IMG/VR virus record: IMGVR_UViG_3300047550_001893
Span: 1 to 27,177 of that record
Length of the DNA: 27,177 bases
DNA from: a virus
Reading direction: 5' to 3' (one strand)
Part shown: positions 1 through 27,177 of the stretch, in pieces
How the letters are laid out: every line of letters starts with the position of its first letter
Numbering within the stretch: position 1 is the first letter of the stretch
Program-made: the position numbers and the translations under genes
The notes under the pieces: model-generated
The model's database searches: none
Told to the model about the DNA's origin: nothing
What the model saw: the letters and a program-made list of their open reading frames with translations, nothing else

Positions 1-105
1 ATCTCGTTCGCCGGCATCAGCGGCAGTGCGACCGTGTCGTCCTCCAGCGTGACCTACGCAGTCGGCGAGCTCGTCCAGCAGTCCGTGACGTTCAAGTACG
101 CCTGA
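1..105 (+). CDS. Tail-tube-like protein, C-terminal fragment (cut by left edge)
   Basis: An open frame runs from base 1 to a TGA at 103-105 and gives the last 34 residues of a protein that starts outside the window. Its end (VGEL..SVTFK) resembles the end of the next gene (VGEL..TVTFK), with a similar beta-rich, Ser/Thr/Val-rich composition, so the two look like tandem members of one family. The following gene has the features of a phage tail-tube protein, so this is probably a paralogous tail-tube or tail-terminator-like structural protein. With only 34 residues visible the call rests on similarity to the neighbour. Confidence 0.6.
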   Translation: MSFAGISGSATVSSSSVTYAVGELVQQSVTFKYA

Positions 106-121
106 CGGCCTGGAGGTCGTC

Positions 122-475
122 GTGGCAAACGTCTCGCAGGGCACCACCGTCACCTGGAACGGCGTGACGCTGGGCGAGGTTGTCAGCGTCAACGTGGATG
201 GCATCACCGCCGAGACGGTCGATGCCACTCCACGGACGCAGGCTGCACGCAGCAAGATCTTCAGCGTCGCCGATATCGACTATGGCACCATCTCGGCGAC
301 GGTGCGTGGCACGGCTGGGATGGCATCCACCAACGTCGGCTTGACTGGCACGTTAACGATAGTAGGTCCGAGCGTCTCGTGGTCTTTCACTGGGGCCATC
401 TTTGAGAAGCTCGGCTGGTCCGCCAGCGTTGGCGAACTGCAGACCTATACGGTGACATTCAAGGTGGGAGCGTAA
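122..475 (+). CDS. Putative tail tube (major tail) protein
   Basis: 117 residues from a GTG start preceded by TGGAGG. The sequence is beta-rich with no membrane segment or signal. The N-terminal pattern (a Gly-Val-Thr-Leu-Gly-Glu-Val turn, a DAT segment near residue 35, then a D-x-G strand near residue 52) resembles small tail-tube proteins of long-tailed phages. Position supports this: it lies directly upstream of the G/GT-type chaperone pair and tape measure, the usual place of the major tail protein. The preceding partial gene has a similar C-terminus, suggesting duplication. A tube-like minor tail protein is the main alternative. Confidence 0.6.
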   Translation: MANVSQGTTVTWNGVTLGEVVSVNVDGITAETVDATPRTQAARSKIFSVADIDYGTISATVRGTAGMASTNVGLTGTLTIVGPSVSWSFTGAIFEKLGWSASVGELQTYTVTFKVGA

Positions 476-477
476 GC

Positions 478-852
478 GTGGCACTTTCCAAGGAGCAGAT
501 TCTGGCCGCTGACGACATGGGACTGCTGAAACTGTCGGTTCCTGAGTGGGGCGGCGATGTGTACATCAGAGTCATGACCGTTGGCGAGCGGGACGCCTAC
601 GAGAACGAGTGGCAGCGGAAGCGTGACACCGGCGTAGACGATTTCAGAACCAAGTTCCTCGTGCGGTGCTTGGTGGACGAGAAGGGAAATCGTCTGTTCG
701 ACAATAACGACGTAATACGTCTGTCGCAGAAAAGTGCTCGAGTCATGAATCGGGTGTGGCTTGCTGCGATGGAGCACAACAACCTGTCCGATCAGTCAAT
801 CGAGGAACTGGCAAAAAACTCCGATCCAGGCCCAACGGTCGTGTCTTCATGA
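478..852 (+). CDS. Tail assembly chaperone, G-like (short frame)
   Basis: 124 residues from a GTG start two bases after the previous stop. It is a small soluble protein with the character of phage tail assembly chaperones: an N-terminal strand region (VYIRVMTVGERDAYE), then helices containing FLVRCLVDEKGNRLF. In long-tailed phages such proteins lie between the tail tube and tape-measure genes and coat the tape measure during assembly. A perfect slippery heptamer A_AAA_AAC in the zero frame at 813-819 would move some ribosomes into the -1 frame and give a longer G-T type fusion. Normal termination at 850-852 gives this short form. Function is inferred from position, size and the frameshift architecture. 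Confidence 0.8.
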   Translation: MALSKEQILAADDMGLLKLSVPEWGGDVYIRVMTVGERDAYENEWQRKRDTGVDDFRTKFLVRCLVDEKGNRLFDNNDVIRLSQKSARVMNRVWLAAMEHNNLSDQSIEELAKNSDPGPTVVSS

Positions 853-867
853 TCCGGCTGTGCCTGG
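813..867 (+). promoter_or_regulatory. Programmed -1 ribosomal frameshift site
   Basis: The heptamer A AAA AAC (813-819) is in the zero frame of the upstream chaperone gene (codons GCA AAA AAC). Six bases downstream begins a 6-bp stem, CCAGGC at 826-831 pairing with GCCTGG at 862-867, which could act as a stimulator. The overlapping downstream frame is exactly -1 relative to the first. This is the classic layout of lambda-type G/GT genes. A caveat is an ATGA overlap at 849-852 that would allow separate re-initiation. Confidence 0.85.
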
Positions 868-1127
868 CAACCGGATGGTCGCTTGAGTACGTGGAATCTC
901 TGCCGCTGACGACATACAGGGAACTGCTGGCGTTTGACCGATACGTGGAACCTATTGGCAGGGAGTGGGAGCAGACGGCGACGCTAGCTGCACTGACGAT
1001 TGCCCCGCACGTCAAAGGACGCACGCCGAAGCCGAGTGATTTCATACCCATCAAAAAGACGCCGATGACTGCCGAGGAAATTGCGGCGGAACTCAGCAAA
1101 CTGAAGCCACGCCATGGCCAAACTTGA
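819..1127 (+). CDS. Tail assembly chaperone T extension (GT fusion by -1 frameshift)
   Basis: This is the -1 frame part of the chaperone. A slip at 813-819 would yield about 216 residues in total: 114 from the upstream frame and 102 from this one. The extension contains CLATGWSLEYVESLPLTTYRELLAFDRY followed by EPIGREWEQTATLAAL, a layout typical of T-domains (small helical bundle, EP-[IFL]-G turn, then a DFIP segment). It overlaps the tape-measure start by 14 bases. An ATG at 849, overlapping the upstream stop as ATGA, could instead start a separate 92-residue protein; the slippery site makes the fusion more likely. Confidence 0.78.
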   Translation, partial: LRSRPNGRVFMIRLCLATGWSLEYVESLPLTTYRELLAFDRYVEPIGREWEQTATLAALTIAPHVKGRTPKPSDFIPIKKTPMTAEEIAAELSKLKPRHGQT

Positions 1128-3261
1128 TCTCGCATTTCAGCTGACCGCAAACGCCGATGGCGTGGCGTCTGGCGTTGCCAAGGCGGACCGCGAGCTATCA
1201 AAGGTCGGTGCCAGTGCAAAGGCGACGTCTGCGGAGTTCCGCCAGGCGGCCAAGATCACCGCCGAGGTGAGGACGCCGGCAGAGAAGTACGCCGACACCG
1301 TCGCCAAGCTGGACAAGATGCTTCAGAAGGGACTTCTGTCACAGGAGGTCTACGGACGGGCGGTGAAGAAGGCCGAAGCGGAGATGAAGGCCGCATCGAC
1401 CACCATGGATGGCATGGCCAAAAAGGCCAGCATTCTGGAGCGGGTACTCAACGGCACCAGCGGTGCCATTCGTGGCGTTGCGGACGCAACCAAATCGGTG
1501 GCCGACGCGGGCGTTAGCGTCATCAAGTTCGGCAAGGACGTGGCGTGGACGTACATACAGTGGAAGGCCCTCAACGCAATCAGGAACCCCGCCGGGCTCA
1601 AGGACTTTGCAGTCGGTGCGTTGAAGACGGCTGTAGCCACAAGGACGCTCATTTTCGCAGCTAAAGCTCTGGGTGTTGGGTTAGCACTCGGTGGCGGATC
1701 GGCTGGAACTGCTGCCGCTGCCGTACTGGGCCTTTCCAATCCGCTCGTCGGCGGGGCGTTATTGACGCTCAATCTCGGCCGTGCGTTCCTCAACGCCAAG
1801 GACCGGGCCTTTGAGATGGCCGCTGCCGTGACGGCTGGCACCGTAACGATTGAGTCGCTGAACGCCAGTCTCGGCAAGGTACAGGCACAGCAGATCGACA
1901 ACCTGGCCTTTGCCATGGAAGAAGCAGCTGCTGCAGGGCAGAGGTCAGACGCTGCGTTTGCCGGCTTGGCCGATGTCTTCGTCACGCCGTTCATTGGGGC
2001 GTTCGCTGCAATCCAATCGGGCCTGGCAGGGTTCACGGATGGCATCAGTGCCGTTGTGGAAGGCGTCACATCAATCCTCTCCCCAATCGCTCAGGCGTTC
2101 GCTCCGGTGGCCACGCTACTCGGCACCATTGTCGAGGGCGTGCTCAAGCTGATCGGAGTTCTTGGCGAGACGTTGGGCGTGGTGCTGAAGGTTGCCGGTG
2201 CCGTCGTCAATGTTTTTCTGTCGCCATTTATCGTCGGGCTGACGAACCTCGTGGAAACGATCCGCAGCGGCATGAATGCGGCGTTCAACTTCATTGGCGA
2301 AAAGATCGACTGGGTAAACCAGAAGATTCGTGATTTCTACGCATTCATGTCGAACGTGCCGATCATCGGCGGTGCCTTTGCTGGCGGCGAGCAGGCTGGA
2401 GGTGGGGGCGGAATGGCTGCGGCACCAGCCGCACTTGAGCAGGTTGCTGAGGCGGCAGCGACAGTGGATGAAGAAATGGAGGCCGTCAACAGGGCCATTG
2501 CTCAGCAGGAGCAGCACCTGTCTACGGCAGTGGACAAGGCCCAGGAGTATGGTCAGGCGGGCTTCGATGCGGCCGTGGAGTACCAGACGGAACTGCGTCG
2601 TCTGGAAGAGCAGCTACAGGCCGGCATCCTGAACGAAACGGCTTTTGCAAACGCCGCAGACAAGGCCCGAGAAAAGTTTGAAGGGCAAGTCGATGCGATC
2701 AAGGATCGCAACAAGGCCATCGCCGAGCAGGCCGAGGCTGATCGCAAGGCAGAACAGGATCAGCAGCGGGCCATTACGCGGCAGACCGATGCGTTCTTCG
2801 ACGCTACCGACAAAGCTAGCGAGTTTGGGCAGGCGGGCGTTGTTGCAGCACATGAGTACGAGGTTGGGCTCACTAAGCTGAATGAGCAACTCGAAGACGG
2901 CCGAATAAACGAGGAAACCTACGGACGAGAGGCCGAAAAGCTCAAGAAGCAATTTGACCAGCAAATTGCTGACCAGAAGAAGTTGTCCGAAATAGGCGTC
3001 AAGGCCGCAGACAAGCAGGCTGAAATCGACGCCATGCAGGCTGAACGCCAAGCCGCACTCTCTGGCACATCGAACGAGTCGCTCAAAGCAAACGACATCC
3101 GCTCGAGCGAGGGCATGGCTCAGTTCTTGGCACTGGCTACTGGGCGAGAAGATCCGGCCATCGCTGAATACCGCAAGCAGACGCAGAAGCTCGACGAGAT
3201 GAAGGCTGAGCTGCGGGCACTCAATCAGCAGGCCGTCGACATCCTGGGGGCCGCAGCATGA
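1114..3261 (+). CDS. Tape measure protein
   Basis: 715 residues, the longest gene here, directly after the chaperone pair. It has the usual organisation: a charged helical N-terminus, long hydrophobic Ala/Gly/Val/Leu stretches (about 165-225 and 310-376), a Gly-rich turn near 430, and a long coiled-coil C-terminal half. A helical-hairpin module with the pattern L-x2-L-x2-G-x-[IL]-x2-E-x-[FY] occurs three times, near residues 59-93, 474-523 and 566-615; the last two are clearly alike (DKA.E[YF]GQAG). Tape measures set tail length at roughly 0.15 nm per residue, so a tail near 105 nm would be expected. No lysozyme or peptidase domain is visible. Confidence 0.9.
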   Translation: MAKLDLAFQLTANADGVASGVAKADRELSKVGASAKATSAEFRQAAKITAEVRTPAEKYADTVAKLDKMLQKGLLSQEVYGRAVKKAEAEMKAASTTMDGMAKKASILERVLNGTSGAIRGVADATKSVADAGVSVIKFGKDVAWTYIQWKALNAIRNPAGLKDFAVGALKTAVATRTLIFAAKALGVGLALGGGSAGTAAAAVLGLSNPLVGGALLTLNLGRAFLNAKDRAFEMAAAVTAGTVTIESLNASLGKVQAQQIDNLAFAMEEAAAAGQRSDAAFAGLADVFVTPFIGAFAAIQSGLAGFTDGISAVVEGVTSILSPIAQAFAPVATLLGTIVEGVLKLIGVLGETLGVVLKVAGAVVNVFLSPFIVGLTNLVETIRSGMNAAFNFIGEKIDWVNQKIRDFYAFMSNVPIIGGAFAGGEQAGGGGGMAAAPAALEQVAEAAATVDEEMEAVNRAIAQQEQHLSTAVDKAQEYGQAGFDAAVEYQTELRRLEEQLQAGILNETAFANAADKAREKFEGQVDAIKDRNKAIAEQAEADRKAEQDQQRAITRQTDAFFDATDKASEFGQAGVVAAHEYEVGLTKLNEQLEDGRINEETYGREAEKLKKQFDQQIADQKKLSEIGVKAADKQAEIDAMQAERQAALSGTSNESLKANDIRSSEGMAQFLALATGREDPAIAEYRKQTQKLDEMKAELRALNQQAVDILGAAA

Positions 3262-4124
3262 GCGTCGTAAAGACGACAGAGCTTGCCACCGTCTCGGCGT
3301 CCAGAAAGTTCGGCGAGCCGCCGGTCTTCCAACGGAAGTTTCTTGTGGAGGTGGACAGCCCCACGACACCACAGACGCTGATCAGCAACGCCCCGGGTAT
3401 TACGTTCCTCCAAGGCCACCCGGAGGCCACGTACTGCCTGGCGATGAACGTCAGCGTGAGCAACTACAACGGCTCACGGTGGCACTATGAGGTGACATGG
3501 GACTACGAACTGCCGAAGCAGCAGAACGTCGATCCCAACCCGCTGGCCCGTGCCGACATCTGGAAGTGGACGACGGGCGGGCTGGCGGTGCCTGCCCTGT
3601 ACTACTACGACAATGAGACTCTGAAGCCGCTGACCAACTCGGCCGGCGATTTCTTTGAAGGGGCCATGACTGACATCTCGACGCTCCAGGCGTCGATCAG
3701 CGGCAATCGCCCTACATTCAACTACGGGCTCGCCACGGCGGTCACAAACGCAGTCAACAGCGACACGTACCTAGGGGCTCCAGCCGGCACGTGGAAGTGC
3801 AGCGGCATCTCAGCCCAGCCAGCCGTCGAAGTTGTGAACGAGGTCGAGATCCGCTACTGGCAGGTTGAGGTGACGCTCGAGTACCGCCCAGACAAGTGGA
3901 ACCTGCAGCTGCCTGATATTGGCTGGAACTACTTGGAAGACAGCAAAAAGAAGCGTGCTTATGTGATTGACTCGGAAACGGGTGACAAGGTTCCGAGCAG
4001 CAACCCGCAGCCGCTCAACAGCGACGGCACCCGCAAGGCGAGTGGTGCCCCAAACATTCTCGAGCGGCGAGTGCAGAAACAGGTCGCCTTTAACTCATAC
4101 TTCGGCCAGCCGACGCAAGCCTAG
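3258..4124 (+). CDS. Hypothetical tail-associated structural protein
   Basis: 288 residues, starting at an ATG that overlaps the tape-measure stop (ATGA). No motif or signal peptide was recognised. The protein is rich in aromatic residues and short strands (for example RYWQVEVTLEYRPDKWNLQLPDIGWNYLED near residues 200-230). The position straight after the tape measure is where distal tail or baseplate-hub proteins sit in long-tailed phages, so a tail-tip role is reasonable. It does not show an obvious Dit or Tal signature, so the exact role is open. Confidence 0.75.
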   Translation: MSVVKTTELATVSASRKFGEPPVFQRKFLVEVDSPTTPQTLISNAPGITFLQGHPEATYCLAMNVSVSNYNGSRWHYEVTWDYELPKQQNVDPNPLARADIWKWTTGGLAVPALYYYDNETLKPLTNSAGDFFEGAMTDISTLQASISGNRPTFNYGLATAVTNAVNSDTYLGAPAGTWKCSGISAQPAVEVVNEVEIRYWQVEVTLEYRPDKWNLQLPDIGWNYLEDSKKKRAYVIDSETGDKVPSSNPQPLNSDGTRKASGAPNILERRVQKQVAFNSYFGQPTQA

Positions 4125-4133
4125 GAGAGAGTC

Positions 4134-4511
4134 ATGCCCGACGTCGTCTACAGCATCACTGGCAACGTGGCCAAGGGGCCGCTGTCGCAGTCGTTCGCAG
4201 CCTCTGGCGTCACTACCGATATGTCGGTGTCGGGCGTTGCCACGCTGACTCTGACTCCTGGCACGGACGCCGCCGGCACGACTGCGATCAGCACGGCCAC
4301 ACTGACGAGCGTTGGCGTGTTCTTTGCCCGCAACCTATCGACGGTGGCGACTGCCGCCGTTTCGTTCGGCCAGTTGTCGGCTGGGACTCTCGTGCCGACT
4401 GTGTCGCTCAAGGGCGGCGAGGCGTCAGTCGGCCGGCTGGCTTCCGGCTCCTACGCCGCTCAGTCGAATCTGGCCGGCACGAAGCTGGTCATCACGATCC
4501 TCGAGGGCTGA
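4134..4511 (+). CDS. Hypothetical virion-type protein, Thr/Ala/Ser-rich
   Basis: 125 residues with a good ribosome site (AGGAGAG) before ATG 4134. Composition is dominated by Ser, Thr, Ala, Val and Gly in alternating beta-type runs, with almost no aromatic residues, as in immunoglobulin-like or beta-sandwich virion decoration proteins. It lies between tail-module genes in the same direction with spacers of 3-10 bases. A protein of comparable size and style occurs at 26493-26849. No family was recognised; a tail or surface protein is the best inference. Confidence 0.7.
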   Translation: MPDVVYSITGNVAKGPLSQSFAASGVTTDMSVSGVATLTLTPGTDAAGTTAISTATLTSVGVFFARNLSTVATAAVSFGQLSAGTLVPTVSLKGGEASVGRLASGSYAAQSNLAGTKLVITILEG

Positions 4512-4514
4512 TTC

Positions 4515-5006
4515 ATGGCCACGCAGGGAGCCAACAACGGCCCCGGGCAGGGCGCTGGCAATCAGTTCGTCAAGTTTACCAGGGCATCCGCCCAGCGGAT
4601 CGCCAGCGTCGTCCGCACGGTGGAGGGCGGCGACCGCCGGCAGGCCCCGATCACGTTCGACCACCCCATCATCCAGCCGGGATCTGCAATCCGCACTGGC
4701 ACATTCACGGGTGCCTGGGGCCGGCAGCAGACCGCCGTCGTCACGTTCGTCTACGGCAGCACGGCGACGGCGTCGGTTCACAACGATCTGATCAACCTGC
4801 CCAACTCTGGCACACGCTACTGCGTGGTGGGCCGGGAGGGCACGGCGTGGCGGCTCATAAATTGGCAGTGGGAAATCGCCAACGTGCCCACCGCTGCCGA
4901 GCTCACGACCACTGCCCTGGTGTTTAAGACGCTGCCTGTTGGTGCCGTCTCGACTGCGTCTACCATCACGTTCAACATCTCCGTGGCCTCGTGCTCCACG
5001 ACATGA
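4515..5006 (+). CDS. Hypothetical tail-module protein
   Basis: 163 residues, starting 3 bases after the upstream stop. The N-terminus is Gly/Asn/Gln-rich, followed by FVKFTRASAQRIASVVRTVEGGD (residues about 18-40), a segment I recall from uncharacterised phage proteins in several environmental genomes. The remainder is predicted mostly beta. There is no signal peptide or membrane segment. The location inside the tail module suggests a structural role, but the function is unknown. Confidence 0.72.
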   Translation: MATQGANNGPGQGAGNQFVKFTRASAQRIASVVRTVEGGDRRQAPITFDHPIIQPGSAIRTGTFTGAWGRQQTAVVTFVYGSTATASVHNDLINLPNSGTRYCVVGREGTAWRLINWQWEIANVPTAAELTTTALVFKTLPVGAVSTASTITFNISVASCSTT

Positions 5007-5014
5007 GGTAGGCC

Positions 5015-5296
5015 GTGCCGCTGTACCTCTATGGCCCGGTGCTGCAGGTGGTGGAGGGGCCGGCGTTGGCTGCCTCTGACGGGTGCTGCTGCATCAATCA
5101 GTCCACGGACTGCAACGTGATCTGCCCGACGAACCGGGCATACTTCGACTGCTTCGGCACCGGCTCTTGGGAGCTCAACGCCGACGAGTGCCAAGCGGGA
5201 TTTGTGCCGAGCTCGGCGTCGTGCCCAGAGTGCCCAAACGTCCCTGGTGACGTCACGCAGTGCTGTGCGTGCTGTGTTGAGAACGGAGCCCCCTGA
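5015..5296 (+). CDS. Small cysteine-rich protein
   Basis: 93 residues from a GTG preceded by GAGGTAGG. It contains 13 cysteines, about one residue in seven, in clusters such as GCCCINQ, SCPEC and QCCACC. There is no signal peptide. Such density suggests several disulphides or metal sites, and a compact knot-like fold exposed on the virion is one option. It lies between tail genes and ends one base before the next start, so it probably belongs to the tail operon. No family was recognised. Confidence 0.7.
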   Translation: MPLYLYGPVLQVVEGPALAASDGCCCINQSTDCNVICPTNRAYFDCFGTGSWELNADECQAGFVPSSASCPECPNVPGDVTQCCACCVENGAP

Positions 5297-5297
5297 C

Positions 5298-5741
5298 ATG
5301 CTGCTAGAGCGCTGGCACGTCATCAGGAGGGCCATTGAGCGTGGCTATGACGTGCATGGCATATGGCCCTGCTTCGTCCGGTGGGATCACGACGACGTGT
5401 GGGAGGTGGACACGGAGCACCAGGCGTACCCTCGGGCTCGAGGGCCTGAGCCGAAGCCGGTGGCCGTGAGCGGCGACGGCGTCGGAACTGAGCTCAAGTC
5501 ACTGCTAGCACTGCTGGGGTTTCGCACGACGCCTGGCTGCGGCTGCCTCGTGAAGGCACAGGCGATGAATGACCGTGGAATTGAGTGGTGCCGGGACAAC
5601 GTGGCGATGATTGTCGGATGGCTGGAGGACGAGGCCCGTACCCGGCGGGTGCCGTTCGTGCGGGCTGTCGCCACGCTGCTGGTGAAGCGAGCCATCCGCA
5701 ATGCGGAGCGGCGGTTGACTCGTCTGCCATCCTCCGGGTGA
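5298..5741 (+). CDS. Hypothetical phage protein with GCGC-type motif
   Basis: 147 residues when started at ATG 5298, which follows GGAG and leaves only one base after the upstream stop. The C-terminal half has the pattern GTELKSLLALLGF, PGCGCLVKAQAMNDRGIEWCRDN, then MIVGWLEDEA (residues about 63-115). This Gly-Cys-x-Cys...Met-Asp/Asn...Cys arrangement recurs in uncharacterised proteins of phage-like regions and may bind metal through its cysteines. Function is unknown. An in-frame upstream start at 5202 would overlap the Cys-rich gene by 95 bases and is less likely. Confidence 0.75.
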   Translation: MLLERWHVIRRAIERGYDVHGIWPCFVRWDHDDVWEVDTEHQAYPRARGPEPKPVAVSGDGVGTELKSLLALLGFRTTPGCGCLVKAQAMNDRGIEWCRDNVAMIVGWLEDEARTRRVPFVRAVATLLVKRAIRNAERRLTRLPSSG

Positions 5742-5751
5742 GGAGGACGCC

Positions 5752-6054
5752 GTGCCCGAGGATCACGTTTTCACGCTGAACGGCGACGAGCGGTGGCTGC
5801 TTCGGTTCACGGACCTGAAGGGCCAGGCATACGGCTACACGTTCAGCCAGAAAGCGAAGCGGCCCCGCATACTCATCCACAACGGGCTGCGTGGCCGGCA
5901 CAAGCTGACGATCATCGTGCACGAGTTGCTCCACGCCCTGTATCCAACGGCCAGCGAGGAGCACACCGAGCAAGCTGGGAAGGACATCTCAAAGGTTCTG
6001 CACGCCTTGGGCTGGAGGGAGGTGGCCGATGGCAAAGCGTCTGAGTCTGCGTGA
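5752..6054 (+). CDS. Small zincin-like protein (HExxH)
   Basis: 100 residues from GTG 5752 preceded by GAGGAGG. The core IIVHELLHALYPTASEEHTE (about residues 61-80) holds a textbook HExxH zinc site followed by E/H residues that could provide a third ligand. Around it are short beta strands (RPRILIHN) and a closing helix. Many minimal metallopeptidases and inactive relatives look like this. The size suggests only the catalytic core, acting in the cytoplasm or in virion maturation; no substrate can be assigned. It overlaps the next gene by 26 bases. Confidence 0.75.
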   Translation: MPEDHVFTLNGDERWLLRFTDLKGQAYGYTFSQKAKRPRILIHNGLRGRHKLTIIVHELLHALYPTASEEHTEQAGKDISKVLHALGWREVADGKASESA

Positions 6055-6283
6055 AGAGGTGTTATCCAAGGCCACCCGCATCAAGCGAACGCCAAGCTGG
6101 TGCGACAGGCTGCCGGATGATCTGAGGCAGGAGCTCCTGGCAATCCGTGACGAGTTTCAAGCTGGCCAGATGGGCGACATGGCCATGGGCGAGCTTGCAC
6201 GTGGAATCATTGCGTCGATGCAGGACCGTGGGCACTCAATGCCCAAGCCCAGGCAGGTGGTGCTATGGCTCGGCGGGCGCTGA
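6029..6283 (+). CDS. Hypothetical small HTH-like protein
   Basis: 84 residues, mostly helical, with a core PSWCDRLPDDLRQELLAIRDEFQAG and a C-terminal segment GIIASMQDRGHSMPKPRQVVLWL whose spacing resembles a helix-turn-helix ending in a recognition helix. Small basic proteins of this type in phages can be DNA-binding or packaging related. It overlaps the genes on both sides (26 and 19 bases), indicating translational coupling with the metallophosphoesterase downstream. No definite family was recognised. Confidence 0.72.
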   Translation: MAKRLSLREEVLSKATRIKRTPSWCDRLPDDLRQELLAIRDEFQAGQMGDMAMGELARGIIASMQDRGHSMPKPRQVVLWLGGR

Positions 6284-7446
6284 AAACCGAGGTCGTGGCC
6301 AAGGCTGCGGCCGAGAAAGGGCTCACCATTGAGGAGGTGACCAAGCGGGAGACGCCTGACGGCGTCGAGGCCCGTAGCGTCTCGGCACGCATCCGCACCG
6401 TGGAGGATCTGCTGCGGCACATCGAGGCGGACATGAGCCGGTTTGAGGTGGCGACGAGTGAGGCCACGAAATGGGAAGGGCTCACCGCTGACCGTGACAC
6501 TGGCGAGCCGGTGGTGACAGAACTGCACCGTGTGCACGTGAGGCTACGTCCCAAGGCCGGGCCGGGCATTGCCGAGTGCGTTGAGGCGATGATCGCTGCG
6601 GCCACCAAGGAACTGCGACGGCCAGCGATTAAGTCGCACGGCAAGCCGAAGCCAGGGCTGTGGCAGGTGCTGGTGGTTTCAGATACCCACTTCGGCAACT
6701 ACTCATGGAACGAGACGACCGGAGCGGACTGGGATCTCAGCATCGCCGAGCGTGTCGTGCGTGATGCTGCCGGCGAACTCCTGGCAGTGGGCAACACACA
6801 CAGACCGGCACGCCGCACCGTCGCCTTTCTTGGTGACCTTTTCCACTACGACCGGGCAGAGCGTGCTGAGACGTCGAGCGGCACCCTGCTCGAGCGGGAC
6901 GGGCGGCTGCAGAAGATGTTGCAGGTGGGCACCGAAACGCTGCTCGGCATCGTGGAGGCGTCAGCCGAGACGGTGCCCACTGATGTGCTGCTCGTGCACG
7001 GCAACCACGACGAGACGCTGTCGTGGGCTTTCCACCGGCTGCTGCTTGAGCGATTTCGCCACGACAAGCGAATCACAGTGGACGACCGCTACACGGGGCG
7101 GAAATACCTCTCGCACGGGAGGAACCTGTTGGGCTTCGCACACGGCCACAAGGCAAAGAAGCGATTGCCGCAGTTGATGGCGATTGAGGCGGCCCAGGAG
7201 TGGGCGGCGTGCCCGTACCGGGAGTACCACACCGGGCACTACCACTCGACGGCGGCTGAGTGGTCACGGCCAATCGAGACTATCGACGGCGTGCTCGTGC
7301 GGACCGCACCATCGCTGTGCGTCGCAGACGACTGGGCAGCGTCGATGGGTTTTCTGAACGCTAGACAGGCGATGGAGACTCACCTCTATGCGTTCGACGG
7401 CGGGCTCACCGCCACGCATGTCTCGGGACCAAAGAGAAGCGAATGA
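6265..7446 (+). CDS. Calcineurin-like metallophosphoesterase
   Basis: 393 residues. The metallophosphoesterase motifs are in order: D-x-H in VVSDTHFGN (D140, H142), GDLFHYD (D191), GNHDE (N247, H248), and GHYHS (H325, H327), with an additional AHGHK before the last. These bind two metal ions and cleave phosphoesters. An N-terminal segment of about 120 residues precedes the catalytic core and contains a helical, possibly DNA-contacting region. Related phage enzymes are often annotated as DNA repair exonuclease-like, but substrate is not evident here. It overlaps the next gene by 4 bases. Confidence 0.9.
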   Translation: MARRALKTEVVAKAAAEKGLTIEEVTKRETPDGVEARSVSARIRTVEDLLRHIEADMSRFEVATSEATKWEGLTADRDTGEPVVTELHRVHVRLRPKAGPGIAECVEAMIAAATKELRRPAIKSHGKPKPGLWQVLVVSDTHFGNYSWNETTGADWDLSIAERVVRDAAGELLAVGNTHRPARRTVAFLGDLFHYDRAERAETSSGTLLERDGRLQKMLQVGTETLLGIVEASAETVPTDVLLVHGNHDETLSWAFHRLLLERFRHDKRITVDDRYTGRKYLSHGRNLLGFAHGHKAKKRLPQLMAIEAAQEWAACPYREYHTGHYHSTAAEWSRPIETIDGVLVRTAPSLCVADDWAASMGFLNARQAMETHLYAFDGGLTATHVSGPKRSE

Positions 7447-7907
7447 CCACGACACTGACTGACGCCAACGACGCACTCCGCTCTGCCGTACGTAACCGTA
7501 TGGCCGGCACCGCCGCCGACGATCCCAAGCTGATTGGATACAAGATCGACCAGGGCGACCCCGAGCCGTCGTGCTGCGAGGGCGGCAGGATGTGCGGGGA
7601 TGGCATCCTGCATGAGCAGCCTACGGATTCGCTGCCGGCCGAGAAGTTGCTGCTAGACGCCCTGGCTGTCATCAGGGATCGCCGGCCCAAGTACGGCGGG
7701 CCATTGCAGCACTTCAAGCGAACTGTGGGCATGATCAATGCAGCGTTCGCTGAAGTCCTCAAGCGACCGCTGACAGAAGCAGATTGGGCCATCTTCATGA
7801 CGCTCGACAAGGTTGCCCGCTACTGCGGACCGAGCAAGACGGCGGATGGCCCCGTCGATCTCGCAGGCTACGCAGCGTGTCTTGCCGAAGTTGAGGCGGC
7901 GAGGTGA
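7443..7907 (+). CDS. DUF6378-like phage protein
   Basis: 154 residues. The C-terminal part matches the pattern of a widespread phage domain (DUF6378): LLLDALAVIRDRRPKYGGPLQHFKRTVGMINAAF, then EADWAIFMTLDKVARYCG and VDLAGYAACL. The all-alpha fold is reminiscent of MazG-like nucleotide pyrophosphohydrolases, but function is unproven. The N-terminal 60 residues include a CCEGGRMCG segment with three cysteines. Starts at an ATGA overlap with the phosphoesterase and ends in a GTGA overlap with the next gene. Confidence 0.82.
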   Translation: MTTTLTDANDALRSAVRNRMAGTAADDPKLIGYKIDQGDPEPSCCEGGRMCGDGILHEQPTDSLPAEKLLLDALAVIRDRRPKYGGPLQHFKRTVGMINAAFAEVLKRPLTEADWAIFMTLDKVARYCGPSKTADGPVDLAGYAACLAEVEAAR

Positions 7908-8116
7908 CTGAGCCGCTCACGCCCGAGGAGATGGCCACCATGGAGCAGGCGGCCCGCCGCTACCAAGGTGCGTGGACCGGCACCAGCGGCACCCTGGCGG
8001 CACACGTCATGCGACTCATCCAAGAGGTGCGACGCCTGCAAGTGGAAGCGGCGTACCGGCGAGAATTGAGGCGGCCCATGCCGCCACTGAACCACGACGA
8101 CCGGGCGGCGGGTTGA
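7904..8116 (+). CDS. Small hypothetical helical protein
   Basis: 70 residues from a GTG coupled to the upstream stop (GTGA). It is mainly helical (LTPEEMATMEQAARRYQGAW, then AAHVMRLIQEVRRLQVEAAYRRELR) and ends in a charged tail. No family was recognised. It is the last gene of the left rightward block; five bases after its stop the stem of a putative bidirectional terminator begins and the integrase converges from the other side. Confidence 0.65.
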   Translation: MTEPLTPEEMATMEQAARRYQGAWTGTSGTLAAHVMRLIQEVRRLQVEAAYRRELRRPMPPLNHDDRAAG

Positions 8117-8120
8117 GTCG

Positions 8121-8164
8121 GCAGGCGGGTTCCCTCCTTTCCCCGCTCGCCGCTCCCCGCCTGC
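8121..8164. terminator. Putative bidirectional terminator between convergent genes
   Basis: GCAGGCGGG at 8121-8129 pairs perfectly with CCCGCCTGC at 8156-8164 (9 bp, 26-base loop). It fills the 52-base gap between the end of the rightward block (8116) and the end of the leftward integrase (8169), the expected place for a shared terminator. There is no strong U-tract, and the loop is long, so efficiency is uncertain. Confidence 0.5.
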
Positions 8165-8168
8165 TCGG

Positions 8169-9134
8169 TCACGCTGCGGGCCTATCGCCTGGCGAGTCAT
8201 CGGCTGCAGGCGGCGACTGCCGCTGCGGGCCAGGGCCGAGGTCGAGCGGAGGAAGGTAGTCGAGGGCGGACTCCACGCCCGTGATCCGTTCGTCGTAGTA
8301 GTGCATCTCAGCCATTTCCTCGCTGGCATGGCCCAACTGCTTCTTCGCCGAGGCCCCGGCGGCTTTCATGTAGGAGGCCGTGCTTTTCCTGATGGAATGA
8401 AACGGGTGGTATTGCACACCTGCCACCCGGCACAGCACCCGAAGGCTGCCATAGGCCGACATGATGTGCCTGGTGTCTGTCCAGGGCCACACAAGCTCGC
8501 CTGCGGCCCCTTGCTGCGGGGCCATCATTCTGGCCAGGCCGGGGCTGATCTGGCGTGTAATCGTCTCCCTGTGCCCCTTGCGGGTGGCCGCCAGGAATGT
8601 GAGCGTCCGCCGCTCCAAATCCACCTCGCCCCAGCGGATGGCCAGGATGGCACCTATCCGCTCGCCCGTTTCGTACATGGCGGCCAGTTTCGTCGGCCAA
8701 TACCAGCACGCCGGCACCCGGCCCACCATGCCCTTTCGGTGCCGAGCCGCTTCAATCAGCGTCTGGAGATCCTGGTGGGTGTAGGCCACCGGGCGAGGCT
8801 TGGGCACTAGTGGACGACGGTAGTCAGGGAACTCGAGCAGGTCGCCATTTGACCGCTTCATTCGTTTCTTCGCACACCAGTTCCAGATGGTCCGCAGTTG
8901 GGCCGAGTCTTTCGCCACGCTCGCCGGGCTGATCTTGCCCTGGCGGTGGTTGTGCTGGGTGGCCCGGTCCCGCAGGAACTTGGACACCACCAGATCATCC
9001 AGGTCGTCGATCGTCGGCTCTCTGCCGAGGAAGTCGCGGAACCTGTCCAGTGTGTGGCCGTAGAGCTCGACACTCCTGGCAGAAAGATTCTTCAAATGGG
9101 CAATCCGGTCCACGAGCAGTTCACGCAGCAACAT
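8169..9134 (-). CDS. int: Tyrosine recombinase, phage integrase
   Basis: 321 residues from ATG at 9134, chosen because GGAGGAC lies just upstream on the - strand. The N-terminal core-binding domain (about 1-100; LSARSVELYGHTLDRFRDFLG) is followed by the catalytic domain with R159 (ETGERIG), K186 (TRKGH), H246-x-x-R249 (FHSIRKS), H269 (LGHAS) and nucleophile Y279 or Y280 (MHYYDER). It would integrate the phage at attP/attB in the host chromosome. It lacks the added alpha-helical domain typical of integron IntI enzymes. It is the only gene on the - strand and is flanked on both sides by phage genes, so attP should be close by. Confidence 0.93.
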   Translation of the reverse strand: MLLRELLVDRIAHLKNLSARSVELYGHTLDRFRDFLGREPTIDDLDDLVVSKFLRDRATQHNHRQGKISPASVAKDSAQLRTIWNWCAKKRMKRSNGDLLEFPDYRRPLVPKPRPVAYTHQDLQTLIEAARHRKGMVGRVPACWYWPTKLAAMYETGERIGAILAIRWGEVDLERRTLTFLAATRKGHRETITRQISPGLARMMAPQQGAAGELVWPWTDTRHIMSAYGSLRVLCRVAGVQYHPFHSIRKSTASYMKAAGASAKKQLGHASEEMAEMHYYDERITGVESALDYLPPLDLGPGPQRQSPPAADDSPGDRPAA

Positions 9135-9371
9135 CTGACGTCCTCCACGAAAGCCTCCTTGCGGCAGCCTGGCGGCCTCCTTCGACAGCCAGGTCCGTGC
9201 CTCGTTTGGGACCGATCGTAGCGGACTGTACAAGCGTATACATCCCACCCCGTCCGCTAACACAATCGGGCCAATCGGGCCGCTCGGTACTGTACAGAGT
9301 TTCCAGTGCCAAGGGAAACGCGGCTGTTTGCTTTGCACGGATCGGACGATACGATTGGAGGGATGATCGCA
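9135..9371. promoter_or_regulatory. Divergent control region between integrase and excisionase-like gene
   Basis: About 237 bases without a gene. It contains two copies of ACTGTACA (9225-9232 and 9289-9296; the second sits in the perfect 8-bp palindrome CTGTACAG at 9290-9297), a CGTATACAT element (9235-9243), a tandem AATCGGGCC direct repeat (about 9264-9281), and TGCACGGATCG (9334-9344). The last two words are repeated downstream of the excisionase-like gene. A candidate promoter for the rightward gene is listed separately. The repeats fit binding sites for integrase, excisionase or a repressor, and an attP core could lie here. Confidence 0.5.
9328..9355 (+). promoter_or_regulatory. Candidate promoter of the excisionase-like gene
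   Basis: TTGCTT (9328-9333), 16-base spacer, TACGAT (9350-9355). The spacer holds TGCACGGATCG, an 11-base word repeated at 9784-9794, so a repressor bound there would block this promoter. Transcription would begin near 9362, only about ten bases before the ATG. Confidence 0.4.
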
Positions 9372-9713
9372 ATGGCCAACCCGTTCGCGGGCTATATGAC
9401 CGTTCGGCAGGTGATGCAGGAAATTGGGGCTCGCGCCCCGAGCACCGTCACCCGCCTCGCTTACGACGAGGACAAGCCGCGTCCGGAGGGGAAGCGACTG
9501 GCTGGCACGCTGATTCCAGGCCACGGCTGGATGATCCAGCGAAAGAGCGTGGCCAAGTTCCTTGAGGAGGAATCCTCCAGGCCGGCTGGCGTTGGCTTCC
9601 CTCGCGGCCGGGACCGCAGCGGCCAGGACGAGGATGTAGTGGCTGAGCCGCCCAAGAAGAGCAGGCGGGCTGCAAAGCCTGCCCGACCCGCCAAGAAGGC
9701 GAACGGCGGCTAG
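9372..9713 (+). CDS. Excisionase-like helix-turn-helix protein
   Basis: 113 residues from ATG 9372, which has GGAGG about 11 bases upstream; an ATG at 9363 is in frame but only two bases from that site. The N-terminal domain, YMTVRQVMQEIG.....STVTRL, then a basic wing and GWMIQRKSVAKFLEE (about residues 6-62), has the layout of winged-HTH excisionase/MerR-type domains. The C-terminal tail is Lys/Arg/Pro/Ala-rich and probably disordered, contacting DNA non-specifically. Divergent placement beside the integrase supports a recombination directionality or control role; a repressor function is possible. Confidence 0.7.
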   Translation: MANPFAGYMTVRQVMQEIGARAPSTVTRLAYDEDKPRPEGKRLAGTLIPGHGWMIQRKSVAKFLEEESSRPAGVGFPRGRDRSGQDEDVVAEPPKKSRRAAKPARPAKKANGG

Positions 9714-9965
9714 AGAATTCTTCGAAAGTTCGTTTTGCCCGACAGATGCCACTATTGCATATGCAACGACCGCCGTATACATATGCACGGATCGTGCGAA
9801 ACGGGGCGGCTAGCACGGTTGCACACTGCAATCCCCGCGTGCTCCGCACGCTGCAAAACAAGCCCTTTTCTCTCGTCGATGGTTTTTGTTGACTTCCCCC
9901 GCCGAGGAGTTACGATGCCCCACCCAACAGGCAGTGAACACACGTACACCTATGAGGTGACGCAG
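9714..9965. promoter_or_regulatory. Palindrome-rich control region of the early rightward operon
   Basis: About 250 bases with no convincing gene. It contains the perfect 12-bp palindrome TTGCATATGCAA (9755-9766), a related TTGCA-CAC-TGCAA (9819-9831), GCACG-GAT-CGTGC (9785-9797), the word CGTATACAT (9774-9782) and the word TGCACGGATCG (9784-9794). The last two words also occur upstream of the excisionase-like gene. These look like operator sites upstream of the promoter at 9889-9916. Confidence 0.5.
9889..9916 (+). promoter_or_regulatory. Putative early rightward promoter
   Basis: TTGACT (9889-9894), 16-base spacer, TACGAT (9911-9916), a good sigma-70-like match preceded by T-rich sequence. 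Transcription would start near 9923 and run into the ATPase/replication genes. A start there favours ATG 9966 over ATG 9915 for the first gene. Confidence 0.55.
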
Positions 9966-10202
9966 ATGTCGGCAGACCCGCACCACAACGAGTACCTGGC
10001 CGCTGTCGCCGGCCTGCACGAACAAACGCCAAGCCCTGCGAGGAACCACTACGCCGTCGGGGATTTTGTGTCTGGCGAGACAAACGACATTCGCTGGAAG
10101 GGCCGAATTCAGTGGTTTGACGAGGACCGGCCGACGCCCCACGTGGTTGTCAAAGACGAAGGCAGTCTGGAGACGTACCCGGTGGCTGACATCACGCACT
10201 GA
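9966..10202 (+). CDS. Small hypothetical protein, SH3-like beta character
   Basis: 78 residues from ATG 9966, chosen because GAGGTGA precedes it and the likely promoter ends at 9916. ATG 9915 (95 residues), with its own GAGGAG, is the alternative. The C-terminal half (VGDFVSG, WKGRIQWFDED, HVVVKDEGSLETYPVADI) alternates short strands and turns in the manner of small SH3-like barrels seen in phage early proteins. First gene of the rightward early operon. Function unknown. Confidence 0.6.
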   Translation: MSADPHHNEYLAAVAGLHEQTPSPARNHYAVGDFVSGETNDIRWKGRIQWFDEDRPTPHVVVKDEGSLETYPVADITH

Positions 10203-10211
10203 ACACAGGAG

Positions 10212-10226
10212 CCCGGTGGAACCGGG
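10212..10226 (+). other. Small perfect hairpin before the ATPase gene
   Basis: CCCGGT-GGA-ACCGGG, a 6-bp stem with a 3-base loop, lies 9 bases after the stop of the preceding gene. It is not followed by a T-tract. The remaining bases up to 10309 show no clear gene. It could be a processing or attenuation site; a hairpin of similar sequence style (GCGGG-ATGGAA-CCCGC) occurs at 18414-18429. Confidence 0.35.
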
Positions 10227-10309
10227 ATGACCAGGGAGGGGGATTTCTGCCGCTGAGCCAGGACGGCAAGGCGGCATTCCAGATTCCAGAAAACGGAAAG
10301 GACTCGGCA

Positions 10310-11206
10310 ATGGTTCACATTCGCAAGGCACGACGCAGTGCCACAAAGTTTCGGGGCCTGCTGACTGGCCCCAGCGGCAGCGGAAAAACGTGGGGCGGCC
10401 TGCTGATCGCCAAGGGGCTTGGAGGCCGGTGTGTCGTGATCGACACAGAGGAGGGTTCGTCGGATCTCTACGACGGACTCCATGAGTTCGACGTCGTTGA
10501 CCTGAAGCCGCCGTTCACTCCTGAGCGGTACATCGAGGCGATTCAGGCGTGCGAGGCCGCTGGCTATGAGGTCATCGTCATCGACAGCGTGACGCACTGC
10601 TGGAGCGGCAAGGGCGGCTGCCTGGAGCTCGTGGACGAGATTGCGAAGGCGAAGTTCCGTGGGAACACGTGGTCGGCGTTTTCCGAGATCACGCCACGCT
10701 GGCGTGCGTTCATCGACGCCGTCCTGCGTTCGTCCTGCCACGTGATTTGCACGGGCCGCAGCAAGACCGAGACGGCCCAGGTGGACGACGGTGGCCGGAA
10801 GAAGGTCACGAAGTTGGGGATGAAGCTCGAGGCCCGTGATGGCCTTGAATACGAGTTCACCTGCGTGCTCGACCTCGTGCACGACGGGCACTACGCCACC
10901 GTGTCGAAGGACCGCACCGGCCTGTTCTCAGGCGATCCGAAGCCGATCACCGAGGAAACAGGCCGGCGTCTCGCCGAGTGGCTCGCAGGTGCCACGCCGG
11001 TTGACGACGAGGCGACAGTCACAAAGGCCCGCGACGCCATCCGCCAAGCCGAGTCGGTCGAGCGGCTCGACAAGGTGATGGCCACCGTCGCCCAGCGTGT
11101 CACGGAGCGGCGGATCACGGAGAGGACGGCCTGCGACCTCGGCAGCGAGGCGGCGGCAAAGCGGACAGCACTGGCGATCGAGAACCCCACGGCCGTGACG
11201 GCCTAG
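10310..11206 (+). CDS. Phage RecA-fold ATPase, Sak4/AAA_24-like
   Basis: 298 residues. Walker A GPSGSGKT is at residues 20-27, IDTEEGSSDLY follows a strand at about 42-54, and Walker B VIVIDS is at 88-93. This order fits the phage AAA_24/Sak4 group of single-strand annealing-type recombination ATPases. A Glu/Arg-rich helical C-terminal part (about 220-298) resembles C-terminal domains found on other phage recombination proteins. The downstream neighbour looks like a single-stranded DNA-binding protein, a pairing known for Sak4. Role: homologous recombination or replication restart. Confidence 0.82.
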   Translation: MVHIRKARRSATKFRGLLTGPSGSGKTWGGLLIAKGLGGRCVVIDTEEGSSDLYDGLHEFDVVDLKPPFTPERYIEAIQACEAAGYEVIVIDSVTHCWSGKGGCLELVDEIAKAKFRGNTWSAFSEITPRWRAFIDAVLRSSCHVICTGRSKTETAQVDDGGRKKVTKLGMKLEARDGLEYEFTCVLDLVHDGHYATVSKDRTGLFSGDPKPITEETGRRLAEWLAGATPVDDEATVTKARDAIRQAESVERLDKVMATVAQRVTERRITERTACDLGSEAAAKRTALAIENPTAVTA

Positions 11207-11220
11207 AGAGGACGGGAGAG

Positions 11221-11694
11221 ATGGATTTCCGCATCGACAGCAGCGAGCAGACCACGGCGACGCCGACAGAGCGGCAGATTGTGCCAGTCGGCATCAGGAC
11301 GATGGAGATCAAGCACGCCGAGGAAACCACGAGCAGGTGGAAGACTTCGGACGACAACCCGCACGGGCATGTCCTTGCCCTGCGTTTGGCTGACATGGAC
11401 GGCGACTTTCGGTTCGTGTTCGACGACATCGCACAGCACGACACGCCGAGGGCACGTGCATTGATTGCGGCCCTAGGCCGGCAGCCATCTGGCGGCGTCG
11501 TCTCGCTGACACCTGCGAACCTTATCGGCCAGGTCATCACGGTCGAGGTCACGCACTACACGGCGAAATCGACGGGCAACACGTCGGCTCGTGTTCAGCG
11601 GTACGTGCCGGCTGAAAGCCGGGCACAGAAGCAGCAGGCCACGCCACGCACTGCACCGCCGCAGGAGGTGGCGGCTGGCGACATCCCTTTCTGA
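11221..11694 (+). CDS. SSB-like / DUF669-like DNA-binding protein
   Basis: 157 residues, 14 bases after the ATPase gene with GGGAGAG as ribosome site. A beta-rich core (GIRTMEIKHAEE near 24-35, LALRLADMDGDFRFVFDDI near 51-69, GQVITVEVTHYT near 101-112) is compatible with an OB-type fold. The C-terminus ends in a flexible Gln/Pro/Ala linker and GDIPF, close to the DDIPF tip by which bacterial SSB proteins bind partners. Together with the Sak4-like ATPase it forms a recombination pair. The DUF669 label is from memory. Confidence 0.72.
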   Translation: MDFRIDSSEQTTATPTERQIVPVGIRTMEIKHAEETTSRWKTSDDNPHGHVLALRLADMDGDFRFVFDDIAQHDTPRARALIAALGRQPSGGVVSLTPANLIGQVITVEVTHYTAKSTGNTSARVQRYVPAESRAQKQQATPRTAPPQEVAAGDIPF

Positions 11695-11903
11695 TGGACG
11701 TCGTGCGAACGACTGACGACTACCACGCCGCAGTTGAGGCACGGAGCAAGTTGACCTGGCAAATGATGCAGGGCCGCATCACGCGACAGGAAATGCACGA
11801 GTTGGATGACGTGTTCTATGGCAAGTGGGACGCCACGATCGCAGCCGCACAACGTGCTGTGAGTGTGCCGCCGCTACCACCAGGCAGGTACTACGGGGAC
11901 TGA
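11694..11903 (+). CDS. Small hypothetical protein
   Basis: 69 residues, starting at the last base of the SSB-like gene (TGATG). It is mostly helical (YHAAVEARSKLTWQMMQGRITRQEMHELDDVFYGKW) with a Pro-rich end. The pattern 'MMQGRITRQEMHELDD' resembles short L-x-G-x-I-x2-E-E hairpins. No family was recognised. It is co-transcribed with the recombination genes. Confidence 0.65.
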   Translation: MDVVRTTDDYHAAVEARSKLTWQMMQGRITRQEMHELDDVFYGKWDATIAAAQRAVSVPPLPPGRYYGD

Positions 11904-11905
11904 GC

Positions 11906-12088
11906 ATGGACGCAGCGATAGACGATCTTCCGCTTGTTCGACGCACCGATCCGGTGACGTCGAAGCTCGCTGGCCGTGAGGCACGCGGGTTCAGGGGCGA
12001 GCACCACCGGCTCATCCTCGAGGCCTTGGCCGCGTCCCCTGGCGGGGCGTCGGCGATTGCCCAGCGGAAACGGAAAGGACTGCCATGA
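11906..12088 (+). CDS. Truncated phage protein with DPvTS motif
   Basis: 60 residues from ATG 11906. The N-terminus VRRTDPVTSKLAG followed by HRLILEALAASPGGASAIAQ matches the first part of common phage proteins that continue with a helix-turn-helix (the EIA..tGL...V.RRL region). Here the reading frame ends right after the first HTH helix with a basic KRKGLP tail, so the recognition helix and wing are missing. The ATG of the HNH gene overlaps its stop, and the following genes are less GC-rich, suggesting that a transferred segment replaced the rest. It may or may not be functional. Confidence 0.6.
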   Translation: MDAAIDDLPLVRRTDPVTSKLAGREARGFRGEHHRLILEALAASPGGASAIAQRKRKGLP

Positions 12089-12693
12089 GCGACTACTGGC
12101 CTGACTTAGATTCGCTTCGCCTTGACCTCCCGCTATTCACCACAGCAACCGCTGCAAAGCAGGCGAGAACTTTTCATGAGCGTGACGAGGCGCAGGCCAA
12201 CGTGCTTGCAACTCTTAGGGCCGGGCGCGGGATTGACAAAAAGAGCTACGAGGCAAGCGTAAAGAACGGAAGCAGACTCGCTCCTGTTATTGAGCAACTA
12301 CGCAACGCCCACGGATTTGCAATCTCTGGCGACGGAACTTTCGGCAATCCGTACCGCATGGATGATGCGAGGCAGTCGCCGACGCTTGCAAGAGTTACGC
12401 CAGAAATGAAGGCGGCGTACTACGCAACTCCGCATTGGAACTCGGTTCGGCTGTCGAGGCTTTCGCGTGACTTGCACAGGTGCGTTCTCTGCTGGGATGC
12501 GCACAACTTGCGGTGCCATCACGTGTCATACGCAAACCTGTTCAGTGAGCCGCTCGTTGACCTAATGACGCTGTGCGACGGATGCCATACGCGAGTGCAT
12601 CAAGATTGCCGCCTCAAGTTCCCGAGCGGCGTTGATGTTCGTTGTGCCCACTGGCTTGGCTGGAAAGGTTTTGAAACATGGCTTCTCCCGTAA
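12085..12693 (+). CDS. HTH-HNH endonuclease
   Basis: 202 residues. The C-terminal half carries a zinc-ribbon HNH pattern: C133-x2-C136, H145-H146 (RCHHVSYANL), a Glu-x3-DL segment, then C164-x2-C167-H168 and a final His. The N-terminal half (LATLRAGRGIDKKSYEASVKNGSRL...IEQLRNAHGFAI) looks like a winged helix-turn-helix that may target the nuclease. HNH enzymes in phages nick or cut DNA in packaging or act as homing nucleases. It overlaps the methyltransferase gene by 16 bases. Codon use is noticeably less GC-rich than flanking genes, suggesting recent acquisition with the next gene. Confidence 0.85.
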   Translation: MSDYWPDLDSLRLDLPLFTTATAAKQARTFHERDEAQANVLATLRAGRGIDKKSYEASVKNGSRLAPVIEQLRNAHGFAISGDGTFGNPYRMDDARQSPTLARVTPEMKAAYYATPHWNSVRLSRLSRDLHRCVLCWDAHNLRCHHVSYANLFSEPLVDLMTLCDGCHTRVHQDCRLKFPSGVDVRCAHWLGWKGFETWLLP

Positions 12694-13700
12694 CCACGCT
12701 GGCACGAATCAGCGAGGCTCGCAAGGCGCTGGCAGCCGCAAAGACGCTCGACGACGTTTTGCAAATCCGAGACCAGGCGGAGGCGCTGAGGGTTTACGTG
12801 AAGGCTGCGTCAGACAGCCTGGATGCGGCCAACGCGGCGGCTGAAATCAAGCTTCGGGCTGAGCGAAAAGCCGGTGCGATGCTGGCGGCGATGGAGGACT
12901 CTCGAGGAAGGAACCAGCACACCAAAGAGGATGGTAACACGACGTTACCATCCTCACTCAACGACCTTGGAATCAAAAAAAGCCAGTCTTCTCGGTGGCA
13001 GCAAGAGGCCTGCGTTCCAGACCATCAGTTTGAGGAATATCTAACTAGCTGCGTTCAGCGAGGCAGCGAGATTACCCAGGCCGGTCTTCTGAAGATAGCT
13101 GCAAAGTCCGCCGTCGAATCGCCTTTTGAATCCCTTGACGATTACGAGTCAGGAGCAGTGTCAAACCTGCACGACCTGATCATCCGTGGTTTGAAGTACG
13201 GCTGCATATACGCTGACCCGCCGTGGGCCTACAGCAACAAGGCTACGCGGGCCAACGTTGAGGACACGTACAAGTCCACGATGACAGTGGACGAGATCTG
13301 CAACGAGCCGGTGTCGCAGCTGGCCGCTGACGATTGCCACCTTCACCTGTGGACTACGAACGCGTTTTTGTTTGATGCTCGCCGCGTCATGGAAGCCTGG
13401 GGTTTTGAGTACAAGTCATGTTTCGTGTGGGTAAAGCCGCAAATGGGGATCGGCAACTACTGGCGAGTTTCCCACGAGTTCATGCTGCTTGGCATTCGCG
13501 GCAAGCCAGAGTTTCGCAGGCGTGACTGCATGTCGTGGGGCCAGTTTGACCGCACGGCACATAGCAAGAAGCCAAAAGACGTTCGCCGCCTTGTCGAGTC
13601 AGTAAGTCATGGTCCGTTCCTTGAGCTTTACGGTCGAGAGGCGGTCGACAACTGGATGGTCTACGGAAACGAAGTTGCGAAGGCTCCATTGTTTTCTTGA
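12678..13700 (+). CDS. MT-A70-type DNA adenine methyltransferase with N-terminal helical domain
   Basis: 340 residues. DPPW catalytic motif at residues 180-183 (CIYADPPWAYSN) and the following pattern (HLHLWTTNAFL, AWGFEYKSCFVWVKPQMGIGNYWRVSHEFMLLG) are those of MT-A70-family N6-adenine methyltransferases. The N-terminal part (ARISEARKALAAAKTLDDVLQIRDQAEALRVY, AEIKLRAERKAGAML, LGIKKSQSSRWQ) is a helical region often fused to phage MT-A70 enzymes. It probably methylates phage DNA to evade restriction. A perfect 12-bp inverted repeat lies within the variable linker (12927-12955). Less GC-rich than neighbours, like the HNH gene it overlaps. Confidence 0.88.
   Translation: MASPVTTLARISEARKALAAAKTLDDVLQIRDQAEALRVYVKAASDSLDAANAAAEIKLRAERKAGAMLAAMEDSRGRNQHTKEDGNTTLPSSLNDLGIKKSQSSRWQQEACVPDHQFEEYLTSCVQRGSEITQAGLLKIAAKSAVESPFESLDDYESGAVSNLHDLIIRGLKYGCIYADPPWAYSNKATRANVEDTYKSTMTVDEICNEPVSQLAADDCHLHLWTTNAFLFDARRVMEAWGFEYKSCFVWVKPQMGIGNYWRVSHEFMLLGIRGKPEFRRRDCMSWGQFDRTAHSKKPKDVRRLVESVSHGPFLELYGREAVDNWMVYGNEVAKAPLFS
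12927..12955. repeat. Perfect 12-bp inverted repeat inside the methyltransferase gene
   Basis: GAGGATGGTAAC (12927-12938), loop ACGAC, GTTACCATCCTC (12944-12955). It falls in the linker between the N-terminal helical region and the LGIKKSQSSRWQ segment, where the protein should tolerate change. It could be an RNA hairpin, a protein-binding site or an insertion scar. Confidence 0.8.
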
Positions 13701-13712
13701 AGGACTCGTCAG

Positions 13713-14594
13713 ATGGCCCGCACCCGTAGCATCAAACCGTCGTTCTTCAAGAACGAGTACCTAGCAGAGTGCGAGCCCATGGCCCGCCTGCTCTTCGTTG
13801 GGCTGTGGACGCTTGCCGACAGCCAGGGCCGCATGGAGTTGCGACCGCTGCGGATCAAGGCCGAGCTCTTCCCGTACGACAACTGCGACATTCTGGGCCT
13901 GCTCAAGCAGCTGGCCGACAGGGGCTTCGTCCGAGCCTACGAATCGGGCGACATGAAGGTGCTCGAGATACCGACTTTCGGCGAGCACCAGCGGTGTCAC
14001 CCCGATGAGCGTGACGAAGGGCTTCCGCCACCCGATGAATCGGCGAAAACCATTGTTTTTCCCGGGCGAAACGAAAAACCGGGAAATCCAACGCTGGAGC
14101 CGGGAAATCCAACACCGGAGCCGGGAAATCCCCCGGCTTCTTGCGCCTTTAATCCTTCTACCTTTAGTCCTTCTACCTCTAATCCTTTGGCTGCTCCGAG
14201 CACGCCGCAGCGGCGGCGGTGCTCGAAGCCGCCCGATCCCATCCGGTGGTCTGCGGAATCCGGCTGGGAGGGGATCACGGACGCTGACCGTGCGGAGTGG
14301 TCGCAGGCGTACCCAGCGGCTGATATCCAGGTCGAGTTGGCCAAGGCCACGCAGTGGCTCAAGGCAAACCCGAAGAAGGCTCGCAAGAGCAACTGGCGGC
14401 GTTGGCTGACCACCGTGTGGCTGAGTCGCTGCCAGGACCGAGGCGGCACGCACCGTGAGCCTGGACGCAGGCCCGACGAAAAGCCGCCGCCGAAGTCTTG
14501 GCGGGACGAGTACCGCCCCGCCCCGTACCGCCGGCCGAAGGAACTGGCCGGCTTGACGCCCGACGTATCCCTCAAGGACGAGGACATCGCATGA
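13713..14594 (+). CDS. Replication initiator / DnaD-like phage protein
   Basis: 293 residues. The N-terminal domain ARTRSIKPSFFKNEYLAECEPMARLLFVGLWTLADSQGR..LRPLRIKAELFPYDNCDI..LL..L...GFV..YE (1-85) is the recurrent N-terminal winged-helix of phage replication initiators and helicase-loader-like proteins. A disordered linker with short tandem repeats (about 123-165) follows, then a helical C-terminal domain (about 175-240; W...YPAADIQVELAKATQWLKANPKKARKSNWRRWLTTVWL) with the look of a loader/DnaT-like domain, and a basic tail. Likely role: origin recognition or helicase loading for the phage. The tail overlaps the LexA-like gene by 4 bases. Confidence 0.8.
   Translation: MARTRSIKPSFFKNEYLAECEPMARLLFVGLWTLADSQGRMELRPLRIKAELFPYDNCDILGLLKQLADRGFVRAYESGDMKVLEIPTFGEHQRCHPDERDEGLPPPDESAKTIVFPGRNEKPGNPTLEPGNPTPEPGNPPASCAFNPSTFSPSTSNPLAAPSTPQRRRCSKPPDPIRWSAESGWEGITDADRAEWSQAYPAADIQVELAKATQWLKANPKKARKSNWRRWLTTVWLSRCQDRGGTHREPGRRPDEKPPPKSWRDEYRPAPYRRPKELAGLTPDVSLKDEDIA
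14079..14132 (+). repeat. 21-bp tandem repeat, 2.5 copies, in initiator gene
   Basis: Units begin at 14079, 14100 and 14121 with CCGGGAAATCC; the first two are 21 bases and differ at three positions, the third is partial. It encodes PGNPTLE / PGNPTPE / PGNPP in the linker. In-frame copy changes would be tolerated. Confidence 0.85.
14150..14188 (+). repeat. 15-bp tandem repeat, 2.6 copies, in initiator gene
   Basis: Units start at 14150, 14165 and 14180 (TAATCCTTCTACCTT type). They encode FNPST/FSPST/SNP. A second repeat directly following the first suggests local expansion of the linker. Confidence 0.8.
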
Positions 14595-14830
14595 CCACCA
14601 TCACTGACCGCCCCCCACTCACCCGACGCCAGGCCGAGGTCTACGCCTGGGTGGTCCGCCACCACGACGAGCGTGGGTACGCCCCCACGTACCGGGCCAT
14701 CGCCACGGCGTTCGAGATCAACGTCAACGCCGCCGCCGAGACGGTGCGGCGGCTGGTGAGGAAGGGCTACCTGGAGATTCGCAAGGCCCCACGGGGCGTT
14801 ATCTACGTGAGACAGGAGGTGGCGGCATGA
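14591..14830 (+). CDS. LexA-type DNA-binding domain protein (no peptidase)
   Basis: 79 residues from ATG 14591 (ATGA overlap with the initiator gene). LTRRQAEVYAWVVRHHDERGYAPTYRAIATAFEINVNAAAETVRRLVRKGYLEI matches the LexA N-terminal winged helix (open: LT.RQ..V...I......G..PT.REIA..... .S.......V..L..KG.I), but the self-cleaving peptidase half is absent. It would bind DNA without RecA-induced release, acting as a regulator of phage or host genes. The full frame can be read upstream to 14498, but the coupled ATG is preferred. Confidence 0.8.
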   Translation: MTTITDRPPLTRRQAEVYAWVVRHHDERGYAPTYRAIATAFEINVNAAAETVRRLVRKGYLEIRKAPRGVIYVRQEVAA

Positions 14831-15081
14831 TCGACATCGTTGAGCAACTCAGGACGCTTGCTGATGCCTGCTCGCTGGCGGCTCGACGCTGTGACGACGG
14901 CGACATGGCAGACAGCATCCGCTCGCAGCACGGGCTGCTGCTGGACGCCGCCGACATGATCGTCCAGTTGCAGGAGCGGCTGGTGCGTCAGGCGTGCCAC
15001 CTGGAAGTCATTGAGGCCGAGGTTCAGCGTCCACGGTGGCCTCTGCTCGAGGACGACGACGATCCGGGGATGGGGCTATGA
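14827..15081 (+). CDS. Small hypothetical phage protein
   Basis: 84 residues, coupled to the LexA-like gene (ATGA) and to the next gene (ATGA at 15078). Helical start MIDIVEQLRTLADAC with several Cys/Asp, a central DAADMIVQLQERL helix, and an acidic EDDDDPG end. The opening and the DAADMI..LQ..L pattern are reminiscent of Ead/Ea22-like phage proteins and of the gene at 16701-16910. Function unknown. Confidence 0.65.
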   Translation: MIDIVEQLRTLADACSLAARRCDDGDMADSIRSQHGLLLDAADMIVQLQERLVRQACHLEVIEAEVQRPRWPLLEDDDDPGMGL

Positions 15082-15257
15082 GCGTCGAGCAACTCGTTTT
15101 GATCTCAGTCGGGGAGTTCATCCTGGCGGCCACGTTTGGCCTCGGGATTCTGGTGGGGTGTTCTTTGAAACGAAGGGAGCCAAGGAATGGCAACGGCAAC
15201 AGCGACGAAGGAGCGGCGGAAGAATGGCAGCGGTGGCATCACGTCGAGCGTAGGTGA
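15078..15257 (+). CDS. Small membrane protein
   Basis: 59 residues from ATG 15078. One hydrophobic helix, VLISVGEFILAATFGLGILVGC (about residues 6-27), is followed by a charged, hydrophilic tail. The end overlaps the beta-clamp start by 71 bases in a different frame. It is coupled by ATGA to the upstream gene. Small single-span proteins between phage replication genes are of unknown role. The long overlap lowers confidence. Confidence 0.5.
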   Translation: MSVEQLVLISVGEFILAATFGLGILVGCSLKRREPRNGNGNSDEGAAEEWQRWHHVERR

Positions 15258-16308
15258 CCTGCTCGACGCACTACAGGACGTGATGCGGGCGGTGCCCACT
15301 CACGGGCCGAAGCCGGTGCTGACGAACGTCCGTATCGGGAATGGGCTCATCACTGGCACCGACCTGGAGGTCATGATCGACCGGCACATCGACGGCGATT
15401 GCGAGCCGTTCCTCGTGCCGGCCGCACGGCTGCTTCAAATCCTGCGGGCGTGCCCCAGGACGGCCGAGGTGACGCTGACGCCCTCGGCGTCACGGGTGAC
15501 GGTGCAGGCCGGCGGCGGGCGTTGGGAGTTGCCCACCGAGGACGTCAACGAGTTCCCGGCGTGGGAGGTGACGGGAGCCAAGCCCATCGCCAGGCTGCCC
15601 AGCGATCAGTTCGCCCGTGCCGTCAGGGCCACGGAGTATGCGTGCGACGCCGACTCAAGCCGCTACGCACTGGGGTGCGTGCTCGTGGAGGTGAAGGACG
15701 GGAACCCGACGTTCGTTGCCACCGACGGCCGACGGCTGACGGCTGTGGAAACCGAGACTGATCAAGCGGTGGACGACTCAACCACCCAGGTGCCGGCTCG
15801 AGCGATTCGGCTCATGGCTGGTTTCGCTCACAACAGCGAGACGGGCGTGCAGTTGGAGGCCACGGCCTCGGAGGTGGTGTGCAGCGTGGACCGTGGCACG
15901 ATCACGGCCAGGTTGATCGAAGGCAAGTTTCCCCGGTGGCGAGATGTGTTCCCTCAGCGGGACGTCGAGGCCACGGTGGTGGACGTTGTCGAGCTTGCGT
16001 CAGCGACGAGGGCCGCCAGCGTATGCACCAGCGAGCAGAGCAAGGGCGTGGAGTTCACGTTCTTCTCGGCCGGCATCCGGCTGCGTTCGCAATCGGCTGA
16101 GGCCGGGCAGGCTGAGGTGACGTGCGACGTGATAACGGCTGGCAAGCCGGCGGTGGTGAAGCTCGATCCACGGTTCGTGCTCGACTTCCTCGGCGGGCTC
16201 AGCACTGACGACGAGCCGCACGTTGAGATCGAGGCGGACAAGCCGGGCGACGCCGTGCTGCTCCGCTGTGGTGACGTTCGCGGCATCATCATGCCGCTCG
16301 CCGAGTGA
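15187..16308 (+). CDS. dnaN: DNA polymerase III beta sliding clamp homologue
   Basis: 373 residues, the normal length of a complete three-domain bacterial clamp. Clamp hallmarks appear in order: LLDALQDVMRAVP...PVLTNVRI (domain 1), GRWELPTEDVNEFP, FVATDGRRLTAVE (domain 2 end), IEGKFPRWRDVFP, and the C-terminal VLLRCGDVRGIIMPLAE that matches the usual (V)..MP(M)RL end region. ATG 15187 is preceded by GGGAG. Clamps tether polymerases and other partners to DNA. No polymerase gene is seen here, so it probably recruits a host enzyme or one encoded outside the window. Phage-encoded bacterial-type clamps are uncommon. Confidence 0.92.
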   Translation: MATATATKERRKNGSGGITSSVGDLLDALQDVMRAVPTHGPKPVLTNVRIGNGLITGTDLEVMIDRHIDGDCEPFLVPAARLLQILRACPRTAEVTLTPSASRVTVQAGGGRWELPTEDVNEFPAWEVTGAKPIARLPSDQFARAVRATEYACDADSSRYALGCVLVEVKDGNPTFVATDGRRLTAVETETDQAVDDSTTQVPARAIRLMAGFAHNSETGVQLEATASEVVCSVDRGTITARLIEGKFPRWRDVFPQRDVEATVVDVVELASATRAASVCTSEQSKGVEFTFFSAGIRLRSQSAEAGQAEVTCDVITAGKPAVVKLDPRFVLDFLGGLSTDDEPHVEIEADKPGDAVLLRCGDVRGIIMPLAE

Positions 16309-16661
16309 TCTTCTTTCTCGACGCCATCGACACGATGCCAGGCGAGGTTTTCGTCTGCCTCGTCCTGGCTGTGTCGTGGTTCCTCTCATGGGTGTGTGAT
16401 GTTTTCGGCAAAGCAAAAACTCGACGAGGCGGCATTCCGCCAGATGTGGACGAGTGGCATGGAAGTCTGGCGGATGGCCGTGAAGCTGGGCATGTCCTCC
16501 ACCCATGTGGGGACGACTGCCAAGCGGCTGGGGCTTCCACGCCGATGGCCAGGCGGGGCACGCGAGCCACAGCACGACGCAGCGCCAGGGAGCGACGAGG
16601 ACGTGGCGTCACTCGACGCAGGGCTCAGGCTCGCACCAGAGATCCAGGCACGGGCGGATGA
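16305..16661 (+). CDS. Possible small membrane protein overlapping HTH gene
   Basis: An open frame of 118 residues starts at a GTG coupled to the clamp stop (GTGA). Its first 40 residues have a clear membrane helix (VFVCLVLAVSWFLSWVCDVFG). From about residue 40 it runs inside the HTH gene at 16396-16704 in another frame and becomes Arg/Gly-rich, which looks like out-of-frame sequence. The start and TM segment could be a genuine short protein; the long overlap argues against it. Confidence 0.3.
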   Translation: MIFFLDAIDTMPGEVFVCLVLAVSWFLSWVCDVFGKAKTRRGGIPPDVDEWHGSLADGREAGHVLHPCGDDCQAAGASTPMARRGTRATARRSARERRGRGVTRRRAQARTRDPGTGG

Positions 16662-16704
16662 GGTGTTTCGCAGGCACCTCGAGGAGAAGCGGAGGCTGGC
16701 GTGA
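16396..16704 (+). CDS. Small helix-turn-helix protein
   Basis: 102 residues from GTG 16396, or 101 from ATG 16399. FRQMWTSGMEVWRMAVKLGMSSTHVGTTAKRLGLPRR (about 15-51) is a classic HTH of the W..G.....A..LG.S...V...A.RLGLP.R type. A hydrophilic Gln/Asp linker follows and then a helical LRLAPEIQARADEVFRRHLEEKRRLA tail. Proteins with this architecture are common small phage regulators. It overlaps the next gene (GTGA). The gene at 21850-22221 has a related N-terminal pattern. Confidence 0.72.
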   Translation: MMFSAKQKLDEAAFRQMWTSGMEVWRMAVKLGMSSTHVGTTAKRLGLPRRWPGGAREPQHDAAPGSDEDVASLDAGLRLAPEIQARADEVFRRHLEEKRRLA

Positions 16705-16910
16705 GCGACATCGTGGAGCGTCTGCGGGCAATGGCGGGGCCTCACCAGCCCAACGTCTGCACCGAGGCGGCGGATGAGATCGAGAGGCTGCGACTCACCG
16801 ACGCGGAGCGCGAGGCATTGATTGTGGCATCCATAGAGTTGCAGGCGCTGGCGATGTGCGAGACGAACCACTCCGACGCCCTGCGGAGACTTCTGGCACG
16901 GCTGTCGTGA
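16701..16910 (+). CDS. Ead/Ea22-like small phage protein
   Basis: 69 residues from GTG 16701, overlapping the preceding stop. MSDIVERLRAMAGPH.....TEAADEIERLRLTDAERE is the short phage pattern 'DIVERLR...EAADEIERLR'. The remainder is helical (ALIVASIELQALAMCETNHSDALRRLLARL). Related proteins are widespread in phage early regions, function unknown. Its TGA (16908-16910) overlaps the first base of the first attC-like hairpin. Confidence 0.68.
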   Translation: MSDIVERLRAMAGPHQPNVCTEAADEIERLRLTDAEREALIVASIELQALAMCETNHSDALRRLLARLS

Positions 16911-16954
16911 GAACTCCAGCGATCAGCGGCCCGTCCGCTGCATCGCGTGGTTCT
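16910..16954 (+). other. attC-like recombination site 1
   Basis: A 45-base imperfect hairpin. AGAAC (16910-16914) mirrors GTTCT (16950-16954). Inside, GAT-CAGCGG on the 5' arm pairs with CCGCTG-C-ATC on the 3' arm, leaving an unpaired C, with a T beside the loop in the position of a second extra base. This is the R-L-L-R layout of integron attC sites with extrahelical bases on one strand. The R box (GTTCTGT) deviates from GTTRRRY. It is shorter than usual attC sites. Confidence 0.65.
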
Positions 16955-16976
16955 GTGAGCGTAGAGTGGAGCGACG

Positions 16977-17330
16977 ATGGACATTGAATCAGTGTTTCTC
17001 AGGGCGATGTTTCAGGCCACCGACAACTGGATTCTGCGAGGCGGGCCTGAGCCGAACGACAAGGCACTCTTGGCGCTCGCCCCTGAGTTGGCCGGATTGA
17101 TCGCCGCAGCAAACGAGCAGGAAGACGACGAGGATGACGGCATGGAGTGGACTCCAGTTAGCGAACGGCCGCCGGATGATCTTGAGCAATGCCTAGTGGC
17201 ACGCGGAGAAGACGTTGGCATTGCGTGGTGGCACAGCGGGCCACAGAAGTTCATCCACGAAGACATCGACAACGCCTGGATTCCGACACACTGGATGCCT
17301 CTCCAGGCCCCGCCAAGGGACGACAAGTAG
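16977..17330 (+). CDS. DUF551-like protein (gene of attC cassette 1)
   Basis: 117 residues, ribosome site GTGGAG. The N-terminal half is helical (DIESVFLRAMFQATDNWILRGG, LAPELAGLIAAANEQ) with an acidic linker. The C-terminal half EWTPVSERPPDDLEQCLV......THWMPLQAPP (about 56-113) matches the pattern of DUF551 (W..V.E.LP....VLV....... THWMPLP..P). The gene is enclosed by attC-like sites 1 and 2: its start is 22 bases past site 1 and its stop 4 bases before site 2, as in an integron gene cassette. Function unknown. Confidence 0.75.
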   Translation: MDIESVFLRAMFQATDNWILRGGPEPNDKALLALAPELAGLIAAANEQEDDEDDGMEWTPVSERPPDDLEQCLVARGEDVGIAWWHSGPQKFIHEDIDNAWIPTHWMPLQAPPRDDK

Positions 17331-17334
17331 CCAC

Positions 17335-17421
17335 AGAACACGGAAGATCAGCAGCGGCGAGCCACGGACTATGAGCAAACCAACCGACGATAACGAGCCG
17401 TCTGCTGCATCGCTTGGTTCT
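17335..17421 (+). other. attC-like recombination site 2
   Basis: 87 bases, a normal attC length. AGAAC (17335-17339) mirrors GTTCT (17417-17421). The 5' arm GAT-CAGCAG-CGGC (17346-17358) pairs with the 3' arm GCCG-T-CTGCTG-C-ATC (17397-17411), leaving exactly two extrahelical bases (T and C) on the same arm. The central part is unpaired. The site begins 4 bases after the stop of the DUF551-like gene. A methionine codon at 17371 lies inside it but is not used as a start in this interpretation. Confidence 0.75.
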
Positions 17422-17445
17422 GCAAAAACACGCGCTGATGGTGTA

Positions 17446-17479
17446 CGGGTTGCACACCCGCTTTTCCAGGCGGGAGGAG
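17446..17479 (+). promoter_or_regulatory. Two mutually exclusive leader hairpins over a ribosome site
   Basis: CGGGT (17446-17450) pairs with ACCCG (17456-17460) around TGCAC, followed by CTTTT. Alternatively CCCGC (17457-17461) pairs with GCGGG (17470-17474) around TTTTCCAG. The two stems share CCCG and cannot coexist. The second stem covers the start of GGGAGGAG, the ribosome site of the Mom-like gene. It could be a translational switch or protein-binding control. Confidence 0.45.
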
Positions 17480-17487
17480 ACGGTTCG

Positions 17488-17991
17488 ATGCCGATCTCAG
17501 CGCTTTGTCTGACGGTTGAAAGAATCCCAGTTGAAATGGCGTGCGACCTCAATCGGCGCTGGCACAGTCGCCTTCCAAAGATTGAGAAGTCGAACGTCGT
17601 TCGGAACGCCGACTACGCTTGCTACGGCGCGACGTTCGGCGGGGTTGCTTACGCTGCGGCTATTTGGTCTTCGCCTGTCGCTCGCCTATTGAACGATGGA
17701 AAAACTCTTGAACTTCGACGGCTGGCAATCGCTCCAGACGCACCGCGAAACACGGCGAGCCGGATGCTTGCGGTCATGCGTCGGATTGTCGGGCGAGAGA
17801 TGCCGCACATTGAGCGGCTCGTCAGTTACCAAGACACCGAAGTCCACACAGGAGGCATCTATCGCGCAAGCGGGTGGCGCGCTGCGCGGATTGCCAAGGG
17901 GCATGAATGGGGTTGCCCGTCGCGGCCAAGGGACGCCGTGCAGTCCGCAGCCCACAAGATTCGGTGGGAGACGCCTGCGAAACGGAAGTAG
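17488..17991 (+). CDS. Mom-like GNAT-fold protein (gene of attC cassette 2)
   Basis: 167 residues from ATG 17488, chosen for GGGAGGAG at 17472-17479; an ATG at 17371 is in frame but lies within attC site 2. Core: YGATFGGVAYAAAIWSSPVARLL, ELRRLAIAPDAPRNTASRMLAVMRRIV, then IERLVSYQDTEVHTGGIYRASGWRAA. The order GVA..W..P..R / LRRLAI.....N..S..L / LVSY.D...H.G.IY.A..W is that of Mom-family and XF1762-like GNAT superfamily proteins. Phage Mu Mom turns adenine into a modified base, protecting against restriction. The C-terminus is basic. The gene is enclosed by attC-like sites 2 and 3. It is somewhat less GC-rich than flanking genes. Confidence 0.75.
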   Translation: MPISALCLTVERIPVEMACDLNRRWHSRLPKIEKSNVVRNADYACYGATFGGVAYAAAIWSSPVARLLNDGKTLELRRLAIAPDAPRNTASRMLAVMRRIVGREMPHIERLVSYQDTEVHTGGIYRASGWRAARIAKGHEWGCPSRPRDAVQSAAHKIRWETPAKRK

Positions 17992-17992
17992 C

Positions 17993-18048
17993 AGAACGCT
18001 GAAGCTGAGCGGCGGCCCCTGGCCGTCCGCTCCAGCGCCTGGTTCGCC
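17993..18048 (+). other. attC-like recombination site 3
   Basis: About 56 bases. AGAAC (17993-17997) is mirrored by GTTC (18042-18045). The 5' arm GCTG-AGCGG-CGGCC (18004-18017) pairs with the 3' arm GGCCG-T-CCGCT-C-CAGC (18021-18036), leaving extrahelical T and C at the same relative positions as in site 2. It begins one base after the stop of the Mom-like gene. The R box is GTTCGCC. Confidence 0.72.
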
Positions 18049-18053
18049 GACGC

Positions 18054-18067
18054 CCGGCCGGGGCCGG
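18054..18067 (+). terminator. Possible terminator hairpin after cassette 2
   Basis: CCGGCC-GG-GGCCGG can fold into a compact GC hairpin, with CTTTTC about seven bases further. The two-base loop would open to four. It would end transcripts from the cassettes before the promoter at 18122. Confidence 0.35.
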
Positions 18068-18100
18068 AACCCTGCTTTTCCTCGGGAAATACGGGGGTCG

Positions 18101-18149
18101 AAAAAAATCTTTTAGCGGGGCTTGCCTTCCGTCCGACGTTAGGTATACT
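18101..18149 (+). promoter_or_regulatory. Promoter with A/T-rich upstream element
   Basis: TTGCCT (18122-18127), 16-base spacer, TATACT (18144-18149). An A-tract/T-tract (18101-18114) sits at the position of an UP element. Transcription would start near 18156. This is the clearest promoter in the right half and would serve the genes from 18192 onward. Confidence 0.6.
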
Positions 18150-18191
18150 TAGGGCATGACGCGGAACGACAACAACACGAAAGGGAAGACG

Positions 18192-18389
18192 ATGAACGCC
18201 ACGAAGACTTTTGTTGAGCAGGCCACCGAGGACTTCCGGCTTGCTGGCCTTCGGCTGATGAAGGCCGAGGCAAATCTTGCCAAGGGTTACACGCTGCATC
18301 GGCTGGAGGAAAAGGTCGCTGCCCAGCAGGCGTGCGACCGAGCCAAGAAGCGGCTCGCAAGGGAGATCGAACGTAGCACCAACGGCTGA
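18192..18389 (+). CDS. Small helical hypothetical protein
   Basis: 65 residues from ATG 18192, preceded by AGGGA. ATG 18156 gives 77 residues, but it is at the predicted transcription start of the promoter above, which leaves no leader. The protein is highly charged and helical (KTFVEQATEDFRLAGLRLMKAEANLAKGYTLHRLEEKVAAQQACDRAKKRLAREIER), probably a coiled coil. No family was recognised. First gene after the cassette region. Confidence 0.62.
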   Translation: MNATKTFVEQATEDFRLAGLRLMKAEANLAKGYTLHRLEEKVAAQQACDRAKKRLAREIERSTNG

Positions 18390-18413
18390 CAAACCTTTGG
18401 CCGACAGGCAAAC

Positions 18414-18460
18414 GCGGGATGGAACCCGCCTTGTGTGGTCCCGCGATAACTCCACCAAGG
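18414..18460 (+). other. Two adjacent leader hairpins
   Basis: GCGGG-ATGGAA-CCCGC (18414-18429) is followed by CCTTGTGTGG (18429-18438) pairing with CCACCAAGG (18452-18460) with one bulge. The 95-base gap between the genes at 18389 and 18485 is largely folded. It could be a structured leader or an RNA of its own; no terminator-like T-tract follows. Confidence 0.4.
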
Positions 18461-18484
18461 CTATCGAACAACAGAGCGAACGCC

Positions 18485-18721
18485 ATGCCACGCATTACGC
18501 GAATCCACGTCAATCAGCACGTCATCCGTCGCAACGCCAAGACCGGCGAGCAGGAGCCGGTGTTGACGGTCAAGGCTGGGGGCGGCAATACCTACGCCCA
18601 CTCCGTGCAGATTCTCGGCCCAAGCACGGTGGTCTATTCACCGTGCAAGCCGCTGTCGTGCGGCGCGAGGGTCTGGATCGAAACAAAGGCCGAGGTCGTG
18701 ATCGACCCGGAAGCTCAATGA
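18485..18721 (+). CDS. Conserved hypothetical phage protein
   Basis: 78 residues from ATG 18485. MPRITRIHVNQHVIRRNAKTGEQEPVLTVK..GNTYA.SVQILGPSTVVYSPCKPLSCGARVWIETKAEVVI is a compact beta-rich protein whose composition I recognise from other phage genomes, but no function is known. A frame extending upstream to 18419 would run through the leader hairpins and is unlikely. ATGA overlap with the next gene. Confidence 0.75.
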   Translation: MPRITRIHVNQHVIRRNAKTGEQEPVLTVKAGGGNTYAHSVQILGPSTVVYSPCKPLSCGARVWIETKAEVVIDPEAQ

Positions 18722-18936
18722 ACGACCGCGTGACCTTCCGCCTTGGCTCGCTCGCGGGGCCTCTGGCGGCGTACTGCGAGCGGCACGGCACCACGCCGAG
18801 CGAGGCGATCCGGCTGGCGTTGTCGAGGCTGCTTCGTGTGGAGGCACCGGAGATGACGCCGGGCAACCCGGACATCGGCGAGCAAGCAGAGGCAGGAGCG
18901 AAGGCACGGTGGAAGAAACGGAAGGGCCGCAAGTAG
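18718..18936 (+). CDS. Ribbon-helix-helix-like DNA-binding protein
   Basis: 72 residues from ATG 18718, overlapping the upstream stop. NDRVTFRLGSLAGPLAAYCERHGTTPSEAIRLALSRLLRVE has the ribbon (RVTFRLG) and two helices (PLAAYCERHG / TPSEAIRLALSRLL) of the RHH fold, as in Arc/NikA-type regulators. The C-terminal tail is basic (KARWKKRKGRK). Likely a transcriptional regulator or small DNA-binding accessory protein. Confidence 0.72.
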   Translation: MNDRVTFRLGSLAGPLAAYCERHGTTPSEAIRLALSRLLRVEAPEMTPGNPDIGEQAEAGAKARWKKRKGRK

Positions 18937-19094
18937 TCGGCGAACCAGTAATTCTCCGGCCCTGCATAACGCCGATTATCCATCGCCATCGCCTGATAAC
19001 ACGCCGCACGCCTGCGTTTCGCCAGCGACATCCGGCCATGCCAGGAATTACGCGGCGACGATAATCGCTTGACACTGCCGCCACCATCGGCGGC
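18937..19094. other. Intergenic region before rusA
   Basis: About 158 bases without a convincing gene. GATTATC near 18972 and GATAATC near 19060 form a distant inverted pair. TTGACA at 19069-19074 has no matching -10. GCCGCC (19078-19083) and GGCGGC (19090-19095) form a hairpin against the rusA start codon and may damp its translation. Confidence 0.4.
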
Positions 19095-19496
19095 ATGGCG
19101 ATCACGTTCACGGTTCCAGGCGATCCGGTGCCGCAGCCTCGTCCACGTGTCTCGACTCGTGGCGGGTTTGCTCGTGCCTACGTGCCTGCCCAGCACCCGG
19201 TGCACGCCTATCGCAAGGCGGTGATGGCCGCAGCCAAGGCTGCAGGGGCGACTGTCAGCGACGACGCCGTCAGCGTCGAGATCACGTTTCTGTTCGACCG
19301 GCCCAAGTCGCACCGCACGAAGAAGGGGCTGAGCAAGAACGCCCCGGCGTTGCCGCCACCCGACGTCGATAACCTCGCAAAAGCGTGCCTGGACGCCCTG
19401 ACGTGCGTTTGTTGGCACGACGACCGCCAGGTGCAGCGGCTGACCGCCACCAAGAGTTACGCCGCCGAGAGTGCCACCATCGTGAGGGTGACATGA
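19095..19496 (+). CDS. rusA: RusA-family Holliday junction resolvase
   Basis: 133 residues, typical RusA length. FTVPGDPVPQPRPRVS at the start, and the catalytic region PPPDVDNLAKACLDAL..VCWHDDRQV with the conserved Asp residues (D of PDVDN, D of CLDAL and DD before RQV) that bind Mg2+ in RusA. It cleaves four-way junctions made by recombination or replication. ATG 19095 lies at the edge of a GC hairpin and lacks a strong ribosome site. Its end overlaps the next gene by 4 bases. Confidence 0.92.
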   Translation: MAITFTVPGDPVPQPRPRVSTRGGFARAYVPAQHPVHAYRKAVMAAAKAAGATVSDDAVSVEITFLFDRPKSHRTKKGLSKNAPALPPPDVDNLAKACLDALTCVCWHDDRQVQRLTATKSYAAESATIVRVT

Positions 19497-20080
19497 ACGA
19501 CCGTCCCGATATGCAACTCGGCGGGCAACTCGAGCAGGACAAGATCGTCCTGGCCCTGCTCAACGGACGCCGGGACGGGTTCTTCATCGACATCGGATGC
19601 GGGACGCCGCTGATCAACTCCAACACGTACCTGCTGGAGAAGCACTTCGGCTGGCGTGGCATCGGCATCGACGTCACGAACCAGCCCGACGCCATCTCGT
19701 GGGCTGACCGGCCCAACACCCAGCACATCGTGGCCGACGCCACGACGTTCGACTACGCCACGCTCGTGCCTGACGGCACGGTGGTGGATTTCCTGTCGCT
19801 CGACCTTGAGCCGCCGGCCCTCACCTACGACGTGCTGCGAATGCTGCCGCTCGACTCGTGGCGTCCGCATGTCATCGCCTATGAGGCTGACGCCTACCGG
19901 GACGATGAGGCCGCCATGCGTGAGCACCAGGCGTCCGAGTACCTGCGAGCGATGGGCTACTCGCTGCGGGCTCGGCTGTATCCACGAGTGCTTCAGCTGC
20001 TCACAGACGACGTCGGCTGCCAAGACCACATCTACATGCGTGCTGACATCCTGCGACTTGAAACCCGATGGGGTAGATGA
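19493..20080 (+). CDS. FkbM-like SAM-dependent methyltransferase
   Basis: 195 residues from ATG 19493 (ATGA overlap with rusA). QLEQDKIVLALLNGRRDGFFIDIGCGTPLINSNTYLLEKHFGWRGIGID has the SAM-binding motif (DIGCG) and the sNT..LE..FGW.G.GID pattern of FkbM-type methyltransferases. A second acidic segment VVDFLSLDLE follows. FkbM relatives O-methylate sugars or small molecules. It is translationally coupled to a radical SAM protein and a glycosyltransferase. Confidence 0.82.
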   Translation: MNDRPDMQLGGQLEQDKIVLALLNGRRDGFFIDIGCGTPLINSNTYLLEKHFGWRGIGIDVTNQPDAISWADRPNTQHIVADATTFDYATLVPDGTVVDFLSLDLEPPALTYDVLRMLPLDSWRPHVIAYEADAYRDDEAAMREHQASEYLRAMGYSLRARLYPRVLQLLTDDVGCQDHIYMRADILRLETRWGR

Positions 20081-20970
20081 TGCCGCTACATTCCGCCGTG
20101 TGGTTCACCACGATGGCCTGCAACTACCACTGCCATTACTGCTGGGAAGTGCAGGCCCAGGATCGTGGCGAGTTCAAGCCGGCTCCGTGGGACAAGACTG
20201 CCGACCGCTGGGTAGCGGCCTGGAATCGGCTGCGGCCCAACGTGCTCGACGTCACGGGTGGCGAGCCATTCCTGTTGCCCTGGCTCGTCGACTTCTACCA
20301 GCGGCTGGACCCAGCCATTCGGTGCGGGATGACAACGAACATCTCGCACGACCTCACGCAGTTCGTGCAGAAGATTCCAGCGGAGCGGTTCATCAACATC
20401 ACGTGCAGCTGGCACCCCAGCGACAACGGCACGAAGACGCATCCCAACAACCTTTACCTATTCACCGGACGGCTCTTGATGCTCAAAGAGCGTGGCTATC
20501 CGGTGCAGGTGAACTACGTGGCGTGGCCCGAGCAGCAGTGGTTGATCGCCGACTTCAAGAAATGGTTTGAGGATCACGGTGTCCGGTTTCACGTCGATCC
20601 CTACAGCGGCATCGCCTACTACCCGTTCACGGCAACGGACGCCGAAGAAGAGAACGTCCGCAAGTACACAGGGCCGGATCGTGTGCAACACGAGTGGACG
20701 CAGAAATACGGAAAGAATTACCGAGTGGACTGCTCCGGTGGCATGCACCATATCAACGTGCAGCCAGACGGCTCGGCGTGGCGGTGCATCCTCGACCGCC
20801 AACTGATGATCAACCCGCTGGGCAACATCCTCGACGAAGACTTCGCCCTGCTCGAGCAGCCACGCACGTGTGATGAGCACTGGCGGTGCCCCGGCTGCGA
20901 CCGGGACAAAGTGCGAGTGAACTTCGTAGGCGAGCAGCCGTATCCGGGTCTGCCAGTGGTGGAGGTCTGA
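20077..20970 (+). CDS. Radical SAM protein with C-terminal cysteine cluster
   Basis: 297 residues, ATG overlapping the previous stop. ACNYHCHYCWE has the C15-x3-C19-x2-C22 cluster that binds the 4Fe-4S used to cleave SAM, and DVTGGEPFL has the GGE motif. The C-terminal part has five more cysteines (DCSGG, WRC, RTCDEHWRCPGC) like SPASM or twitch auxiliary clusters. The substrate cannot be read from the sequence. It lies between the FkbM-like methyltransferase and a glycosyltransferase, so these likely act on one product. Confidence 0.88.
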   Translation: MMPLHSAVWFTTMACNYHCHYCWEVQAQDRGEFKPAPWDKTADRWVAAWNRLRPNVLDVTGGEPFLLPWLVDFYQRLDPAIRCGMTTNISHDLTQFVQKIPAERFINITCSWHPSDNGTKTHPNNLYLFTGRLLMLKERGYPVQVNYVAWPEQQWLIADFKKWFEDHGVRFHVDPYSGIAYYPFTATDAEEENVRKYTGPDRVQHEWTQKYGKNYRVDCSGGMHHINVQPDGSAWRCILDRQLMINPLGNILDEDFALLEQPRTCDEHWRCPGCDRDKVRVNFVGEQPYPGLPVVEV

Positions 20971-21875
20971 TGCCACCTCTGACGCTGAACCAAGGCGAGG
21001 CCGAACGGAATCACCCGGACAAGATCGTGCCGCCCACCTCTCGTGAGTGTGCCCCCATTTACTGGGCACTCGTCGAGGAAGGCGAGCTCATGGCCAAGGG
21101 CCTCGACGTTGCCATCGTCGGCCTCGCCCGCAACTCCATGCCATGGATGCAGCTAAACGCCACGAGAGTCGAGAAGCTGGGCGAGCGATTCAAGTCGTGG
21201 CGGTGTTTCATCTACGAAAACGACTCGGACGATGGCACCGACGAGTTTCTGTCGGATTGGGCGGCAGGCTGTAGCAACGTCACCATCCGTTCAGAGAAGC
21301 ATGACCGGCCGATGCTCTCGCACGAGAAGAGCCGAGCACGCACCGAGGCGCTGGCAGAGTATCGCCAGGTGTGCGTCGAGTGGGTGCGTGGTGCCCCACC
21401 TGACGTCGTCATCGCCATCGACTTCGACTCGTGGGGTGGCTGGAGCGACGATGGCGTCATGAATGGCATTTGGTGGCTGCACGAGAACTCATCGGCGGCT
21501 GGCATGGCGAGCGTGTCAACGATTGAGATGCCGATGCCGCAGATGCCAGATGGTCGGCTGCGAATCCACTACGACTCGTGGGCGTTTCGGCACACGGCGT
21601 GGACCGAGCACGACATGACATGGTTTCCGCACTGGTGGCCGCCTGTCGGCAGTGCCCCCGTGGCGTGCCGCAGTGCATTTGGCGGGCTGTGTATCTACAG
21701 GCCCGAGGCATACCTGGCCGGCACGTACTCAGGACCGGACTGCGAACACGTTGGGTTTCATCGCTCAATCCGAGAAGCCACCGGGCTGGGTATGTATCTC
21801 AACCCATCACAGCGGATCGTGATGAACTGGATACCAGAGGCGTTGAGAGATGGCAGGCAACACGGCGACGATTAG
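20970..21875 (+). CDS. Putative glycosyltransferase (CAP59-like)
   Basis: 301 residues from ATG 20970 (TGATG overlap). VAIVGLARNSMPWMQLNATRVEKLGERFKSWRCFIYENDSDDGTDEFLSDW is the N-terminal nucleotide-sugar region of CAP59-type glycosyltransferases (GT69), where the ENDSxDGT motif recurs; DFDSWGG (near residue 160) may supply the D-x-D metal site. The rest has several aromatic and His residues. It probably transfers a sugar, possibly to phage DNA, virion or host surface. Coupled to the FkbM and radical SAM genes. Confidence 0.72.
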   Translation: MPPLTLNQGEAERNHPDKIVPPTSRECAPIYWALVEEGELMAKGLDVAIVGLARNSMPWMQLNATRVEKLGERFKSWRCFIYENDSDDGTDEFLSDWAAGCSNVTIRSEKHDRPMLSHEKSRARTEALAEYRQVCVEWVRGAPPDVVIAIDFDSWGGWSDDGVMNGIWWLHENSSAAGMASVSTIEMPMPQMPDGRLRIHYDSWAFRHTAWTEHDMTWFPHWWPPVGSAPVACRSAFGGLCIYRPEAYLAGTYSGPDCEHVGFHRSIREATGLGMYLNPSQRIVMNWIPEALRDGRQHGDD

Positions 21876-22221
21876 CGTCGAGACGTTCCGTGCCGACTGG
21901 TGTGCCGACGTTTCGATAGCGTCGCTGTGCATCCGGTACACCATTACGAAGGATCAGGTGATCCGGTTGCGTGATGTGTGGGAGTTGCCCCTGCGTCACG
22001 ATAGGCGGCGACGTGCCAAGCCTCAGCGGCAGCGAGATCCGACCCCGGCCGAGATCGCCCGAGCCTGCCAGAGACTGCAGGAGTCGTGGGATGATCGCAC
22101 TCGGGAGGATCGGCGTGTGATCAAGTCGAAGCCTGTGAGCGTCACCATCATCGACACGAGCGACAGCGTGAAGCGGCTCATCACCGCCATGGAACTGGAC
22201 GCCAAGAGGTCTGAGACATGA
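21850..22221 (+). CDS. Small helix-turn-helix protein
   Basis: 123 residues, overlapping the glycosyltransferase end by 26 bases. FRADWCADVSIASLCIRYTITKDQVIRLRDVWELPLRHDRR is the W....SI..L...Y.IT...V.RL....LP.R type of HTH also seen in the gene at 16396. The middle part DPTPAEIARACQRLQESWDDRTREDRR is helical, and a beta-rich VSVTIIDTSDS segment follows. Likely DNA-binding; exact role unknown. Confidence 0.68.
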   Translation: MAGNTATISVETFRADWCADVSIASLCIRYTITKDQVIRLRDVWELPLRHDRRRRAKPQRQRDPTPAEIARACQRLQESWDDRTREDRRVIKSKPVSVTIIDTSDSVKRLITAMELDAKRSET

Positions 22222-22484
22222 GCGGGAAAGAGCCAGACATCCATCGACGCATCGTGGTTGAGTACGGGCTGAAACACGTCTACACGTTCATCACGGACGG
22301 GAACGGAAAGATCTTGGACGAGGACGTGTTTACCCAGCCATTCCGCCTTGAGCGCCGGGATGCCGCCGAGGAGGCGGAAGACTGCTATCGGGCCTCGTGG
22401 GACTGGTTGAACGAGACCGTGAACATCACGCCGCCACTGCAAGGGAGCGAGGACGAGGAGGCAGACTCAGACGAGGAGGACTGA
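22218..22484 (+). CDS. Small acidic hypothetical protein
   Basis: 88 residues, ATGA overlap with the previous gene. IVVEYGLKHVYTFITDGNGKILDEDVF is a beta-type opening, a helical RDAAEEAEDCYRASWDWLNETV follows, and the C-terminus is very acidic (SEDEEADSDEED). No family recognised. Acidic tails in small phage proteins may mimic DNA, but there is no direct sign. Confidence 0.62.
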   Translation: MSGKEPDIHRRIVVEYGLKHVYTFITDGNGKILDEDVFTQPFRLERRDAAEEAEDCYRASWDWLNETVNITPPLQGSEDEEADSDEED

Positions 22485-22486
22485 GT

Positions 22487-22789
22487 ATGCCAGCCTACGA
22501 AGCGACGCCCGAAGAGCTCCAGCAGTACGGTGCCAACCTGTCGATCTGGGAGCAGCTGCGGCTTCTGTCCGCTTGGTCCCCACTCATTGCCTACGGGCAG
22601 CGGTTTGTCCAGACGGCCGACCCGTACCAGAGGGCCATCATCGTGGCCGAGGCGTGCGAGTGGCTGGCCGCCCGCACTGACGCCAAGGTGGACGACGATC
22701 TCGTCCAGCGGTTGGCGGCGGTGCTGAAGACGAAGGAAGGCGAGCAACTCGTGCGGTGGCTGCTCCTCCAGGTCGAGGGTGCCAAGTGA
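22487..22789 (+). CDS. Small hypothetical phage protein
   Basis: 100 residues from ATG 22487, two bases after the upstream stop. WEQLRLLSAWSPLIAYGQRFVQTADPYQRAIIVAEACEWLAARTDAKVDDDLVQRLAAVLKTKEGEQLVRWLLLQVEG is helical and soluble. I recall similar small proteins in related phage regions, but no function. Its stop overlaps the GTG of the next gene. Confidence 0.68.
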   Translation: MPAYEATPEELQQYGANLSIWEQLRLLSAWSPLIAYGQRFVQTADPYQRAIIVAEACEWLAARTDAKVDDDLVQRLAAVLKTKEGEQLVRWLLLQVEGAK

Positions 22790-23391
22790 CCCACGATGAT
22801 CTCCTTCGCACCGGTGCCGTCGCTGTTGCGGTGGCTCTCATCGCTGCTCCGTACTGGCAGACGATCCGTGGGCGTCTCGCTGAGGCCGCCGCAGCCGCCA
22901 AGAAGCACGGCCCCCTCATCGCCCGAGTCGCCGCAGCGGCCCTCGTGATCGCAGCAGCGTGGGGCCGCATTCCCCTGCCGGCCGTGCCCCAGCCGGTGGC
23001 ACCAGTCAGTGTGGAGACTCCGACCGTGGAGATGCAGGCAGCAGTTCGCCCCGTGGCCCGAGCCCTCGCCGGCCTGCCGATGGGCGATCGGATGCTGTGG
23101 GCACAGACGTGGAGCAAGGCAGCCCTAGTTGTCCAGGCCGAAGGCGTGGGCGAGACGACGGTATATACCGAGACGCCATCGCTGCGAATCTACACGGTGC
23201 TCGTTTTGGATATCGCATGGCGACGCATTGGCGATCACGCTCCTGGTAGCGTGCCCGGCCTGCGTGACGCCGTGGAGGATGTGCTGGCCGGCGTGCTCGG
23301 CACCAAAGCCGTGCCGGTGACGCCCGAAATACGGGCACGGTATGTCGAGGTGGCACGGGCCATCGCCTGGGCCGGCGTGAATGGAGGCTGA
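22786..23391 (+). CDS. Membrane-anchored hypothetical protein
   Basis: 201 residues from GTG 22786 (GTGA overlap). Two hydrophobic stretches, GAVAVAVALIAAPYWQTI (about 10-27) and LIARVAAAALVIAAAWG (about 44-60), separated by an Ala/Lys segment, suggest a double-spanning N-terminus. A Pro-rich linker leads to a soluble domain. It opens the lysis-like region. A holin or a membrane-attached structural protein are options; none can be confirmed. Confidence 0.68.
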   Translation: MTHDDLLRTGAVAVAVALIAAPYWQTIRGRLAEAAAAAKKHGPLIARVAAAALVIAAAWGRIPLPAVPQPVAPVSVETPTVEMQAAVRPVARALAGLPMGDRMLWAQTWSKAALVVQAEGVGETTVYTETPSLRIYTVLVLDIAWRRIGDHAPGSVPGLRDAVEDVLAGVLGTKAVPVTPEIRARYVEVARAIAWAGVNGG

Positions 23392-23393
23392 CG

Positions 23394-24317
23394 GTGGAGC
23401 CTCACGCATTTGGCTATGTGCCCGATCCCGCTGGCGCTGAAGCGTTCGTCGCCACGCTGCCGCATCCGACGCTGGCCACAGCCGCTCCTTCGTTCGTGGC
23501 TGACGAGAAGCGAGAGGTGATGCTGTACCCCGCCCTTGTGCAGTGCCTGCCAGGCTGGAAACGTGGCTCGCAGGGCAACGTCGGCTCCTGCGTGGGCTGG
23601 GGCTCATCGCTGGCCGTGGACATCGTTGCGGCGTGCGATGTGGTCTACCGCAACGAAACCGAGGTCGTCGCTGGCCGCACCATCGAGGCGAGCCTCTACG
23701 GGTTTTCTCGTGTCGAGGCTAGGGGCCAGCGGTCAAACAACGGCGGGGATGGGTCCACAGGGTTTCACGCTGCCAAGGCCATCCGAGACTTCGGTGCCCT
23801 GCATTACGGCGTGGACTACGCCGGCACGGTCATCCGAGAAGAGAACAAGCAGCAGCGTGATCGTGAGTGGGGACGCACTGGCGTGCCCGACTCGCTTGAG
23901 CCGTTCGCCAAGCAGAGGCGGTGCAGCGAGACGACGCTAGCCACGACGTTTGAGCAAGCAGCAGCAGCAATCCAGAACGGCTATCCCGTCGTCGTGTGCT
24001 CTGGGCAAGGCTTCAGCATGTCTCGTGATGAGGATGGATTCTGCCGGCCAGGTGGCACTTGGTACCACTGCATGACGCTTGCAGGCGTGAGGTGGGGCAA
24101 GCGACCCGGGCTGCTGTGCTTCAACAGTTGGGGCGACAGCAACACAGTCGGCAAGCACTACCCAGAGACGATCCCCGACGCCGTCCGCAAGTGCTCTTTT
24201 TGGATCGACGCCGCTACGTGCACTCGGATGCTGTCTGGCGAAGACTCCTACGTCTACGCCGGCTACAGCGGATTTACGCCGACGAATATCCCCGATTGGA
24301 CCGGAGGTGTGTTGTGA
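23394..24317 (+). CDS. Papain-like cysteine peptidase fold protein
   Basis: 307 residues from GTG 23394. The C1-type triad order is visible: Q60...C66 in SQGNVGSCVGW, H225 in GTWYHCMTLAGVRW, and N244 in LLCFNSWGD. These are the oxyanion Gln, nucleophile, His and Asn of papain-fold enzymes. No signal peptide. In a phage it may be a virion protease or a peptidoglycan peptidase. Its place between membrane genes and holin-like genes fits lysis, but a capsid/tail role is possible. Confidence 0.8.
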   Translation: MEPHAFGYVPDPAGAEAFVATLPHPTLATAAPSFVADEKREVMLYPALVQCLPGWKRGSQGNVGSCVGWGSSLAVDIVAACDVVYRNETEVVAGRTIEASLYGFSRVEARGQRSNNGGDGSTGFHAAKAIRDFGALHYGVDYAGTVIREENKQQRDREWGRTGVPDSLEPFAKQRRCSETTLATTFEQAAAAIQNGYPVVVCSGQGFSMSRDEDGFCRPGGTWYHCMTLAGVRWGKRPGLLCFNSWGDSNTVGKHYPETIPDAVRKCSFWIDAATCTRMLSGEDSYVYAGYSGFTPTNIPDWTGGVL

Positions 24318-24592
24318 GGTGGCTCCTTGCCTTCTTCGTCGTGTGTGCTGGCTGCGTCATGACGGTCCCAGAAGACCACAGCATCAGCGCCGACCTGGCC
24401 GCCGAGACGGCACGCTGCGTCGTCGAGATGCGGGCGGCAGTGCGGCCCGAGCCGCCGAAGCCGCAGCCCGGAGAAAAATGCCCGGACTGTGATGGCACGG
24501 GCCGGCTGCCGACTGACGGGCGGATCGTCATTACTTGTGAATCGTGCCGTGGCACTGGAAAGAAATTGCAGAGCGTTCTGGTCACCGAATGA
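24314..24592 (+). CDS. Lipoprotein-like protein with DnaJ-type zinc motifs
   Basis: 92 residues from GTG 24314 (GTGA overlap with the peptidase). VRWLLAFFVVCAGC is a short hydrophobic leader ending in a cysteine at residue 14, like a lipoprotein signal although the -3 residue is Cys. The C-terminal part has two C-x2-C-x-G-x-G motifs (CPDCDGTG and CESCRGTG), the repeat of the DnaJ zinc-finger domain. Two copies would bind one zinc. A small surface or spanin-like lipoprotein is possible. Confidence 0.7.
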   Translation: MRWLLAFFVVCAGCVMTVPEDHSISADLAAETARCVVEMRAAVRPEPPKPQPGEKCPDCDGTGRLPTDGRIVITCESCRGTGKKLQSVLVTE

Positions 24593-24933
24593 CACTCGCT
24601 GAGATGCAACAGCACGTGTGGGACAACCTGCCGACGCTTCAGCGTCTGGCTGGCCGCCGGCTCGTTGACCGAGTCGTCCGCCGTGCCGTTTCGTCCTGGC
24701 CCGTGGCGGTGCTCGAGCAGTGCGACGAGGCACAGGGGGCGGTAGTTGGCCAGCACTACGGACGATCCACCGAGCGGGCCGTCAGGGGCGAGCTCCAGAT
24801 GGGCATTCTCGCCATGTTCCTTTTGTCGGCCGTCGTTCAGGTCGTGGTGCGGATGCTGATCGAGTGGTGGTTTGAGCACTCCGAGAACCGCAAGGCAATG
24901 CGGGCCATGGTGCGTGAGGCGCGAGATGACTGA
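24589..24933 (+). CDS. Single-span membrane protein
   Basis: 114 residues from ATG 24589 (ATGA overlap). A soluble N-terminal part (LAEMQQHVWDNLPTLQRLAGRRLVDRVVRRAVSSWPVAVLEQCDEAQGAV) precedes one membrane helix, LQMGILAMFLLSAVVQVVVRMLIEWWF (about 71-97), and a basic tail. It lies between the lipoprotein-like gene and the holin-like gene, so a role in lysis is plausible but not shown. Confidence 0.65.
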   Translation: MTLAEMQQHVWDNLPTLQRLAGRRLVDRVVRRAVSSWPVAVLEQCDEAQGAVVGQHYGRSTERAVRGELQMGILAMFLLSAVVQVVVRMLIEWWFEHSENRKAMRAMVREARDD

Positions 24934-25162
24934 CGAAAGAAAAGGCCAAGTGCTCGACATCCTGAGCAACTACGCATTCCCGGCCCTCGTGGCGGCAGCG
25001 TTGGCGTGGTTCATTCGCACTGACTTGCTGGTGCCGCTTCTTGAAGAGCACCGCATGACAGTTAAAGAGTTGCGAGAGACTCAGAGGGAGATTGCCAAGG
25101 CCGTCACCGAGCAGACACGCTTGCTTGAGGCACTACAACCACGGGCAGCGGAGGGCAAATAG
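24926..25162 (+). CDS. Putative holin-like protein
   Basis: 78 residues from ATG 24926, overlapping the previous gene by 8 bases. One hydrophobic helix, YAFPALVAAALAWFIRTDLLVPLL (about 14-37), is followed by a charged coiled-coil tail (EEHRMTVKELRETQREIAKAVTEQTRLLEAL). Many small phage holin-like proteins have this one-span-plus-coil form. It sits after the peptidase and lipoprotein genes and before the tail-fibre-like genes. Confidence 0.6.
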   Translation: MTDERKGQVLDILSNYAFPALVAAALAWFIRTDLLVPLLEEHRMTVKELRETQREIAKAVTEQTRLLEALQPRAAEGK

Positions 25163-25163
25163 C

Positions 25164-26000
25164 ATGGGCATGTCGCCGAGACTGTTGAGGCCGAAGCAGA
25201 CAGGGCGATACCTATTGGATTTCTATGGCGGGGCTATAGCTGCGTATTCGTTTCGGCAGTTGCGAACAGGACACACCACGGCTGTTGTTAGGGTGCGCCG
25301 TTCCAGCGACAACGCCGAGGCGGATTTCTTGGCCAAGGAAGTCACTGATGGCACGCTCGCCAGCTGGGTTGGCGCTGGAAATGATGGCTACGTCCGCACG
25401 TTCTACGACCAAAGCGGAAACGGCCGGAACATGGGGCAAGCAACGTCTACCCGCCAGCCGAAGTTGGTCGCAAGCGGAGCAGTGATCCTCCAAGACAACC
25501 TTCCGACGCTTGAGTTCACCAACTCGCGAGGCGATCTACTAAACACTGGCACAGTTTTCACTGCTGGGCCGCCGCTAGATGCCTACCTAGTTGCCAGATT
25601 TAGGGCCTTCAGCGGTGGCGGCGGCATTCGCGGACTACTAAACTCATCGGCCGCTTCGTCTGCTGCGTGCCTTCGTGAGTCGTTTGGGACTCTTGAGATG
25701 GCATCGGGAACAAACCTTTCCATCGGCTCGTCTGCCAGCGTCGTTAGCACGAATCGCTTTGTCTGGAATCCGTACTTTGACACCAGCACAAGTTCGTCTC
25801 TTAGACGAAATGGCTCCTTAGTCGGTTCTGCTGGCAATGCAGGAACGAATACCATCTCGGGTCTTGCACTTGCTACTGACGCCCAGATTGCAAACCGTTC
25901 CGGTGATGTGAACATTCAAGAGGCGGTGTTTTACGGCGCACAGCAAGCACGGCGAGCCGACATTGTTGCCAACATAAACAAACATTTTGCGGTGTACTGA
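25164..26000 (+). CDS. Putative receptor-binding/tail protein, lectin-like beta-sandwich
   Basis: 278 residues from ATG 25164. AAYSFRQLRTGHTTAVVRVRRSSDNAEADF...... GYVRTFYDQSGNGRNMGQATSTRQPKLV matches the arabinofuranosidase-B-like/concanavalin-type segment found in many phage tail proteins (AYGLR.L...Y.G..V.VRRSSDN..., W/FYDQSGNG.......QP). The remainder is rich in Ser/Gly/Asn strands. A glycan-binding tail or adhesion protein is likely. Starts one base after the holin-like stop; less GC-rich than neighbours. Confidence 0.72.
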   Translation: MGMSPRLLRPKQTGRYLLDFYGGAIAAYSFRQLRTGHTTAVVRVRRSSDNAEADFLAKEVTDGTLASWVGAGNDGYVRTFYDQSGNGRNMGQATSTRQPKLVASGAVILQDNLPTLEFTNSRGDLLNTGTVFTAGPPLDAYLVARFRAFSGGGGIRGLLNSSAASSAACLRESFGTLEMASGTNLSIGSSASVVSTNRFVWNPYFDTSTSSSLRRNGSLVGSAGNAGTNTISGLALATDAQIANRSGDVNIQEAVFYGAQQARRADIVANINKHFAVY

Positions 26001-26404
26001 TGCCATACGTACTAACGGCACCACAACATGCCGAGCAACTTAGCCGCAGCCTCATGCGGCTACTGCGTCCATCGCACCTCCGGGGAGATGCGTGGACCGA
26101 TCTCTATTGCACCGTGCTAACGCATCCCACTAACGGACAGACAGCCTTGGCACTGCCAGGCGAAGAAACAGTGCCAATACACGTAGAGGCAGACGGCGAT
26201 GAGTTGGCCGCATTGCTTGGCGTATTCGTTAGCGATGGGGCTTTGACGAAGGCCGAGGCAGATGGCATCGCCGCCGCAGTCCGGGAGAATGCCGGGCATA
26301 TCGTGAGAATCGCCGATTTCATTCCGCCATCGTGGTCGCCTTACGTGCTCACGCACCAGCAGATGGAGGCCGGCGGTTGGTTTCCACATCCATCCGGCCC
26401 CTGA
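26000..26404 (+). CDS. Hypothetical protein next to lectin-like tail protein
   Basis: 134 residues, ATG overlapping the preceding stop (TGATG). Mixed alpha/beta: MPYVLTAPQHAEQLSRSLMRLLRP, then TDLYCTVLTHPTNGQTALALPGEETVPIH and ELAALLGVFVSDGALTKAEADGIAAAVREN. Coupling to the lectin-like gene suggests a tail-fibre accessory or assembly protein, but no such family could be recognised. Confidence 0.62.
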   Translation: MPYVLTAPQHAEQLSRSLMRLLRPSHLRGDAWTDLYCTVLTHPTNGQTALALPGEETVPIHVEADGDELAALLGVFVSDGALTKAEADGIAAAVRENAGHIVRIADFIPPSWSPYVLTHQQMEAGGWFPHPSGP

Positions 26405-26457
26405 CCGCTGCAAGCCTGCCCCCTCCTCGCCCTACGCTAAGGCAAGGCGGCCACGAT

Positions 26458-26472
26458 TCGGGCACGACCCGA
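26458..26472 (+). other. Small inverted repeat in the leader of 26493
   Basis: TCGGG-CACGA-CCCGA, 5-bp stem with 5-base loop, lies about 20 bases before the next start. The 88-base gap contains no gene. It may be a leader hairpin or terminator fragment. Confidence 0.3.
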
Positions 26473-26492
26473 GCCACACCAGGAGATGAGTC

Positions 26493-26849
26493 ATGAGCCA
26501 CGTGAAGATCAAGCGGTATGAGCGAGACGTCAGCATCACGCTCTATACGGCGACTGCTGACGCAACCACCATTCGCATGGATGACATGGCCGGTGGCGTT
26601 GTAAACGTCGGCACTATGAGCACAAATGCCACCAGCATCCAAATCTGGGGCAGCAACAGCGAAGCCGGCACGTATCGCCGACTCTACGACGCCTCTGGCT
26701 CTGCGGCTGACATCACGCTCTCGCCGTCCAGTACCGCTGGACGTATCTACGCCCTGCCAGATGCCTGTTTCGCCCTGTCGTGGATCAAGCTGGTGTCGGC
26801 CACGACGAACAGCACGGGCACGCTGGGAGTCGTGTCCCTCAAGTCATAG
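26493..26849 (+). CDS. Virion-type beta-rich hypothetical protein
   Basis: 118 residues, ribosome site AGGAGA. SITLYTATADATTIRMDDMAGGVVNVGTMSTNATSIQIWGSNSEAGTYRRLYDASGSAADITL is an all-beta Thr/Ser/Gly-rich protein resembling decoration or spike modules. It ends before the partial HNH gene. A virion surface or tail role is suggested by composition and place. Confidence 0.65.
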   Translation: MSHVKIKRYERDVSITLYTATADATTIRMDDMAGGVVNVGTMSTNATSIQIWGSNSEAGTYRRLYDASGSAADITLSPSSTAGRIYALPDACFALSWIKLVSATTNSTGTLGVVSLKS

Positions 26850-26857
26850 CCCACCCT

Positions 26858-27177
26858 GTGCCGCAACGCATCCCCGCTCATAGGCCAGTGAGACTCAGAG
26901 CGTCACGCACGAGGCGTGATGACAGTGGGCGGCCCAATGCCGCTGCTCGAGGCTACTGCGACAAGGCCCACAGACGATGGCGGCAGGCGGTGCTCACACG
27001 GGATGCGTGGGCGTGCAGGGTGTGCGGACGTGTGTGCGATGGCTTCAAGGAAGCTCAGGCTGATCACATCGTGCCCATCAGCCAAGGCGGTGAGCGGTAC
27101 GACTTGAACAACGGGCAGACGTTGTGCATCCGTTGTCACTCGTCGAAGACTGCCAGAGAGGCAGGGCGGTCTACGCC
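26858..27177 (+). CDS. HNH endonuclease, cut by right edge
   Basis: Open from GTG 26858 to the window end, 106 residues seen, no stop in the window. GRPNAAARGYCDKAHRRWRQAVLTRDAWACRVCGRVC..... QADHIVPISQGGERYDLNNGQTLCIRCHSSKTAREAG carries the complete HNH motif: RD..C..C, DHIVPIS, LNN and CIRCHSSKT, with four zinc cysteines. In many phages this gene lies just upstream of terminase and assists DNA packaging. The window ends within its last residues, so the C-terminus is missing. Confidence 0.85.
   Translation, partial: MPQRIPAHRPVRLRASRTRRDDSGRPNAAARGYCDKAHRRWRQAVLTRDAWACRVCGRVCDGFKEAQADHIVPISQGGERYDLNNGQTLCIRCHSSKTAREAGRST

Follow-up and report, generated by a model that had tools for sequence, protein, structure and literature searches.

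How does a phage come to carry a run of attC-like hairpins at the ends of its genes when it encodes no integron integrase? The question is raised by a 27,177-nt stretch of DNA from a bacterial virus (positions 1 to 27,177 of IMG/VR record IMGVR_UViG_3300047550_001893; this whole stretch is called the window below), for which the original prediction proposed attC sites delimiting two single-gene cassettes. Our analysis indicates that these integron-type cassettes are real and that they form part of a wider system that includes an attI site and lacks IntI.

Hairpins and cassettes in the window

The array and its right flank contain the following features.

16701-16910, plus strand: small ORF (MSDIVERLR...) at the left array edge; its stop TGA overlaps site 1
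16910-16955, plus strand: attC site 1, short loop, AAC at 16912-16914 (covariance model E 2.5e-15, partly circular because the site is a training sequence)
16977-17330, plus strand: cassette 1 gene, DUF551-like protein (PF04448, E 1.2e-4, barely past the curated cut-off)
17335-17422, plus strand: attC site 2, long loop, ATG start codon at 17371 (covariance model E 1.2e-15)
17371-17991, plus strand: cassette 2 gene, Mom-like DNA modification protein (PF25680, E 1.4e-14; phrog_1384, E 8.8e-20)
17993-18047, plus strand: attC site 3 (covariance model E 4.7e-19, partly circular for the same reason as site 1)
18048-18942, plus strand: cassette 3, with three small ORFs (18156-18389, 18485-18721 and 18718-18936)
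18941-19006, plus strand: attI-like site, AAC at 18943-18945, then CAGTAATTCTCCGGCCC..., with repeated ATAAC motifs; an attI when read on the minus strand
19095-19496, plus strand: RusA Holliday junction resolvase (PF05866, E 1.6e-25; phrog_140), a phage gene outside the array on its right flank

A covariance model that we built from 25 hairpins matched the plus strand at each of the three places where an imperfect hairpin had been predicted, and site 2, which was outside the training set, scored E 6e-6 with filters off. Matches on the opposite strand were weaker echoes of the same palindromes, and an Rfam search of the hairpins returned no matching family. The sites begin, as had been noticed, at or within five bases of stop codons: TGA at 16908-16910 overlaps site 1, while TAG at 17328-17330 and TAG at 17989-17991 lie 5 and 2 nt upstream of sites 2 and 3, respectively. 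All three have AAC/GTT ends as predicted, and their 3′ arms contain the additional T and C (the T of site 1 being in its loop); the 16-base pattern of the 3′ arm occurs with zero mismatches in the window only at these hairpins. Outcomes that the original prediction had named as counting against it included a lack of covariance hits and dispersed repeats away from gene ends; all three sites were matched by our own model, and their position at gene ends and in same-strand arrays rules out a reading as dispersed repeats.

Folding as single-strand DNA, compared with shuffled sequences, gave z scores of -4.6 (site 1), -1.4 (site 2) and -3.0 (site 3), such that site 2, with its 40-base loop, is not significant by folding energy alone. 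Across the 25 sites of the model, two-sided pair changes were found in 25 cells versus 8.6 in shuffles, and the true structure paired 97% of cells versus 26-55% for slid structures. The window sites thus combine an imperfect hairpin, unpaired bases on one arm and a structure conserved across sites, as attC sites do. The AAC and GTT were invariant wherever scored, and the bases after GTT were mostly CTG or CGG. The R boxes accordingly read GTTC... and not the textbook GTTRRRY, a point against the integron reading; none of 183 sites from phages and only 9 of 95 from hosts had the full RYYYAAC/GTTRRRY consensus, and host attC sites beside intI deviate from it in the same way. Of 134 phage sites that were scored, 131 retain the T and C bulges; these bulges and the GTTC core are common to hosts and phages.

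Both predicted single-gene units, DUF551-like and Mom-like, were confirmed, though the array is larger than proposed and includes a third unit (17993-18942) and the attI-like terminus. The Mom-like protein is 206 aa long if started at the ATG in the attC loop, with N-terminus MSKPTDDNEPSAASLGS. No attC of its own was found for the small ORF at 16701-16910, a homologue of which stands at the left edge of the array in phage locus L069 and is absent from the related L102. The ORFs of cassette 3 had no Pfam match. Both ends of this cassette are conserved in six phage loci (L056, L084, L089, L092, L206 and L207) and the middle gene differs in each phage, so that gene swapping also operates at a second level, within a single cassette. 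Phage proteins surround the window array, and 75 viral stretches carry its pattern (see below), making host contamination of a single contig unlikely.

Related phages, host integrons and the attI site

The arrays belong to a whole set of phages and are not an isolated pick-up. A phage contig found through its DUF551-like gene (L037) carries the same hairpins at the same location, flanked by the genes for a beta clamp and RusA and enclosing other genes; its DUF551-like relative likewise lies between attC sites. Scanning viral contigs for the hairpin pattern turned up 75 such stretches, and the covariance model recovered arrays of up to eight same-strand sites, mostly 300-600 bases apart. In one of them (L002), a Mom relative with 55% identity lies between two such attC sites. 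The array region had no match among 50,697 GenBank phage records. One array recurs in three contigs of 146 kb (L045, 468-1612), 205 kb (L062, 3108-4252) and 48 kb (L085, 5774-6918), which have no PF00589 integrase match and may represent either large phages or host contigs that carry a prophage.

When 84,980 genomes of bacteria and archaea were scanned for the pattern used on the viral contigs, 28 matches came up, with the hairpin present only in L113, a contig of a Planctomycetaceae genome with ordinary chromosomal genes. This contig encodes an integron integrase (TIGR02249, 443 bits; cut-off 265) adjoining two attC sites of this kind and a DUF551-type cassette in inverted orientation; a 134-nt stretch of this cassette is 92% identical to one carried by phage L072. 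Among the 72 genomes of this host family, 39 matched the attC covariance model and 27 had IntI over the cut-off, several with attC and IntI on one contig. The window hairpins are therefore members of an attC family common to chromosomal integrons of Planctomycetota, a taxon for which attC models exist (PMC8352920), and the dozens of related array-bearing phages probably infect Planctomycetota. The edge of one host contig (L198, G091:C23; 51-734) carries short attC sites of the phage type, their genes inverted, next to cassettes of canonical form; a prophage or a transfer of cassettes from phage may explain them.

The last cassette of the window ends at TAG 18934-18936, followed by TCGGCGAAC and then by a sequence resembling one found after the last cassette of L113 and at the intI 3′ end in other hosts. 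Host attI sites were first spotted by a motif seen in L113 and in phages, and a strict profile kept only the intI-adjacent ones. In nhmmer searches with host-only attI profiles, the window site was matched at E 8.6e-5 and at E 1.1e-4, the latter with the stricter profile (9 host attI sites adjoining intI), and the alignment agrees. The 14-site host profile matched 23 phage loci at E ≤ 0.1 and the 9-site profile matched 24 at E ≤ 0.2 (the window and 23 others); reversed phage sequence, searched as a control with the 14-site profile, gave a single match at E 4.1. At 23 of 23 phage loci, the side and strand of every attC relative to attI were as expected. A reciprocal scan with the phage attI pattern added 19 loci, and in 15 of them attC lies on the same strand, left of attI. 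Of the others, two start at or near attI and L209/L212 (one phage) keep a decayed half site; the latter were ruled out as an empty attI, as a half-decayed attC 5′ arm precedes their single gene. The window thus has an attI adjoining its array and, with at least two attC sites and no intI gene, is a CALIN as opposed to a complete integron.

Cassette exchange and the source of the integrase

Related phages had been suggested as the place to look for cassette breakpoints, and such phages are alike as far as attI, beyond which their arrays are unrelated. Loci L084 and L109 share 90.5% identity over 1.2 kb from attI onward and have zero common cassettes, and L069 and L102 are collinear on either side of differing arrays. 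Twelve cassette pairs have genes 77-99% identical and unrelated neighbours. In the seven closest pairs (92-99% identical in unrelated contexts), the match runs out at the next AAC or a few bases from it; the AAC is where an integrase would cut. The left ends of shared cassettes fall at or inside their own attC and are less sharp than the right ends. Comparison of related phages thus shows exchangeable gene cassettes, and the attC reading is strengthened on two sides, since the same hairpins form arrays beside true IntI in hosts and mark precise swap points in phages.

Other processes also left marks on the arrays. Hybrid attC sites and sites missing an arm occur (L042, L053 and L209), and the arrays are therefore shaped as well by ordinary homologous recombination from one hairpin to another. 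The DUF551 genes of L037 and the window are 89% identical over 246 nt yet have different hairpin types, and hairpins therefore do not always travel with their gene. Two cassettes (L083 8411 and L103 3704, array-strand coordinates) are 99% identical except that one attC lacks the loop, which suggests that short-loop attC sites arise through loop deletion. Locus L043 holds two tandem copies of a single cassette (11077-11717 on the reverse strand), joined through attI sequence, and the second copy begins with attI sequence instead of an attC hairpin.

As predicted, no integron-type IntI is visible in the window: its integrase (8169-9788, minus strand) had no TIGR02249 match and is of the ordinary phage kind, in keeping with the remark that it lacks IntI hallmarks. 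None of 50 array-bearing phage records had a TIGR02249 match over the cut-off, a result that supports, without proving, the absence of IntI from these phages because many or most of the records are fragments. Phages without an integron integrase therefore probably borrow the host enzyme to trade genes. Our data make it highly probable that the locus is a phage-borne attI with three attC-delimited cassettes and no intI, and that this platform uses host IntI in trans, recombination being inferred from the comparisons above. In a Planctomycetota cell, host IntI would bind the folded attC and the attI of the phage and could insert, remove or reorder cassettes in its genome. The bottom strand of an attC site carries unpaired bases on its 3′ arm; the plus strand of the window would be the bottom strand that host IntI binds.

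An alternative is that the hairpins and attI are relics of a single arrival from host integrons and that cassettes now move by homologous recombination of the Sak4/RusA type only. The hybrid attC sites fit such a history, the highly conserved leader GTTCTGTGAGCGTAGA could supply the homology, and the window encodes both a Sak4-like protein match and RusA. However, shared cassettes stop on the right at AAC, ahead of the hairpin homology, and both the bulges and the attI at the array end have been retained almost without exception (in 131/134 sites and 23/23 loci, respectively), and we therefore consider relics improbable. It is more doubtful still that cassette movement is due to the tyrosine integrase of the phage itself or to some other phage enzyme. 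An ordinary PF00589 integrase was found in 27 of 40 array-bearing records, the window included (RusA was found in 15 of 40), but the window enzyme is not of the integron type, the 50 records searched gave no TIGR02249 match over the cut-off, 13 of the 40 records had no PF00589 match (these may be fragments), and the attI and attC sites match those of IntI-bearing hosts. Cassette movement by host IntI in trans thus remains our preferred reading.

Orientation, translation and cargo of phage cassettes

Phage cassette genes run along the attC bottom-type strand (that with the 3′ arm bulges) in 135 of 145 intervals, whereas host cassette genes run against it, the canonical orientation, in 62 of 74. 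Counting clear calls only, the ratio of along to against was 42 to 0 in phages and 3 to 12 in hosts; these calls use codon statistics of the window phage and are weaker for hosts. In most phage intervals the gene's 3′ end hence does not adjoin its own attC, as it does in a canonical cassette. Since the cassette genes point towards attI, they would be transcribed with the phage operon and not from an attI-side promoter.

Where a long loop contains an open ATG, the 3′ arm is read in one fixed frame at 61 of 65 sites. This frame gives ...EPSxASAGS-like peptides ahead of the cassette's own sequence, the Mom gene included, and translation at such sites may begin in the attC loop and run in frame through the 3′ arm. 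We lean towards a fuller reading in which attI, with a pool of inverted cassettes specific to phages and moved by host integrase, makes up a phage organ whose attC-loop start adds a fixed-frame peptide and whose orientation limits exchange with hosts to occasional events such as that in L113. That the hairpins act in RNA instead, as translation leaders, terminators or mRNA processing sites unrelated to integrons, has almost no likelihood: they do lie on the coding strand with a loop start codon in fixed frame, but the same sites form arrays beside intI in hosts with oppositely oriented genes, attI stands at the array end and the exchanges are cassette-sized.

Integron parts in phages are already known: 17 CALINs were described from 10,705 genomes, the phages being unrelated, the attC sites of three virulent phages were shown to be recognised by IntI1, and gene orientation was described as typical in two of the phage CALINs (Qi et al. 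2023, PMC9892861). Like those, the arrays described here are attC arrays in phages without an integrase; unlike them, they occur in many related uncultured phages, keep an attI without intI, and show inverted genes, a translation start in the attC loop and swapped cassettes. The chromosomal integrons of Planctomycetota share homologous attC and attI sites and the GTTC core with the phages and differ in having intI, with attI at its 3′ end, and canonical gene orientation, of which the phages have neither intI nor that orientation. A group of integrons with an inverted integrase is known (PMC10500605). In the open-access literature searched, which was incomplete, we found neither attI platforms without intI in phages nor inverted cassette pools, and the present arrangement appears to be new. 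It suggests that phages maintain docking platforms that exploit host integrons, beyond accidental pick-up of cassettes, and that recombination sites may double as translation starts. The exchange of genes between integrons and phages thereby becomes testable, and the arrays offer a reservoir of cassettes on the phage side.

The phage cassette genes form 76 clusters, comprising one large small-protein family, DUF551-like and Mom genes, and adenine methyltransferase-like, HNH-like and phosphoesterase-like cargo, the last three assigned by eye from the sequences. The window gene resembles the Mom family of the phage Mu type in its PF25680 and phrog_1384 matches and differs in being an integron-type cassette with an attC-encoded N-terminus. 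With such platforms, phages may be able to change accessory genes rapidly, those for DNA modification among them, and Mom and adenine methyltransferase-like cargo could provide quickly changeable protection of phage DNA. Elsewhere in the window are genes for a DNA methyltransferase (12678-13700) and a DNA repair exonuclease (6265-7446), and an ORF at 20077-20970, with CxxxCxxC near its start, resembles a radical SAM enzyme, an unusual phage cargo.
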